From: Verrucomicrobiota bacterium
GTDB lineage: Bacteria; Verrucomicrobiota; Verrucomicrobiia; Limisphaerales; PALSA-1396
Reading direction: 5' to 3'
NCBI GenBank assembly: GCA_016200005.1
Contig: JACQFP010000063.1
Span: 1-64,000, forward strand
Length of the DNA stretch: 64,000 nt
Position 1 is the first letter of the stretch; the number at the start of each line of letters is the position of its first letter. Both the position numbers and the translations under genes were made by a program. Shown piece after piece: positions 1-64,000 of this stretch. The notes beneath the pieces were generated by a model, which saw only the letters and a list, made by a program, of their open reading frames with translations, was not told the origin of the DNA and ran no database searches.

Positions 1-2220
1 ATTGGTGCTGTTGCCGCAGGCGTCAGTGGCCGTGTAGATGACCGTGCGCGTACGCACGCAAGTGAGCAGATTGGTCGTTTGCACCAAGGAGCAAGTCACG
101 TGCGGACTGCTGCAATTATCCGTCGCCTGAACCGACACCAGACAGTGGGGAATGCTCGCCGGATCAGGATTGCACCCCATGTTGGTCGTGCCGGTCGGAC
201 AGTTCAGGAACACCGGTGGCGTTGTGTCCACCGTCCAGGTGATCGTCTGCGTGCACGTGTTGGTGTTGCCGCAGGCGTCGGTCGCCGTGTAGCTGATCGT
301 GCGCGTGCGTGCGCACCCATTGGTCACCTGGTTCAGGACGCAAGTCACCGTCGGCACACCGCAATTATCGGTCGCCCCAACCGCGAGATCGCAGCCGGGA
401 ATGCTCGCCGGATTGCAGCCCAGGTTCGTGCTGGCCGGACAGTTGGTGAACACCGGAGGCGTCGTGTCCACTACTGTAATGATCTGGTCGCACGTCGCCA
501 TGTTGTTGCATGCATCGGCCGCCTTCCACGTCCGCGTGATCGTATTGTTGGTCGGGCAATTGCCGGGCGTAGAGGCATCAGTGAAAGTGATCACCACGTT
601 GGTATCGCAGCTGTCAGTCGCGGTCGCCACACCGGTGAAGTTGGTGGTGGTTTGACCACATTCCGCCGTCGTATTCGCCGGACAAATGATCGTGGGCGGG
701 GTCGTGTCCTCTGTCCAACTGATCAGTTGTGTGCACGTGTTGCTGTTGCCACAGGCGTCAGTCACCGTGTAGGTAATCGTGCGTGTGTGCGCACACCCAG
801 TGGTCGAGTCCACCTGGGCGCAGGTGATGACCGGTGTGCTGCAAACATCCTCCGCTTCGACGTTGGTCGAGAGGAGATTGCAGTTGGGTATGCTCGCCGG
901 GTTGCAGCCCAGATTCGTGCTGGCTGGACACCGGGTGAACACCGGCGGTATCGTGTCCGTCGTCCAAGTAATCACCTGCACACAGGTGTTGCTGTTGTTG
1001 CAAGCATCCGTGGCCGCGTAAGTGATGGTGCGCGTATGCACGCAGCCATCGCCAGAAACTGCATCGGACTTCAAACAAGTGACGGTCGGCGCACCGCAAT
1101 TATCCGTGGCGACGACATTGTTGGTGCTGGTATCGCAGTCGGGAATGGCGTTCGTCGGATTACAGCCCAGATTCATGTTCGTCGGACACTTGGTGAACAC
1201 CGGCGGCGCCGTATCCTCCGTCCAAGTAATGACCGTTGTTTTGGTGGCGGTGTTGCCGCAGCCGCCGGTCGCCGTGTAGGTCAGCGTGCGCGTGTGCACA
1301 CACCCATTGGTCGCCTCCACACTGGCACAGGTGATGACCGGTATGTCGTTGGTCGGACAATCATCAATCGCAAACACATTGGTCGGGTCCAGGTTGCACA
1401 CCGGAATGCTCGCCGGGTTGCACCCCAGATTCGTGCTGGCCAGCGGAATCTTCGTGAACACCGGCGGCGTCGTGTCCACCGTCCAGGTGATCACTTGCGT
1501 ACAATTGGTGCTGTTGCCGCAGGCGTCAGTGGCCGTGTAGATGACCGTGCGCGTACGCACGCAAGTGAGCAGATTGGTCGTTTGCACCAAGGAGCAAGTC
1601 ACGTGCGGAGTGCTGCAATCATCCGTCGCCTGAACCGACACCAGACAGTGGGGAATGCTCGCTGGATCGGGATTGCACCCCATGTTGGTCGTGCCGGTCG
1701 GACAGCTCAGGAACACCGGCGGTGTCGTGTCCACCGTCCAGGTGACCACCTGCGTGCACGTATTAGTGTTGTTGCAGGCGTCCACCGCCGTGTAGGTAAT
1801 CGTGCGCGTGCGCGAGCAGCCATTGGTCACCTGGTTCAGGACGCAAGTCACGGTCGTGGCGCAATCAGCCGTCGTCCCCACCGCTGGATTGCAGCCGGGA
1901 ACGCTCGCCGGATTGCAGCCCAGATTCGTGCTGGCCGGGCAATTCGTGAAGACTGGCGGCGCGGTGGCCAACACGGTGATGAACTGGTCACACGTGGCTA
2001 CATTATTGCATGCATCGGTCGCCTTCCACGTCCGTGTAATGGTCGAATTGGTCGGGCAGGTGCCGGGCGTGGCGGCGTCGCTGAAGGTGATCACCAAGTT
2101 GGTCCCGCAATCATCCGTCGCAGTCGCGAGACCGGTAAAGTTGGGCGTGGTCTGACCACATTGGGTCGTGGTATCCGCCGGACAAGTGATCGAGGGCGGG
2201 GTCGTGTCCACCGTCCAAGT
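1..2220. repeat. Approx. 1.5 kb super-repeat made of approx. 245 bp Ig-like units
   Basis: The bases at 1-110 recur almost exactly from 1504, an offset of 1503 bp. Further along, 361 aligns with 1861, an offset of 1500 bp, so a 3-bp indel separates the two. Both offsets are multiples of three and keep the coding frame. Within the super-repeat, units recur every 240-268 bp, visible from the TNLGCNP coding block near 182, 428, 672, 912, 1175, 1430, 1685, 1930, 2172, 2412 and 2680. Confidence 0.8.
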
Positions 2221-2916
2221 GATAACCTGCGTGCAGGTGTTGGTATTACCGCAATTATCGGTGGCCTTGTAGGTGATCGTGCGGGTGCGCACACAGCCAT
2301 TGGTTGCTTGGTTCAGGATGCAAGTCAGCGTCGGCGAGTTGCAAGAATCGGTCGTCGCGACATTGGCAGGACTGAAATCGCAGCCGGGAACGCTCCCCGG
2401 ATTGCAGCCCAAGTTTGTGCTGGCCGGACAAGTGGTGAACACAGGTGGCGTGATGTCGTTGACTGTGATGGTTTGCGCGCAGATTGCATCAGTAGGACCA
2501 GTGTTATCGGTTACGGTGTAGGTGCGGGTGATGGTGAAGCTGTTGGGGCAGTTGCTGGAGGTGATGGCGTCGGTGGAACTGACCGTCAAACTGCCGCCGC
2601 AGGTGTTCGTGATGGTCCCACCCTGCGCAGTAAAACTGGTTGAATCGGTGGCGGCTGCGGGCGCGTCCGCTGCGCACTGAACGTTCGTGTTCGGTGGGCA
2701 AGTGATGGTAAGGCACGGCGGCGCGCCGGCCAACAGAGGCAGCGTGAAGAAACTCAAGGCAGCCAGCAGCAAGGATTTTTTCGCTCCGGCCCGGCAGGAA
2801 TCCCACAACAGCGCGGCGCAATCCCGTGAATGGTGGTTGCGAGCGCGGCTGGGGAAGCGATGGGGGTGGGTCGCAGAAGCGTCTTGAATGCCGAGAAGTG
2901 ATTGGACGACTTTCAT
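1..2916 (-). CDS. Giant secreted Cys-rich HYR/Ig-like repeat protein (C-terminus beyond window)
   Basis: The minus-strand frame beginning with ATG at 2916-2914 is open to the left edge (972 codons), so the C-terminus is missing. It opens with a long basic N-region and a hydrophobic stretch (SLLLAALSFFTLPLLAGA, about residues 48-65), consistent with a long signal peptide. About eleven units of 80-88 residues follow. Each holds a TPPVFTxCPAxTNLGCNP motif, a middle DNC block, and RTRTITYTATDACGNT followed by CTQVITWTVDTT. These resemble HYR/Ig-like adhesive repeats, with many cysteines per unit that probably form disulfides. A higher-order duplication of about 1.5 kb is visible: 1-720 matches 1504-2220. 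Function is unknown; a surface or secreted adhesin-like role is inferred. The long plus-strand open frame across this region is a shadow of the repeats. Confidence 0.85.
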   Translation of the reverse strand, partial: MKVVQSLLGIQDASATHPHRFPSRARNHHSRDCAALLWDSCRAGAKKSLLLAALSFFTLPLLAGAPPCLTITCPPNTNVQCAADAPAAATDSTSFTAQGGTITNTCGGSLTVSSTDAITSSNCPNSFTITRTYTVTDNTGPTDAICAQTITVNDITPPVFTTCPASTNLGCNPGSVPGCDFSPANVATTDSCNSPTLTCILNQATNGCVRTRTITYKATDNCGNTNTCTQVITWTVDTTPPSITCPADTTTQCGQTTPNFTGLATATDDCGTNLVITFSDAATPGTCPTNSTITRTWKATDACNNVATCDQFITVLATAPPVFTNCPASTNLGCNPASVPGCNPAVGTTADCATTVTCVLNQVTNGCSRTRTITYTAVDACNNTNTCTQVVTWTVDTTPPVFLSCPTGTTNMGCNPDPASIPHCLVSVQATDDCSTPHVTCSLVQTTNLLTCVRTRTVIYTATDACGNSTNCTQVITWTVDTTPPVFTKIPLASTNLGCNPASIPVCNLDPTNVFAIDDCPTNDIPVITCASVEATNGCVHTRTLTYTATGGCGNTATKTTVITWTEDTAPPVFTKCPTNMNLGCNPTNAIPDCDTSTNNVVATDNCGAPTVTCLKSDAVSGDGCVHTRTITYAATDACNNSNTCVQVITWTTDTIPPVFTRCPASTNLGCNPASIPNCNLLSTNVEAEDVCSTPVITCAQVDSTTGCAHTRTITYTVTDACGNSNTCTQLISWTEDTTPPTIICPANTTAECGQTTTNFTGVATATDSCDTNVVITFTDASTPGNCPTNNTITRTWKAADACNNMATCDQIITVVDTTPPVFTNCPASTNLGCNPASIPGCDLAVGATDNCGVPTVTCVLNQVTNGCARTRTISYTATDACGNTNTCTQTITWTVDTTPPVFLNCPTGTTNMGCNPDPASIPHCLVSVQATDNCSSPHVTCSLVQTTNLLTCVRTRTVIYTATDACGNSTN

Positions 2917-3803
2917 AGCGGTAGTGGTGTGGGGTTTTGTGTTCTGGGTATATCCTGTTAAACAAGGGCCGACGGACGGAAAAACTTGAGGACTGGCCGG
3001 ACGGAGAAAAGCGCTGGTGGTGTGTCCCATTCAGTGCACGGGGCTGCCACTGAGTTGTCCCGGTTGATGTGGGTGCCGGGCTTCATAAAAGGGCATGCAT
3101 AAAAAGCCAACAAACTCTCGCAAGAAACTTTCGCGCGACGGTTACCCGTGGGGACAAATCAAAGCGCATAGTTTATCTTTCGCGAATCTTTCTGAGCTAC
3201 GATTTGTTTGTATCGCATGGCCGGGAAAGAGTCAAGCGGTTTTTCAAATTTACTTACCAGGATATTCACCCCATAAACAATTTATGAAACCGGACTTGAT
3301 CCCAGTCAGCGCTTCCGCCAAAGTCAGGAGTTCGAAGTAACGAAGCTGCATTCCAAGTCGAGGATTGTGAGAGTGCGAAAGCACTCTCCTCACTCTTTCC
3401 CTTCCTCCGATAAGAGTAAAGCTGTCCTTGGACCGTGAGCAGGGTAGTCCGGAAAATTCATGCCGAGCGCGAAATCTTTATCAGTTTGTGAGACAGAGCG
3501 ATGGGCGCGAGTGTTCGACCGAGTTCGAGGCAGTCACCGCACTTGGATGAGGCGAGGGCTTGGTGAACTTGGGTGAGACTAGACAATGCGGAGATGATTC
3601 AGTGTTGGAGTTTTTCTTGTGCACGTATCCAATTGCCAGAACGCAAACTGCCGGATGTGGTCTTTGTCCAACAACTGTCGTGGCGATAGGGGATCGTCCT
3701 TGCGTTCAAAATTTGAGGCTGGCAGAACACGATCCATGCGCTCCACTTTTTTCGAAACTTGACCCTCACTTGATTGTTGTTACATTGCGACGGTACAGAA
3801 ACC
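2917..3803. other. Long intergenic region with no supported gene
   Basis: This 887-bp gap lies between two divergently transcribed genes and should hold both promoters. Short open frames exist (for example 3069-3287 and 3560-3829 on plus), but they lack a convincing start, family features or composition like the neighbours. The one clear structure is a perfect hairpin at 3369-3388. Confidence 0.5.
3369..3388. other. Perfect 8-bp hairpin with GAAA tetraloop
   Basis: GAGAGTGC, loop GAAA, GCACTCTC. The stem is perfect, but no T-tract follows (CTCACTCTTTCCC), so it is a weak terminator candidate and may be a dispersed palindromic repeat. Confidence 0.5.
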
Positions 3804-5189
3804 ATGAATCGGGAACGTCCAAAATTTGATGTCAGTGCGCCGGCTGCAAAGCCGGTTGAGCCGCGTGGGAAATTGGCACGCTACCTGGCGATCCTTTTCA
3901 TCGTCATTGTGCTGGGCGGTGCTTGGGCGTTTGTGAAAAGATCGCGCGAGCCAAATCCAACCGCTGAATCAAGCTCAACGTCCTCGCGAAATGGCTTTCG
4001 GCTGAAAAAGCCTTCCGCCTCACCTGCCCCCACTACTGCCAAATCCGATGGTGAAACGCTCACACCGGTTGAAGTCACCTCGCAGCAATCCACCACGACG
4101 CAGAACCCCGGCGCTGTCCTGGCGATCCCCAACCGACCCGTTTCGGTTCCTGAACCGGCGACAGCGCGGACGGAGCCAACGCCCGCGACGCGACAGTTGG
4201 TAACGAGTCTGACCCAGATCGATCTCAGTCGGGGAGCGATAACGCGGGAACAGGCGGACCAGTGGAAACAAGGCGTGCAACAACTTATTCAGCAGGGAGC
4301 GGCCGCAGTGCCGGCCATCCGCGAGTTCCTGGAACGAAATCAGGACTTGAGATTCGACGGAGTCAATGGCGGGGATTTGACGGGTTATCCTTCGTTGCGC
4401 GCCGGCCTGTTCGATACATTGCAACAAATCGGGGGACCGGAAGCGTTGGAGCTTTCGCTCCAGACGCTGCGGACGACCGCCGATCCGTTGGAAATTGCAT
4501 TGCTGGCACGAAATCTGGAACAGCAGTCGCCGGGGCAGTATCGTCAGGATGCCCTCAATGCTGCCCGCGAGACTCTAGCGCTGGCACTTCAAGACAAACC
4601 AAACATCCGGGACGTTGCACCGCTGTTTCAACTGTTCCAAACCTACGGTGACGCCAACCTGCTGGCTGAGCTGCAAAACTCGCTGCCGCGGTGGAATTAT
4701 TATGCGACGATGGCTTTGGCTGGACTTCCCGGGGGTGAGGGGATTCCCACCCTCATTCGCGAAGTGCAAGATCCCGCCGCCGCCAGCTCAACTACACGCA
4801 ACGTCGCCTTGCAGATGCTGGCCCAAGGTTCTGCGCAATATCCCGAAGCGGGCGCTGCATTGGTCGCGCAGGCCCGTTTGAATCAGATCTCGGACTACGC
4901 CTGGCGACAGATTGCCTGGATCCTGGGAGGCGATCAGTATCAATTTGGAAGCCAGCTTTTTGATAACAAATTACCCCCGCCAACCGGTCCAGGTGTGCGG
5001 ACTTATCATATTGAAGCTGGAAACCAGAATTTCTACACGACGCCCGCGGGTGCGAATCTGTCCGCCGATCAAATCAATCAACGGCGGGCACTCATCGACC
5101 AACTGCTGGGCGTGACTTCAAATCCCACGGCGGTGCAAGGTCTCCAAAGCGCGCGTGCTTTGTTGTCCGGCGGCCAGGCGCAAAATTAG
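3804..5189 (+). CDS. Membrane-anchored HEAT-like repeat protein, unknown function
   Basis: A 461-residue protein. The ATG at 3804 is preferred over the upstream non-ATG start of the same frame because it puts a short basic N-terminus before the membrane segment (residues about 25-43, LAILFIVIVLGGAWAF). A Ser/Thr/Pro-rich linker (about 50-130) follows, then a helical region (about 140-400) with Ala/Leu periodicity and phrases such as GGPEALELSLQTLR and AVPAIREFLERN, which suggest HEAT/Armadillo-like repeats. Topology would be a single N-terminal anchor with the repeat domain in the periplasm. No catalytic motif was recognised. It is probably transcribed alone, since both flanks are large intergenic regions. 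Confidence 0.75.
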   Translation: MNRERPKFDVSAPAAKPVEPRGKLARYLAILFIVIVLGGAWAFVKRSREPNPTAESSSTSSRNGFRLKKPSASPAPTTAKSDGETLTPVEVTSQQSTTTQNPGAVLAIPNRPVSVPEPATARTEPTPATRQLVTSLTQIDLSRGAITREQADQWKQGVQQLIQQGAAAVPAIREFLERNQDLRFDGVNGGDLTGYPSLRAGLFDTLQQIGGPEALELSLQTLRTTADPLEIALLARNLEQQSPGQYRQDALNAARETLALALQDKPNIRDVAPLFQLFQTYGDANLLAELQNSLPRWNYYATMALAGLPGGEGIPTLIREVQDPAAASSTTRNVALQMLAQGSAQYPEAGAALVAQARLNQISDYAWRQIAWILGGDQYQFGSQLFDNKLPPPTGPGVRTYHIEAGNQNFYTTPAGANLSADQINQRRALIDQLLGVTSNPTAVQGLQSARALLSGGQAQN

Positions 5190-5880
5190 ATGGCTGCCCC
5201 GCCGAACCAACCCTGGTTTTTAGCAAGTTCCCGTGGAATCCGCGTCCCCTTTCGAAGTCAATTCCAACACTCGAGATTCGAAACCCGAAATTCCAATCGC
5301 CGCTGGCGGGCACAGCAGGCAACCTCGATTGTGGGACGGGCGTGGCGCTCCGAACCTCGAAGGATGCAGGCGTTTCGGATTTCGGATTTCCCTCAGACCA
5401 GCATTGGTGACAGCGAAAGAATCGCAGCCCATTGTGCGATGAACGTTCGACCACCCAACAAGAAATTGTAAGCAATTCCATCTGCGGAATTGTCCGCCTG
5501 CGGGAAAAACACCCCCGGTGGAAGTTTGTGGGGATTTTCCTGCCGTCTCCTGCATCTGAAGCAGAAGACCTTTGAATGGTTTGACTCCGGTCAAATCATT
5601 GAAGCACCCGGAGATAATTTTGTGCATTTTTCAAAATAAATGATTGACCTCGGCAGTATGTTCTGTTTTATTTACGACCAGCCCAATCAAAGTAATATGA
5701 AAACGACTGCTCCCTCCCACTTGTCATCTCCAAATCAACACCTGTTACTGGAACGTGTTTTGAATTCCAACTTGACACTGGAATAATTCGGCAGTAAACT
5801 TTTTTTGAAATCACCAACAGGTGCCCAGACCAATCAATTAGTAAAAATCGACTCCCAAACCCCAAACTCAGGACCCTAAG
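5190..5880. other. Intergenic region, no supported gene
   Basis: 691 bp without a convincing gene. It contains one good hairpin at 5575-5600 (AATGGTTTGAC, loop TCCG, GTCAAATCATT, including one G-T pair) and an AT-rich stretch from about 5620 to the next start that presumably holds the promoter of the following gene. Confidence 0.45.
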
Positions 5881-8800
5881 ATGAAAGCTTATTCTCACCT
5901 CAATACTTCGCTCCGCACTTCGTGTTTTGTCGCAGCGTTCACGCTGCTTTGTTGCCTGTCTTTGTCCGCCTACGTTGTGGATAATTTTAACGACAACTCC
6001 AAAACCGGTTGGACCGACACGCTCAACGGGGGCAGTGTAACTGAAGCTTCCGCTCAGTTCACCATCACGACCGCCACCGCTGGCGGAGACTTGACCTTCA
6101 GCACGAAAACTGCCTCCAACTACACCCATTTTGCTACTAATACTCTTGAACTTCGGGTGGATCTCATCGACGCAACGTCGCCGACATCATTGGCGGACAC
6201 AAACACGCTCGCGGTCCTGGCTTGGGTGCCCGGCGGCGGATCTGTTCTGACCAACGGTTATAGTGTTGCCGTAGGCAGAAATGACTTTCAGATTCGGAAG
6301 GATGGAACAGTCCTTGTCTCGCTAGACCCGTCCTTGATAAACACAAACTGGAGAAGCACAAACATCACCATGGTTCTCCGCCTGACTACTAACGGCGCGG
6401 GTGGCGTAACCATCAACGCCCGCGTTTACAAACGGCTCAACACGCCGCTCGACAACGCCGCAGGAAATTACTTCACTGAGTTGTTTGAGCAGACGGCCAC
6501 TGACGCGTCTGGCAGCTACCTTGGGACCGCGGGGAACGCTGCGCTCGGAGTCAAGAATCGCGTCTCGCCCACTGGTTCATCAGTTAACTTTGATAACCTC
6601 CAGGAGTTTGACATCGAAAACAAAATTATTGACGAATTCAATGGCACTCAGACTGACCTCATCAACACCTGGTTCATTCTTCTGAAACGTCCTGATTTAG
6701 GCGATACAGTAACCGAGTCCGGCGGTAAGGTCGATATGGTGTCTTATTATGATAACTTTCCAGGGGGATATTCCGGGTGCTTTTACCAAGGGAGGACCTT
6801 CCAAATTGTTGATGGGGGCCGGCTGGAATTCACCGCGGATCTCGTGAGTGACGACTTAAGTCCGGCCACTTTTCCAGTGCTCGGTTTTATTCCGGGTGGG
6901 GCTGCCGGGGCCGCATCCATAAGAGAGTATTTCGTAGCCCCAAACGTCGGTGCCATCTATATGGGGAAGCAGTATGGCACTTTTACTGGGGCTCAGTTGG
7001 CTAGAGCTGGATATGGGCAGGGCGACCCGATAGGCACTATCGGTACAACCCCTGTTCGCTTGACTGTAATTATGACCGGGGAGGGTGCCAACTGCCGATT
7101 TGAAAACCGGTTGGAGGATCTTACGGTGGATGTGAACTCCACGAACCGCCTAATTTGGGAGCACCGCTTTGTGGACACGCCCGCCAAGGACCCTGGGGCA
7201 TCGGAGAATAGCGGCAACCAACTCCCATACATGAATATTGATGGCAACCTTGGTATTACCGTCTTCAATGCGGGCGCGCCGAGCGTAATGGCCACTTTTG
7301 ACCATGCCACCGCCAGCTTTACGATTCAGCCGAATGCCGCGCCGCAACTCCTCAATGTCCTTCCGCCAAGCGGCATCACTGGTGAGCCGAAGTTCCTGCC
7401 CGCCAATACTGTTATTTCATTCGATGCGAAGGACGAGGCGAACATACCACTCCCCAACATGGTAGTGACTCTGAATGGGGTCGTCTATACGAACGGTCAC
7501 CCCAACGTCATCGTCACGCCAACCAGCGTCTTCTCCGCAACCCGGCACTTTGTTCTAACCAACGCCCTCAGCCCGAACGTGGACTATGACGGCACCATTC
7601 TAATCACCGACCCGTTAGGGGCCACAAATTTCACCAAGCTGGCCTTCGATACCTTCTTGACGAACGTCCTGCAGGTTGAGATGGAAGAATACAACTTCAC
7701 TACGAACTACGATGGTTTCGGCGCCCCCATCGCTCCTGGCGGTGCGTTCTTCGACAATCCGGCGTTGATTGCCGAGGGTTCGACGGACCCTAGTTTCGCC
7801 TACAATGGGTTGCCAGGTCTGCCCGAAATCGACTTCCACAATAATAATGGTCCCCATATAGGCTACGATGCGGACCATAGCTTCCGCACGGATGATGCGG
7901 TGCGGACCTCGAGTAGTGCCGACGCACGACGCGCCTATTTGGTCAACGCCGGCCCGGCGGGAACGCCCGGTGGATACAACGAAGAAGAACTCTCTGGTAT
8001 ACATGACGGCAATTGGCAGAACTATACCAAGACCTTCACCGCAGGTTATTACAATGTGTTTATGAGGGAATCGGTATTCGTGTTGCCGGTATCGCAAGTC
8101 ACCTTGGAACGGGTGACCAGTGATCCGCACACGAACAACCAGACGGCCGTCACCTTGGGAACTTTCCTCGGCCCGCAATCTGGAGCCGGATTCTTTCGGA
8201 ACGTGCCGCTTACGGATGGGGGTGGCAACCCCATTGTCGTCCACCTCGCCGGTGGCGTGGAGACCTTGCGGGTGACCGAGCGCATCACCGGAAATGACTC
8301 TGACGCAAATGGCAGATTATCTCTGAATTACATGGCGTTTGTGCCGACGGCCAACCCCGGCACGCAGAGGCCGATTGTGTCCTCTTTTTCGCCGCCGAAC
8401 GGTTCCGTGGTGGCCAATTACTCGCTGCCGACGTTTGCCACGATCCTCAACCGGGATACCTCGGTAGACACCAACACGATTGTGCTAAAGATGAACGGGA
8501 CGCCGAAGCCGATCACCATCACTGACAATGGAAGCGGAGCCAATGTGACGTGGTCTTTGACTGATACGCCTGGCGCCGCGGTCATCACCAACACTCTGAC
8601 CTTCTCGGATGGCACTGTCAGTCAGACCAACACTTGGACGTACAGTTACGCCTTCCTGCGGGCCAGCAATAGCCTGCCTTTTACTGCCGGGACTACCAGA
8701 GGGTTTAACTATCGCATGGTGCAAATTGATGCGCCGACCGCAAGGGACAATTCATTGCTCGTGGCGGAAGCCATGTTGAGCATACCTCCAACGATCGTTC

Positions 8801-9519
8801 CAGACCCGGCCACGTCGGTTGACCCCAGCAACCGGCTCTGGTCAACCATTGCGCAGGGCATCAACTGGATTGATAACAATGCGACGATACCTTTCCCAGG
8901 ACTGGATGGGGTAGCCACCAATTACACGGGATCTGTGAACGACATCGCAGATTATTCCAACATCGCCGTGGAACTCCTCGGCTATATGCAACTGAAAGCG
9001 GGCGGGCATCGCTTCCGCATCGCCAGTGATGATTCGATGCAGTTACGTTCGGGCGCCACGCCCGCAGACCCCAACGCCACCCAACTGGCTTCCAAAGACG
9101 GCACGTATTATACCCTTGTGGACTTCAACGTGGAAGCGGATGGTTTGTATCCAACTCGCTGCATCTGGGAGGAGGAGGGCGGCTACGCCGAACTCCACAT
9201 CTATTCGGTCAATCCGGACACGGGTGCCGAACGGGTCCTTAATGACCCAGGCGGCAACCAATCCGATCCCTTCCTCGTGAAGGCGTTTTACCAGGTCGTC
9301 ACGATAAGCCTGCTGTCGTCACCAACCGTCAACGCACCAATCGGGACGTGGACAGTGGAGTCGGGAGCAGCTATCGATACGAACGCCAAGACCATAACCG
9401 TGGCGCGCTCGGGTTCAGCCAGGTTCTACAGGATCAACACACCCCCTGCGTCAACCCCGAAAACCATCGTCAGTGCCGTCTTGTCGGGACCGAACATCGT
9501 GCTGACTTACTCTCCGTAA
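5881..9519 (+). CDS. Large exported multidomain protein with C-terminal RFYR motif
   Basis: 1212 residues. The N-terminus has a typical signal peptide (basic residues, then SCFVAAFTLLCCLSLSAYV, about residues 14-32). The rest is a beta-rich, Thr/Asn-rich extracellular protein with LamG/concanavalin-like stretches (for example VDNFNDNSKTGWTD and VNFDNLQEFD). It also has an Ig-like segment (SSFSPPNGSVVANYSLPTF) and a PA14-like segment near the C-terminus (AGGHRFRIASDDSMQLRSG, GLYPTRCIWEEEGG). It ends with GSARFYRINTPP plus about 20 residues, a terminal RFYR-type motif seen in three other exported proteins of this window. No catalytic site was recognised. An AGGA sequence sits about 8 nt before the ATG. 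A strong terminator follows the stop. Confidence 0.8.
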   Translation: MKAYSHLNTSLRTSCFVAAFTLLCCLSLSAYVVDNFNDNSKTGWTDTLNGGSVTEASAQFTITTATAGGDLTFSTKTASNYTHFATNTLELRVDLIDATSPTSLADTNTLAVLAWVPGGGSVLTNGYSVAVGRNDFQIRKDGTVLVSLDPSLINTNWRSTNITMVLRLTTNGAGGVTINARVYKRLNTPLDNAAGNYFTELFEQTATDASGSYLGTAGNAALGVKNRVSPTGSSVNFDNLQEFDIENKIIDEFNGTQTDLINTWFILLKRPDLGDTVTESGGKVDMVSYYDNFPGGYSGCFYQGRTFQIVDGGRLEFTADLVSDDLSPATFPVLGFIPGGAAGAASIREYFVAPNVGAIYMGKQYGTFTGAQLARAGYGQGDPIGTIGTTPVRLTVIMTGEGANCRFENRLEDLTVDVNSTNRLIWEHRFVDTPAKDPGASENSGNQLPYMNIDGNLGITVFNAGAPSVMATFDHATASFTIQPNAAPQLLNVLPPSGITGEPKFLPANTVISFDAKDEANIPLPNMVVTLNGVVYTNGHPNVIVTPTSVFSATRHFVLTNALSPNVDYDGTILITDPLGATNFTKLAFDTFLTNVLQVEMEEYNFTTNYDGFGAPIAPGGAFFDNPALIAEGSTDPSFAYNGLPGLPEIDFHNNNGPHIGYDADHSFRTDDAVRTSSSADARRAYLVNAGPAGTPGGYNEEELSGIHDGNWQNYTKTFTAGYYNVFMRESVFVLPVSQVTLERVTSDPHTNNQTAVTLGTFLGPQSGAGFFRNVPLTDGGGNPIVVHLAGGVETLRVTERITGNDSDANGRLSLNYMAFVPTANPGTQRPIVSSFSPPNGSVVANYSLPTFATILNRDTSVDTNTIVLKMNGTPKPITITDNGSGANVTWSLTDTPGAAVITNTLTFSDGTVSQTNTWTYSYAFLRASNSLPFTAGTTRGFNYRMVQIDAPTARDNSLLVAEAMLSIPPTIVPDPATSVDPSNRLWSTIAQGINWIDNNATIPFPGLDGVATNYTGSVNDIADYSNIAVELLGYMQLKAGGHRFRIASDDSMQLRSGATPADPNATQLASKDGTYYTLVDFNVEADGLYPTRCIWEEEGGYAELHIYSVNPDTGAERVLNDPGGNQSDPFLVKAFYQVVTISLLSSPTVNAPIGTWTVESGAAIDTNAKTITVARSGSARFYRINTPPASTPKTIVSAVLSGPNIVLTYSP

Positions 9520-9543
9520 GCCGGTAAGTAACACTCTCCACAC

Positions 9544-9576
9544 AACGGCTGGTCGCTCGCGACCAGCCGTTTTTTC
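9544..9576 (+). terminator. Rho-independent terminator
   Basis: Perfect stem AACGGCTGGTCG / CGACCAGCCGTT with a small CTCG loop, followed at once by a run of T. It lies 25 bp after the stop of the 5881-9519 gene. Confidence 0.9.
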
Positions 9577-9812
9577 TTGTACGGAGAGCGCATCTGGCGC
9601 ACGTAGCCCTTCCGACGCTTCACGGGCTCCAATGAAGGCTTGGGATGGTTCATCTCTGACGGAACTCAGGCGGGCCTTGGATACTGACGAAGTTTGGGTT
9701 TTGGTTGAGGGGAGCGTCCCCGCAAGCCGGTCTTGAGTTGTCTCCGAAACCCTGTCGATTTCAACAAGAAGGTTGACCTGAGGGCCGTTTTCATTTCCCA
9801 TGATACGCGCAA

Positions 9813-11567
9813 ATGAAAGCCGACCACAGGATCTTTCTCTTAGTTTTCGCATTTGCGGCGGATCTCTGTCAGGGAGCATCGGGTGAGGGCGTGAAGGTAA
9901 CTGTCTCCGACCGATACGCGGCTCGCAAAGCAGGCGCGGTGACGTTCAACAAAGATGTCGCCCCGATCCTTTTCCAACGTTGCGCAATTTGTCATAGTCC
10001 GGGTCAGGCCGCGCCCTTCAACTTGCTCGGTTATGCCGATGTCAAAAAGCGATCCAAACAAATCGCCGAGGTCGTACAGAAACGGTACATGCCACCGTGG
10101 TTGCCGGAAAGGGGATCCGTGGAATTTGTCAATGACCTGAGCCTGACAGACGACCAGATCCGCCTCATCGGCCAATGGGAGGCGCAAGGCGCTCCGGAGG
10201 GGGCGGCATCAGATTTGCCGCCGCTGCCCAAGTTGGCCGAAGGCTGGCAACTGGGCACGCCCGACCTGGTGGTGAAGGTGCCGCAACCCTATACGTTGGC
10301 GGCGGAAGGCAAGGATGTTTTTCATAACCTGGTGGTCCCGATTCCCGTCTCGGAGCGAAAATATATCAAGGGGGTCGAGTTTCAGCCCGGCAACCGAAAG
10401 GTCGTCCACCATGTGTTGATCAAGGTGGATTCCACACCCGTCTGTCGCCTGCGCGCCGCGAAACAAATTCCTCCCGGGTTCGATGGAATGTTAGTTCCCG
10501 AAACCGCCCAGATGCCCGACGGTTATTTCCTGAGCTGGGCACCCGGTAAGGTCCCACAACCGTCGCTGCCGGGTATGGCGTGGACTTTGCAACCGGGGAC
10601 GGACCTGGCACTGCAGATGCACCTTCGCCCCAGTGGGAAAGCCGAACTGGTGCAGCCATCGGTTGCGTTTTACTTCACCGAGGACCCGCCGACCAATTCG
10701 CCGCTGCTGATGAATCTCGAGGCGCTGTGCATCGACATTCCTGCTGGGACGAAAGATTACACTGTTGAAGATCATTACACTTTGCCTGTCGATGTGACTC
10801 TGCTGGGGATCGGCGCGCATGCGCACTATCTCGGGAAGCGAGTGGAAGGGTACGCCCGGTTGCCCGATGGCAGCAAAAAGGAGCTGCTCTTGATCAAAGA
10901 CTGGGATTTTAACTGGCAGAGCGATTTTCGCTATGCCAAGCCGATCGCTTTGCCCAAAGGAGCCACGCTGACGATGCACTGGGTCTATGATAATTCTGTG
11001 GAGAACGTCCGCAATCCCAATCAACCGCCCAAGCGCGTCCGACGCGGCCCACAAACGACGGATGAGATGAGTCAACTCTGGATTCAGTTCCTGCTTCGCA
11101 ATTCAACGGAACGACGATTGTTCCAGCGCGATTACAACGAGCATGTTGCCAGGGTTTTTCTCGATTGCAATGAATCGCTCGTGGCAGAAAACCCGAATGA
11201 CGCTAAAGCGCACACGATGGCGGGCCGAGCGAATCTTTATTTCGGCGAGGTCAGCAAGGCCTTGGAGCATTTTCTGGCGGCGGTAAAGGCCGACCCGAAA
11301 TACGACCGCGCCTACTACGAACTGGGCTCCATTTATCTGCGCCAGAAGCGACTGGCGGAGGCTCGGGCAGCCTTTGAAAACGTCACCCGGTCCAACCCGG
11401 ACGATTATGAAGCCGAAGGAAGTTTAGGAATCATTTCTTTACGGCAGGGGGATCTGGAGCAAGCGGAAGCCCATTTCAAAGCCGCGTTGCGGATTAACCC
11501 GGATGATAAACTTGCCAGTAATTATCTTAGCCGGGTGCTGGACGCGAAGACGAGGTTGAAGAATTAA
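9813..11567 (+). CDS. Cytochrome c / copper monooxygenase-like (PHM fold) / TPR fusion protein, copy 1
   Basis: 584 residues with an N-terminal signal peptide. A single heme-c site (CAICH, residues 57-61) lies after an FNKDVAPILFQRC segment, as in small planctomycete-type cytochromes. The middle has His motifs resembling copper type II ascorbate-dependent monooxygenases: VVHHVLIKV, LQMHLRP, GAHAHYLGK and LTMHWVYD. The C-terminal 120 residues are TPR repeats (AYYELGSIYLRQKRLAEAR, YEAEGSLGIISLRQGDLEQAE). It is inferred to be a periplasmic redox protein; the substrate is unknown. It is tail-to-tail with a close paralogue at 11717-13450. No strong ribosome-binding site was seen. Confidence 0.85.
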   Translation: MKADHRIFLLVFAFAADLCQGASGEGVKVTVSDRYAARKAGAVTFNKDVAPILFQRCAICHSPGQAAPFNLLGYADVKKRSKQIAEVVQKRYMPPWLPERGSVEFVNDLSLTDDQIRLIGQWEAQGAPEGAASDLPPLPKLAEGWQLGTPDLVVKVPQPYTLAAEGKDVFHNLVVPIPVSERKYIKGVEFQPGNRKVVHHVLIKVDSTPVCRLRAAKQIPPGFDGMLVPETAQMPDGYFLSWAPGKVPQPSLPGMAWTLQPGTDLALQMHLRPSGKAELVQPSVAFYFTEDPPTNSPLLMNLEALCIDIPAGTKDYTVEDHYTLPVDVTLLGIGAHAHYLGKRVEGYARLPDGSKKELLLIKDWDFNWQSDFRYAKPIALPKGATLTMHWVYDNSVENVRNPNQPPKRVRRGPQTTDEMSQLWIQFLLRNSTERRLFQRDYNEHVARVFLDCNESLVAENPNDAKAHTMAGRANLYFGEVSKALEHFLAAVKADPKYDRAYYELGSIYLRQKRLAEARAAFENVTRSNPDDYEAEGSLGIISLRQGDLEQAEAHFKAALRINPDDKLASNYLSRVLDAKTRLKN

Positions 11568-11600
11568 ATTCCTGGTAAACGAAAGGGCGACGCCGAAAAC

Positions 11601-11621
11601 CACACACCGGAGGCGTGTGTG
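11601..11621. other. Imperfect palindrome between convergent paralogues
   Basis: CACACAC, loop CGGAGGC, GTGTGTG. A 7-bp stem lies between the ends of the two convergent genes. No T-tract follows, so a terminator role is uncertain. Confidence 0.35.
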
Positions 11622-11716
11622 CCCCGGAACGCGTCCTCGCATCCAATTCTGATTTCGGAATGCGGGTTAAAACTGCTGCCTGGGTTACTGACCCGACTGG
11701 GGCAGAAGACCCATGG

Positions 11717-13450
11717 CTAATTGCTCTGCTTCAAACTCGATTTGGCTTGCAACACCCGATCAAGATTTTTACGGGCGATCTTATCATCCGGATTGATGAG
11801 CAACGCGGCTCTGATATGGGATTCCGCCTGGCCCAGATCGCCATTCCGTAAATAGATGTATCCGAGGCTGCCCTCGGCCTCGTAATCGTCCGCGTTGAGC
11901 CGGATAACATTCTCAAACGCCAGCCGGGCTTCGGCCAATCTGTTCTGGCGCAAATAAATGGATCCAAGTTCGTAGTAGGCCTTGTCGTAATTGGGGTCGG
12001 CCTTGATCGCACTTTGCAAATGGTTCAAAGCCTCCGCCACCTGGCCAAAATAAAACCTGGCTCTTCCAACCTTCGTGTGTGCTTCGGCATTGTTCGGATT
12101 TTCCTTAAGGAGGGATTCGTTGTAATCGATGGTGAGTCTTCCCAAATGTCCGTAAAAATCGCGTTCAAAAAGGTTGCGATCGGATGCGTTGCGTGGCAGA
12201 ACCTGAAACCAAAGTTCACCCATTTCATCGGTGGTTTGCGGGCCATATTTGACGCGCTTGGGAGGATGGTTCGGGTTGTGCTCGTTTTCAGCAGAGTTGT
12301 CGTACGTCCAACGCATTACCAGGGTCGTGCCCTTGGGCAAAAAAACGGCTTTGGCGAAGAGATAGTGGCCCTGCCAGTTAAAATCCCAATCCTTGATCAG
12401 AATAAGGTCCTTTCTCGTTCCTTCAGGCAACTGGGCGTAGCCTTCCACTCTCTTACCCAGGTAATGCGCATGGGGACCGATTCCAATCAGGTTCACATCG
12501 ACCGGCAGAGTATATTTGTCCTCTACGGCATAATCTTTTGCCCCGGCGGGGATATCGATGCGCAATGCGTTTAGATTGAGACGAATGGCCGAATTCGTGG
12601 GCGGCTGCCGGGTAAAGTAAAACGCAATGGTCGGCTGAACCACCTCGGGCTTTCCGCTTGGGTGCAGGTGCAATTGAAGGACGACGTCGGTATTGGTTTC
12701 CAACGTCCAGGCCAGACCTTCCGGCGCCATTTGCGGCACCTTGCCGGGCTGCCAGCCCAAAAACTGGCCGTCGGGCATTCTGGCCGTTTCGGGAAGTTGC
12801 ATCCCGTCAAATCCCGGCGGATTCTCCTTGGCGGCGCGGATCCGGGAGAGTCGTGTTGAATCCACGGTGACGAAGGCGTGATGCACAACTTTCCAATTGC
12901 CCGGAAGGAATTCAACGCCTTTCACATATTTCCGCTCCGAAATAGGAATTGGAATCACAACATTGCGATAAACATCCTTGCCTTCCGCCGCCAGCGTGTA
13001 AGGTTGCGGCAGTTTCACCACCAAATCGGGCGTGCCCAGTTGCCAGCCATCAATCCATTTAGGCACCGTCGGCAAGTCCGCACCGGCGCCTTCTACAGCT
13101 CCTTCCGCCACCCATTGCCAGATCACACCGATCTGATCTAAGCTCAGGCTTCGGTCATGGGCCAATTCAACGAGTCCTCGTTCTGGCAGCCAGGGCGGCA
13201 TATAACGCTTCTCCACCACTTCTGCGACCTGTTTGGATCGCTTCTTGACATCGGCGTACGTCAGCAAGTTGAACGGCGCGGCTTGGCCCGGGTGATGGCA
13301 ACTGGCGCAATGCCGGAACACGATGGGCGCAACGTCTTTGTTGAACGTCAACGTGCCTGGCTTGCGCACAGCGTCGTTCGCCTGCGCTTCTGAACCAAGT
13401 TCGATGGCGAGGATGAAGGCCAGGAGAAAGTTGGCATGACGGACTTTCAT
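11717..13450 (-). CDS. Cytochrome c / copper monooxygenase-like / TPR fusion protein, copy 2
   Basis: 577 residues, co-linear with the 9813-11567 protein over its whole length. Signal peptide MKVRHANFLLAFILAIELGS, heme site CASCH (residues 48-52), then VVHHAFVTV, LQLHLHP, GPHAHYLGK and LVMRWTYD, then C-terminal TPRs. The M-H-W of copy 1 is M-R-W here, so one putative metal-ligand position differs. That could mean a changed or lost copper site. ATG at 13450-13448. It is divergent from the gene at 13631, with a 180-bp intergenic region that must hold both promoters. The inverted, convergent arrangement suggests a local inverted duplication. Confidence 0.85.
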   Translation of the reverse strand: MKVRHANFLLAFILAIELGSEAQANDAVRKPGTLTFNKDVAPIVFRHCASCHHPGQAAPFNLLTYADVKKRSKQVAEVVEKRYMPPWLPERGLVELAHDRSLSLDQIGVIWQWVAEGAVEGAGADLPTVPKWIDGWQLGTPDLVVKLPQPYTLAAEGKDVYRNVVIPIPISERKYVKGVEFLPGNWKVVHHAFVTVDSTRLSRIRAAKENPPGFDGMQLPETARMPDGQFLGWQPGKVPQMAPEGLAWTLETNTDVVLQLHLHPSGKPEVVQPTIAFYFTRQPPTNSAIRLNLNALRIDIPAGAKDYAVEDKYTLPVDVNLIGIGPHAHYLGKRVEGYAQLPEGTRKDLILIKDWDFNWQGHYLFAKAVFLPKGTTLVMRWTYDNSAENEHNPNHPPKRVKYGPQTTDEMGELWFQVLPRNASDRNLFERDFYGHLGRLTIDYNESLLKENPNNAEAHTKVGRARFYFGQVAEALNHLQSAIKADPNYDKAYYELGSIYLRQNRLAEARLAFENVIRLNADDYEAEGSLGYIYLRNGDLGQAESHIRAALLINPDDKIARKNLDRVLQAKSSLKQSN

Positions 13451-13630
13451 TCGCAGGTATCATGGGAAATTAAAATTGGTCCCGGGTCAATCTTCTTGTG
13501 GAAAGCTAATGACCAGTTTCGAATACAGCCGGCACGACGACTTTTCGCTCTCAGCGTCCAAGCGCACCGGGTGACGAATTATCCATCGAGACACTTCGAC
13601 AATCCTTTCGCGACCTGCTTTAATGACGGC

Positions 13631-14743
13631 ATGAAAAACAATTGGGCCATCAGCTTGAATTTCATCTTGTGCGGATCGCTACACGCCAGCGACGCTGGCA
13701 AAGATTGGGGCGTCGAACACGAATCGCACCTCGACCCCGTCACCAATGTCCGCGTCTGGGAGATGGCCAAAGGCCCGGCGGCCAGCGACAACCTCTACTA
13801 TCACTTCTCCAACTTCACCGCTGACAACCGTTACTTGATTTTCGCTTCCGAACGGACGGGAACAAGCCAGCTCTTTCGCGCTGAGATCGAAACGGGTCGC
13901 ATCATTCAGCTCACCGACGGCCCCTCCGTCGGTGCCCGCACCGCCTGTCCGGATCATACGAATGCCCGACGTTTGTATTACTTGGTCGGACCAGTAGTCA
14001 TCGCTTTGGACATCCTTGATTTCAAAGAGCGCAAGGTGGGAGAGATTCCCAAACCTCACGTCGGTCGATTTCAGCAACCCACGTTGAGCGGTGATGGCAA
14101 AATGATGGCCCTCACCAAGCAACGAGACGCAGCCAATTGGGAGATCGGCCTCCTGAATACAGAAACCGGCGACTACCGCACCATCATCACCCAAGGGTTT
14201 CGCATCGGCCACGTGCAACACAGCCCGACTGATCCTCTCATCTTTTATGTTTGGGAAACCGGCGGCTACGCACCGCAACGTTCCTGGATTGTCAACGAAG
14301 ACGGCACCGGCAACCGTCCCTTTTACGCCCGCACTGATCCCAAGACCTGGTTCACGCCGCTGAAGGAATGGCTCACGCATGAAGCCTGGGTGAAGGACAC
14401 CGGCGACATGACCATGATCAACGACAGGGTGGGCGTCATGCTCGTCAAGAAGGATGGCACGGCGCGCATGATTCGCGAAGGCCATTACTGGCACGCAGCC
14501 GCCCGGCCCGATGGAAAATTTCTGGTGCTCGACGACAACCAAGGTCGTCTCTGGTTGATGGAAACCGCCACTGGCAACACCCGCCTCCTCGCCACCGGTA
14601 TCTATGACACCGTCCGCACAGTTCACGCCCACGCCTCCTTCGACCGGCTCGGACGCTACGTGCAATTTCACACCGGACGCACCCACGAAACCATCGCCCT
14701 CATCGACCTGAACGAACTGCCTCCGCTCAAGTGGACGAAATAA
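13631..14743 (+). CDS. Exported TolB/WD40-like beta-propeller, similar to oligogalacturonate lyase (PL22)
   Basis: 370 residues from ATG 13631. This start is chosen over the longer frame because it begins a short signal peptide (MKNNWAISLNFILCGSLHA). Repeated propeller phrases include NRYLIFASERTG, LFRAEIETGRIIQLTDG, LNTETGDYRTIITQG and LWLMETATGNTRLLATG. The layout resembles PL22 oligogalacturonate lyases, which cut pectin-derived oligomers with a metal-dependent site, but the catalytic residues were not verified and the protein could be a non-catalytic TolB-like propeller. The stop (14741-14743) directly abuts the ATG of the next gene, so the two are almost certainly co-transcribed. Confidence 0.65.
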   Translation: MKNNWAISLNFILCGSLHASDAGKDWGVEHESHLDPVTNVRVWEMAKGPAASDNLYYHFSNFTADNRYLIFASERTGTSQLFRAEIETGRIIQLTDGPSVGARTACPDHTNARRLYYLVGPVVIALDILDFKERKVGEIPKPHVGRFQQPTLSGDGKMMALTKQRDAANWEIGLLNTETGDYRTIITQGFRIGHVQHSPTDPLIFYVWETGGYAPQRSWIVNEDGTGNRPFYARTDPKTWFTPLKEWLTHEAWVKDTGDMTMINDRVGVMLVKKDGTARMIREGHYWHAAARPDGKFLVLDDNQGRLWLMETATGNTRLLATGIYDTVRTVHAHASFDRLGRYVQFHTGRTHETIALIDLNELPPLKWTK

Positions 14744-17700
14744 ATGAACAAGCTTTGGAGCAGAAATTGTAGCCGCCGACGTGAGGAGGCGGACATTTAT
14801 TCCAGAAACTCGAGTTTATTCCGCTTCCTCACGTCAGCGGCTACCGTTCATGGACTTCAAACGTTTTTCAAACTGCTGTTGTTGGCTGCAGCCATTACTC
14901 CCCTCATTGGCCGCGCGATGGAAATCCAGTGGACGCGCATGGCTGGACAATGGCCCGTGGAATCGTCGCCGCTCGTTGGCGAAATCAGCCAGCCTGGCAA
15001 AACTGAAATCCTCGTTCTCAATCGTGGTGGGCAACTTATGCTCTGGTCACCGGACGGCAAAGACATCGGCTCAGGTCAGGATGGTCTTGTCGCACAGTTA
15101 CCACAAGGTCGCTGGACCACCGCCCCGACCCTCGTTGACGGACCGACGGGCGCGCGACTGATAATCGCGAGCGTGGAAGGTTTGATCGTCGGACTGGATA
15201 AGAAGTTTCAAATACTCTGGCAACACAAACTGGCTGGCAAAACCGGCTGGGGCCGGGTGGTACCCGCGCGTTTGCAAACCAGTTCGGGGCTGGCCTACGC
15301 CTTCGGTGACGGGACGGGCACCGTGACGTGTCTCACGCCGACGGGCGTCGTTGCTTGGACGAACGCGCTCGGCGCGGGACCAATAGAAGCGCCGCTGCGG
15401 AGCTTCGTTCGCGGTCAAAGTGAAGAACACCTCCTCATCGCCGCCGGCTCGACGGTGCTCTGCCTCGACAGCCTCGGCCACGTGCGTTGGCGATGCGATC
15501 TCGGAAAGGAAATCATGACACCACCGGAGGTTCTCTCCTTGCCCAACCGGAAAATGATCTTGTGCGGAAACGCAGCCGGATCGCTGTTCGGCATCAGCCC
15601 CGAAGGACAAATACTTTGGGAATGTGCCACAGGGGACATCTTCAATAACAGTATCGCATTTCTGCCGCGCGCCAATGCCGCGCCGTTGATTCTTTGCCCT
15701 GGATTGTGGGGCAACCTGCACGCCATTGATGTTGAAGGTCGCCACGTCTGGACCCACCTGTTCCGGGCCAAGACCCGTGCAACGCCCTTGGTAGTGGATG
15801 CCCTTGGCGACGGTCATCCGAAAATTTTCCTTCCTACCTTTCACCAACACGTCTATGCGTTCGACGAGAAGGGCGGCCTGGCCGACGATCTTCGCCTCTC
15901 TGGCATCATGCCTTCAGCCCTCACCCCGATCCTTGATCCCGCCACCGGGCGGACGGATCTGCTGGTAACAACCACCACGTTGCTCGCCTATCGTCTGCGA
16001 CCCGGCGAGCCAAAATCGCCTTATGGAAAAACCGGCGTCCCGCAACAAGTGAGTTTGCAACCTCCGTCAGCCGGAGAGGTGCGCGAAGCTTCCGCGCTCC
16101 AGGTGCGCAACCCGCACGGCGCGCTCATCAACGTCAAGTTGTCGATGACGGACACGAATGACTGGACACGCATCGTAAGCAGTCTGGCCGCGCGATCAGC
16201 GTTTGAAATCGCTCTGCCCAGCCTGGTTCGCACAGGCGCATGGTCACTGCGTGCCACAGCGCAGGACGCTGCCGGACATCTGTTGGACGATAAGTCGTGG
16301 AAACTTCCGCTATCTTCTTCTATCGAACCGAAGCCCGCGCTCCCGGGATTACTCCGCGCCTGGTCCACACCGCCGTTTGGCTCGTTTGAAGAAACGAGGC
16401 TTGCACCGTTCGACAACGAGACCGAACCGGGCCGCGAACAGGAAGTCACTCTACAAAACCTGTATCAGGACGAAGCTGAGCAAGGAGCTTTCATCATCGC
16501 TTCGACGCGGGACGACGCCGTCCGATGCAGGGTCACACTCACCAATTTGGTGCGCAAAGACGGCGCAATTTTTGCCGGAGCGAATGTCTTGCGCCAGGTG
16601 ATTGCCACCGGTTCGGTGAATGGCGAGCGTGTACCGGACGCATTGCCGAAGTTGGGTGATGCCGGTCTGGTGACGATTCCGCCCCGTCGCTCCGTGAAAA
16701 TCTGGGTGAGCGCGGATAGCCGCGGCTCGGCGCCGGGAAACTACAAGGGACGCATCACCATCTCCCCGTTGAATAATGAGGCAGAGAAATTCGAACTGCC
16801 GCTGGCCATCGAAGTTCTGAACCTGCGTCTGCCCCAGGAGCCTCCGCTGACCTTGTGCACTTGGGACTACGTTCCGAACCGCTGGTTTCCCACGCGCTCC
16901 AAAGAGGTGCTCGACGACATGTCGGGGCACGGCGTGAACGTGTTTCCCCGTTCGACGATCCCGGCCGCCCGCGTGGATACCGCAGGCCATCTGACGATCG
17001 ACTGGTCAACCCTCGATGCAGAACTGGAGCGATTGCACGGACGCGGAAAGATTTTGTTTCATTTGAATCATCCGCCCATCGAATTCGCCGGAAAGAAAAC
17101 CGACGAAGAGAAACGGCCCGTCGAACTCGCCTACATCCACGCGTTGCGCGATCATCTGCGCGAGCGCGGCTGGGGTTACGTGGATTACGCCTTCTACCTG
17201 CTCGATGAACCGGGTCTCGATTACGGCCCGAACGTCGCGATACTGATTGACGCGGGCCAACTCTTCCGCGAAGCCGACCCGAAACTACGCACCTACACCG
17301 ATCCCGTACCCGGGTTGTCCTGGAAGGATTTTGAGCGCATCGAACCGCTGGTTGATGTCTGGGCGCCGAATATGCGTTTGGTTTCCGGTTTGCTCTCCGG
17401 CGATCCGCGCATCAAACGCATCATGAATGCGAAGACCGTCTGGTCGTACGAATGCGTCTCACAGGTCAAGTCCCTCTCGCCGCTGCGTTACAATCGCGCC
17501 AACGCGTGGCGGGCGAAATTCTTCGGCCTGAGCGGAATCGGTTTCTGGACGCACAGCACCACGGAAGTGGACCATTGGTTCGCAGGCAAAACCGTCAACG
17601 ACGAGTACGCGCTGGTTTATCCCGGGGAACTCCCAGTGCCGAGCGTGCGTTGGGAAGCCGTTCGCGACGGGCTGGAAGACGTGGCCGCCATTACCTTGCT

Positions 17701-17953
17701 TGAACACGCAATCGAGCAACACCGCAAAGCGGGAACAAATCACGAACAGGTGAAGCAGGCCGAGGAAGAACTGCGAATTGCGTTGCGCGACATCATGGAA
17801 CTCTCAGACGAAGCCTTTGTGGAAAGCCGTGATTACCTGCGCGCGGGTGATCGCGTTCTTGGCCACACGTGGACCGACCTCGAAACCTTACGCCGTCATC
17901 GCTCTGAAATCGCCCGGCTGACGCTGGCGCTGACTAAACCAGAATCTCCTTGA
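14744..17953 (+). CDS. Exported PQQ-type propeller + DUF4091 (glycoside-hydrolase-like) protein
   Basis: 1069 residues. Residues about 60-420 contain PQQ/WD-like propeller blades (for example GGQLMLWSPDGKDIG, ILWECATGDIFNNS, HVWTHLFRAKTRATPLVVD). An Ig-like linker follows. The C-terminal half resembles DUF4091, with YAFYLLDEPGLDYG as the typical Asp-Glu pair and the terminal SVRWEAVRDGLEDVAAITLLE. A role in breaking down or sensing a polysaccharide is inferred. The signal peptide hydrophobic core (FFKLLLLAAAITPLIGRA) starts only near residue 42. The preceding segment CSRRREEAD...FLTSAAT is encoded by a palindromic repeat at 14769-14844, so the n-region appears to have been lengthened by that element. 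Its 3' end overlaps the convergent gene by 20 bp. Confidence 0.8.
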   Translation: MNKLWSRNCSRRREEADIYSRNSSLFRFLTSAATVHGLQTFFKLLLLAAAITPLIGRAMEIQWTRMAGQWPVESSPLVGEISQPGKTEILVLNRGGQLMLWSPDGKDIGSGQDGLVAQLPQGRWTTAPTLVDGPTGARLIIASVEGLIVGLDKKFQILWQHKLAGKTGWGRVVPARLQTSSGLAYAFGDGTGTVTCLTPTGVVAWTNALGAGPIEAPLRSFVRGQSEEHLLIAAGSTVLCLDSLGHVRWRCDLGKEIMTPPEVLSLPNRKMILCGNAAGSLFGISPEGQILWECATGDIFNNSIAFLPRANAAPLILCPGLWGNLHAIDVEGRHVWTHLFRAKTRATPLVVDALGDGHPKIFLPTFHQHVYAFDEKGGLADDLRLSGIMPSALTPILDPATGRTDLLVTTTTLLAYRLRPGEPKSPYGKTGVPQQVSLQPPSAGEVREASALQVRNPHGALINVKLSMTDTNDWTRIVSSLAARSAFEIALPSLVRTGAWSLRATAQDAAGHLLDDKSWKLPLSSSIEPKPALPGLLRAWSTPPFGSFEETRLAPFDNETEPGREQEVTLQNLYQDEAEQGAFIIASTRDDAVRCRVTLTNLVRKDGAIFAGANVLRQVIATGSVNGERVPDALPKLGDAGLVTIPPRRSVKIWVSADSRGSAPGNYKGRITISPLNNEAEKFELPLAIEVLNLRLPQEPPLTLCTWDYVPNRWFPTRSKEVLDDMSGHGVNVFPRSTIPAARVDTAGHLTIDWSTLDAELERLHGRGKILFHLNHPPIEFAGKKTDEEKRPVELAYIHALRDHLRERGWGYVDYAFYLLDEPGLDYGPNVAILIDAGQLFREADPKLRTYTDPVPGLSWKDFERIEPLVDVWAPNMRLVSGLLSGDPRIKRIMNAKTVWSYECVSQVKSLSPLRYNRANAWRAKFFGLSGIGFWTHSTTEVDHWFAGKTVNDEYALVYPGELPVPSVRWEAVRDGLEDVAAITLLEHAIEQHRKAGTNHEQVKQAEEELRIALRDIMELSDEAFVESRDYLRAGDRVLGHTWTDLETLRRHRSEIARLTLALTKPESP
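14769..14844 (+). repeat. Palindromic element A inside the 5' coding region
   Basis: Left arm 14769-14792 begins GTAGCCGCCGACGTGAGGAG. The right arm at 14821-14844 is its reverse complement with two mismatches. The spacer is 28 bp. A second copy is at 19361-19429. Both copies sit inside the first 110 bp of a coding sequence and both left arms read S-R-R-R-E-E-A-D. Confidence 0.85.
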
Positions 17954-19475
17954 TCACCTCTCCGTGAACGTCTGTAAGCCGGCGGTCGCTGCCGTTGTGG
18001 CGGAACGTCAGTTTCTCGTGATTGATGCCGAGCAGATGGAGGATGGTCGCGTGGAGATCATAGCAATAAGTCTGGTTCGAGGCCGCTTTCCATGACCATT
18101 CGTCGCTCTCGCCGTAGGCTACGCCGCCTTTGATGCCCGCGCCAGCCAGCCACGTGACAAACGTGCCACCGTTGTGATCGCGGCCCGTGCTGCTTTGCGC
18201 GAAAGGCATTCGGCCGAACTCAGTCGTCCAGATGACGAGCGTGTCCTCGAACATTCCCCGGGCCTTCAGGTCTTTCACGAGACCGGCGACCGGTTTGTCG
18301 GTTGCGTTTGCCATTACCGGCAGCTCTTTTTCCACGTTGCCGTGATTGTCCCAATTGCCGGTTGCGCCGCCCGCGCCGCTCCAGACCTGCACAAAACGCA
18401 CGCCGCGCTCCAGCATCCGCCGCGCAGTCAGGCAACTCCGCCCGAAATCCCCGCTCGCTTTTTCATCCATGCCGTAAAGTTTCTTTGTCGCTTCGGTTTC
18501 ACCGGAGAGGTCGAGCACTTCCGGCGCGCTGACCTGCATTTTTGCGGCGAGTTCGTAGGAGGCGAGGCGCGCATCGAGCCGGGAATCGCCCGGCCACTTG
18601 GCCAGATGTTCGCGATTGAGTTTCTTGAACAGCGCCAAACCGTCGGTTTCACTTTCCTTGGTGATGAATTTCGCGGACGGCGGCGGAAACAAGTCAGCGA
18701 TAGGCGTCGGCGCATTCGGTTTGATGATGGTTCCCTGGTGGGCCACAGGCAGGAAGCCCGACGAAAAGTTGCCCATGTTGTTGTAAGGCAAACCGCGCGG
18801 ATCAGGCAGCACGACGAAGGTCGGCAGGTTGTCGCTCAAGCTGCCCAGCCCATAGGAAATCCACGCGCCCATGCAGGGAAAACCGGGCGTGACAAAGCCG
18901 GTGTTCTGCATGTAACTGGCCGGGCCGTGCACGTTGGTCTTGGAAGCCATCGCCATGAGAAACGCGAGGTCATCGACGCACGTGGCGATGTGCGGAAAAA
19001 CATTGCTCACCCAGCGGCCGCACTGGCCGTGCTGTTTCCAATCCCACGGAGGTTTCATCAGATTGCCGACGGTGCCGGTCGTGGATTCGACGCGCTCGCC
19101 GGGGTCGAACTTTTCGCCGCTGCGTTTGATGAGTTCGGGTTTGTAATCAAACGTGTCGCACTGGCTGGCACCGCCGTTCATGAAGAGTTGCACGATGCGC
19201 TTGACCTTGGCGCGATGATGCAGGCCGCCGTTGAGGTCACCATGTGGTTTGAGCGGCAATGTGTCCGCCAGCAACCCGCTCTGGCTGAGCAAATGGGTGA
19301 AGGCTATGCCGCCGAGTCCGCCGCCCAATCGCCAGAGAAATTCGCGGCGTGGTAAAGATTGTAGCCGCCGAGGTGAGGAGGCGGGCCCAGGTGTGGGTTG
19401 AGAATCCGCCTCCTCACGTCGGCGGCTACGCGGCGGTTCATCGGTGAGATGATGATTTGAAGGATTTGTTTGCAT
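17934..19475 (-). CDS. DUF1501 family protein, Tat-exported
   Basis: 513 residues. It has a twin-arginine signal (RREFLWRLGGGLGGIAFTHL, about residues 44-63). The mature part has DUF1501 hallmarks: FMNGGASQCDTFDYKPEL, NVHGPASYMQNTG, SYGLGSLSDNLPTFVVLPD and TLVIWTTEFGRMPFAQ...GRDHN. The fold is sulfatase/alkaline-phosphatase-like. The role is not established, but the family is nearly always encoded beside DUF1549/DUF1553 proteins, as here (10 bp downstream of the 19486-22206 gene, same strand). Residues about 16-41 come from palindromic element B, placed just before the Tat motif. Its 3' end overlaps the convergent DUF4091 gene by 20 bp. Confidence 0.9.
   Translation of the reverse strand: MQTNPSNHHLTDEPPRSRRREEADSQPTPGPASSPRRLQSLPRREFLWRLGGGLGGIAFTHLLSQSGLLADTLPLKPHGDLNGGLHHRAKVKRIVQLFMNGGASQCDTFDYKPELIKRSGEKFDPGERVESTTGTVGNLMKPPWDWKQHGQCGRWVSNVFPHIATCVDDLAFLMAMASKTNVHGPASYMQNTGFVTPGFPCMGAWISYGLGSLSDNLPTFVVLPDPRGLPYNNMGNFSSGFLPVAHQGTIIKPNAPTPIADLFPPPSAKFITKESETDGLALFKKLNREHLAKWPGDSRLDARLASYELAAKMQVSAPEVLDLSGETEATKKLYGMDEKASGDFGRSCLTARRMLERGVRFVQVWSGAGGATGNWDNHGNVEKELPVMANATDKPVAGLVKDLKARGMFEDTLVIWTTEFGRMPFAQSSTGRDHNGGTFVTWLAGAGIKGGVAYGESDEWSWKAASNQTYCYDLHATILHLLGINHEKLTFRHNGSDRRLTDVHGEVIKEILV
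19361..19429 (-). repeat. Palindromic element B inside the 5' coding region
   Basis: Arms at 19361-19384 and 19406-19429 are near-perfect reverse complements (GTAGCCGCCGAGGTGAGGAG against GTAGCCGCCGACGTGAGGAG), spacer about 21 bp. On the coding (minus) strand the first arm encodes S-R-R-R-E-E-A-D, as in element A at 14769-14844. The spacer sequence differs from copy A. Confidence 0.85.
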
Positions 19476-19485
19476 GGGATTCCTG

Positions 19486-22206
19486 TCAGTTCACAAACAT
19501 GAATTCGTTGCCGTTTAGAATCAACCGGCAGGTGTTGGCCATGCCGTGTTTGGCGGCGTACGCCTTCAGAGCTTTGGCTTCACGGGAAGTTGGCGCGCGG
19601 CCCAGCGCCAACTCATAAGCCGCTTTGATTTGCGCGTTGAGATCACCGGCCTTGCTCACGCGTTCGGCGAAGTGTTCGCTTTGGCGAACGATGAAATGGT
19701 TGTTCAACATCGCGAGCGCTTGAAGGGAAGTCACGGACGTGTTGCGCTTCGCCGTGAGTTGCGAGGAGTCCGCGCAATCGAGTGAGTCCATGAACGGATC
19801 GGGCAGCGTACGAAAAATGAAACGATAAACGCTGCGACGATAACTTTCCTGGCTGTCCACGTTGAAGCTGGCGTAATCGACCATCGGGGTGACGTGAATG
19901 CCGGGAGTCTGAATGAACTGCTTCACCGACGGGCCGCCCATGGTCAGATCGAGCTTGCCGGTGATTTGCAGGACGGCATCACGCACCGATTCAGCGTCGA
20001 GACGCGCGCGGTTCATGCGCCAAAGATAGAGGTTGTCGGCGTCCAGTTTGGCGTAGCGCGGATTGTACTGCGACGATTGGCAAAAGACTGAGCTGGTAAC
20101 AATCAGTTTGTGCAATTGCTTGAACGAACCGCCGCTGTCGCGAAACGAAACCGCCAGCCAGTCGAGCAGTTCGGGGTGAGTCGGTCGCGCGCCCATGCGA
20201 CCGAAATCATTGGGCGAATCGACGAGGCCGCGCCCAAAATGATAATGCCAGATGCGGTTGACGATGGAGCGCCAGGTCAAAACATTTTTCGGGTCAGTAA
20301 TCCATTTGGCGAGCGCGGCGCGACGATTGCCCTCGTCTTCGGGGTTGGCCAATTGAAATCGTGATTCGAGTCCGGGCACACAGGAAAGAGCGCCAGGCGC
20401 GGCCAGGTCGCCAGGTTTGGTTACGTCGCCACGCTTCAACAAATAAATCGGGCGTGGCACTTTTGCAGGAGTGAAATTTCCATCGGGAGTGAAATCGTTG
20501 GCCGCGGCATAGACCAATTGCGGAGGCGGCAGAACTTTGAGCTTTTGGTCGATCTGCTCCTTGCGGAAGTAGGCGGCGAGGTCAATCTTTTGCGCGTCGG
20601 TGCGCTGAGCGGGATCAATCGCCAGGACCTTGGTGATGTTATCCGGGAACGGATTTGCCTTCACTGGACGCGGCGCCGTGGTCACGGATAATCGAAACCG
20701 GCCGATCAAATGGCTGCGTCCATGTTGTTGATCGAGAACAAATGTGAGCGTCGTGCCACCGTCGAACCCGATGCTTTCCTTGGTCTCAAACACCGCCAGA
20801 TGCGATTTGCCGACTTCAGGATAGATGCCCCAGGCGGTTTCGCGTTTGCCGTCGATGGCCTTCGATACACTCCAGTCCTGTTGGTTGAAATCAGCGCTGG
20901 CATTTTGCAAAGCCACCACTTTGTTGGTCGTCGTCCCGGACTTTGGCGCAACCTTCAATTGAAATTCTGAGAGGTGAAGGTTGCCGTTGTCCTGCCGGCC
21001 CGGACCTTTGTAAGGCAGGCTGTCATCGGCCAAAACTTCAAGGCGCACGGCGGTAATGTTTGTTAAATCGGTGCCCGCCACGATGGTGTAGGTGTCAACG
21101 TCCGGTTTCGTGCCGCCGGCGAGCAGCGAGAGGTCGGATAGTTTGGTCAAGGTCGCGCCGTTTGATGAGACGAAACTGACGGGGGCTAGCGTTGTCCAGA
21201 TCGAAGGTCGCGAGTTCAAGGTTTTTTTCCAATCAGCGACTTCGGCTTGTGTCGCTGGAGAAAGCAGATTTTCAACAACTTTCTTGGGTCGAACGTCGAG
21301 CGCGGTTTTCTGTTTGAGCAATGCCTGCCGCGTCAGATTTGTTTTCGGATCGAGGTCATAAGGTCGCTCGGCTTTGTCCACGCCGGCGAACACCGCTTGG
21401 AGGCTGTAATAATCCGTCTGCGGTATGGGATCGAACTTGTGGTTGTGACAGCGGGCACATTGCACGGTGGTGCTGACGAAAGTGGACATCGTCGTGGTCA
21501 CCATGTCATCGCGGTCGAGGTAGCGGGCGATTTTTTTATCGACGGTGTCCTCCATGATATTGAGGAGCGAACTTTCATCCCACGGGCCGGTGGCGATGAA
21601 GCCAGTGGCGACGATGCCCTGCGGATCGTCCGGATACAAAACGTCGCCTGCCAGTTGTTCCTCCACGAAGCGGGCGTAGGGTTTGTCATCATTGAAAGAG
21701 CGGACGAGGTAATCACGATAAGGCCAGGAGTTGGGACGAGGCCGGTCCTGATCATTGCCGTGAGTCTCGGCGTAGTGAACAACATCCATCCAATGCCTCG
21801 CCCAACGTTCACCGTAGCGCGGACTGGACAGCAGACGATCCACGACGCGCTCGTAAGCTTGCGGCGATTTGTCCGCCAGGAATGCGGCGACCTCCTCCGG
21901 TGTCGGTGGCAAACCGATGAGATCGAACGTTGCCCGGCGGATCAATGTTCGTTTGTCCGCCGGCTCCGATGGTTTCATCCCTTGCTCCGTGAGTTTGACC
22001 AGGATGAACGAGTCGATCGGGGTCTGCATCCATCTTGAATTATTTGCCAGCGGCACCGCCGGCTTGAGCAAAGGTCTTAAAGACCAGTGATTACTTGACC
22101 CCGCGCCTGCCAGACCGGTCCCTTTGGCGGTCGTCTGATAGACCGGGAGCGCAGTTGTGAGCAACGCCAGCAGAATCAGTTTTTCAATCGAGCAATTTGG
22201 TCGCAT
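19486..22206 (-). CDS. DUF1549 and DUF1553 domain protein
   Basis: 906 residues with an N-terminal hydrophobic signal (LILLALLTTALPV). DUF1549 occupies about residues 60-270: LIRRATFDLIGLPPTPEEV, YGERWARHWMDVVHYAET and the CARCHNHKFDPI motif, which carries a CXXCH. A beta-rich spacer with carbohydrate-binding-like stretches follows. DUF1553 is at the C-terminus (about 640-880): LTWRSIVNRIWHYHFGRGLV, PTHPELLDWLAVSFRDSG and SVYRFIFRTLPDPFMDSLD. An N-terminal PSCyt1 cytochrome domain, common in this family, is absent. It is the first gene of a two-gene operon with the DUF1501 gene. A periplasmic role in polymer degradation is often proposed for the pair but is not shown here. Confidence 0.9.
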   Translation of the reverse strand: MRPNCSIEKLILLALLTTALPVYQTTAKGTGLAGAGSSNHWSLRPLLKPAVPLANNSRWMQTPIDSFILVKLTEQGMKPSEPADKRTLIRRATFDLIGLPPTPEEVAAFLADKSPQAYERVVDRLLSSPRYGERWARHWMDVVHYAETHGNDQDRPRPNSWPYRDYLVRSFNDDKPYARFVEEQLAGDVLYPDDPQGIVATGFIATGPWDESSLLNIMEDTVDKKIARYLDRDDMVTTTMSTFVSTTVQCARCHNHKFDPIPQTDYYSLQAVFAGVDKAERPYDLDPKTNLTRQALLKQKTALDVRPKKVVENLLSPATQAEVADWKKTLNSRPSIWTTLAPVSFVSSNGATLTKLSDLSLLAGGTKPDVDTYTIVAGTDLTNITAVRLEVLADDSLPYKGPGRQDNGNLHLSEFQLKVAPKSGTTTNKVVALQNASADFNQQDWSVSKAIDGKRETAWGIYPEVGKSHLAVFETKESIGFDGGTTLTFVLDQQHGRSHLIGRFRLSVTTAPRPVKANPFPDNITKVLAIDPAQRTDAQKIDLAAYFRKEQIDQKLKVLPPPQLVYAAANDFTPDGNFTPAKVPRPIYLLKRGDVTKPGDLAAPGALSCVPGLESRFQLANPEDEGNRRAALAKWITDPKNVLTWRSIVNRIWHYHFGRGLVDSPNDFGRMGARPTHPELLDWLAVSFRDSGGSFKQLHKLIVTSSVFCQSSQYNPRYAKLDADNLYLWRMNRARLDAESVRDAVLQITGKLDLTMGGPSVKQFIQTPGIHVTPMVDYASFNVDSQESYRRSVYRFIFRTLPDPFMDSLDCADSSQLTAKRNTSVTSLQALAMLNNHFIVRQSEHFAERVSKAGDLNAQIKAAYELALGRAPTSREAKALKAYAAKHGMANTCRLILNGNEFMFVN

Positions 22207-22351
22207 TCGACACCGGGATTCAACACCCTTCCTACCAAAACAGCCCGGTTACGTCGAATGATTTGTTGAAGAGGGTCACTAACCGACTGGAACTTGCCGG
22301 CAATCGTTCGTCTCTAATTGTCCGTAAGAAGGAAGATTGAATTTGCGCCGC

Positions 22352-22573
22352 TTACTTTAAGCTAGAAGTACGTTCCTGCAACCACGCGACATCCTCGTTG
22401 TTGGGCGATGCAACGCCGAGTTGCAATCCCACTTGCTTTCTGAGGGCAGGGCATGTGCGCGGGTCGCGCCATCTTCTGATCTCGGCGTGGCCGTCGGCAA
22501 AAGTGATGCCGGCCGCTTTGTTATGGTAGCTGGCCGGAAGAATCAACGAGCGCAGCAGCAGCGCTTTGGACAT
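22352..22573 (-). pseudogene. C-terminal remnant of a pseudopilin-like gene
   Basis: The 73 codons match only the C-terminal part of the two neighbouring pseudopilins: LPASYHNKAAGITFADGHAE here against [20 protein letters not shown] at 22662-23546, with a similar end (VAWLQERTSSLK against [12 protein letters not shown]). The GFTLIELL leader and the whole middle are absent and no upstream frame supplies them, so it appears to be a decayed third copy. It could still be expressed as a short peptide. Confidence 0.7.
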
Positions 22574-22661
22574 CGCAAGGAGAACGGATGGCCCTTGAGT
22601 AAACCGAAAAGCTCGACTACGGCTTGGACGGTTATTTTCGCAACAGTCCTTCTAATCGATC

Positions 22662-23546
22662 TTAGAATCTGGCAGTGGATCTCTCAATGAACCACTGCAC
22701 GTCCCGGGGATCCCCGGCAAAGCCGTTATACTGCTGTTTCTTTACGGGCACGATGGTCAGTCCGTGCCACTTGTGAATCTCCGAATGGCCATCCGCAAAA
22801 GCGAAGCCGCAAGCGCCATTGTGGTAGCTGGCGGGCAAATCCACAAACCGTGAAGTGTCGGTCACGGCAGGAATCAGCCATCCGTCATTGATGCTGTCAG
22901 GATGTTCATCAACCAGAAGCCAGAGGTTTGCCGGCCCCGGACGGACTAGACTTGTGATTTTGATGTACTGAATATAGCTTGAGTACCAATCGTTTCTTCC
23001 CGTCTTCCTGCAATCCTGCCGATCTCCAATAAATCCGTTCATTGAGTTGCTGCGAACCCGCAGCATCATACCACCTTTCTGCTTCGCTGGGTAATTATCC
23101 GCTGGACAGTGATAGATCCCGACGTTCTTGCTGGTGTACGGACCTAATGCGGCCTCGGTTAAATTCCGCGTCTCGATGTTGTCATCGTTATTGGCATCGA
23201 AATTCTCCCACCCATCAGCCCAACTGAGGTTTGAATACGGAATTGGCTTTGTCCAGTTAGCGGTCAATGTGCGCATGTTTCTAACATCACCACCATCCCG
23301 GTTGGGGCAAAGATAATCGTTGTGGTCATTTGGATACATCAGCCAAGCTAGAGCCAACTGCTTGGTGTTGCTCATGCAGGAAATAGCCTGTGCCTTTTGC
23401 TTGGCCTTGGCCAATGCGGGTAGCAAAAGCCCCGCTAGGATGGCGATGATGGCAATGACGACCAGTAACTCAATCAAAGTGAACCCGCGTGGCTCGGGAC
23501 ACCGATGGCCAGTTTGGCAAAATTCAATTCTTTTCTTTCGTCGCAT
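22662..23546 (-). CDS. Type II pseudopilin-like protein (prepilin N-terminal methylation motif, DUF1559-like)
   Basis: 294 residues. A class III prepilin leader ends in [20 protein letters not shown] (cleavage expected after the Gly, about residue 21). The hydrophobic N-terminal helix continues into [21 protein letters not shown]. The C-terminal domain carries the [10 protein letters not shown] motif typical of the H-X9-DG proteins of Planctomycetes and Verrucomicrobia. It would be processed by a prepilin peptidase and placed in a T2SS or pilus-like structure, or on the surface. No other assembly gene is in the window. Paralogue of 23732-24580, 185 bp upstream on the same strand. Confidence 0.88.
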
Positions 23547-23731
23547 AATTTGAACCTTCCGTTTTCAATCCTTAACTTGGAAACAAACCACCATTACCGC
23601 AAAGCCGGTTGGGAAGCAAGTGTGCGTTTGGAGGCACACCCTCGTTCAAAAACCCGGCCAAGGCCCGGCAGGACGTTGGAGGTAATCGCAGTCTCCTCCG
23701 GAGAAGCTTTCTTGCCCAACCGACAACGCAC

Positions 23732-24580
23732 CTACTTTCGTGGAGTCCGATCCGCGACCCAGCCATAATCCACGCTGTTGCGGGCGGAAATATTGTTAAG
23801 CCCGTTGTAGCGGACGGGATAGACGGTGCCGTTTTGGGGACCGTAATTCTTCCACTTCTTAATCTCGGAATGGCCGTCTGCAAAGCTGAACCCGCAGGCA
23901 CCATTGTGGTAGCTGGCAGGAACATCGGTCCATTGGTAATAATTCGGGTTCGGCCACTTTGGGTTCACATAAAGCATGGCGTCATTGATACTGTCGGGGT
24001 GCTCGTCCACCAGCACCCAAGCAAGGCTGGGTCGCGGGTTGATTAGGTCACTCATTTTTTTCATCGGGTCGCACCAGGAAAAGGCTTTGTAGCCTTCGCC
24101 CATGGCGCCGTTCATCGAGATGCTGCGGGCGCGCGCCGACCACCCCATCCGCCGTTGCATGGTACTGACGTACTTGTCAGCCGGACATTGGAAACTTTTT
24201 GCCTGCTTCGCGATGTAAGCCCCCAGCAAGGCGAACTGATCGTCGGTCAACAGCAACGTGTTCGTGTTGTCAGTGCTGCCGTCCCAAGTGAGCCAGCCCG
24301 CACACCAGGTCTTGGCGCCGGCGTTGTCATTGATGACCAAGGAATCCTTGTTGTCATTGGCGTACATCAGCCAGGCCAGCGCCAGTTGCTTGGTGTTGTT
24401 CATGCACATGATGGCTTGGGCCTTTTGTTTGGCCTTGGCCAAGGCCGGAAGCAGCAGACCCGCCAAGATGGCGATAATGGCAATGACGACCAGCAGTTCA
24501 ATGAGCGTAAAACCGCCGGCCCATCGGCACAGGGTCGCAGGCTTACGACGGGCATTTTCTTTTTTCTCATGCATAATCAT
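23732..24580 (-). CDS. Type II pseudopilin-like protein (prepilin N-terminal methylation motif), paralogue
   Basis: 282 residues, co-linear with the 22662-23546 protein. Leader with [20 protein letters not shown], then [20 protein letters not shown], middle [20 protein letters not shown] and the C-terminal [13 protein letters not shown]. Two ATGs are close together (24580 and 24574); the first is used. The identity to its neighbour is greatest in the leader and in the last 80 residues, suggesting tandem duplication followed by divergence of the central domain. Confidence 0.88.
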
Positions 24581-24801
24581 TGCTTTCGGTCCGTTACTTG
24601 ATACTCAGGTCCTGTATAATTAATACGGCAGAATCAGTGTTCGAGCAAGTAGGCGTTTAGCTGCACACCCCGCGAGAATCAGATCTTACTTGATCGATGA
24701 GCTTACCTGTCAGCCATCTTGTTTTTTTGCCCGCCAGTCTCCACTTAACTGCGGTGTCGCTCCAAAATGAATCGGGTGGTGGACATAGCCAGTGCGCGTT
24801 G

Positions 24802-25827
24802 TCAGTTCCCGCGACGCTGGTTCGGGTCTGAGTTTGGTCGAACCACCTTTTCGTTCGACCACGCTTCGTAGAGTCGGACGACGTCTTGACGTCCCTGGAA
24901 TTTTTTATACACAACCCGGGCGTGAAAGCAGAATTCCCTGCCCACGACATATTGGCGTTGGAAATAAACAAAGTCCCAAGCGGGATTTCCTTGGCCGCCT
25001 CCGGAAGGAGATTGGGCGAAGCGAAGTTCAGCGTCTTTGCCAGGACGCTTGAACATCAGGACAAGAACATTTTCGCCTGACAGCCCGTAATAAAAAGGAT
25101 ATAAATATTCCAGGTTGGAAAATCCCTTGACCAGCTCGAGATGAAAGCCCTCATCGAACGACGGGTCCCAATCGCTGTCGGCAGGCCGATGATTTGCCGC
25201 CTGACCATGCTTTTCGGGCAAGTGTTTGATCCAACGCGGTTGTGGGTCGCCCTTCCCAAAACGGGACCGTCCGATGAAGTTGATCGCCATATCCTCAGGC
25301 GCGCTGATGTACGACGCGAAGAAAACACCGATGTAGCCGTGCTTCTTCCAGATGTCTTCGAGAGGCACGCCGCAAAACGTGAAGTTAATGCCGCCCTCGC
25401 TCAACTCGTAATCAATCCTTGTTCGCAACGGCCAGTTCGCTGTGCGGGATTGCTGCAACTGCACCCGTGTTTCTGAAACCCGCATCAATTTCATCGGCGA
25501 ACGACGCGGTTCGAAGATGTTCCAGCCATAAGTTTGTGAATCGCCGCTGAAAATATGTTCGAAATTCAGGCCGGCATACAGCGGAACGAAAACATTCCGC
25601 GCGCCTTCCGTACCGAGAGAAAGTTCAGAAATACCGCTGTAACCCGCGCGATGCTCCTTGCCGTAAGCTTGATTATCCGCCACGACCAGACTCAGGTTTC
25701 CTGATCGGAGGTGCGCTGTGTGCAAATCTGCCGCGTCCTCGCAGAGGCCAACTGAGACGATCCACAGCGCGACGCAAAAGGCGCCACTAGCAGTCGCAGC
25801 TCCTCCAACGAAATTCTGGTGGTACAT
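24802..25827 (-). CDS. Exported protein of unknown function
   Basis: 341 residues. The N-terminus (GGAATASGAFCVALWIVSVGLCEDA) looks like a signal peptide. The rest is a beta-rich soluble protein with many aromatic residues (for example YGKEHRAGYSGISEL, NFEHIFSGDSQTYGWNIFEP, NLEYLYPFYYGLSGENVLVLMF). The pattern is reminiscent of galactose-mutarotase-like or carbohydrate-binding folds, but I do not recognise a family. The stop lies about 220 bp from the pseudopilin start upstream in the map; co-transcription is not evident. Confidence 0.65.
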   Translation of the reverse strand: MYHQNFVGGAATASGAFCVALWIVSVGLCEDAADLHTAHLRSGNLSLVVADNQAYGKEHRAGYSGISELSLGTEGARNVFVPLYAGLNFEHIFSGDSQTYGWNIFEPRRSPMKLMRVSETRVQLQQSRTANWPLRTRIDYELSEGGINFTFCGVPLEDIWKKHGYIGVFFASYISAPEDMAINFIGRSRFGKGDPQPRWIKHLPEKHGQAANHRPADSDWDPSFDEGFHLELVKGFSNLEYLYPFYYGLSGENVLVLMFKRPGKDAELRFAQSPSGGGQGNPAWDFVYFQRQYVVGREFCFHARVVYKKFQGRQDVVRLYEAWSNEKVVRPNSDPNQRRGN

Positions 25828-26004
25828 GACTTTGCTCTAACGCTTGCTGACCGTGAAGACAAGTTCTCTTTGTAGGATGGCGCGATTGGAGAGGAGCAAT
25901 CGGGCGGGCGGCGGGGGCCAGCATGACATTGTGGCTTTTAATTTCGAGACCGTATTGTAGAGTGCGCCGACAGGGAGCTTTGAGGAGCGGCCCTGTTAAA
26001 TTTT

Positions 26005-27609
26005 ATGACCAACTCCGAGGATCAAACCAGTCCGGCGCAAGGCAATCTCAAATCCACCCGCTCGCGTCCAATACGAAAATGGCCGGCGCTGGTGATTCTG
26101 CTGATCGGCGCGAGCGCATGGATTTGGGTTCGGTTTTTGCAGGACGTCGTCAACCACCAGAATCAGAATATTCAGACCGCTCAAGTCGTCGTGTTCACGT
26201 TGTTGGCTCTGCTGATCTGGTGTCTCTTTTTTTCGCGGCTGCGCTGGAGGATCCGACTTTTCGTTCTTGGCGGAGTCGTGGGAATGATTTGTCTCACAGC
26301 GCTTCTGTTCAGGATACGCGGCGTCACTGGCGATTTATTGCCGGTGCTGGAATGGCGTTGGAAAAGGCCGATCCGCTCCGACTTGGTGGCCAAACAACCA
26401 GCAGGAACTGAGAATGCGAATGCTCTCCAGCCGGAATCAATCGCCCAGACCACCAATGATTACCCGCAATTTCTAGGGCCTCACCGCAACTGCACCGTGT
26501 CCGGACCGCCACTGGCGCGGGACTGGGTAGCAACACCGCCGCAAGTTTTGTGGCGACAACCAATCGGCACCGCGTGGTCGGGATTCGCCATCGCGGGCAA
26601 TTTCGCCGTGACCCAGGAGCAACGGGGCGAGGAGGAAATGGTCGTCGCTTATGAACTAAAATCCGGAAAACCCATCTGGTCTCACGCCGACAGCGCCCAC
26701 TACAACACGATCATTGCTGGTGAAGGACCGCGCGCGACTCCAACCATCGTCAGCAACCGCGTTTATACACTGGGGGCGACTGGTATTCTGAATTGTCTCG
26801 ATTTGTTGACGGGAAAACCGATCTGGACGAAGGACATCATCAAGGACAACCACAGCCAGGTGAATGGTTGGGGGATGAGCGGGTCGCCGCTGGTCTTCGA
26901 CAAACTTGTGGTGGCCAGCGCCGGCGGGCCAAACGACCACTCGCTCGTGGCGTACGACAAGGCCACCGGGGATTTTGTTTGGGGCGGCGGGAGTGATGGA
27001 GCGGGTTACAGTTCGCCATTGCTGGCGACACTGGCAGGCGTTCCGCAAGTCTTGATCTTTAATTCCAGCGGAATCGCGGCGCACGAAATTGCGGCAGGAA
27101 AAATCTTGTGGGAATATCCCTGGCCGAAAGGTCACCCGCACATTTCCATACCGGTGCTTCTACCGGATGCTCGTGTGCTGCTTTCCAGCGGTTACGGCAC
27201 GGGAAGTGAACTGTTGCAAATCAAGAAGGAAGAAAAATGGTCCGCCGCGAGGATTTGGAAATCGATTCGCTTGAAAGCCAAGTTCACCAATGTGGTTTTT
27301 CGAGACGGGTTCATTTACGGATTGGATGATGGAATTCTGGTTTGTCTTGACGCTGCCACCGGGGAACAGAAATGGAAGGAGGGCCGTTATGGCCACGGAC
27401 AGGTAATTCTCGTGGGTGCATTGTTGCTGGTCATGGCCGAAAATGGCGACGTGGTTCTGATCGAGCCTGTTCCTCAGGAACATCGGGAACTGACGCATTT
27501 CTCCGCTTTGAAGGGCAAGACGTGGAATCCGCCTGCCCTGGCGGGCGACCTCCTCCTGGTGCGCAATGACAAGGAAGCCGCTTGCTACCGGTTGCCGCTG
27601 GCGAGATAA
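26005..27609 (+). CDS. PQQ/BamB-like beta-propeller protein with N-terminal membrane segments
   Basis: 534 residues from ATG 26005. Three hydrophobic segments occupy about residues 28-45, 60-78 and 83-102 (WPALVILLIGASAWIWV, VVFTLLALLIWCLFF, IRLFVLGGVVGMICLTALLF). From about residue 150 there is a PQQ-binding-like propeller: DYPQFLGPHRNCTVSGPPL, VAYELKSGKPIWSH, NCLDLLTGKPIWTKDI, VAYDKATGDFVWGGG and CLDAATGEQKWKEG. The DYPQFLGPxRN opening is typical of planctomycete/verrucomicrobial outer-membrane-biogenesis-like propellers. The propeller is presumably periplasmic. Bound PQQ and enzymatic activity are not shown. It ends in a hairpin shared with the convergent cytochrome gene. Confidence 0.82.
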   Translation: MTNSEDQTSPAQGNLKSTRSRPIRKWPALVILLIGASAWIWVRFLQDVVNHQNQNIQTAQVVVFTLLALLIWCLFFSRLRWRIRLFVLGGVVGMICLTALLFRIRGVTGDLLPVLEWRWKRPIRSDLVAKQPAGTENANALQPESIAQTTNDYPQFLGPHRNCTVSGPPLARDWVATPPQVLWRQPIGTAWSGFAIAGNFAVTQEQRGEEEMVVAYELKSGKPIWSHADSAHYNTIIAGEGPRATPTIVSNRVYTLGATGILNCLDLLTGKPIWTKDIIKDNHSQVNGWGMSGSPLVFDKLVVASAGGPNDHSLVAYDKATGDFVWGGGSDGAGYSSPLLATLAGVPQVLIFNSSGIAAHEIAAGKILWEYPWPKGHPHISIPVLLPDARVLLSSGYGTGSELLQIKKEEKWSAARIWKSIRLKAKFTNVVFRDGFIYGLDDGILVCLDAATGEQKWKEGRYGHGQVILVGALLLVMAENGDVVLIEPVPQEHRELTHFSALKGKTWNPPALAGDLLLVRNDKEAACYRLPLAR

Positions 27610-27654
27610 CGAGCAGCACTTGGTCCGAATTCGCGGAGCTTTCCAAACCCGAAG

Positions 27655-27699
27655 AAAATGCCTGTTTGCAAACGGAGGCTTACTTTTCAGGCATTTTTT
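27655..27699. terminator. Probable terminator between convergent genes
   Basis: AAAATGCCTG at 27655-27664 pairs perfectly with CAGGCATTTT at 27688-27697, and the right arm runs into six T. The loop is about 23 nt, so strength is moderate. The right arm overlaps the last codons of the minus-strand cytochrome gene. Confidence 0.6.
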
Positions 27700-27964
27700 C
27701 CGAACCGCGCAAGATTTCCAGATAGCGTGATAGCAAGGCATACTGATCTGATTTCAGTTTGGACTTTTTGCGCATTTTCACCATCCACTCGTCCCACTCG
27801 GCTTGGTTGTATGCCGCGGGGTCGTAGAACTTGTGGCACTTGGCGCACTTGGCGGTGTAAATTTTTTTAGCGGCGGCAATCTCTTTGGGTGACAAATCCG
27901 CCGCTCTGGCCTGGCAAAAAGTCAGAACAAGCACACCGATTGAAATCGCGATCGCCGGTCGCAT
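27680..27964 (-). CDS. Small periplasmic monoheme cytochrome c
   Basis: 94 residues: signal peptide (AIAISIGVLVLTFCQARAA), then one heme site CAKCH (residues 40-44) in the context IYTAKCAKCHKFYDPAAYN, followed by a short helical C-terminus (YALLSRYLEILRGSEKMPEK). The axial Met ligand could be M90 or M61; this was not resolved. Its ATG overlaps the stop of the upstream outer-membrane gene by one base (TAATG), so the two are translationally coupled. Confidence 0.85.
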   Translation of the reverse strand: MRPAIAISIGVLVLTFCQARAADLSPKEIAAAKKIYTAKCAKCHKFYDPAAYNQAEWDEWMVKMRKKSKLKSDQYALLSRYLEILRGSEKMPEK

Positions 27965-28812
27965 TACAAATCAAACCCCAGCATCAACCGGACGTTCACA
28001 CGCTCGTGGCCTTCCAGTTCCAGCGATCGGTTCCCGTCGGGGTTGCCTTGAAAATTTCTGCCATAAACCTGGGGCATCACCGTCAGCGCCGCCCACCATT
28101 TCTCCTGACGATAGCTGACCACCGGTCCGACAAATAAAGCGGTGTTCTCCCACTTGCGGTACTCGGGAATCTCGTTGTGGTCGCGCACCTCCAAACCAAC
28201 GGCCCAGCGCTTGTTCAGGTGCCGTGCGATGCCGAAGGTGACTTCAACCTCGCCCTCGGTGGCATGAAAGTTGTCTTCCCATTCCGTGGCGTGCGTCAAA
28301 TTCAACGCCCATTTCCAATCACCATGACGCTGGCCAAGGATAATTTTCTGTTCGAGTTCGGCTTCATCGCTAGCAAAACGCGGCTCCAGATACAGCGCCA
28401 GGCCAACCCAATGCTCGGCCGGATTAAGCACGAGATAACGATTCTCCACTGAGATGCCGTCAAATCGAAACGAAGAATGATCCGTGGCCGTCGTCGGGTC
28501 GCGAAAGCTTTCCGCTTTGGTATTGAGATAGAGCGACACGGTGTAATTGTCTGTCACGCCGTACTCGAGCTCCTCGCGGATGTCCCAGCGATTGTAGTTG
28601 TCCTGGCCCACGGTCTTGGTGCGTTGCGTTCGCAACGTGACCCATTGTTCAAATTCCATCGCCCCCTCCGGCATGGTTTCGGGTTCGTAGGAGTAAGTGA
28701 AATACCGCTCGGTCGCGGAGGCAATTTGCAGCGCCAGCACGCCCGCGAGAATGCCTAACGAGCCGCCACGCCACGCCGGACGATACTTTCTTGAGTTAAT
28801 AGAATCGATCAT
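27964..28812 (-). CDS. Predicted outer-membrane beta-barrel protein
   Basis: 282 residues. Signal-like N-terminus (GSLGILAGVLALQIASATE), then alternating aromatic/polar strands (RYFTYSYEPE, QWVTLRTQRT, NYTVSLYLNTK, WVGLALYLEPRF, ERVNVRLMLGFDL) ending in a terminal hydrophobic strand with an aromatic residue close to the end, typical of outer-membrane barrels. No family was identified beyond this. It is the first gene of a two-gene operon with the monoheme cytochrome. An outer-membrane/periplasmic electron-transfer or uptake role is only a guess. Confidence 0.7.
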   Translation of the reverse strand: MIDSINSRKYRPAWRGGSLGILAGVLALQIASATERYFTYSYEPETMPEGAMEFEQWVTLRTQRTKTVGQDNYNRWDIREELEYGVTDNYTVSLYLNTKAESFRDPTTATDHSSFRFDGISVENRYLVLNPAEHWVGLALYLEPRFASDEAELEQKIILGQRHGDWKWALNLTHATEWEDNFHATEGEVEVTFGIARHLNKRWAVGLEVRDHNEIPEYRKWENTALFVGPVVSYRQEKWWAALTVMPQVYGRNFQGNPDGNRSLELEGHERVNVRLMLGFDL

Positions 28813-28917
28813 GCGTTGGGATTTTTAATGAGATTCAGTCTCACTGTCAAAGGAATTGTTTTGTCTCCAGCTTATTCAAAATGACGCGGGTGCTTCGTCG
28901 CGACCTCCCTTGGTCAT

Positions 28918-29370
28918 TCAACCGGCTGTTAAACGACGGATCAAGGCAGCGATTGCGATGAGCAGAAACAGGTAGCCGACAATCAACCCGGCATTTGCCA
29001 GTCCCAAGCCTCCGAGCGAGGGTTCCTTTTGGATCCTGATTCGGGCCATGTGCCCACAAATGATTCCCGGAATGCAGCCGATGCCAAGTAACGACAACAC
29101 CAACGAGGCAATCGCCAGCCCAGAGGTTTTGGGAACGACAGGCTCCGGCGGAGGCAAGTCCACGGCCGGCGGCGCGGCATGGGCTTCCGGTCCGGGCAGG
29201 GGAACGGTATGCGGATTGGAAATGGACAACTTCGGCAGCGGCACGGCCGGGGGCGGCGGAATAGCAATCGAATTCTGACAGGCAGGACATCGGGTCTGCG
29301 TGCCGACGTAGCTTGTATCGCAACGGATGTGCTGGCCACAGACTGGACAGGCAAATTTGAAATCGCTCAT
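28918..29370 (-). CDS. Zinc-ribbon DUF4190-like membrane protein
   Basis: 150 residues. The ATG at 29370 is chosen over an upstream in-frame start because it directly begins the zinc ribbon MSDFKFACPVCGQHIRC...RCPACQ (CxxC...CxxC). A Pro-rich linker (about 35-80) and then two membrane segments follow: SGLAIASLVLSLLGIGCIPGIICG (about 83-106), and LGLANAGLIVGYLFLLIAIAALI. This matches the DUF4190-type layout. Function unknown. Divergent from argH. Confidence 0.75.
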   Translation of the reverse strand: MSDFKFACPVCGQHIRCDTSYVGTQTRCPACQNSIAIPPPPAVPLPKLSISNPHTVPLPGPEAHAAPPAVDLPPPEPVVPKTSGLAIASLVLSLLGIGCIPGIICGHMARIRIQKEPSLGGLGLANAGLIVGYLFLLIAIAALIRRLTAG

Positions 29371-29507
29371 GGATTGGACTTGGAGAATTGCACACCCGGC
29401 CAAGGGCGACAATTACAATTTTTCACCACGCACCGCCGCCGACATCTAATGACGTTTAACAGTGACTTGCTCTCCGATTCGTCGCATACTTAGCTAGATT
29501 GAAGCGC

Positions 29508-30908
29508 ATGAAAAAGACTTCTCATGTTTCTCGAAGTGGCCGTTTCGTTAGTGGTCCCGGCGCGGACGTAACTCAATTCACCGAATCCGTCTCCTTCGAC
29601 TGGCGGCTTTGGCGGCAGGATCTCCTCGGCTCGATTGCCCATGCCACCATGCTCCGCAAAATCAGCGTGCTCACCAAAACCGAACACAAGGCCATCGTCA
29701 AAGGATTGGAAGCCATCGGTCAGGAAATCGCCGACGGAAAGTTTCGTTGGAAAACGGAACGGGAGGATGTTCACATGAACATCGAATCCGAACTGACCCG
29801 CCGTGTTCCGGCCGGCGCAAAACTTCACACCGGCCGTTCGCGCAACGACCAGGTGGCGCTCGATCTGCGCCTCTGGTTGCGCGATGAAATTGTCGAACTC
29901 GCAGGCGAAATACGTTCGCTGCAAAGCGCGCTCGTCAATTTTGCCGACACAAACGCCGGCGTAATCATTCCCGGCTATACGCACTTGCAACGCGCCCAGC
30001 CGGTTTATTTGGCGCATCATCTCCTGGCCTACGTTGAAATGCTGCAGCGCGATCATGCTCGGCTAAAAGATTGTTTTCAGCGCGTCAACATTTGCCCACT
30101 TGGCAGCGGCGCGCTCGCCGGCAGCACGCTCCCGCTCGACCGCGAACTGGTGGCCAAGTTGCTCGGCTTCGTTGATGCCAAGGGCAGGCCGCTCGTCACG
30201 CAAAACTCCATGGACGCCGTTAGTGACCGCGATTTTGTTATTGAATTTTGCGCCGTGGCGGCGCTGCTGGCCGTGCATCTCTCGCGGCTGGCGGAGGATT
30301 TGATTTTGTGGGCTTCGAGCGAATTCAACTTCATTAAAATCACCGACGCCTATACGACTGGCTCGTCGTTGATGCCGCAGAAGAAGAATCCTGACGTGGC
30401 GGAACTGATTCGCGGCAAGTCCGGCCGCGTCATTGGAAACCTCGTGGCTGTGCTCACGCTGCTGAAGGGTCTGCCCATGACCTACAACCGCGATTTGCAG
30501 GAGGACAAGGAGCGCCTTTTCGACGCCGCCGACACCGTGCGCGCGTCCGTACGCCTTATGGCCGCTATGCTGCGGCACACTGCTGTGAACCGCGCCGCCG
30601 GCGCCGCCGCCGCGAGCGACCCCACGTTGCTCGCCACTGATCTCGCCGATTATCTCGTGCGCAAAGGAATGCCCTTCCGCAAAGCCCACCACGTCGTCGG
30701 CGCAGTCGTGGCGCTGGCGGAGAAATCCGGCAAGCCGCTGAATCAATTGACGGTCGCAGAATTGCAATCCGTGGATAAGACCTTTGGTCGCGACGCGCTT
30801 GGCGTATTCAATTTGAAACAGGCAATGTCCCAGCGTAACCAGACCGGCGCGCCCGGCACAAAAGAAGTCGGGAGGCAGCTCGCGCGTTGGAAAAAAGTGC
30901 TGGCGTGA
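29508..30908 (+). CDS. argH: Argininosuccinate lyase
   Basis: 466 residues, the usual family length. It cleaves argininosuccinate to arginine and fumarate, the last step of arginine synthesis. Family signatures: SGRFVSGPGADVTQFTESVSFD near the start, HTGRSRNDQVALDLRLW, GYTHLQRAQPV, the fumarate-lyase signature GSSLMPQKKNPD (about residue 285) and the NRDLQEDKERLFD segment. The ATG at 29508 is chosen over TTG 29499. The end overlaps the next gene in a GTGA overlap, indicating translational coupling. Confidence 0.97.
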   Translation: MKKTSHVSRSGRFVSGPGADVTQFTESVSFDWRLWRQDLLGSIAHATMLRKISVLTKTEHKAIVKGLEAIGQEIADGKFRWKTEREDVHMNIESELTRRVPAGAKLHTGRSRNDQVALDLRLWLRDEIVELAGEIRSLQSALVNFADTNAGVIIPGYTHLQRAQPVYLAHHLLAYVEMLQRDHARLKDCFQRVNICPLGSGALAGSTLPLDRELVAKLLGFVDAKGRPLVTQNSMDAVSDRDFVIEFCAVAALLAVHLSRLAEDLILWASSEFNFIKITDAYTTGSSLMPQKKNPDVAELIRGKSGRVIGNLVAVLTLLKGLPMTYNRDLQEDKERLFDAADTVRASVRLMAAMLRHTAVNRAAGAAAASDPTLLATDLADYLVRKGMPFRKAHHVVGAVVALAEKSGKPLNQLTVAELQSVDKTFGRDALGVFNLKQAMSQRNQTGAPGTKEVGRQLARWKKVLA

Positions 30909-31297
30909 AGCCACCTCCCAAAATCGGCACGATGCGCGCGTTGCAGTTCGTCGTCGAGCAAAAGCATTGCATTGATTTCGCCACGGATGGGATGCCCGCC
31001 GTGTTGAGCACACCGAATCTCGTCGGCCTTCTCGAACGCACGGCGCGCCAGGCCATCGCTCCTTTCCTCGACGCAGACGAACGCAGCGTGGGCATCGAGA
31101 TTGAACTCCGGCATCTCGCGCCGACGCCGCTGGGCGCGCGCGTCAACATCACCGTTCGCGTGATTCATGCGGAAGGCCGGCAGGTGACGTTTCAAGTGGA
31201 GGCGCACGATAAACACGAATTGATTTTGCGCGGCATTCACAGACGCGCGGTAGTTCGCACCGCAAGTTTTGCCCGGCGGGTTCAAGCCAAGTCATGA
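30905..31297 (+). CDS. Hotdog-fold thioesterase, FlK (fluoroacetyl-CoA thioesterase-like) family
   Basis: 130 residues from GTG 30905, which overlaps the argH stop (GTGA). An alternative start is ATG 30932, and a TTG further upstream is unlikely. The segment MPAVLSTPNLVGLLERTARQ and the following VGIEIELRHLAPTPLGARVNITVRV are typical of FlK-like hotdog proteins; the Thr and Glu in this segment are the usual catalytic-region residues. The native substrate is unknown: only a few members act on fluoroacetyl-CoA, and most are generic acyl-CoA thioesterases. The gene is coupled on both sides (GTGA with argH, ATGA with the synthase). Confidence 0.8.
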   Translation: MKPPPKIGTMRALQFVVEQKHCIDFATDGMPAVLSTPNLVGLLERTARQAIAPFLDADERSVGIEIELRHLAPTPLGARVNITVRVIHAEGRQVTFQVEAHDKHELILRGIHRRAVVRTASFARRVQAKS

Positions 31298-32337
31298 ACG
31301 CACAGCTTCGAGAATTACTGAAGGGAACCTCGCGCTCGTTTTATCTGACGTTGCGCGTACTGCCCGCCGCCGTGCGTCCGCAAATCGGCCTGGCCTATCT
31401 GCTCGCCCGCACCGCCGACACCATTGCCGACACGGAGCTCGTCCCGCCGGCGCAACGGCTTGCGGCGCTCCACGTCTTGCGCGAGCGGATTCTGGGCGCG
31501 AGCGCCGCGCCGCTGGATTTCGGCGAACTCGCCCGCTCGCAAGCGGCACCTGCCGAACGCGCGTTGCTGGAGAATGTGGAGTTTGCGCTAGTTGCGCTCC
31601 GCGATATGTCTGCCGACGACACCAAACTGATCCGCCCCGTGCTCGATACCATCACGAGCGGGCAGGAGTTGGATTTGCGCCGATTCGCGCCGTTGGAGTC
31701 CAAACTTCAGCGCGCGGCGGACAAGCTAAAGCTTGAACTCCAACCTCAACCAATCATTGCGCTCCAAACCGATGCTGAACTGGACGACTACACCTATCGC
31801 GTCGCCGGTTGCGTCGGCGAATTTTGGACGAAGCTGTGCCGCGCGCATGTTTTCCAGAACTCAAAAGTGGACGACGCCAAGCTTTTGGCGGATGGCATTC
31901 GCTTCGGCAAGGGCTTGCAATTGGTGAACATCCTTCGTGACCTGCCCGTGGACTTGCGCAAGGGACGTTGTTATCTGACTTCGGACTCGCTGGCGGAGAT
32001 GAGATTGAAACCGGCCGATTTGTTGCAACCGGCGAACGCCACGAAGTTCCGCCCACTCTTCACCCGCTATCTCGAGCTTGCGGAATCGCACTTGGCGGCG
32101 GGCTGGAATTACACAAACGCAATTCCAGGTCTTCATGTACGATTACGCCTGGCCTGCGCCTGGCCGGTGTTGATCGGAATGAAAACCCTGGCGCGGCTGC
32201 GCCAAGGAAATGTCCTCGACCCGCAGCAACGCATCAAAATCACCCGCGCAGAAGTGAAAGCTCTGATCCTCCGTTCGATGGTCGCTTATCCTTGGCCGCC
32301 TGCTTGGAAACGACTGTTCCGCGATTCCGGTCATTGA
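31294..32337 (+). CDS. Squalene/phytoene synthase family protein (probable squalene synthase)
   Basis: 347 residues. It has the trans-isoprenyl diphosphate synthase layout: SRSFYLTLRVLPAAVRPQIGLAY, the first Asp-rich motif LARTADTIADT (DTIAD) and the second region GKGLQLVNILRDLPVDLRKGRCYL with the NxxRDxxxD pattern. The QLVNILRDL phrasing is closer to farnesyl-diphosphate farnesyltransferase (squalene synthase) than to bacterial phytoene synthase, so squalene or a hopanoid precursor is the likely product. The start ATG overlaps the preceding stop (ATGA). Part of a coupled argH-thioesterase-synthase group. Confidence 0.88.
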   Translation: MNAQLRELLKGTSRSFYLTLRVLPAAVRPQIGLAYLLARTADTIADTELVPPAQRLAALHVLRERILGASAAPLDFGELARSQAAPAERALLENVEFALVALRDMSADDTKLIRPVLDTITSGQELDLRRFAPLESKLQRAADKLKLELQPQPIIALQTDAELDDYTYRVAGCVGEFWTKLCRAHVFQNSKVDDAKLLADGIRFGKGLQLVNILRDLPVDLRKGRCYLTSDSLAEMRLKPADLLQPANATKFRPLFTRYLELAESHLAAGWNYTNAIPGLHVRLRLACAWPVLIGMKTLARLRQGNVLDPQQRIKITRAEVKALILRSMVAYPWPPAWKRLFRDSGH

Positions 32338-32396
32338 CCCACAATTCACCTGTAATAGCTGTTGCATCGCCAGCCAAATTAAAGTATTAAAACCGT

Positions 32397-33182
32397 ATGC
32401 AGATTCCAAAATTCCTTTCGATAATTTGCGCCGCTGCGCTTGGCGCGACCACGCTAAACGCCCAGCGAGCTGACACCGATGAGCAGATCAAAGCTCGCGA
32501 GCTGTTGCGCCAGAAAATGGCCGAGCTTGACGCCAAACAACCAGCGACGCAGTCGCAGCCACCCGCGCCTCTGTCACCCGAACCGGCAAAACCACCCCAA
32601 AAACCAAAGGCCAAGAAGGCGGCTACAAAACCAGCTCCGGTCTTTGCGCCCGTTCCCAACCAACAATTTCCAACCCGGGAATTCTCCGGCGCGCCGCCGC
32701 TGACACCTCCCGCGAAGCCGGCGACTGAAACAGCGCCTCCGCCCGCAGCCGTTCCACCTGCAGTCACACCGCGACCAGCGGTCAAGGCCCCGGCGCCTTC
32801 CGCACCAGTTGCCGCACCAGCACCGGCCAGGACGGTGGTTCGCGCGTCTGCGCCAGTCGTGAGCACGGCTCGATTAAGTGCGGAAGATGAAGCCAGAGTG
32901 CGGGCAGCTTTGCATGAACACATGGGCGCCGCCGGATCTGCTGCGACAACCTCTGACACTCTGTTTCAGAGTGGAGGCAGGACATCCACCACCAAGGCGA
33001 GGCAACCGAGAATGGAGGATCACGTTTTTTCCTCTCCGGCCTCACTCCAGTCACCGATCCCCTCAAGTATTTCAAGTTCCAAGCAACAAAGTCTCGCGGA
33101 GTTGCTGTCGCTTTACAGAGCCAACGCGATTACTCCCGATGAATACCACAAGCGCCGCGCCCAGATTCTCAGCCAGCCTTAG
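32397..33182 (+). CDS. Exported Pro/Ala-rich protein with C-terminal SHOCT-like helix
   Basis: 261 residues. Signal peptide IPKFLSIICAAALGATTLNA, then a short charged helix (QIKARELLRQKMAELDAKQP), a long low-complexity Pro/Ala/Lys region (about 45-155), and a C-terminal SLAELLSLYRANAITPDEYH segment of the SHOCT type (short C-terminal oligomerisation domain). No catalytic motif. ATG 32397 begins the signal peptide. A strong terminator follows 17 bp after the stop. Confidence 0.75.
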   Translation: MQIPKFLSIICAAALGATTLNAQRADTDEQIKARELLRQKMAELDAKQPATQSQPPAPLSPEPAKPPQKPKAKKAATKPAPVFAPVPNQQFPTREFSGAPPLTPPAKPATETAPPPAAVPPAVTPRPAVKAPAPSAPVAAPAPARTVVRASAPVVSTARLSAEDEARVRAALHEHMGAAGSAATTSDTLFQSGGRTSTTKARQPRMEDHVFSSPASLQSPIPSSISSSKQQSLAELLSLYRANAITPDEYHKRRAQILSQP

Positions 33183-33199
33183 CCGCAACTCTTGTCGTC

Positions 33200-33233
33200 A
33201 ACCCGCCGGGTCGCAACCCGGCGGGTTTTTTTT
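33200..33233 (+). terminator. Rho-independent terminator
   Basis: A 12-bp perfect stem AACCCGCCGGGT / ACCCGGCGGGTT, loop CGCA, followed by eight T. It ends the transcription unit of the 32397-33182 gene. Confidence 0.93.
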
Positions 33234-33242
33234 ATTCCGGCA

Positions 33243-33261
33243 CTTTGAACTTTGAACTTTG
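33243..33261 (+). repeat. CTTTGAA heptamer tract before lysA
   Basis: Two perfect CTTTGAA heptamers and a partial third, 28-46 bp before the lysA ATG. No known element; it is noted because other 7-bp tandem tracts occur in this window. Confidence 0.5.
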
Positions 33262-33288
33262 CGCTTCGCTTTGGCATAACTACGCGCC

Positions 33289-34587
33289 ATGCATGATTTT
33301 TGTTATGTCGGTAACCAACTATTCTGCGAGGGCATTTCCGTCGCTTCACTCGCGAGAAAACACGGCACGCCGCTTTACGTTTACTCCCAGCACACGCTGA
33401 CCGATCATTTTCAAAAACTCGACCAGGCCTTGTCGCCGCTGCCCCACCTCGTCTGCTTTGCGATGAAGTCGAACTCAAATCTCTCCGTGTTGCGGACGCT
33501 CGCCAATCTCGGCAGCGGGTTTGACATTGTGAGCGCCGGCGAATTGCAACGTGTCATCGCGGCGGGCGGCGATCCGTGCAAATCCATCTTTGCCGGCGTG
33601 GGGAAGACGGAGCAGGAAATCGAGTTTGCTCTCCGACACGGTGTTTATTCATTCAATGCGGAAAGCGAACCGGAACTCACCCGCATCAATCGCGTCGCGG
33701 CCCGCTTGCGGACAATCGCGCCGGTCGCCGTGCGCGTGAACCCGAACGTCGATGCGGGAACGCACGCCAAGATCACCACTGGTACGTATGAGAATAAATT
33801 TGGCATCGCCTTCGAGCACGTCGATGGTGTCTATGCTCGAGCCAGCCGGTTGAAAAACCTTCGCCTGCACGGCGTGCAGATGCACATTGGCTCACAACTG
33901 ACCGACGTCAAGCCGTTTGAACAGGCCGTGCGCAAAGTGCTGCCCCTAGTGAAACGATTGAAGGAGAAGTACGCACTGGAGTTTTTCAGCATCGGCGGCG
34001 GCTTGGGGATCGTTTATCAGCCGGCGCTGGAAAGCGGCTCGGTCGCGTGGTGGAAATCGACCAGGGCGCAGAACATCCTCACGCCGCAAAAATACGCCGA
34101 TCGGCTCGTCCCACTGCTGCAACCGCTTGGCTTGCGGATTTTGATTGAGCCGGGCCGGTTCATTTCCGGCAACGCCGGCATTCTCGTGACGCGGATTGAA
34201 TACGTGAAGCGAACCGGGAGAAAGAATTTTCTCATCGTCGATGCGGCGATGAACGATTTGATCCGCCCGGCTTTTTACGAGGCGTATCACGAGATCGTGC
34301 CGCTCGTCCGCAAGGGCGGAAGATTGATCCGCTCGGATGTCGTCGGGCCGGTCTGCGAATCGGGAGATTTTTTTTGCAAAGACCGTCCATTGCCAAAAGT
34401 TGGCGAAGGAGACTGCCTCGCCTTGTTGAGCGCCGGGGCTTATGGCTTCGTCATGGCTTCCAACTACAACACTCGTCCTTTGGTGGCGGAGGTCTTGGTC
34501 AATGGTCGCCGGTCGGCAGTTGTGCGCCAACGCCAGCCAATAAAAGACATTTGGGCGGGGGAAAAGGTGGCGGTGTGGTTGAGATGA
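33289..34587 (+). CDS. lysA: Diaminopimelate decarboxylase
   Basis: 432 residues, normal for the family. It converts meso-diaminopimelate to lysine, with PLP as cofactor. The PLP-binding Lys lies in CFAMKSNSN (K60). Other signatures: GSGFDIVSAGELQRVIAAG, HGVQMHIGSQLTD, FFSIGGGLGI, ILIEPGRFIS, and the substrate-side VGPVCESGDFFCKDR. The N-terminal ATG 33289 follows a terminator and a heptamer tract, so it starts a new transcription unit. Confidence 0.96.
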   Translation: MHDFCYVGNQLFCEGISVASLARKHGTPLYVYSQHTLTDHFQKLDQALSPLPHLVCFAMKSNSNLSVLRTLANLGSGFDIVSAGELQRVIAAGGDPCKSIFAGVGKTEQEIEFALRHGVYSFNAESEPELTRINRVAARLRTIAPVAVRVNPNVDAGTHAKITTGTYENKFGIAFEHVDGVYARASRLKNLRLHGVQMHIGSQLTDVKPFEQAVRKVLPLVKRLKEKYALEFFSIGGGLGIVYQPALESGSVAWWKSTRAQNILTPQKYADRLVPLLQPLGLRILIEPGRFISGNAGILVTRIEYVKRTGRKNFLIVDAAMNDLIRPAFYEAYHEIVPLVRKGGRLIRSDVVGPVCESGDFFCKDRPLPKVGEGDCLALLSAGAYGFVMASNYNTRPLVAEVLVNGRRSAVVRQRQPIKDIWAGEKVAVWLR

Positions 34588-34682
34588 CGCACGAGGTTTG
34601 GGCTGCTGGGCAAAACTAATCCGCCCCTCCTTTTGCCTTTGGCAAATTTGTCGGTTGCTGCCATAGTCTGGCCACCGTCGCC

Positions 34683-34799
34683 ATGAAGAATCATTCTCTG
34701 AGCACCTACGACAAGGTGGGAGGGTGCCTCCATTTCGCGCCGGCGCTTCGCCAGATTCCCGTCAGGGCGGCGGCGGACGCAAATCCCAAACGTAACTGA
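34683..34799 (+). CDS. Possible short leader ORF before the symporter gene
   Basis: A 38-codon frame (MKNHSLSTYDKVGG...PKRN) ends one base before the ATG of the symporter gene at 34801. There is no clear ribosome-binding site and no family likeness, so it may be chance. If translated, the spacing would favour coupling to the transporter. Confidence 0.25.
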   Translation: MKNHSLSTYDKVGGCLHFAPALRQIPVRAAADANPKRN

Positions 34800-34800
34800 C

Positions 34801-36300
34801 ATGATCCTGGCTCCAATTGATTGGGTCATCATCGTGGTGTACCTCGTGATCTGCATGGGCGCAGGCTTGTGGATGCGGCGGTTCGTGCGCGGCGTCGAAG
34901 ACTTTGCCGTCGCTGGCCGCGAAATGGATGTGAATCTGGGGATCGCCTCACTGGCCGCCACGGAGTTGGGTTTGGTGACGGTCATGTACACCGCTCAACT
35001 CGGTTTTGAGAAAGGGTTCGCGGGCGCGACGGTCGGCATCATCATGGCGTTGGCGATGTATTTCGTCGGGCGAACGGGATTTGTGATCGGACCGTTGCGC
35101 AAGTCCGGCATCATGACGATCCCCGAACTTTTTGAAAAACGATTCGGCAAGGAGGTGCGCTGGCTGGCTGGTTTGTTCGTGGTGCTGGGCGGCGTACTGA
35201 ACATGGGGGTGTTCCTGCGCGTAGGCGGAGAATTTCTGGTTCACGTGACCGGATTGCCGGTTTATTGGCTGGAACTGATTATGATCGGCCTGCTCGCGTT
35301 GGTGCTGCTCTACACCATCTTGGGCGGGATGCTGTCCGTGCTGGTGACGGATTACCTGCAATTCCTCATCATGGGATTGGGCATCGTCATCACTTCGCTG
35401 TGGGTGATCCACGACCTTGGTTGGAATACGCTCGTTGAAAAACTTTGGCTGAGTTACGACGGCTCACGCGCCAACGCGCCGCTGCTTATGAAGTCGCATC
35501 CCTTCAATCCATTTCATTCGAGCAGTCTGGGTTGGGGTTACATTTTGTGGCAGGTGATGTTTCAACTCGCGGTCGTCACGACCTGGCAGACCACCATCTC
35601 GCGCGTGCTCTCCGCCAAGGGTGAGGAGACGGCCAAACGGATGTATCGGCGCTCGGCATTTTATTTTGTCGGAAGGTTCGCGCTACCGGTGTTGTTCGGT
35701 GTCGGCGCGTTCATTCACTTCAGCTACGGCAATGGCTTGTCCGCCGGTCTGGACAGTCGTACGGCGATGCCCGCTTATCTCGCCACCATTCTGCCGGCGG
35801 GCATCATGGGTCTGGTCATCGCGGCGATGCTGGCGGCCGAGATGTCCACCGACAGCGGTTACCTGTTGACGTGGGCGACGGTGATTTACAACGATCTGCT
35901 CATGCCTTTTGTCAAACGACCACTCTCGAATCAACCGCGACTGTTGATCACGCGCGGGTTGGTCGGTGCGATCGGAGTGTTCCTGGTTTTCTACGGGTTG
36001 CTCTACGAACTCAAAGGCAACGTGTGGGATTATCTGGCGGTGACGGGAAACATTTATCTGGCAAGTGTCTTCACCTTGTTGGTGGCCGGACTCTATTGGC
36101 CACGGGCAAACCGATTCGGCGCGTTCGCCGCGTTGGTCTTGGGTGCCGTCGGCCCGATCAGTTTCCTGTTGCTTGGGAAAAAATATTCGATTGCGCCTGA
36201 AGTGGCGGGGACGTCATCATTTGCGCTGGCGTTCATCGGAATGATCATCGGCTCGCTGGCGACAGCAACCCGTGCCGCCAAACCGGAGGCGGCTTCATGA
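34801..36300 (+). CDS. Sodium:solute symporter family transporter
   Basis: 499 residues, about 13 hydrophobic segments, beginning DWVIIVVYLVICMGAGLWM. SSSF features: VEDFAVAGREMDVNLGIASL near the N-terminus, TAQLGFEKGFAGA, GPLRKSGIMTIPELFEKRFG, TILGGMLSVLVTDYLQFLIM and LAAEMSTDSGYLLTWATVIYNDL. Na+-driven uptake of a small organic solute is expected; the substrate cannot be read from sequence. Its stop overlaps the start of a 54-residue membrane protein (ATGA), which may be an accessory subunit. Confidence 0.92.
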   Translation: MILAPIDWVIIVVYLVICMGAGLWMRRFVRGVEDFAVAGREMDVNLGIASLAATELGLVTVMYTAQLGFEKGFAGATVGIIMALAMYFVGRTGFVIGPLRKSGIMTIPELFEKRFGKEVRWLAGLFVVLGGVLNMGVFLRVGGEFLVHVTGLPVYWLELIMIGLLALVLLYTILGGMLSVLVTDYLQFLIMGLGIVITSLWVIHDLGWNTLVEKLWLSYDGSRANAPLLMKSHPFNPFHSSSLGWGYILWQVMFQLAVVTTWQTTISRVLSAKGEETAKRMYRRSAFYFVGRFALPVLFGVGAFIHFSYGNGLSAGLDSRTAMPAYLATILPAGIMGLVIAAMLAAEMSTDSGYLLTWATVIYNDLLMPFVKRPLSNQPRLLITRGLVGAIGVFLVFYGLLYELKGNVWDYLAVTGNIYLASVFTLLVAGLYWPRANRFGAFAALVLGAVGPISFLLLGKKYSIAPEVAGTSSFALAFIGMIIGSLATATRAAKPEAAS

Positions 36301-36461
36301 TAATGTTTATCCTATCCATCGTTTTTTGGACGTTGATTGTGTTCGCATCCATCGCTTGGTACGCCTTTCTTTTGTTTTACGTGGGAGCGAAGGCAGGCCG
36401 TGAAATCAAGGCCATGACCAAGACGTTGGAGGATCGCAACGCGGCTGAGAAAAAAGATTAA
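36297..36461 (+). CDS. 54-residue single-span membrane protein coupled to the symporter
   Basis: A short gene easily missed by length cut-offs. Its ATG (36297) overlaps the symporter stop (ATGA). It encodes 54 residues: a hydrophobic segment (about residues 3-30, FILSIVFWTLIVFASIAWYA), then a basic/acidic tail (AKAGREIKAMTKTLEDRNAAEKKD). The layout recalls the small proteins encoded beside some SSS transporters (for example YhdT beside PanF, DUF4212-type). A symporter subunit or regulator role is inferred. Confidence 0.7.
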   Translation: MIMFILSIVFWTLIVFASIAWYAFLLFYVGAKAGREIKAMTKTLEDRNAAEKKD

Positions 36462-36581
36462 AAAGTCGTGCCACGCGCGGGACTTTAGATTAGTCTAGCG
36501 TCGTATTTCCAAAACCGTGGTCGCCCAGTCGTAAACTGGCGCGCCGTGGATAAAACAAGAACCATCAATTCGGATCAAACT

Positions 36582-37472
36582 ATGCCAGAAAAAATTGGAT
36601 TCGTCGGCGTCGGTCGGATGGGCGGCAACATGGCGCGTCGTCTGAAGGAGTGCGGTTACCCAATCGCGGCGGTCTATGATGTCAACACCGCTGCCGCGCA
36701 GGCGCTCGCCCAGGAACTCGGGTGCGAAACCGCCACCGCGCCCAAACAAGTGACGAAACTCTCGGATGTCATCATCACCGTCGTGACCGATGACAAGGCG
36801 ATGAAAAAGATTTTCAACGGCGGCCTATTGTCGCGCGCCAAGGGAAAGCTCTTCATCAACTGCGCCACCATCACGCCGTCGGTTCACGTGTGGGTCGAGC
36901 AAAAGTGCGAGAGCAAAGGCGCAAGTTCGCTGGAAGCCTGCATGGCCTCGAGCATCACGCAAGCGCGACAGGGCACGCTTTATCTCATGTGCGGCGGCAA
37001 GGCGGAAGTTTTTGAGCGCGCCAAGCCGTTGCTTGAAAAACTTAGCGACGACGGCAAATTGCTTCGTTACGTCGGGTCGGCCGGAAAAGCCGCGCAAGTC
37101 AAGGCATTGGTCAACATGGTGATGAACATCAACACCGCCGGTCTGGCCGAAGGCCTTGGTTTGGGTGCCGCGTTGGGACTCGATCTGCCCCTGCTGCGGG
37201 AAGTGTTCTCCCAAACCGGCGCGAACTCCCGCGTGCTGCAAACCGACGGTGAAGACATGCAGAACCGCGACCACTCCTGTTTCTTTTCCGCCGCGCACGC
37301 CGCCAAGGATTCCGGCATCGCGCTCAAGCTCGGCAAGGCGCAAGGTCTTGTCCTGCCGCTCGCCAACGCCACCAAGAAACAATACGACCGCATGGTGGAG
37401 AAAGGGCTGGGCGAACTGGATAAATCGGGCATCGCCGAGTTGACGTTCAAAGACCGGCGCGGCAGCGAGTGA
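36582..37472 (+). CDS. NAD(P)-dependent beta-hydroxyacid dehydrogenase (3-hydroxyisobutyrate dehydrogenase-like)
   Basis: 296 residues from ATG 36582 (an in-frame GTG at 36546 is less likely). The Rossmann start is IGFVGVGRMGGNMARRL (GxGxMG). The substrate region is SSLEACMASSITQARQGTL, replacing the usual DAPVSGG, so the specificity may be unusual. The catalytic Lys is in SAGKAAQVKALVNMVMN. A typical C-terminal helical domain follows (KDSGIALKLGKAQG). Catalyses NAD(P)+-linked oxidation of a beta-hydroxy acid; substrate unknown. Confidence 0.88.
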   Translation: MPEKIGFVGVGRMGGNMARRLKECGYPIAAVYDVNTAAAQALAQELGCETATAPKQVTKLSDVIITVVTDDKAMKKIFNGGLLSRAKGKLFINCATITPSVHVWVEQKCESKGASSLEACMASSITQARQGTLYLMCGGKAEVFERAKPLLEKLSDDGKLLRYVGSAGKAAQVKALVNMVMNINTAGLAEGLGLGAALGLDLPLLREVFSQTGANSRVLQTDGEDMQNRDHSCFFSAAHAAKDSGIALKLGKAQGLVLPLANATKKQYDRMVEKGLGELDKSGIAELTFKDRRGSE

Positions 37473-37505
37473 CGCCGCCGCCGGTTGCAACAAACAGAAA
37501 GTTTT

Positions 37506-37739
37506 ATGCCCAACCTTTACAATAAAGACACGAACGAGTTCGTGGGGATAATCACCGAAGACCAGTTGGATTTCCTGAAGGCGCAACTGGAGGAGGAATC
37601 CGCCGAGGACACCGACTATTATCTTAATCGCGATACGCTTGAGCTGTTCGAGCGACAGGGTGCCGATGCCGGTTTGATGGAACTGCTTCGCCGAGCCATG
37701 GGCGACAAGGAAGAGGTCGAAGTCCGTTGGGTGAGCTAG
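37506..37739 (+). CDS. Small conserved-type acidic protein, unknown function
   Basis: 77 residues (MPNLYNKDTNEFVGIITEDQ...). The protein is acidic with a charged helical C-terminus (LMELLRRAMGDKEEVEVRW), has no signal peptide or membrane segment and is likely cytoplasmic. It follows the dehydrogenase gene by 33 bp and is probably co-transcribed. I do not recognise a named family; a similar layout occurs in small bacterial hypothetical proteins. Confidence 0.65.
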   Translation: MPNLYNKDTNEFVGIITEDQLDFLKAQLEEESAEDTDYYLNRDTLELFERQGADAGLMELLRRAMGDKEEVEVRWVS

Positions 37740-37812
37740 CGAATCGCCATGAGCCTGCCCTACTTTTGAAGGGAGGGTGGTGACAATCTAATCAAAATGG
37801 CGGGGAATTGTT

Positions 37813-38223
37813 GTGAGCGAGAATTTGTTTCCTTCTGGACCGTGGGTGGGATTCTATAACTACAGTCCCAACGACAAGCACAGGATGGAGTTGGATCTCG
37901 CGTTCGCCAACGGCAAATTAAGCGGCGCTGGCCGCGACGATGTCGGACCGTTCGTCATTAAAGGCGGCTACGACGCGAACACACTTGAAAGTTCCTGGAT
38001 CAAGACTTACACCGGGTCACATGCGGTTTTCTATCGCGGCTTCCGAGAGGGTAATGGAATTTGGGGAGCGTGGGACATCGGGCCGCTCAACCACGGCGGA
38101 TTCCACATCTGGCCGCGGCGGGCGGGTGAAGGCGAGGAGCAGAGCGAAGTAACCGAGGCGGAACAACCGCTTGCGGCCATCGGAGAAGAAATCGCGCTGC
38201 GGCGCATTGGCAACGAGCCGTGA
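37813..38223 (+). CDS. Small hypothetical protein
   Basis: 136 residues from GTG 37813 (GTGAGCGAGAAT). Aromatic-rich beta segments (GPWVGFYNYSPNDKHRMELDL, TYTGSHAVFYRGFREGNGIWGAWDIG) and a charged C-terminus suggest a small soluble beta protein. No family recognised and no export signal. The stop overlaps the ATG of the next gene (TGATG), so the two genes are coupled. Confidence 0.6.
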   Translation: MSENLFPSGPWVGFYNYSPNDKHRMELDLAFANGKLSGAGRDDVGPFVIKGGYDANTLESSWIKTYTGSHAVFYRGFREGNGIWGAWDIGPLNHGGFHIWPRRAGEGEEQSEVTEAEQPLAAIGEEIALRRIGNEP

Positions 38224-39086
38224 TGCCACCCCGAATCAACAAACCGATCCTACGCCACATCGCCAATCTCTGGACGCTGGTCTGGCATCCCACGAAGAAA
38301 CGAGAATGGTCGTTGGAACGGAAACTCCGCGCGGTCAAGGAAGCCGGCTTCGATGGCTTCACCACACAACTTACTCCGGCTCACAAGAAGTTGGGCGATA
38401 AACTCGGCCTCATCCGCGTCGGTTATTTTTCCTCTGGTAATCCCGCTGAGTTCGCCGCGTTGCTGCGACAACAAAAGGACGCGGGCGCGCATCACATCAA
38501 CGTCCAACTTGCCGATCACGACACGCCAACCGATGTCGCCATTCGGCTGACGAAGCGGTTGATGATCGAAGCCAAAAAGCTGGACGTTGAGACCGCCGTG
38601 GAAGTGCATCGTGACACCTGCACCGAGACGCCTGAAAAAACCTACGCGCTGGCCGACGGTTATCAGCGAGCCACGGGAGAGTTGTTGCCGATGACGTGGG
38701 ATTATTCGCACCTCGCCATTGTCAAACATCTGTTGCCGCCGTATTGGGAGCGGCTCGGCGTGCGACCGGATTTGATTCTGCGCGCGCAACAGTTTCATTT
38801 CCGTCCCTTCAACGGCCATCATTGCCAGGTGCCGGTTACCGATGGGCGAGGCAGATTGACGCCGGAAGTCCTGGACTATCTGCCGTTTGTCGAAAGGGTG
38901 ATGGAGACGTGGTTGGCCGCGGCGACGCCGGGTCGGGAAATGTTCGCCGTGCCGGAGATGGGACCGCTCTGGCTCGGCTACAATTTGCATTGCCTTCCCA
39001 GCAGTTGGGAAGACGCTAAAGTCCTGAGGGTCGAAATTGAAAAATGCTGGCAAAAAGCGTTGAGAAGGTGGAAGCTTTTTCCATGA
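38223..39086 (+). CDS. Sugar phosphate isomerase/epimerase-like TIM-barrel protein
   Basis: 287 residues. The sequence follows the xylose-isomerase-like TIM-barrel pattern: LRAVKEAGFDGFTTQLTP, KDAGAHHINVQLADHDTP, VETAVEVHRDTCTETP (Glu/His that often bind a metal), LPMTWDYSHLAIVKH (Asp/His of the second metal site) and LILRAQQFHFRPFNGHH. Substrate unknown. It is coupled to the preceding gene through a TGATG overlap. Confidence 0.75.
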   Translation: MPPRINKPILRHIANLWTLVWHPTKKREWSLERKLRAVKEAGFDGFTTQLTPAHKKLGDKLGLIRVGYFSSGNPAEFAALLRQQKDAGAHHINVQLADHDTPTDVAIRLTKRLMIEAKKLDVETAVEVHRDTCTETPEKTYALADGYQRATGELLPMTWDYSHLAIVKHLLPPYWERLGVRPDLILRAQQFHFRPFNGHHCQVPVTDGRGRLTPEVLDYLPFVERVMETWLAAATPGREMFAVPEMGPLWLGYNLHCLPSSWEDAKVLRVEIEKCWQKALRRWKLFP

Positions 39087-39273
39087 ATTCCCGACAACGA
39101 ATCCAAGAAGTTTGGAACGCGAAGCTGAACGCCGCCATCCCGTTTGGCTTTGGGCAGGCCAAGCCAAGGCATTTCCGAGACATGGCCGTTCCAGCGTGGC
39201 GAAAATTTTTTTCTGGAAAAGAAACGGGGTTGGACGAGGTTTTGCCTCCGTCTCTTCCTTGAGATTCAAGAAT

Positions 39274-40779
39274 ATGATGAGCCGACTTGCCTCCCACCCC
39301 GCCACCACCGGCTCCGAGCTTACGCTCGCTGCCGACGTCGAGTCGTTCTATCACCTGGCGCACGGTGAACACACTGGCAAGGCCTGCCAGGGCACGGCGT
39401 GTTTCGCCGCGCGCCATCTCAACCCCGCGCTCTGGACTGAGGCGAACGCGCAGAATCCGCGCGTCTATTGTCTCGGCGAATGTTTCGCCGCTCCCGCGAA
39501 GGGCCAGACGCATCCGCGACCGCCGGTCAAAGTTTTCTCCCGCCACGGGATCGTGTTGGGCCGCATCGCAGCCGGCGGCGCGCGCACGCTCGCGGCGTAT
39601 GAAAAGCTGGGGGGCTACGCTGCGCTCCGGAGGGCGCTTGAGCAGTCGCCTGAACAAATTCTGGCGGCCGTCGAAACCTCCGGCTTGCGCGGTCGCGGCG
39701 GCGCTGGCTTTCCCGCCGGACGCAAATGGCGTGCGGTCGCATCACAGCCGCCCGGCGAAAAATACGTCGTCGCCAACGCCGACGAAGGCGATGCGGGCGC
39801 TTACATTGACCGCTACCTGATGGAGGACGATCCGCATGCGCTCATCGAGGGCATGATCCTCGCGGGCTACGCGGTCGGCGCGAGCAAGGGTTACATCTAC
39901 GTGCGCATCGAATATCCGCTGGCCGACACGGTGATGCGCGCGGCCATCGCTGAAGCGCGCGCGGCGGGTTGGCTTGGACCGCGGGTCGGCGGAAAGAATT
40001 TCGCTTTCGATCTTGAAGTCTATACCGGCCACGGCAGCTACGTTTGCGGCGAGGAGACTTCGCTGCTCCGTTCCATCGAAGGCAAGCGTCCCGAAGTCAT
40101 GGCGCGCCCGCCCTATCCGACCGAGCGCGGCCTGTTCGACAAGCCGACCCTCCTCAACAATGTCGAGACCCTCGTCAACGTGCCGTGGATCGTTACTCAC
40201 GGCGGCGCGGCGTATGCAGAGCTGGGCTTCTCGAAGAGCCGCGGCACGAAAGCGCTCTCGCTCAATTCGCTGTTCAACCGCCCCGGCCTTTACGAAGTCG
40301 AGTTCGGCGTCACCGTGCGCCACATCGTCGAGGAAATCGGCGGAGGCTTGCGCGGTGGCGGCAAACTCAAGGGCGTGCTCATCGGAGGACCGATCATCGG
40401 CATGATCCCGCCGCACCTGATTGATACGCCGCTCGGTTTCGAGGAACTCGCCGCCATCGGCGCGGGTGTCGGTCACGGCGGGGTGGTGGCGTTCGATGAA
40501 CACACGTCCATTCCCGCGCTCGTCGAGCACGTCTTCTCGTTTGGCGCTTACGAGTCGTGCGGCAAATGCACGCCGTGCCGCAGCGGCAGCGGACGCATCG
40601 AGGAAATCTTCGCCAACGCCTGCGCTGGCGACGCGACGAAGGCCGACTTGCAGGAGTGCCGCGACCTGGTCGTCGCGCTCAAGCTCGCCAGCCTTTGCGG
40701 CCATGGCACCGGCCTCGCGCGCTTCGCCGAGTCCATCCTCAATTACTACCCCCAGGAGATCGAGCCATGCTTCAAGTAA
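39274..40779 (+). CDS. fdsB: NAD-dependent formate dehydrogenase beta subunit (NuoE/NuoF-like fusion)
   Basis: 501 residues from ATG 39274 (39277 is also ATG). The N-terminal part keeps the NuoE-like thioredoxin fold with Cys in HTGKACQGTACF and VYCLGECFA, likely a 2Fe-2S site. The rest is NuoF-like: FMN/NADH site GLRGRGGAGFPAGRKW and NADEGDAGAYIDRYLMEDDP, YIYVRIEYPLA, GSYVCGEETSLLRSIEG, and the 4Fe-4S site SCGKCTPCRSGSGR with a later SLCGHG. It passes electrons from the formate-oxidising subunit to NAD+. Its end overlaps the alpha-subunit start by 13 bp. The family is named FdsB or FdhB. Confidence 0.9.
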   Translation: MMSRLASHPATTGSELTLAADVESFYHLAHGEHTGKACQGTACFAARHLNPALWTEANAQNPRVYCLGECFAAPAKGQTHPRPPVKVFSRHGIVLGRIAAGGARTLAAYEKLGGYAALRRALEQSPEQILAAVETSGLRGRGGAGFPAGRKWRAVASQPPGEKYVVANADEGDAGAYIDRYLMEDDPHALIEGMILAGYAVGASKGYIYVRIEYPLADTVMRAAIAEARAAGWLGPRVGGKNFAFDLEVYTGHGSYVCGEETSLLRSIEGKRPEVMARPPYPTERGLFDKPTLLNNVETLVNVPWIVTHGGAAYAELGFSKSRGTKALSLNSLFNRPGLYEVEFGVTVRHIVEEIGGGLRGGGKLKGVLIGGPIIGMIPPHLIDTPLGFEELAAIGAGVGHGGVVAFDEHTSIPALVEHVFSFGAYESCGKCTPCRSGSGRIEEIFANACAGDATKADLQECRDLVVALKLASLCGHGTGLARFAESILNYYPQEIEPCFK

Positions 40780-43466
40780 CTATCAACGGCCACTCACACC
40801 AGTTCCCCGAGGGCCTCACCATCAACCAGGCCCTCCAGCAGATCGCCGTCGAAGTGCCGACGCTCTGTCACGACGATCGGCTCGAACCTTACGGCTCGTG
40901 CCGGCTCTGCACGGTCGAGGTCAAGGGCGTGAACGGGCTCGTGACCGCGTGTAACACGCAACTCCGCGACGGCATGGAAATCCTCACGCACTCGCCCGAC
41001 GTGCAGGGCGTGCGCAAGACGTTGCTCGGATTGATCGCGAAGGATTATCCGGCCGAGGCCGTCGCGCAATTTCCTGACAAACAATTTCACCGCTACCTCC
41101 GAGAATATGACGTGAAGGCCCGCGGCTCGCGCACCGCGCCATCGCCAGCGGTGCCGTTCATGAAGGACGCCACGCACCCCTACATCAACGTGGACATGTC
41201 GCAATGCGTGACGTGCTACCGCTGCGTGCGGATTTGCGAGGAAGTCCAAGGGCAATTCGTGTGGAAGGCGTGGAATCGCGGCGACCAGACGCGCATCGGG
41301 CCGGTGCGTGGCGTAACATTGCAGGACGGCGGCTGTGTCAGTTGCGGCGCGTGCGTGGATACCTGCCCGTCCGGTGCGTTGGAGGATCTCACCTTGCTCA
41401 AACGCGGCGTGCCGACGGACTGGACAAAAACCATCTGCTCCTACTGCGGCACCGGGTGCGAAATGAACGTCGGCACGCGCGACGGGCGGATCACGACGAT
41501 CCGTCCGTCGATGGAAGGGCCGAGCAACCACGGCCACGCGTGCGTGAAAGGCCGCTACGCCTTTGACTACGTCTATTCCAAGGACCGCATCACCTCGCCG
41601 ATGATCCGCCGAGCTGGCCAGTGGCAGAAGGTCAGTTGGACCGAGGTCAACCAGTTCACCGCGGACCGCCTGCGCGAAGCCGCCGCGAAGCATGGGCCGG
41701 ACAGCATCGGGCTGCTCAGCTCGGCGCGCGGTACCAACGAGGAAAATTACGTCGCGCAGAAATTCGCGCGCGTCGTCCTCGGCACCAACAACATCGATTG
41801 CTGCGCGCGCGTCTGCCATTCACCCACCGCCGCCGCGATGAAGATGACGCTCGGCACCGGCGCCGCCACCAACTCTCTCGATGATATCGAGATCGCCCGC
41901 ACGATTCTCGTCGCCGGCGTCAATCCCACCGATGGACATCCCGTCACTGGCGCGCGCATCAAGCAAGCCGCGCGTCACGGCGCAAACCTCATCATCGTCG
42001 ATCCGCGCGAGATCGAGCTGTGTGAGTTCGCGACCCTGCACCTTCAACTTCACGCCGGGACGAACGTCGTGCTTTTCAATGCCATCGGCGCCGCGATCAT
42101 CGACGAGGGACTCGTTGATGAGGAGTTCATCCGCACACGCCTCACCGAATACGCCGAGTATCGCGAGTTCATCCGCGAGTTTCTCCCCGAGAAGGTCGAG
42201 CACATCTGCGGCGTGCCCGCGGCGAAAATCCGCGAAGGCGCGCGGCTCTACGCGACCGCGAAACCTTCGCTCAGCGTCCATGGTCTCGGCATGACCGAGC
42301 ACATCCAGGGCACCGAGGGCATCATGGCGCTGGTCAATCTCGCGCTCATCACCGGCAACATCGGCAAGCCCGGCACCGGCATCAACCCGCTGCGCGGCCA
42401 GAACAACGTGCAGGGCGCGCCGCACATGGGTTCCGAGCCGAAGCTCCTCGCCGGTTACGTGCCGATCACCGAAGCGCGGGAGAGGTTCGAGGCCGCGTGG
42501 CACGTCCCGCTCCCGACCAACCCCGGCATCAACATGATCGAGATGATGGACGCCGCCGACGCCGGGAAGCTGAAGGTGCTTTGGTCCATCGGCTACGACA
42601 TCGTGATGACGAACCCGAACATGCACTTCACGCGGCGCGCGATGGAGAAGCTCGATCTCGTCATCGTGCAGGACATCTTCATCAACGAAACCGCGAAGGA
42701 ATTCGGCGACGTCTTCCTGCCCGCCGCGTCGTCGTTCGAGAAGGACGGCACCTTCATGAACGGCGAGCGCCGCATCCAGCGCGTGCGCCGCGCCGTGCTG
42801 CCGCAGGGCGAGGCGCGCTCCGATTGGGAGATCGTCTGCGACATCGCCAAGCTCATGGGCAAAGGCGAGCATTTCGCCTATAAGAGCGCCGAGGAAATCT
42901 GGAACGAAGTCCGTTCGCTCTGGCCCGAAGCCGCCGGCATCAGCTACGCGCGCATGGACAAGCTCGGCGGCCTCCAGTGGCCGTGCGTTGACGAGAACGA
43001 CCCCGGCACCGGCACGTTGCACACGGATCATTTCACGCACGGAAAGACGACTGCGCTGCGCCGCATCGAATACGTCGCGCCACCGAAGCTGACCACGAAG
43101 GAATATCCGTTCCTCCTCACGACCGGCCGCAATCTCTACCAATACAACGCCGCGACGCAGACTGCCCGCACGCCCAATAACAGCTTGCACGCCACCGATT
43201 ACCTGCAGCTCTCCTCCTCCGACGCTGCCCATCTCGGTCTGAGCGACGGCGAGATCGTCCGCCTCCGTAGCGAACAGGGCGCGGCCGATTTGCCCGTGCA
43301 AATCAGCGACCACGTCAAACCCGGCGAAGTCTATACGACGTTCCACTCCACGCGCGTCTTCCTGAACCAGATTACCACCTCGCACCGCGACCGCTACACG
43401 AAGACGCCTGAATACAAGGTCACCGCCGTGCGCATCGAGAAGCTTGAACCCGTCGCCGCGAAATAA
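40767..43466 (+). CDS. fdsA: NAD-dependent formate dehydrogenase alpha subunit, molybdopterin-containing
   Basis: 899 residues from ATG 40767 (the longer upstream frame is a non-ATG extension). Domains in order: plant-type 2Fe-2S ferredoxin (C34, C45, C48, C62); NuoG-like and 4Fe-4S ferredoxin clusters (CVTCYRCVRICEE, CVSCGACVDTCPS); the bis-MGD oxidoreductase with a further 4Fe-4S site (CSYCGTGCEMN...ACVKG); and a C-terminal molybdopterin dinucleotide-binding domain (FLLTTGRNLYQYNAATQTART). The active-site motif is CARVCHSP with Cys as the metal ligand, so it is not a selenoprotein. It oxidises formate to CO2. TAATG overlap with fdhD. Confidence 0.93.
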   Translation: MLQVTINGHSHQFPEGLTINQALQQIAVEVPTLCHDDRLEPYGSCRLCTVEVKGVNGLVTACNTQLRDGMEILTHSPDVQGVRKTLLGLIAKDYPAEAVAQFPDKQFHRYLREYDVKARGSRTAPSPAVPFMKDATHPYINVDMSQCVTCYRCVRICEEVQGQFVWKAWNRGDQTRIGPVRGVTLQDGGCVSCGACVDTCPSGALEDLTLLKRGVPTDWTKTICSYCGTGCEMNVGTRDGRITTIRPSMEGPSNHGHACVKGRYAFDYVYSKDRITSPMIRRAGQWQKVSWTEVNQFTADRLREAAAKHGPDSIGLLSSARGTNEENYVAQKFARVVLGTNNIDCCARVCHSPTAAAMKMTLGTGAATNSLDDIEIARTILVAGVNPTDGHPVTGARIKQAARHGANLIIVDPREIELCEFATLHLQLHAGTNVVLFNAIGAAIIDEGLVDEEFIRTRLTEYAEYREFIREFLPEKVEHICGVPAAKIREGARLYATAKPSLSVHGLGMTEHIQGTEGIMALVNLALITGNIGKPGTGINPLRGQNNVQGAPHMGSEPKLLAGYVPITEARERFEAAWHVPLPTNPGINMIEMMDAADAGKLKVLWSIGYDIVMTNPNMHFTRRAMEKLDLVIVQDIFINETAKEFGDVFLPAASSFEKDGTFMNGERRIQRVRRAVLPQGEARSDWEIVCDIAKLMGKGEHFAYKSAEEIWNEVRSLWPEAAGISYARMDKLGGLQWPCVDENDPGTGTLHTDHFTHGKTTALRRIEYVAPPKLTTKEYPFLLTTGRNLYQYNAATQTARTPNNSLHATDYLQLSSSDAAHLGLSDGEIVRLRSEQGAADLPVQISDHVKPGEVYTTFHSTRVFLNQITTSHRDRYTKTPEYKVTAVRIEKLEPVAAK

Positions 43467-44521
43467 TGAAGAAACCGCTGGATGGCCAACCCGCGGGCGA
43501 GGCGCTTCCCCCTCTCCCCTTCGGAAGAGGAGAGGGTCAGGGTGAGGAGTCGCGCGGCAACCCACCGGCTGGCGGACTTACCCCCTCACCCCGGCCCTCT
43601 CCCCCTCGGCGGGGGAGAGGGAGAATAGCGCGCACGGCTCTTGAGTCTGTCGTCCCTCCCAAGTATTCCCCAGGAACAAAGCCGGCAGTTGACAGCGCGG
43701 CTGCGAGCGCCACAAAGATCGTGCGGTGGAAGGCCGGCCGGGCCACGCGCCACACCGATCAGGTGGCCCGCGAAGAGCCGCTGGAAATCCGCGTGCAGGG
43801 CCGCAGCGTGGCAGTAACGATGCGCACGCCGGGTCACGACCGCGAACTGGCCGCCGGATTTTTGCTGACGGAGGGAATCATCCGTGACCGTCATGACGTG
43901 GTGGAAATCCTCCATTGCCGCGCAGCGGCGGCGCCCGACAACACGCTCAACGTCTTCCTTTCCGCGTCGCTCAAAGTGGATTTCGCGCAACTCACGCGGC
44001 ATGTGTTTGCCACGTCGAGTTGCGGGCTGTGCGGCAAAGCATCCATCGCGGCGGTGCATCAGCACTTTCCGCCGGTGAAATCGCGCTTAAGGCTCGCGGC
44101 GAAAACGGTGGCGGGATTGCCAGCAGTCATGCGCGAGGCGCAACGGACGTTTGCCCAGACGGGCGGGCTGCACGCCTCGGCGGTGTTTGACGCGGCGGGA
44201 AACTTGATCGTCCTGCGCGAAGACGTGGGCCGGCACAACGCGCTCGACAAAGTGCTGGGGCACGGCTTGCTTGAAAGTAAACTGCCGTTCGATTCGCACA
44301 TTCTGCTGGTCAGCGGCCGGACCTCGTTTGAGATCATGCAAAAGGCACTGGCGGCGCGGATTCCAATCGTCGCCGCCGTTTCCGCGCCGTCGAGTCTGGC
44401 GGTGGATTTCGCGCGGGAAAGCGGCCAGACGCTGATCGGATTTCTCCGCGGTCAGACCATGAATATTTATTCCCATCCGGAAAGGATAGTCGCAAAAACG
44501 AAACGGATAAATTCCCGTTGA
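43466..44521 (+). CDS. fdhD: FdhD, sulfurtransferase for formate dehydrogenase cofactor
   Basis: 351 residues, longer than most FdhD proteins. The conserved core begins near residue 85 (EEPLEIRVQGRSVAVTM, HDRELAAGFLLTEGII), with the Cys pair in SSCGLCGKAS, followed by the LREDVGRHNALDKVLG and SGRTSFEIMQKA segments. FdhD transfers sulfur to the molybdopterin cofactor so that formate dehydrogenase becomes active; position after fdsA fits. The ATG 43466 overlaps the previous stop (TAATG). Residues about 8-55 are encoded by a palindromic repeat (43509-43620), so the first 70 or so residues are probably an inserted extension. An alternative start is GTG shortly before RWKAGRATRH. Confidence 0.9.
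   Translation: MKKPLDGQPAGEALPPLPFGRGEGQGEESRGNPPAGGLTPSPRPSPPRRGRGRIARTALESVVPPKYSPGTKPAVDSAAASATKIVRWKAGRATRHTDQVAREEPLEIRVQGRSVAVTMRTPGHDRELAAGFLLTEGIIRDRHDVVEILHCRAAAAPDNTLNVFLSASLKVDFAQLTRHVFATSSCGLCGKASIAAVHQHFPPVKSRLRLAAKTVAGLPAVMREAQRTFAQTGGLHASAVFDAAGNLIVLREDVGRHNALDKVLGHGLLESKLPFDSHILLVSGRTSFEIMQKALAARIPIVAAVSAPSSLAVDFARESGQTLIGFLRGQTMNIYSHPERIVAKTKRINSR
43509..43620 (+). repeat. Palindromic repeat inside the 5' end of fdhD
   Basis: Blocks of the type CCCTCTCCCC...GAGAGGG and CCTCACCCC...GGGGTGAGG. The sequence GGAGAGGGTCAGGGTGAGG (about 43529-43547) is the reverse complement, with two mismatches, of CCTCACCCCGGCCCTCTCC (about 43584-43602), separated by about 36 bp. The right copy ends in CGGCGGGGGAGAGGG. 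It encodes low-complexity residues such as GRGEGQGEE and TPSPRPSPPRRGRG, and recalls REP-type palindromes. Confidence 0.75.
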
Positions 44522-44585
44522 CCCGACCCATTCGGTTTTCTAAGCTCGCCGCGTTATCCAACAAAACAAAACTATCTCACAAACT

Positions 44586-45029
44586 ATGAATACAATTGTT
44601 CCTCTCATCAGTTCCGGCGTGGCCGGTCCGCTCGGTGTGATTCATCTGCCCCGACTTTGGCTCAAAGCTTCGCTCGAAGCGCGCGGCAAACTCGCCCCCG
44701 GCTATCCCGGCGCCGGCAAAGGCTATGACCAGATGGTCATCGACGGTGTGGGCCTCAACCGCGACGCCGTGCTCAAATTCATCAAAGACACGCGGCCGAC
44801 TTATCCCCAATTCGAAGCCTGGGTGAAAAAGAACGCCACCAAGCTCGACAAAGGCTCGGTGGACAAACTCAACGCTTCCATCCGCGGCTATATCCACGAT
44901 GACGCCACGCGCAAATCCATCCTAAGCGCCAACGGCATACCTGATGATGCCGCCGCCCCCAAAGATGCGGTGAATCTGAACAACCTCGACGACTGGAAGG
45001 AATTCCACGAAGCCGTGTTGAAGCACTAA
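44586..45029 (+). CDS. DUF5069 family protein
   Basis: 147 residues. Segments such as IHLPRLWLKASLEARGKLAPGYPGAGKGYDQMV, KFIKDTRPTYPQFEAWVKKN and the hydrophilic tail match the DUF5069 pattern, a small soluble family of unknown function. No export signal and no membrane segment. A strong terminator follows 19 bp after the stop. Confidence 0.8.
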   Translation: MNTIVPLISSGVAGPLGVIHLPRLWLKASLEARGKLAPGYPGAGKGYDQMVIDGVGLNRDAVLKFIKDTRPTYPQFEAWVKKNATKLDKGSVDKLNASIRGYIHDDATRKSILSANGIPDDAAAPKDAVNLNNLDDWKEFHEAVLKH

Positions 45030-45048
45030 ACGGTCGTATCGAACAAGA

Positions 45049-45083
45049 AACCGGCGCAGGTTTTGCCCTGCGCCGGTTTTTTT
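45049..45083 (+). terminator. Rho-independent terminator
   Basis: A 12-bp stem AACCGGCGCAGG / CCTGCGCCGGTT (arms 45049-45060 and 45067-45078) with a short T-rich loop, followed by seven T. It closes the DUF5069 gene. Confidence 0.93.
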
Positions 45084-45216
45084 ATTTTCCAATTGGGCGG
45101 AGGTGGTTTGGCGAGGGGGCGGCGCTGATTTTGGACTTGGAATGGACCGATGAATGATGTATCAACACATTACTCCAAAATGTAATTGTTACCTGAGCTT
45201 TAACGCCGTAACTGTT

Positions 45217-46293
45217 ATGAAAAACTTATTCTCCGCTTGGGCGGTCTGGCTGGCGCTGTTCTCGCTCTCAACCCTCAACTCTCAACTCTCAACCGTCCTC
45301 GCCCAAGGCAGCCTCACCCCGCCTGGACCACCCGGCGAGACAATGAAGTCGCTCGACCAGATTGAAGCGCGCACGAGCGTGAATTCCAACAATACACCAG
45401 GCGATGGCATTTCAGCGTTCAAGATCACAAACTCGGGCTCGTATTACCTGACTGGCAACATCACGGGCGTCAGCAACCTGCACGGCATTAGCATCACCGC
45501 GGCCCGAGTGTCGCTTGACTTGAACGGCTTTTCGCTGATTGGTGTACCTGGCTCGGTGGATGGCATCAATGCCACGAATGGCGCCGGCCTCGCCGCGGGG
45601 TTGGTGGTCCGCAACGGCACCGTTGCCGGGTGGGGTGGCAGCGGCATTAATGCTCAACCCGGCGCGCCGGGTGCCGAGTTTTCCAAACTGCGGCTGCTGA
45701 CTAATGCTCTGAACGGCTTGAAGGCCACCGGCGCGGTGATCTCCGATTGCGTCGCGGAGGGGAACACGTCCGGCGCGTTTACGAATTACGCAATCACGGT
45801 GAACGGCTCGCGCATCGTCAACTGCATCGCGAAGACCAATTACAACGGCATTCAAGGCGGCAATGGCAGCACCATTGAAGGCTGCGTGGCCAACGACAAC
45901 GCCTTCGGCTTTCTGGCCGGCGACTCAACGGTGACCCATTGCACCGCCTTCAACAACAGCGCAGATGGCATGTACCTGTTCAACAACTGTCGTGTCATCG
46001 GCAACCTCATTGATGGCAATGGGAAAGGCAAAGGCATCGAAGCGGCCGGGGGCAGTTCAGGCAACACGCTGGATGGAAACATGCTCGTCGGCAATCCGAC
46101 CGCAGGCATCCTGCTGACCAATGCGGGCGTGTTGAACAACTTTGTAATTCGCAACAGTGTTCGCGGCGCAGGAGCAAATAATTATTTGACCGGCACGGGC
46201 AACAGCTTCGGCCCGATCATCAACGTCGCGGGCACGAACGACATCTCCGGCGTCACGAATGCGAATCATCCTTGGGCAAACTTTTCGTACTGA
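45217..46293 (+). CDS. Exported right-handed beta-helix protein, paralogue 1
   Basis: 358 residues from ATG 45217 (a longer in-frame start at 45154 lies outside the signal peptide). The signal peptide contains LFSLSTLNSQLSTVLAQG, encoded by four 7-bp repeats. The mature start is SLTPPGPPGETMKSLDQIEART, a motif shared with 47970-49304 and 49542-50525. The body has NGISG/NTS-type short repeats (for example VSDCVAEGNTSG, IVNCIAKTNYNGIQGGNGS, TVTHCTAFNNSADGMYLF), typical of pectate-lyase-like helices. C-terminal motif NHPWANFSY. Carbohydrate binding or degradation is possible but unproven. Confidence 0.82.
   Translation: MKNLFSAWAVWLALFSLSTLNSQLSTVLAQGSLTPPGPPGETMKSLDQIEARTSVNSNNTPGDGISAFKITNSGSYYLTGNITGVSNLHGISITAARVSLDLNGFSLIGVPGSVDGINATNGAGLAAGLVVRNGTVAGWGGSGINAQPGAPGAEFSKLRLLTNALNGLKATGAVISDCVAEGNTSGAFTNYAITVNGSRIVNCIAKTNYNGIQGGNGSTIEGCVANDNAFGFLAGDSTVTHCTAFNNSADGMYLFNNCRVIGNLIDGNGKGKGIEAAGGSSGNTLDGNMLVGNPTAGILLTNAGVLNNFVIRNSVRGAGANNYLTGTGNSFGPIINVAGTNDISGVTNANHPWANFSY
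45267..45294 (+). repeat. Four tandem CTCAACY heptamers in a signal peptide
   Basis: CTCAACC, CTCAACT, CTCAACT, CTCAACC in perfect register, encoding L-S-T-L-N-S-Q-L-S-T of the signal peptide. The same four-unit layout occurs at 48017, 49616 and 62889. Confidence 0.85.
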
Positions 46294-46312
46294 ATCTCAA
46301 CCTTTCGCCATT

Positions 46313-47935
46313 ATGAAACTCAAAACTCAACGCCTTTTAGTTATTGGGTTATTGGGAATCCTCGCCGTCTCCGCCAATCTTTCGCCCCGCGCCGAGGCCG
46401 CTCTGCGTACCTGGACCGGTGCCGCGGCCAACGACAGCCGGTGGACCACCGCGAACAATTGGAGCAACGGCCCGCCAGTGGCCGGCGACGACTTGCTGTT
46501 CCCCGGCGGAGCCGCGCATCCCAACAACAACAACGACTATGCACCCGGTACCACGTTCAACTCGATCATCTTCTCGGGCACGAATTACTCGATAGGTGGC
46601 AGTTCCCTCGCTCTCAACGCCGGCATCATTGCGACGAACGTGGGCGCGGCAAACACGGTGAACAATGCGCTCGTTCTGAATTCCAACCAGACCTTCACGG
46701 TCAGCATCGGAAACGCGAACTTCTCCTTCTTTGGACCGATTGATACGAGTGGAAAAGACCTGACGTTCGCCGTCACCGCGCCCTCGCTGGCCCCGATCAG
46801 CGCCGGAATCACCGGCACCGGTGGATTGATTAAGACCGGCAGCGGGACAGTGTCTTTGAACGTCAGCAATTCCTTTTCCGGAACGGTTCAACTGAACGAA
46901 GGATTCATCAACATCAGCGACGGGAGCTCATTAGGCAGCACGAGCAGCAGCACCACTGTTGCGAACGGCGCGTCGCTGATTTTGCTCAACTCCATCACGG
47001 TCGCCGAACCGCTGGTGCTGTCCGGCACGCTCAGAACTGTCGGCAGCAGCACAAACACCTGGACCGGCCCGATTACACTGGCTTCGGCGGGCGCGCGCAT
47101 TGTGAGCGACACCTCCTCCCAATTAATCATCAACGCGGTCATCACCGGGACCAACGGCTTCAGCAAAGGTTCACCGGGGGCACTCACTTTGAATTCGAAC
47201 AATACTTACACCGGCACAACAGTCGTGAGCAACGGCACACTCATCGTGAACGGCAACCAACCGGATAGCGCGATCGTTTTTTATCAAGGCACCGTTGGCG
47301 GCAAAGGCGCTGTCGGAACCATCACCGCAGGCGGCAACGGAGGAAAAACGCTCAGTCCCGGCCACAACGGTCCCGGAATTCTTACGTGTAACAATTTAGC
47401 GCTGGATATTCTCACCGCGTTGCCGGTCGAACTGAATGGCACGGCTCCGGGAGCTGGCTACGATCAACTCAACGTCAACGGTACTGTGCTGTTAAACAAC
47501 CCCACTCTCTCGGTGACACTCGGCTTCACACCCGCGCCCAGCGACACTTTCGTGATCATCAACAACGACGGCACCGACGCCATCAGTGGGATCTTCGCCG
47601 GCCTGCCGCAGAACGCGCTGCTCACCAACGGCGCGACCATCTTCCGCTTTAGCTACGCGGGCGGCGACGGCGACGACGTGACCCTGACCACGACACTGGG
47701 CGCGCCATCTTCCACCCTCACATCCATTGTCAGCCTGACCAACGGCTTTGCGTTGCTGACCGGCCAGGGACAATCGAATCTGACCTACGCAGTGCAGGCC
47801 GCGACCAACCTTGCTCCGCCAACCGTGCGGACCCCACTCGGCGGCGCCGCCGCAGACGCCAGTGGTGTGTATCAGTTCACCGACACGAACGCGCCATCCT
47901 TCCCCGTGCGCTTTTATCGCTCGGTATCGCCGTGA
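46313..47935 (+). CDS. Exported autotransporter-associated beta-strand repeat protein
   Basis: 540 residues from ATG 46313. Signal peptide LLVIGLLGILAVSANLSPRAEA. Passenger-like repeats: GTGGLIKTGSGTVSLNVSNSFSG and GSPGALTLNSNNTYTGTTVVSNG, matching the autotransporter-associated beta-strand (PATR) repeats. A start motif WTGAAANDSRWTTANNWSNG is typical of this family. The C-terminus ends with the APSFPVRFYRSVSP motif, one of four RFYR ends in the window. There is no obvious translocator barrel, so attachment is probably by another route. It lies 20 bp after the first beta-helix gene. Confidence 0.85.
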   Translation: MKLKTQRLLVIGLLGILAVSANLSPRAEAALRTWTGAAANDSRWTTANNWSNGPPVAGDDLLFPGGAAHPNNNNDYAPGTTFNSIIFSGTNYSIGGSSLALNAGIIATNVGAANTVNNALVLNSNQTFTVSIGNANFSFFGPIDTSGKDLTFAVTAPSLAPISAGITGTGGLIKTGSGTVSLNVSNSFSGTVQLNEGFINISDGSSLGSTSSSTTVANGASLILLNSITVAEPLVLSGTLRTVGSSTNTWTGPITLASAGARIVSDTSSQLIINAVITGTNGFSKGSPGALTLNSNNTYTGTTVVSNGTLIVNGNQPDSAIVFYQGTVGGKGAVGTITAGGNGGKTLSPGHNGPGILTCNNLALDILTALPVELNGTAPGAGYDQLNVNGTVLLNNPTLSVTLGFTPAPSDTFVIINNDGTDAISGIFAGLPQNALLTNGATIFRFSYAGGDGDDVTLTTTLGAPSSTLTSIVSLTNGFALLTGQGQSNLTYAVQAATNLAPPTVRTPLGGAAADASGVYQFTDTNAPSFPVRFYRSVSP

Positions 47936-47969
47936 CACACTCAAACCAAAGACAACCAAGAACTATACT

Positions 47970-49304
47970 ATGAAAACGAATCGAAACACGCGGCTCGCGA
48001 CCGTGCTGCTATTGCTCTCAACCCTCAATCTTCAACCCACAACCGTGTTCGCCCAAGGCAACCTCACGCCGCCCGGCGCGCCCGCGCCCACGATGAAGTC
48101 GCTGACGCAGATCGAGCCCCGGATTGATTTGCAGAATGCCCCTGCCTCAGCGGTGACCACCACCGATCCGAACTATCACTTCATCATCACGCAGCCGGGT
48201 TCGTATTACTTGTCCGCGAACCTCGGTGTCACGAAGACGCACGGCGTCCAGATTAACGCCGCAGGTGTGAGCTTTGACTTGAAGGGTTTTGAAATTTCGC
48301 GCGCCTCCGGCTCAGGCGGAAACGGCATTGACATCCCCGCCACCAGCCACCGTGCCAGCCTGCGCGATGGTTCGATCTCGGGATTTGCCAGCGGCATTGT
48401 GTCTCTGTCGGTAAGCAACTCGTATGCGCGCGACGGAAGGCTCCTCAACCTCTCGGTGGCAAACTGCACCTCCGACGGAATTCTCAGCGGTCAGAATTGG
48501 TTGCTCGACCACTGTGTCGCGCACGACTGCTCCGGCAACAACGCGATCTCCGGTGGCAACGGCAGCACGTTGCTGGATTGCTCTGCTTCGAACAACAGCG
48601 GCAACAACGCCATCAATGCCGGCAGCGGGTGTGTGCTGACGCGCTGCAATGCTTACAAGAACACCGTGGGTTCGTATGCGATTTTCGCTTCGAGCGCCAC
48701 GCTTCATGATTGTGACGCCAGCGAAAACGCGGCGGTGGGCGGGATCTATGCGAATTCGTGTTCACTGCTGAATTGCACTGCGAACAGTAACACCCGGGCG
48801 TCGGGAGGCTCCAGTGGGATCGTCGCCTACAACTCGACGCTGATGGGATGTGATGCATCGAACAACACGAGCGGCAACCCCACGCCGAATTACTTTGCCG
48901 GCGCCGGCATCACGGCCGCGTATAGCAAGATTACCCACTGCACCTTCACCTCGAATCACGGCGACGGCATGACCGTAGATTTCAGCTCCTTCGTGAGCGA
49001 GAATCACTGCTATAACAACGGCACCGGGGGCGGCGACGGCGCTGGCATTCACGTGACCGGCCAGCGCAATCGAATCGAAGGCAACAACGTTTCCGATAAT
49101 CCGCGCGGCATTGATATTGGCGCCGCCGGCAACCTGATCATCAAAAACAGCGCGAAGTTGAACACGACCAATTACAATATCGTGGGTAGCAATCGCTACG
49201 GGCCGATCGTTGATATCACAGCAGTTGGAACGGCGGCTGTCAATGGGAACAGCAGTGCGAGCACCGTGGCGACGACCGATCCGTGGGCCAACTTTGCTTA
49301 TTAA
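47970..49304 (+). CDS. Exported right-handed beta-helix protein, paralogue 2
   Basis: 444 residues from ATG 47970. Signal peptide ATVLLLLSTLNLQPTTVFAQG, mature motif NLTPPGAPAPTMKSLTQIEPRID. Many NNSG-type parallel beta-helix coils (DHCVAHDCSGNNAISGGNGS, LDCSASNNSGNNAINAGSG, DGMTVDFSSFVSENHCYNN). C-terminal motif TTDPWANFAY. Same family as 45217-46293 and 49542-50525, which implies tandem duplication of a surface-protein gene. Function unknown; beta-helix proteins often act on polysaccharides. Confidence 0.82.
   Translation: MKTNRNTRLATVLLLLSTLNLQPTTVFAQGNLTPPGAPAPTMKSLTQIEPRIDLQNAPASAVTTTDPNYHFIITQPGSYYLSANLGVTKTHGVQINAAGVSFDLKGFEISRASGSGGNGIDIPATSHRASLRDGSISGFASGIVSLSVSNSYARDGRLLNLSVANCTSDGILSGQNWLLDHCVAHDCSGNNAISGGNGSTLLDCSASNNSGNNAINAGSGCVLTRCNAYKNTVGSYAIFASSATLHDCDASENAAVGGIYANSCSLLNCTANSNTRASGGSSGIVAYNSTLMGCDASNNTSGNPTPNYFAGAGITAAYSKITHCTFTSNHGDGMTVDFSSFVSENHCYNNGTGGGDGAGIHVTGQRNRIEGNNVSDNPRGIDIGAAGNLIIKNSAKLNTTNYNIVGSNRYGPIVDITAVGTAAVNGNSSASTVATTDPWANFAY
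48017..48044 (+). repeat. Four degenerate CTCAACC heptamers in a signal peptide
   Basis: CTCAACC, CTCAATC, TTCAACC, CACAACC. Same position in the signal peptide as the tract at 45267. Confidence 0.75.
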
Positions 49305-49323
49305 CCCTGAACCTGAATAGACA

Positions 49324-49470
49324 ATGAAATGACATCTTGTCGCGCTTCTTGCTCGCAGCATCGCATTATCAACTCTGGCCGCGACCACGATCAATGTCGC
49401 CAACAAATTCGCCTACGGCGCCAGCCTCGGTTGGATGGATTGGCGCGGCGAAAGTCGCGGGAAATTCTAG
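49324..49470 (+). pseudogene. Truncated, stop-interrupted duplicate of the GWI-repeat protein gene
   Basis: From ATG 49324 the frame reads M-K-stop-H-L-V-A-L-L-A-R-S-I-A-L-S-T-L-A-A, a signal-peptide-like stretch with TGA at codon 3, then TTINVANKFAYGASLGWMDW and a stop at 49468. The DNA from about 49378 to 49450 is nearly identical to 50636-50705 of the intact gene (TTINVANKFAYGANLGWMDW). Only the first unit survives, so it is a decayed 5' fragment. Confidence 0.8.
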
Positions 49471-49541
49471 CTTGAAGCGGACAGAGAGAATTGCCATGCT
49501 CACACCGTCATCACAAATAATCCGCTGCCAAAGGTAACTCT

Positions 49542-50525
49542 ATGAAATATACTCCTCGGTTTTTGGCGTGCGTCCCGGCGTTTAAGTCGCAGTTCGTTTT
49601 CGCTCTGCTGTTCCTCTCAACTCTCAACTCTCAATTCCTAACTGTATTTGCCCAAGGCAGCCTCACGCCGCCTGGTGCGCCCGCGCCGACGATGAAAACG
49701 CTTGATCAACTTGAACCGCGCACGCCCATTTCATCCCTGCCGTTCACCGTCACCACGCCGGGCTCGTATTACTTGACGACCAACGCATCGGTGACCGACA
49801 GCGCCATTCATATCCAAGCCGGCAACGTGACTTTGGATATGAACGGCTTCACCCTTACAGGCAACGGGAGCGTGACCAAGTACGGCGTTATCATTGATCC
49901 AGCCAACCAGATAACGAACGTCACGATCCGAAATGGCAAGTTCGTAAACTTTGGCGGCGCGGTAGCAATGGGTGCCAACGGAGCGGACAGCCTGCTGGTC
50001 GAAGACATCCAGATGCACACCGGCACGCGCGCGGGCGTGTGGCTGAGTTCAAATTGCCAGGGCGCGGTCATTCGCAACAATTTGTTCGTCGAGTGCATGC
50101 TGCCGATTTCGGTCAGCGCGTTTGCCGGTCAAACCATCGGCGGCGTGACCATTGCCAACAACCGGATTTCAGGAGGCGGCAGCACCGGCATTGATGTTAA
50201 CGCCCAAACCGGTGGAACCGTCCGGGATATTTCCGTGCTGAACAATCAGGTGGCCAACACCGGGGGCACATCAATCGTTATTTCCTCCACTGATCCCGGC
50301 GGAGTGCAGCGGTTATTGATTGATTCGAACCATTGCACGAGAAACGCATTCATCGGCCTCATCGTCCCCGCCAATGCCAAGGCCACGGTCATCCGCAATG
50401 TTTTTACCGGCTGCACATTGAGCGTCAGCACCACGGGAAACACGGTCGGGCCGACCATCACCACCATAGGCACGCTCGGCACAACCGGCGCAGACATCAG
50501 CCCGTGGGCAAACTTTCAAAACTAA
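49542..50525 (+). CDS. Exported right-handed beta-helix protein, paralogue 3
   Basis: 327 residues from ATG 49542. Signal peptide LLFLSTLNSQFLTVFAQG, mature motif SLTPPGAPAPTMKTLDQLEPRT, then parallel beta-helix coils (GVTIANNRISGGGSTGIDV, RDISVLNNQVANTGGTSIV, RLLIDSNHCTRNAFIGLIV). C-terminal motif ISPWANFQN. It shares the N- and C-terminal signatures with the other two helix proteins but has a different, shorter body, so the ends are more conserved than the middle. Confidence 0.82.
   Translation: MKYTPRFLACVPAFKSQFVFALLFLSTLNSQFLTVFAQGSLTPPGAPAPTMKTLDQLEPRTPISSLPFTVTTPGSYYLTTNASVTDSAIHIQAGNVTLDMNGFTLTGNGSVTKYGVIIDPANQITNVTIRNGKFVNFGGAVAMGANGADSLLVEDIQMHTGTRAGVWLSSNCQGAVIRNNLFVECMLPISVSAFAGQTIGGVTIANNRISGGGSTGIDVNAQTGGTVRDISVLNNQVANTGGTSIVISSTDPGGVQRLLIDSNHCTRNAFIGLIVPANAKATVIRNVFTGCTLSVSTTGNTVGPTITTIGTLGTTGADISPWANFQN
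49616..49643 (+). repeat. Four CTCAACT-type heptamers in a signal peptide
   Basis: CTCAACT, CTCAACT, CTCAATT, CCTAACT. Same location in the signal peptide as at 45267 and 48017. Confidence 0.8.
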
Positions 50526-50545
50526 GGCGAACGCTGAGTCGAATT

Positions 50546-51445
50546 ATGAACACTCCGAAAGCAGCACCGTTTACCACAATCAAAACTCTCGCTCCTCTGG
50601 TCACGCTGGCGGCGTTAATTGCCTCTGCATCGGCCGCGACCACGATCAATGTCGCCAACAAATTCGCTTACGGCGCGAACCTCGGCTGGATGGATTGGCG
50701 AGGGGACACCAACAGTGGCGCCGTCATCGGCGAATACGTTTGCTCCGGCTTCATCTACGCCGCCAATGTCGGCTGGATCAATCTCGGCGGCGGCACGCCC
50801 ACCAACGGCATCCAGTATCAGAATCTTTCCGCCAGCGATTTTGGCGTGAACCACGACGGTCTAGGCAATCTGCGCGGTTACGCCTATGGCGCAAACATCG
50901 GCTGGATCAATTTTGAGGCGAACAGCGCGCCGAAAGTTGATCTCAAGACCGGCAAGTTGAGTGGGTATGTTTACGGCGCGAACGTGGGCTGGATCAGCTT
51001 GAGCAACGCGTTCGCCTTCGTTCAAACGGATACGATTGCGCCTGGAACTGACAGTGACGGTGACGGCATTGCCGACGCGTACGAATACACCTATTTCGGC
51101 AACCTGACGACGATGAACGCCGTCAGTGATTACGATGGCGACGGAGTTTCGGACAGGAACGAATACTTGGCGGGCACGAACCCGAACGATCTTTCTGATT
51201 ACCTGGCCATTACCGCCATCGCCGCCAACGCCAGTGGATCACCGACCAGCCTCACCTGGAAGAGCGCGTTGTCGCGCTGCTACTACATCCAGGAGCGGCT
51301 GAACTTGAACATTGCCTCACCGTGGTTCGACAGCGGTCTTGGTCTGATCAGCCCTGACGGCGTCTCGACCACCCGCAACATCTTCGATACAAACGCGCCG
51401 ATGCGGTTCTATCGCATTCAAGCCGTCAAGCCGTTGTCGCCCTGA
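50546..51445 (+). CDS. Exported protein with four YGANxGWI repeats, a DxDxDG motif and an RFYR end
   Basis: 299 residues from ATG 50546. Signal peptide LVTLAALIASASA. Four short repeats follow: FAYGANLGWMDW, IYAANVGWINLG, YAYGANIGWINFE and VYGANVGWISLS. Then DSDGDGIADAYEY and YDGDGVSDRNEYLAGTNP, which fit dockerin/thrombospondin-type-3 calcium-binding loops, and a C-terminal beta domain ending APMRFYRIQAVKPLSP. Extracellular, calcium binding is inferred; function unknown. A decayed copy lies at 49324-49470, upstream of the third beta-helix gene. Confidence 0.8.
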   Translation: MNTPKAAPFTTIKTLAPLVTLAALIASASAATTINVANKFAYGANLGWMDWRGDTNSGAVIGEYVCSGFIYAANVGWINLGGGTPTNGIQYQNLSASDFGVNHDGLGNLRGYAYGANIGWINFEANSAPKVDLKTGKLSGYVYGANVGWISLSNAFAFVQTDTIAPGTDSDGDGIADAYEYTYFGNLTTMNAVSDYDGDGVSDRNEYLAGTNPNDLSDYLAITAIAANASGSPTSLTWKSALSRCYYIQERLNLNIASPWFDSGLGLISPDGVSTTRNIFDTNAPMRFYRIQAVKPLSP

Positions 51446-51447
51446 GC

Positions 51448-51533
51448 GCGAGTTGGAGTTCAAGCTTCAGCTTGTTCCGCGCGACGCAGTGGTCCTGGTT
51501 CCAAAGCAGGCTAAAGCCTGGACTCCAACTCGC
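51448..51533. repeat. Palindromic repeat between the GWI-repeat gene and acs
   Basis: GCGAGTTGGAGT at 51448-51459 is the perfect reverse complement of ACTCCAACTCGC at 51522-51533, with extended partial pairing inside (TCAAGCTTCAGCTTG against CAGGCTAAAGCCTGG). It is a longer imperfect palindrome of about 86 bp that may also act as a transcription end for the upstream gene. Confidence 0.7.
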
Positions 51534-51562
51534 TCATTGACGCTGGGCCGCGCCTCCCTAAA

Positions 51563-53596
51563 ATGCGGACAAAAATTCCTGACACATTTATGCCTGCCAA
51601 CGAAAAACCCACCAACATCACTTCCTATCTGCAAGAGGAACGCGTCTTCCCGCCGCCCAAGGAATTCTCCAAGCGCGCACACATCAAGTCTCTGGCGCAC
51701 TACCGCAAGCTTTACAACGAATCCATCCGCTCGCCGGAAAAGTTCTGGGGCCAGCAGGCCAAAAACGAGTTAATCTGGTTCAAGCCGTGGAAGAAAGTGC
51801 TGCAATGGAAGGAGCCGTTCGCCAAATGGTTCGTCGGTGGCCAGCTCAATGTCAGCTATAATTGTCTCGACCGGCACCTCGACACCCCAACTGCCAATAA
51901 GGCCGCGCTCATTTGGGAAGGGGAACCAGCGGCACCCGGCAAAACGGGCGAAGAACGCACGATCACGTACAAACAACTCCATCGCGAAGTCTGCCAGTTC
52001 GCCAACGTGCTCAAGCGAAACGGCCTCAAGCGCGGCGACCGCCTCATCATTTATCTGCCGATGGTGCCGGAGGCCGCCGTCGCCATGCTGGCCTGCGCCC
52101 GCATCGGCGCTGTGCATTCGGTCGTGTTCGGCGGCTTCAGCGCGCAGTCCGTGGCCGACCGCATTCATGATTCCCAGGCGAAAATGGTGATCACTTCGGA
52201 TGGCGGATTTCGTCGCGGCGCCGTGGTGCCGTTGAAAAAAAATGTCGATGAAGCGCTCACCCTCAAGGGTGCCGACGGAAATCTGCTGGCCAAAACGATT
52301 GAAAGGGTCATCGTCTTGCGCCGCGCGTTCAATGAAGTGCACATCGAGGAAGGGCGCGATGTCTGGTGGCACCGTGAACTGGAATATGTGGACGCCAATT
52401 GTCCGGCGGAGAAAATGAACAGCGAAGCGCCGTTGTTCATCCTTTACACCAGCGGGTCGACCGGCAAACCCAAAGGGATACTTCACACGACCGGCGGTTA
52501 TCTGGTCTATGTGAAACTGAGCACCCGTTACGTTTTCGATTTGCGGGAAACGGACACCTTTTGGTGCACCGCCGACATCGGCTGGGTGACCGGTCATAGC
52601 TATGTTGTTTACGGTCCGCTCGCCAATGGCGCGACCAGTCTGATGTACGAAGGCGCGCCGAATTTTCCTGAGCCGGATCGCTTCTGGCGCATCGTGGAAA
52701 AATACGGGGTGACGATTCTCTACACGGCGCCCACCGCCATTCGCGCATTCATGAAGTGGGGTGCGGAGTGGCCCAAGAAACATGATCTCACTTCGTTGCG
52801 TTTGCTTGGCACCGTTGGTGAACCGATCAATCCCGAAGCTTGGATCTGGTATAACGAAGTAATCGGCGGCAAGCGTTGTCCCATCGTCGATACGTGGTGG
52901 CAAACCGAAACTGGCGGCATCATGATCACACCGTTGCCCGGAGCAATCCCGACCAAACCCGGTACCGCGACGCTGCCGTTCTTCGGCGTGTTGCCTGAAG
53001 TGGTGGACGACAAGGGCAATCCGGTGCCGCCCAACAGCGGAGGTAAACTCGTCATCCGCAAACCATGGCCCGCCATGTTACGCGGTATTTGGGGCGACCC
53101 GCAGCGCTACAAGGAAATTTATTGGCGCGAAGTCAAAGGCAGCTATTTCACCGGTGATGGTTGCCGGCAGGACAAGGACGGGTATTTCTGGATCGTCGGC
53201 CGCATTGATGACGTGCTCAACGTGGCGGGTCATCGCATCGGCACGGCGGAAGTGGAGAGTGCGCTGGTCAGCAATCAGAAAGTCGCTGAGGCCGCGGTGG
53301 TCGGCCGTCCGGATGAGCTGAAGGGTCAGGCGCTCGTCGCTTTTGTCACGCTGAAAGGCGGGGTCCATGCCAGCCCTGCGATCCGCGATGAATTGCGCAA
53401 CCACGTGGCCAAGGAAATCGGTCCGGTCGCCAAGCCCGATGACATTCGTTTCGCTGAAGCGCTGCCCAAAACGCGCTCCGGCAAAATCATGCGCCGCCTG
53501 CTCAAGCAAATTGCCTCCGGCACAGAGATCAAAGGTGACACCACTACCTTGGAAGATTTCAATGTGCTGGCGCGTTTGAGTCAGGCCGAGGAGTGA
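51563..53596 (+). CDS. acsA: Acetyl-CoA synthetase (AMP-forming)
   Basis: 677 residues from ATG 51563 (ATG 51590 is an alternative start). It makes acetyl-CoA from acetate, ATP and CoA. Signatures: [20 protein letters not shown] (AMP-binding), [56 protein letters not shown] and the C-terminal [13 protein letters not shown] with the Lys that is regulated by acetylation in other bacteria. Together with formate dehydrogenase it points to use of C1/C2 acids. Upstream is a palindromic repeat, so it probably has its own promoter. Confidence 0.97.
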
Positions 53597-53647
53597 CAAG
53601 AATGAGCCGCCAGGATCTCTTGATCGCAAACAGAATAGCTACTGAGA

Positions 53648-54304
53648 ATGGCACCAACTCAATTCGCAAAAGTGATTGGACTCATTTCGGTACTGGTCGT
53701 CGGATGCAAATCCACCACCACGATAATCACGAAAACTATGCAATTGCCCGGCACGTCGTCGAACGAAAAGAGCGAAGCTGAATTGCTAGAGCTGAACAAG
53801 AAATCTGGCAATGATCTGAGCATGGACGAAATCCTGTCCTTCATTCCGAAGTATCCAGGCACAGTCGCCCTTAAGGTTCGCGAACGATTCGACGAGAGGG
53901 TTCGCTACGACGACCAGAAAAGCGCGTGGGATCTTTCAGCTTTGAGCGAACACGAGAGAATCATTTGGAGACTCAATAAGTTCGAATCGGAGATTGGTAA
54001 CGGCGGGCTTCACCAGTTCTTCCTCAATCGTGGATGGGAAAGCGCTCAGATTGCGGAAGACCTGTTTGCCGTTGAATGTGCTTCTGTCGCCGAGTGGTTT
54101 CGCAAAGCGACAGCGGTTTTTCCCGATGGCATGCTCCCACCGGAACCAGAACAAGCGCACCAAGTTTTCTTTGCGTTCGAAGACCGGGCACCAATTCGTA
54201 AACGCTGGAACAAGCTGGATAGTCAGTATTACCGGGAATTGGAGGGTCGTCTGTCCGAATCGATGGCTAATTACATTCTAATCCACAAGGACTCGTTTCG
54301 GTAA
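53648..54304 (+). CDS. DUF4375 (DMP19-like) lipoprotein
   Basis: 218 residues from ATG 53648. The N-terminus is a lipoprotein signal with lipobox LVVGC (ISVLVVGCKSTT). The C-terminal domain contains the DUF4375/DMP19-like phrase IGNGGLHQFFLNRGWESAQIAED, followed by a helical tail. DMP19 of Neisseria is a DNA mimic, but that function is not a property of the whole family. It is an isolated gene, 51 bp after acs. Confidence 0.75.
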   Translation: MAPTQFAKVIGLISVLVVGCKSTTTIITKTMQLPGTSSNEKSEAELLELNKKSGNDLSMDEILSFIPKYPGTVALKVRERFDERVRYDDQKSAWDLSALSEHERIIWRLNKFESEIGNGGLHQFFLNRGWESAQIAEDLFAVECASVAEWFRKATAVFPDGMLPPEPEQAHQVFFAFEDRAPIRKRWNKLDSQYYRELEGRLSESMANYILIHKDSFR

Positions 54305-54839
54305 GATCCTTCGGCTCGGCAGGGGGAACTTCACAATCACGTCGCCACAGCAGTTACCCCGGTCGCCAAACCGAATTACATGTGTTTTGTCAAAGCATCG
54401 AAGAAAAGCCGCCACGGAAAAAGCGTGCCCCTTCATCTGTTCAACTGCCACTCATCTTGCAAAATGCAACCTCCGACAGTGCATTTTGCAAGACCCGGAC
54501 GGGTCTCTCCTCCCTCCGCCTTCACCAAAAGGATATCGAAGTTGTTGAGTCATAAGCGGCACAGAGAAAGAATGCAGCCTTGGCATGACAGCCGCTCTTG
54601 AATTGGGAACAGCGCATTCCCTATCGCGAAATAACATGTCGCAGCGGGTTGACCGACAATTTCGGTCCAGTGGATTTCTTTCCGGGTGGAAGGCGCGGGC
54701 ATTGGGTATAAAAAAATTCTGTGTGTTGCCCAATGCCCGCTCGTTTTATCCTCCGGCGCAAATGCAAGTCTGTTGAGGACGACGCTGGTTGCCAGTTGGT
54801 AGCCAGCGTCAAAACCAATTCTCAAGAGCTGATACTGGT
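54305..54839. other. Intergenic region dominated by palindromes, no supported gene
   Basis: 535 bp. It holds a perfect 13-bp inverted repeat (54456-54468 with 54480-54492), an adjacent GACCCG-GA-CGGGTC-type hairpin (54492-54505), a perfect 12-bp inverted repeat (54695-54706 with 54729-54740) with a 22-nt A/T-rich loop, and an 8-bp GACGCTGG/CCAGCGTC pair near 54780-54810. No open frame is convincing. Confidence 0.6.
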
Positions 54840-56480
54840 ATGCAAACAAACTAAGCATCATTCAGAAACTTTTCCCCGTTCGCTCACGCGCTGTCGGTCG
54901 CCGGTTGGCTGACGCTGGCTGTTTCCCTTCAGCCAACCACGCAAGCCGCCCAGCCGCCGCCCTTCCGCTGGATTGAACAGGCGGGCAGCGCCTTCAATGA
55001 TTATTGCCGCGGGATCGCCGTGGACGGCGCGGGAAATATTTACGTGACCGGTTCCTTTTCCGGCGAAGCCTCTTTCGGCAGCACCAAAATCACCAGCAGC
55101 GGCGGTCTCGATATCTTCGTCGCCAAATACGACCAAGCGGGCAACCTGCTCTGGGTCAACCAGGCTGGCAACAACATCTACGACGACTACGGGCTTGGGA
55201 TTGGCGTGGACGGCGCGGGCAACAGTTATGTAACCGGCGCGTACTCCGGCGATGCCACTTTTGGTACCAACACTCTCAACAACCTCGGTGGCTCGGCCAT
55301 CTTCATCGCCAAATATGACACCGATGGCAACCTGCTCTGGGCCGTACCAGCCGGCGGAACCAGCCTCAACGCCGGTCGGAGTGTCGCCGTGGATACGGCC
55401 GGCAACAGCTACGTTACCGGCGTTTTCCAAGGCGTGGGGACATTCGGCACCACCAACCAGGTGACCCTGACAACGACCATCGGCGGCGACTTCGACATCT
55501 TCGTCGCCAAATACGACACCACGGGCGAACTGGTCTGGGTTAAACAAGCCAGCGGAAACGGGTTTGATGTCGGCTACGGCATCGCCGTGGACGGGGCGGG
55601 GAACAGTCTTGTGACCGGTTATTTCGGTGGCTCCACCGCCACCTTTGGGAACATCACACTAAACAACAGTGGAGGTGTCTTGGCGACCAACGACGTCTTC
55701 GTCGCCAAGTATGACTCCACCGGTAATGTGCTCTGGGCGAAGCAAGCCGGGGGAACCGGAGTTGACGAAGGTCACAGCATCGCCGTGGACGCCGCCGGCA
55801 ATAGTTTCGTAGCGGGTGCATTTTCTGATACGGCCAACTTCGGCGGCATCATGCTCACCAATGATTCCGGCGCGGCCCACTTCATCGCCAAGTATGATGG
55901 AGCGGGTAACGTGGTTTGGGCGCAAGAAACCGGCGGCGGCGCCGACAGCGGCACCGGTGTAGTCGCAACCGACGCGCAGGGGGACTGCTACTTCACCGGT
56001 TGGTTCTCCGACACCGCCACATTTGGCAACACCAACCTCAACAGCAACGGCCTGGATGATCTATTCGTCGCTCGATACAACACCGCAGGCAATCTCATCT
56101 GGATCAAGCAGGCGGGCGGCAGTGACTATGATCGTGGGTACGGGATCGCCGTGGATGCGGAACGTAATGTTTGCACCGCGGGCTTCTTCACGAGCACCGC
56201 CGGCTTCGACAGTAAAACTCTGAACAGCTTTGGAGGGTTTGATTGTTTCACCGCACGGCTCGACGGCCCGCCACGCTTGAATGTCGCGCGCACAGGAACT
56301 CAATTCGTCCTCTCCTGGCCAACGAATCAAGTCGGCTTCCAACTCGAAAGCGTACCGAGTTTGTCCGCAAGCAACATTTGGTCGGCTGTGACCAATCTGC
56401 CCGTGCTGGTCGGCGATCAAAATGTTGTCAGCAATAATATTTCAGTCGGGAACAGATTTTATCGGTTGAAAAATCCGTGA
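54840..56480 (+). CDS. Exported SBBP-repeat beta-propeller protein, early in-frame stop
   Basis: The mature protein has seven SBBP-type blades (VDGAGNIYVTGSFSG, VDGAGNSYVTGAYSG, VDTAGNSYVTGVFQG, VDGAGNSLVTGYFGG, VDAAGNSFVAGAFSD, TDAQGDCYFTGWFSD, VDAERNVCTAGFFTS), each followed by FVAKYDxxGNLLW-like text, so a seven-bladed propeller is likely. It ends SVGNRFYRLKNP. Reading from ATG 54840 gives M-Q-T-N-stop, then a normal signal-peptide-like stretch (ALSVAGWLTLAVSL). No in-frame ATG lies after that stop until GTG 55020, which is inside the first blade. Either the gene is broken, or a non-ATG start (for example CTG 54891) is used. Confidence 0.75.
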
Positions 56481-56609
56481 CCCGATGTTGCCAACGTCCG
56501 GGTTGGACGGGCATCGAGAAACGTTGCGCAAGCTCTTATCGGTTTAGTTTGCTGAAGGTAACGTGGCGTTCTTGATTCAGGATGGCGGCACATCCCTCTG
56601 GATTTTTGA

Positions 56610-58673
<2,064 letters not shown>

Positions 58674-58737
58674 TTTGCTGGGCAAGAACGCCGTTCCGAT
58701 CCGACCGGGCAACCTCAGCTTGACCATTCCCCACCCT

Positions 58738-58768
58738 CCGGCCTGCGCCGGTTGAGGCCTGCGGCCTC
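58738..58768. other. Two adjacent short hairpins after ligA
   Basis: CCGGC-CTGC-GCCGG (58738-58751) and GAGGCC-TGC-GGCCTC (58754-58768), about 65 bp after the ligA stop. No T-tract follows; either a weak transcription end or a palindromic repeat. Confidence 0.45.
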
Positions 58769-58936
58769 GTGCCCGCTTTCTTCCCGTGCCTGGCACAAAA
58801 GCGAACACTCTCCAGCTCATTTCCACAAATTGGGACACTCACACTCATCGTTTCCGCGTGGCGGGAACGCCGGGTCGCATTGGCACATCGGCAGCTTTGC
58901 AAAAGGAGCGGCGGGCCGCGTTCCGTGCAAACGAAG

Positions 58937-61378
58937 ATGTGCAATTCCGAAAATCTCACGGGTCAAAAGAATTTAATTCCGCAAAGGTGGGCGAGGTTTT
59001 TTTGGCTCGCGCAAATTCTTTTTTTACTCCTCCTCAACCTCCCCGCAAACGGAGCGCCACCGGAACCCCGATTTGTTCCCGGGAAAATTCTGATCAAGCC
59101 CAGAGGCAGTCTTTCGGAATCCAATTTCGTCGCGCTGCTTGAGCGGCACGGCGCGTCGCCCAGCCGGACACTCCATCGCGGCCGGGTGCAGGTCGTGGCG
59201 GTCTCCGAAGACAAGGCGGAAGCGCTTCTGACCGGGTTGCGGAATAATCCGGACATTGAGTTTGCAGAACGGGATTTTATCGCACAGGCCGCTTATGTGC
59301 CCAACGACACGTATGTCGTTTCCGGCAGCGAGTGGCATCTGGCAAAAATCCAGGCGATGCAGGCTTGGGATGTCACGATGGGGCGCAGCAATGTGATCGT
59401 GGCCGTCCTCGATTCGGGCGTCAACCGCGCGCATCCGGACCTCCTCGGACGCATTCTGCCGGGATACGATTTTGTTTCAGGGGACAACGATCCGGCAGAT
59501 GATTTCGGGCACGGCACGGCCGTGGCGGGCACGATTGTCGCGGCTGGCAACAATGGTGTTGGCGTCGCGGGCGTGGTTCCCGGCTGCACGGTGTTGCCGG
59601 TCAAGATTCTGGATGCTTCCGGTTTCGGAACTTACTCGAGCATTGCGGAAGGAGTCCGCTACGCCGTGGACCAAGGCGCGAGCGTCATCAATCTGAGCGT
59701 CGCCGGCAATTCGCCTTCCAGCACGTTGCAAGACGCCATCAGTTTTGCCTGGAGCAACAACGTCGTTGTGGTGGCCGCCGCCGGGAACAATGCAAACTCC
59801 ACCCCGCAATACCCCGCCGCTTGCGCGCATGTGGTCGCGGTCTCCGCCACCGAGCCAAATGATACGCTCGCCTCCTTTTCAAGTTACGGCAGCTACGTGA
59901 CGTTGTCCGCGCCGGGCGACAACATCTGGACGACGCAGCGCGACACCAACAATCCCTACGGCGCGTGGCGCGGCACGTCCTTCGCCAGCCCCATCGTCGC
60001 GGGAATCGCCGCCTTGGTCGCGTCCGAGAACCCTTCGTTGTCGAATGATGAAATTGTTTCCCTCTTGCAGCAAACCGCGGACGACGCGGGTTTGCCCGGC
60101 TACGATACTTCATTCGGTTACGGTCGGGTGAATGCCTTCAATGCCATCGTCGCGGCGAGCGCGCTGCCCGGCGCTTTGCCGCCACAACCGCCCCCGCCGC
60201 CGACAACGCCCGCTCCGGGTGACACAAACGCGCCCGTCGTCACGATCACGCAAGCGCCGGCGAATGGAGCGCGACTCAGCTCGCCGTTCATTTCTCTGGC
60301 TGGAACTGCCGAAGATGATGTCGGCGTTCAGGGCGTTCAAGTGCAGATCAACGGATCAACCGAATTGGCGGAGGGAACCACCAATTGGAGCGGGCAAATC
60401 ACCTTGTCTCCCGGCGTCAACACGGTGCTCGTTCACAGCGTGGACCTGGCGGGCAATGTTTCATCCGACTCCACGATCACATATACTTATGTGGTCAACG
60501 CGCCGTTGACCGTGCAAACAAATGGCGCCGGCAGCGTGACTCCAAACCTGAACGGCAAGCTGCTTGAAATCGGCAGGACTTACACCGCCAGAGCCGTGCC
60601 AGCGGCGGGCCAGTTGTTCGCCGGTTGGGCGGGAATGAATTCGGATTCGCCGACGCTGAATTTCGTTATGCAACCCAATCTCGTGCTCGTCGCGAATTTT
60701 GTCCCCTCCCCGTTTCCCGCGGTGAAAGGCAGCTACGCGGGATTGGTGGCGAATGTCAACGACATCACGCCGGACAGCGCGGGTTATTTCACATTGACGG
60801 TGACTGTTTCGGGCGCCTTCACCGGCAAACTGCTGGTCGGCGGAAGTCGCTGCGGATTTCGTGGTCAATTCAACCTGGACGGCGACGCGATCGTCACAGT
60901 GAGCCGCCCGCAATTGAACCCGCTCACCCTGACGCTGCAGGTTGATCTGACGAATGGCACCGACCAGGTGACCGGCTCGTTGACGGATGGGAATTGGACA
61001 TCGGCGTTGGCCGGCGACCGGAACGTTTTCAACTCGCAACTCAACCCGGCGGCGCAGGCGGGCGCCGGTTCCTTGATCTTGGAGAACACCGATGCCAGCG
61101 CCAGTGTCCTCGCCGCCGGCGCGAGCAAGATCAGCTCCAGCGGCGCGATTGGTGTGCGGGGGAAATTGGCCGACGGACGCCCCTTCGGCGCACGCAGCAC
61201 TTTGGCAAAGAACGGCGATTCACCGTTTTATCTTTCCCTCGATCATGGCAATGAAGTTGTGATTGGCTGGGTCAACTTTTCCACCGGACCCTCTCCCATT
61301 GCGAGTGGCACTGTGCATTGGGTGAAGCGCGGCGCGAATGCGTTGGCCGCCACCTTGCGCGCTGCGTCGGCGCCGTAA
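58937..61378 (+). CDS. Exported subtilisin-like serine protease (S8) with C-terminal Ig and InlB-like domains
   Basis: 813 residues from ATG 58937. The signal peptide has a long basic N-terminus and FFWLAQILFLLLLNLPANGA. A propeptide-like domain follows (ILIKPRGSLSESNFVALLER, about 50-115). The catalytic domain has Asp159 (VAVLDSGVNRAHPDL), His192 (FGHGTAVAGTI) and Ser348 (WRGTSFASPIVAG). The C-terminal region has Ig-like text (VVTITQAPANGARLSSPF), an InlB-like segment (NGAGSVTPNLNGKLLEIG) and a final beta domain (VKGSYAGLVANVN). The upstream frame is a non-ATG extension. Secreted peptidase of unknown substrate. Confidence 0.92.
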   Translation: MCNSENLTGQKNLIPQRWARFFWLAQILFLLLLNLPANGAPPEPRFVPGKILIKPRGSLSESNFVALLERHGASPSRTLHRGRVQVVAVSEDKAEALLTGLRNNPDIEFAERDFIAQAAYVPNDTYVVSGSEWHLAKIQAMQAWDVTMGRSNVIVAVLDSGVNRAHPDLLGRILPGYDFVSGDNDPADDFGHGTAVAGTIVAAGNNGVGVAGVVPGCTVLPVKILDASGFGTYSSIAEGVRYAVDQGASVINLSVAGNSPSSTLQDAISFAWSNNVVVVAAAGNNANSTPQYPAACAHVVAVSATEPNDTLASFSSYGSYVTLSAPGDNIWTTQRDTNNPYGAWRGTSFASPIVAGIAALVASENPSLSNDEIVSLLQQTADDAGLPGYDTSFGYGRVNAFNAIVAASALPGALPPQPPPPPTTPAPGDTNAPVVTITQAPANGARLSSPFISLAGTAEDDVGVQGVQVQINGSTELAEGTTNWSGQITLSPGVNTVLVHSVDLAGNVSSDSTITYTYVVNAPLTVQTNGAGSVTPNLNGKLLEIGRTYTARAVPAAGQLFAGWAGMNSDSPTLNFVMQPNLVLVANFVPSPFPAVKGSYAGLVANVNDITPDSAGYFTLTVTVSGAFTGKLLVGGSRCGFRGQFNLDGDAIVTVSRPQLNPLTLTLQVDLTNGTDQVTGSLTDGNWTSALAGDRNVFNSQLNPAAQAGAGSLILENTDASASVLAAGASKISSSGAIGVRGKLADGRPFGARSTLAKNGDSPFYLSLDHGNEVVIGWVNFSTGPSPIASGTVHWVKRGANALAATLRAASAP

Positions 61379-61785
61379 CGGATACCAATTCAAACCCGGA
61401 ACGATGCCGTTGGGAAATTCCCACGGAGTCACGGCTCGCCCCGTGGAATAAACGCGACCTCTACTGCGGCAGCTACGAACGCCATTCCACAGGGCCAGGC
61501 CGCTGGCGCAAAGGCATGCGGACTTCAGTCCGCTTCAAGGTGATGCACGGTTTGGCGTTCGCTGCCGGTCGCTCCCGATCAAATGAAAGCGCGGAATTTA
61601 TTCGCACTTCCGCAATTCCACACATTTCAGCCCTGGTAAGGACGACGCAGTTGTCTGGGGAGCGTGCCCGCCTCGGGCGCAGCCGACGACGCCCTCGTCG
61701 TCGGCTTTCGCGTGCCGGTGCTCGAACTGATTAATCATGGTTCGGCGCGCGGGCGCGCCGACAAGCAGCCGTGGCGGCTGCGCTC
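61379..61785. other. Repeat-rich spacer before the group II intron, no supported gene
   Basis: Structured but non-coding. Hairpins: GCGGAC-TTCA-GTCCGC (61518-61533), a perfect 11-bp stem AGCCGACGACG-CCCT-CGTCGTCGGCT followed by TT (61681-61708), GGCGCGC-GG-GCGCGCC (about 61744-61759), and GCAGCC-GTGGC-GGCTGC (about 61765-61781), which ends 4-5 nt before the intron. The last two would be 5'-exon stems. Confidence 0.55.
61681..61708 (+). terminator. Possible terminator hairpin in the intron 5' flank
   Basis: A perfect 11-bp stem AGCCGACGACG / CGTCGTCGGCT, loop CCCT, with only a short T run (TTT). The sequence resembles a dispersed palindromic cassette, so the terminator role is uncertain. Confidence 0.45.
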
Positions 61786-62478
61786 GTGCGCCTGGGATGG
61801 CGTTGGGATGGGGCGGTGAAAGTCCGCCTCTGTGCGATGAAGAATCGTGCGGTATCGAACCGTAACTGCGTCGTGGCAACACGGGGTGGAGAGCAACGGA
61901 ACGAGAACGACCAGTCCGTAACACAGGATGTCCCGTGGGACAGCCGCCGTGAACTCGATTCGGTCGGCGTGGGCGGGCGAGCCTTCGAGCGAAAGGCGAA
62001 GCCAGTCGGGGCGGGCGTCAATCCGCTGGCTGCCGGGCGATCCCCGGTCGTCGCGCCGATGGTTGGAGAGGGAATGGGCGGAAGCCCCAAGGCAGTAACC
62101 AGGGAGACCCGCCTGTGCTGGAGGGTGCGCAGGGCGTCCAGTCCGCGTGCCTGGCTGGCGGGAGTCAGAGCGTCCGTAGTAGCGATGAAACGGGTAACGA
62201 CCGTGGAGCGAAGGGAGCGCAGGAAGGTGGAAGTGCGAAGGACAGAAAGACGGAAAAGAAAACCAACGCGAGTGCCCGCGAGGGCTAGCCAGTGGTGGAA
62301 TCAGCCGAGTGCAATTGGCTTGGGTGATACCGAACGTCTGACCGCCGGACTTGGGGACGAGGCGAAGAGCCGCTCCCTCTCGACAGAGCACCCACCGACT
62401 GGAAAGCCGGATGCGCGAGAACCGCCTGTCCGGTTTGGAGGGAGGGGGAGCGGCCACCGCTGCTCTTCCTACCCCTAT
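61786..62478 (+). mobile_element. Group II intron without reverse transcriptase ORF
   Basis: The 5' end GTGCG (61786) fits the group II GUGYG consensus and is followed about 30 nt on by GGGCGGTGAAAGTCCGCC, typical of domain I. The 3' end shows domain V at 62404-62436: AAGCCGGA...TCCGGTTT, with the A-G-C catalytic triad, a G-U pair at the third position and a GAGA-type loop in the place of GNRA. Domain VI follows (62437-62478) with an unpaired A at 62471, 7 nt before the ACCCCTAT end, as expected for a branch point. The length of about 693 nt covers the ribozyme core only. The open frames across it (61771-62637 plus, 61735-62595 minus) are spurious and no reverse-transcriptase motif is present. 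Mobility would need a protein supplied from elsewhere. Confidence 0.85.
62404..62478 (+). ncRNA. Group II intron domains V and VI
   Basis: Domain V is a 33-nt hairpin whose lower stem pairs AAGCCGGA with TCCGGTTT. The upper stem is degenerate (GCGC...CCGC with one mismatch). Domain VI pairs GAGCGGC with GCTGCTC and GGG with CCC, leaving A62471 bulged. The boundary ACCCCTAT/CC is at 62478. Confidence 0.85.
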
Positions 62479-62654
62479 CCTGTTCCTTTTGACAGTATCG
62501 CTTCGTTGCGTTCCGCGGCTCGAAGCGGAATGAATCCCACGCCCCTTCCGACTGCGGCCCTGCAGCGCCGGATAAGTTTCATGCCAAGGGGCCATCTACA
62601 CTTTTGGGGATACCGCGCTGCTCCTGCAACGGCGTAAACTCAGCACGATCATGA
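62479..62654. other. 3' flank of the intron, no supported gene
   Basis: About 176 bp between the intron and an orphan gene fragment. It contains the weak hairpin TTCCGC-GGCTCGAA-GCGGAA near 62513-62532. No coding feature seen. Confidence 0.4.
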
Positions 62655-62783
62655 ACAGAAACCCATGTTCCTCTGACCGCCGCCGGCACGAGTGCCGTGC
62701 GGAAATACAAAGCCATTTACCGTCTCAACGGCGAACAAGTCGGCCAATGGACCGACGTCGCCAGCATCAGTGTGATGGGGTGA
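62655..62783 (+). pseudogene. Orphan C-terminal fragment of an exported or structural protein
   Basis: The frame from 62655 (right after a TGA at 62652-62654) reads T-E-T-H-V-P-L-T-A-A-G, then VRKYKAIYRLNGEQVGQWTD, and ends VASISVMG-stop at 62783. It has no start codon. The wording (KAIYRxNGEQVGQWTD) resembles C-terminal fibronectin-like ends of large hypothetical proteins from Verrucomicrobia and Planctomycetes. The rest of the gene is missing. The intron lies between this fragment and the subtilisin gene, but no host gene for it is visible. Confidence 0.55.
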
Positions 62784-62832
62784 AGTTCCATCCCAACTGA
62801 ACTCAGGTTGTGAATCTCAAACTCAATACTAA

Positions 62833-64000
62833 ATGAAAACCAAACCTATCCTCGCACTCATCAAACGCTCCGCGCTGCTGCTGTTGCTCTCAACCCTCAA
62901 CCCTCAACCCTCAATTTTTGCCCAGGGCACGGCGTTCACCTACCAAGGCCGGTTGAATGACGGCGGCAATCCGGCCAACGGGAGTTACGATTTGCGATTT
63001 GCGATCTACGACGCGCTGGCGGGTGGCAACGCGGTTGGCGACGCGCTGACGAACACCGCCACTGGCGTTAGCAACGGACTGTTCCTTGTCACGCTGGACT
63101 TTGGCGGCGTCTTCGGTGGCACGAACGTCTGGCTGGAAATCGCTGTGCGCACCAACGGCAACGGCGCGTTCAGCACCCTGAGTCCGCGCCAGCCCATCCT
63201 GCCGACGCCGCAAGCCCTCTACGCCGCCAGTGCCGGGACTGCCGTCACAGCGGCCGTTGCGGCCAGCGCGAATTCCGTTTCCGCCGCCAACGTGACCGGC
63301 ACCGTGGCCGACAGCCAACTGAGCTCCAACATTGTGCGATTGACCATTCCAAATACTACAACGCAAGCGACGGGTGGCGTGGTGGTCACTTCCGGGTTCA
63401 TTACCAGCGCCAACGTCACTAACGGCGGGTCTGGTTACACGGTGGCACCAATCGTTACCGTGGCGGATGTCAGCGGTTCAAACGCCGTCGTTACCGCCAC
63501 GGTTTCCGGCGGGTCGGTCGTGAGTCTCACGGTTCAAAATGCGGGCAGCCAATATTCCGCTGGTGCGACGCTGACGATTGCGCCACCACCGAGCAACGCC
63601 AATCAAACGTTTACCAGCGGCAATGTGTTCAATGGCGTCAACACTTTTGCCAACAGCGGCAATTCCTTCGTCGGCGCTTTCAACGGGACATTTGGAAACC
63701 TCTCCGGCGGGACAATTGCACTCAGCAGCAATTTGAACCTGCCCGCAACGACGACGACCGCCGGCATAATCTATTCCGGCGGCAACACCCTGATGCACGC
63801 CTTCGGAAATAATAACTTCTTCGCCGGTGCGGGCGCGGGCAATTTGACGTTGACGGGCCTTGGTCAAAACATGGGGGTAGGTGTAAATGCCCTCCATGCC
63901 GACACGACCGGCTACGGCAACACGGCCAACGGATTTTGGGCACTGATAAACAACACGAGCGGCATCTATAACACGGCCAATGGCAATCAGGCACTTTCCC
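62833..64000 (+). CDS. Exported trimeric-autotransporter/tail-fibre-like protein (C-terminus beyond window)
   Basis: 389 complete codons to the right edge from ATG 62833. Signal peptide SALLLLLSTLNPQPSIFAQG, encoded by the same four-heptamer tract as three beta-helix genes (62889-62916). The mature N-terminus TAFTYQGRLNDGGNPANGSY is typical of verrucomicrobial surface proteins. Gly/Asn/Thr-rich repeats follow, with NNTSGIYNTANGNQALS-type units at the window's end that resemble YadA/trimeric-autotransporter head repeats. No catalytic motif. It would display a repeat rod at the cell surface. Confidence 0.82.
   Translation, partial: MKTKPILALIKRSALLLLLSTLNPQPSIFAQGTAFTYQGRLNDGGNPANGSYDLRFAIYDALAGGNAVGDALTNTATGVSNGLFLVTLDFGGVFGGTNVWLEIAVRTNGNGAFSTLSPRQPILPTPQALYAASAGTAVTAAVAASANSVSAANVTGTVADSQLSSNIVRLTIPNTTTQATGGVVVTSGFITSANVTNGGSGYTVAPIVTVADVSGSNAVVTATVSGGSVVSLTVQNAGSQYSAGATLTIAPPPSNANQTFTSGNVFNGVNTFANSGNSFVGAFNGTFGNLSGGTIALSSNLNLPATTTTAGIIYSGGNTLMHAFGNNNFFAGAGAGNLTLTGLGQNMGVGVNALHADTTGYGNTANGFWALINNTSGIYNTANGNQALS
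62889..62916 (+). repeat. Four CTCAACC heptamers in a signal peptide
   Basis: CTCAACC three times and CTCAATT once, encoding S-T-L-N-P-Q-P-S-I of the signal peptide. Fourth example of the same tract in the window, here fused to an unrelated mature protein. Confidence 0.85.

Follow-up and report, generated by a model that had tools for sequence, protein, structure and literature searches.

Why do three exported right-handed β-helix proteins with divergent middles keep the same two ends, and does a common partner recognise them? The proteins, hereafter clients, are encoded in one cluster of the 64,000-nucleotide stretch of DNA analysed here (the window) and share the motif SLTPPGxPxxTMKxLxQxExR behind the signal peptide and PWANF near the end.

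Organization of the gene cluster

The cluster and its boundary comprise the following features:

45045..45082, + strand: strong terminator-like hairpin (16-pair stem and T run), dividing the cluster from the upstream gene
45217..46293, + strand: client 1, with signal peptide, tag, right-handed β-helix and the end PWANFSY (PF13229, E 1e-8; AF2 pLDDT 90.8)
45301..45372, + strand: client 1 tag, AQGSLTPPGPPGETMKSLDQIEAR, opening the mature protein after the signal peptide
46270..46290, + strand: client 1 C-terminal cap, PWANFSY
46313..47935, + strand: exported autotransporter-associated β-strand repeat protein (PATR / TIGR02601), untagged
47970..49304, + strand: client 2, with signal peptide, tag, β-helix and the end PWANFAY (TIGR03804)
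48051..48122, + strand: client 2 tag, AQGNLTPPGAPAPTMKSLTQIEPR
49281..49301, + strand: client 2 C-terminal cap, PWANFAY
49377..49451, + strand: 75-base remnant of a second ANLGWI gene, with 92% identity to 50632-50706
49542..50525, + strand: client 3, with signal peptide, tag, β-helix and the end PWANFQN (PF13229, E 4e-10; PF05048, E 5e-7)
49650..49721, + strand: client 3 tag, AQGSLTPPGAPAPTMKTLDQLEPR
50502..50522, + strand: client 3 C-terminal cap, PWANFQN
50546..51445, + strand: candidate ANLGWI partner, with signal peptide, repeats, a TSP3-type DSDGDG stretch and an Fn3-like C-terminal domain ending FYRIQAVKPLSP

The ANLGWI gene starts 20 bases past the end of client 3 (50525), beyond the segment covered by the first-pass annotation. 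The segment at 49377-49451 retains a broken second copy of it, which indicates an earlier duplication of client and partner as a unit. The PATR protein separates clients 1 and 2, is unrelated to both and shows no conservation in related loci, where the genes flanking the window cluster (formate dehydrogenase/fdhD, acetyl-CoA synthetase and a DUF5069-like gene) are likewise not conserved.

Alignment of the three clients reveals that Q, G, L, T, P, P, G, P, T, M, K, L, Q, E and R are invariant within the first 24 residues, and that conservation runs beyond the motif through the first β-helix coil (PGSYYLT.N..VtlDlnGF). The C-terminal parts share a G..GP...GT...PWANF block, and the middles diverge. 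In the 6.54 Mb genome, an N-terminal profile of ~85 residues matches the three window clients alone (E 1e-39 or better), and a C-terminal profile retrieves the same three alone (E 1e-21 or better); with E-values of this order, the shared ends are not due to chance. Genome contigs gave no match to a single full-length protein and had to be scanned with an alignment of close N-domains. These alignments and profiles bear out the first-pass description of three β-helix paralogues with shared ends and differing bodies. It places PWANF at the C-terminus, but PWANF stops two residues short of the end in each.

A portable tag behind the signal peptide

The N-terminal element is a portable tag of 24 residues with the consensus QGSLTPPGxPxPTMKxLxQIEPR, consisting of a Pro-rich lead and a helix start. 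A hydrophobic segment lies just upstream of it in 191 of the 196 distinct tagged ORFs, and a lipobox-like pattern occurs in one of the 196 and in none of the three window clients. The β-helix is the most common body behind the tag. Additional carriers include FGE-sulfatase PF03781 bodies (L189, L220 and L250; E 1e-48 or better), Lcl_C PF07603 bodies (L184, L190, L219 and L241), repeat proteins without a Pfam match (L148, L165, L183 and L215) and a coiled coil (L178). At least four non-homologous body types thus carry the tag, every one directly behind a signal peptide, in Verrucomicrobiota and some Planctomycetota. Its place is fixed, and it is not confined to the window cluster.

In the AF2 model of client 1, the only client modelled, residues 1–20 have a pLDDT of 64-67, compared with mostly >90 in the β-helix, and a short helix forms at residues 18–21, just ahead of the first strand. 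The low values are compatible with a segment that would require a partner, and may also reflect plain flexibility.

The β-helix body and the comparison with polysaccharide enzymes

Clients 1 and 3 pass the curated cut-off of PF13229, and client 3 that of PF05048 as well; client 2 is assigned by TIGR03804 only, with a score of 19.8 against a cut-off of 19.45. The client 1 model is a β-helix whose best solved matches are the AlgE6/AlgE4 mannuronan epimerase modules (Z 30, 17% identity; for 5lw3, Z 30.3 and 2.5 Å across 277 residues), and a client sequence profile matches 2pyg with an E-value of 1e-9. These matches would suit a polysaccharide-acting cluster of AlgE-like epimerases or lyases, with ANLGWI as a carbohydrate-binding helper and the tag as a by-product of common ancestry. 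Such a cluster is nevertheless improbable. The DPH motif, which is catalytic in AlgE-type mannuronan C5-epimerases, is found in none of the 196 distinct tagged ORFs, and the client body shows no invariant set of acidic or aromatic residues. Moreover, FGE, Lcl_C and other bodies carry the tag too, and a common β-helix fold proves no function. The right-handed β-helix is shared with the AlgE A-module, NosD and PL6 lyases (Pfam Beta_helix, NosD); unlike the AlgE A-module, the clients lack DPH, begin with a different N-terminus and end in a PWANF-type closing segment.

PWANF closes the β-helix body

PWANF is a cap that closes the last turn of the β-helix body. This assignment follows from three observations: PWANF is internal, with 137-458 residues after it, in five loci where Cys-rich modules form the tail (L062, L085, L093, L095 and L128); it is present on β-helices without the N-terminal tag; and tagged β-helices can end in KYNMP, NVNSF or FLGTP in its place. 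On the same grounds, a role for PWANF in sorting or cleavage was rejected. In the client 1 model the segment is ordered and strand-bearing behind a loose linker, and the β-helix continues up to the last residues, leaving no C-terminal β-barrel of the autotransporter (type V) kind.

The first-pass annotation had suggested that both ends are processing or anchoring signals for one secretion or surface-attachment machinery. Both ends are indeed conserved, and in PWANF-type proteins PWANF falls within the final few residues. The N-terminal half of that proposal is supported, given the fixed place of the motif, its non-homologous bodies and its exported partner. The PWANF half is not: besides being internal, present on untagged β-helices or replaced, the segment is modelled as ordered, and no transmembrane helix or basic tail accompanies it. 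LTPPGxP and PWANF as a pair of signals for common machinery is thus extremely improbable, and each of the two motifs also occurs without the other. Nor do transport genes co-occur with the motif in client loci; the candidate partner is an exported repeat protein and not a recognised secretion machine.

The ANLGWI protein

The window ANLGWI protein contains four repeats of the GY.Y.AN.GWI type (50636-51025), which make up a domain spanning mature residues 1–131. Its C-terminal half resembles that of bacterial TSP3-repeat/Fn3 exported proteins (PF18884), to which ANLGWI adds the unmatched repeat domain. A TSP3 stretch is present in 23 of 31 members, the C-terminal domain has an Fn3-like fold (Z about 7), and this TSP3/Fn3-like half is widespread in the order, being present in 91 of 97 genomes. 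No match to the repeat domain was found in Pfam, NCBIfam or solved structures; a fold search with the ANLGWI model gave Fn3-like matches to the C-terminal part alone and is weak evidence regarding the repeats. No protease domain is matched in the window protein, and neither it nor the clients have an evident membrane anchor. The literature search found no mention of LTPPGAP, PTMKTL, PWANF or GWI repeats, its one match being unrelated. No family, solved fold or paper describing either the tag or the ANLGWI repeat domain was found in this analysis.

Genetic linkage of the tag and ANLGWI

The tag and ANLGWI are genetically linked. Among 97 order relatives, all 16 genomes with full ANLGWI fall among the 18 with tagged β-helices (hypergeometric 2e-16). 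Across 387 phylum genomes the tag occurs in 36, ANLGWI in 41 and both in 32 (3e-34), and these co-distribution statistics count related genomes as independent. Nine genomes with ANLGWI have no detected tag, contig edges accounting for some of these and divergence for some; in four others the tag is present but ANLGWI is not. The β-helix N-domain fits ANLGWI less well than the tag does (31 of 37 in the same phylum set). One genome (G302) has a β-helix with PWANF and neither tag nor ANLGWI, and four (G273, G347, G384 and G318) have the tag without a β-helix and contain ANLGWI.

The linkage is also seen locally. ANLGWI is present in 56 of 93 client loci, the next recurrent family reaching 11, and lies directly downstream of the client on the same strand 41 times, with a median gap of 21 bp. 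Conversely, a tagged gene lies within 1.5 kb of 27 of 45 ANLGWI genes, and eight of those 27 tagged genes are not β-helices. A single ANLGWI gene usually accompanies one to a dozen tagged proteins. Of 28 genomes chosen because they carry a tagged gene, in most cases with no ANLGWI close by, 26 encode ANLGWI elsewhere, including two Planctomycetota (Fisher 6e-21 against the background of 41/387).

The patchy distribution (37 of 387 genomes) and the tandem duplication of the client–ANLGWI unit in the window could also arise if the pair were a mobile cassette hitch-hiking in an operon without functional coupling. This appears decidedly improbable: ANLGWI is kept where clients lie on other contigs or the client body has been exchanged, co-distribution with separate genomic locations is largely seen, and no viral or plasmid relatives were matched in IMG/VR contigs, phage records or plasmids.

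Subtype matching extends the linkage. All six MHTL-tag clients adjoining an ANLGWI gene are next to the GENxGW subtype, and 73 of the 76 remaining tagged clients in such positions are next to the GANxGW subtype, the other three being K-tag clients beside GENxGW. Three genomes (G164, G288 and G469) contain both subtype pairs. This match bears on an alternative in which the tag is the clients' own assembly element, a β-helix cap or coiled-coil start serving homo-oligomerisation, and ANLGWI, although co-expressed as a structural partner, makes no contact with it. The short helix in the client 1 model agrees with such a role, as does the long helix or heptad-like stretch into which the tag continues ahead of the body in seven loci (L087, L124, L163, L183, L198, L203 and L215). 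We regard this alternative as unlikely, although a serious one; alone, it leaves unexplained both the subtype match and why different bodies need one partner, even in trans.

A proposed docking system and its relation to known systems

The co-occurrence of tag and partner points to an undescribed route of assembly or display outside the cell. We consider it somewhat probable that the three clients belong to a two-part exported system in which the tag is bound by the ANLGWI protein, which assembles or displays them outside the cytoplasm. Each client consists of a signal peptide, the ~24-residue tag and an interchangeable body, in the window a right-handed β-helix closed by PWANF. Sec export followed by signal peptidase cleavage would leave the tag at the mature N-terminus, where the aromatic-rich GWI repeats may bind it, and this binding would assemble or display the clients. 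From the linkage described above, we infer that the tag docks physically on ANLGWI. A broader formulation is offered tentatively, as plausible but falling short of probable: Verrucomicrobiota and some Planctomycetota would have an extracytoplasmic docking system that has not been described before, in which a mature-N-terminal tag (PPGxPxPTMKTLxQI) on interchangeable bodies, either binding or enzymatic, would be recognised by the GWI repeats of an exported scaffold dedicated to it, with matched tag and scaffold subtypes able to coexist in a cell.

A close parallel is GlyGly-CTERM/rhombosortase, in which a short homology region recurs on exported proteins that are not otherwise related, as many as about 13 in one genome (PMC3237569). 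Its distribution matches that of one partner gene almost perfectly, and the partner gene is a neighbour where clients are few but often lies far off where there are many. The present system resembles GlyGly-CTERM/rhombosortase, PEP-CTERM/exosortase and LPXTG/sortase in having a tag on non-homologous bodies and near-perfect co-distribution with one partner, adjacent or distant. In contrast, those signals lie at the C-terminus, include a transmembrane helix and a basic tail, and work with a membrane protease or transpeptidase, whereas the tag described here sits at the mature N-terminus without a membrane helix and ANLGWI is a soluble-looking exported repeat protein. No C-terminal sorting signal (motif, transmembrane helix and basic cluster) was found: the window C-termini are polar, and a TM-like stretch occurs in the last 40 residues of two of the 196 tagged ORFs.

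Phage tailspikes and receptor-binding proteins likewise combine a conserved N-terminal anchor with swappable bodies, commonly β-helices (PMC10408124). The clients probably differ in being chromosomally encoded in free-living bacteria and in carrying signal peptides; IMG/VR contigs and phage records yielded no relatives, and the N-terminal part is about 24 residues long and no folded anchor domain.

Implications

The LPXTG, PEP-CTERM and GlyGly-CTERM sorting tags, found by co-distribution, are C-terminal and linked to a membrane enzyme. If the proposal is true, an N-terminal tag with a soluble-looking partner would be a different way of gathering unrelated secreted proteins in one place. It would offer a function that can be tested for two protein groups of environmental bacteria whose annotation is just 'beta-helix' or 'hypothetical', and annotators could class FGE, Lcl_C, β-helix and repeat proteins together as clients of one system. 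The tag itself could provide a handle for displaying proteins on a surface or in a matrix.

Client paralogues and their fold

The genes across window 45217-51445 all share one orientation and, judged from their spacing, would form an operon whose upstream boundary carries a strong terminator-like hairpin (window 45045-45082).

Features of the cluster
45217-46293, + strand: client 1, exported right-handed beta-helix protein
46313-47935, + strand: exported protein with autotransporter-type repeats and no evident barrel, present in 2 related loci only
47970-49304, + strand: client 2, exported right-handed beta-helix protein
49542-50525, + strand: client 3, exported right-handed beta-helix protein
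50546-51445, + strand: ANLGWI protein, exported repeat protein
51445-51545, directly 3' of the ANLGWI gene: imperfect palindrome (GAGTTGGAGTTCAAGCTT...GGACTCCAACTC), a REP/MITE-like repeat with 57 dispersed matches in the same genome

The first-pass annotation had described three beta-helix paralogues with conserved ends and divergent bodies, and ORFs, alignments and genome-wide profile searches bear this out, all three ORFs being found at its coordinates. In the alignment, the clients agree over the signal-peptide end, the 24-residue block behind it (the LTPPG tag), the first beta-helix coil and a C-terminal stretch of ~50 residues; their middles are unlike one another in both sequence and length. 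N-terminal and C-terminal profiles each match exactly these three proteins in the 6.54-Mb genome.

Pfam Beta_helix/NosD recognises clients 1 and 3, and TIGR03804 (parallel beta-helix repeat) recognises client 2. In an AlphaFold2 model built from 37 sequences (pLDDT 90.8, pTM 0.87), mature client 1 is a right-handed beta-helix, with AlgE6/AlgE4 mannuronan epimerase modules as its nearest solved chains (Z 30, ~275 residues, 17% identity); the AlgE DPH motif occurs in 0 of 196 tagged ORFs. Residues 1-20 are modelled at pLDDT 64-67, residues 18-21 forming a short helix. A loose linker (pLDDT 54) leads into PWANFSY, an ordered segment (block mean 82) that includes a strand.

The profile of the conserved N-terminal part (N-domain) matches 18 of 97 order genomes, with 1-4 frequently tandem copies per genome. 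A scan of named genomes yields 78 loci, predominantly from Verrucomicrobiota (Limisphaerales/Pedosphaera, Kiritimatiellia, Chthoniobacterales), together with two Phycisphaerales and MAGs labelled Acidobacteria and Proteobacteria; the largest tandem arrays reach ~9 copies (locus L133). The viral, phage and plasmid sequences searched contain no relatives.

The PWANF segment

Both conserved ends had been read as probable anchoring or processing motifs for a common secretion or surface-attachment machinery; the evidence favours a role of this kind for the N-terminal tag, together with its partner, and speaks against one for PWANF. The C-terminal ending is PWANF in 63 of 148 distinct N-domain proteins and KYNMP in 18, with variants (PNANF, PHANY, NVNSF, FLGTP) in many others. 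In five tagged clients (L062, L085, L093, L095, L128), NPWANF/SAWANF is internal, followed by 137-458 residues of STIG1-like Cys-rich repeats. Exported sister beta-helices in tandem arrays (L158, L159, L160, L161, L164, L194) begin GRIEISQxxMPxTIxxPGSYVLTEN, lack the LTPPG tag and keep PWANF-type ends. Because the segment lies internally before Cys-rich tails and is present without the tag, a sorting role is rejected, and PWANF represents the end of the beta-helix.

The ANLGWI partner

Gene clustering across 99 non-redundant loci reveals one strongly recurrent non-beta-helix family, the ANLGWI protein, whose gene falls just outside the region first annotated. Of 93 client loci, 56 contain it, and in 41 cases it is the next gene downstream and co-oriented with the client (median gap 21 bp). 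The second most recurrent family, an exported DUF4412 protein, accompanies KYNMP-type clients at 11 loci (L072, L082, L094, L099, L102, L104, L107, L117, L125, L126, L069) and is possibly a second, body-specific partner.

In the ANLGWI protein, four repeats of the GY.Y.AN.GWI type are followed by a TSP3 stretch and an Fn3-like C-terminal domain. Of five models of this protein, the best reaches pLDDT 90.2 and three reach only 64-72. The repeat part matched no family or solved structure, the fold search having used the whole-protein model. ANLGWI repeat domains also occur within larger proteins, alongside Ig domains and subtilase (L184:4969-9489), Calx-beta/SdrD_B/GEVED (L216:5249-9841) or Laminin_G_3 (L213:4218-5861). 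The TSP3 plus C-terminal FYRVRAxRPL module, found in 91 of 97 order genomes on very many exported proteins, some >2000 residues, could in its own right serve as a terminal sorting or anchoring signal.

The 237 bases separating clients 2 and 3 include a 75-base stretch that matches the beginning of the ANLGWI mature region at 92% identity, the remains of a second ANLGWI gene. This remnant is evidence that the client-partner unit was once duplicated and one partner then lost.

Tag and partner across genomes

The tag is portable and fixed in position, and it is co-distributed with the ANLGWI protein, which is encoded adjacently or supplied in trans and matched in subtype. Nineteen distinct tagged proteins without a beta-helix were collected.

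Non-beta-helix bodies carrying the tag
FGE-sulfatase: L189, L220, L250, L248
Lcl_C: L184, L190, L219, L241
Repeat proteins, no Pfam match: L148, L165, L183, L215
Coiled coil: L178

A hydrophobic signal-peptide core immediately precedes the tag in 191 of 196 tagged ORFs, and in many tagged proteins the tag runs on into a helix, as judged from sequence. Two exported, untagged FTYQGRL proteins of the same genome (L256, L257; G000:C22:324566 and 326636) carry a signal peptide (LSTLNSQLSTLFAQG) nearly identical to that of the three clients; this low-complexity signal peptide thus serves proteins that are otherwise unrelated.

A full ANLGWI protein is encoded by 16 of 97 order genomes, every one among the 18 with tagged beta-helices. 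Across 387 phylum genomes, 41 encode ANLGWI, 37 the beta-helix N-domain and 31 both, and in some ANLGWI genomes without the N-domain the neighbouring gene bears the same N-terminal motif on a different body. With a cut-off of E 1e-4, the motif-only tag profile (A12, 24 residues, seeds including non-beta-helix cases adjoining ANLGWI) detects the tag in 36 of the 387 genomes, of which 32 also encode ANLGWI; P values for co-distribution are too small because related genomes were treated as independent. The agreement extends over families, classes and two phyla.

Of 45 ANLGWI genes in the phylum sample, 27 have a co-oriented tagged gene no more than 1.5 kb away (19 beta-helix, 8 other). Among 28 genomes chosen for a tagged gene, mostly without nearby ANLGWI, 26 encode it elsewhere (one, G492, as a weak match), and an exception, L088, has a truncated client only. 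ANLGWI is usually single-copy; genome G353 encodes 12 tagged proteins against one ANLGWI gene, on a separate contig. Adjacency is seen in ~9 of 12 genomes with one tagged gene versus 2 of 5 with five or more, albeit in small numbers. PMC3237569 reports the same pattern for GlyGly-CTERM/rhombosortase, with adjacency commoner where tagged genes are few.

MHTL-type tags adjoining an ANLGWI gene are paired with the GENxGW subtype in 6/6 cases, and other tags with GANxGW in 73/76 (Fisher 2e-7, MHTL versus others). Both pairs coexist in genomes G164, G288 and G469; descent alone is therefore insufficient for the match. Tag type and body type change together, which leaves some room for a pairing specific to the body rather than the tag.

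Proposed assembly

The earlier interpretation is thus half right, and the tag with its ANLGWI partner is the part worth pursuing. Following export, signal-peptide cleavage would leave a mature protein that starts with the Pro-rich tag, to which the aromatic-rich GWI repeats may bind, so that the ANLGWI protein would hold clients in an extracytoplasmic assembly. Phage tailspikes offer a likeness in displaying interchangeable heads (PMC10408124), the clients not being members of that family. In the chief rival reading, the tag serves oligomerisation and ANLGWI is a companion expressed along with the clients. Ligand binding or modification is common among proteins with beta-helix, FGE, Lcl_C and repeat bodies, which fits the display of interchangeable heads.
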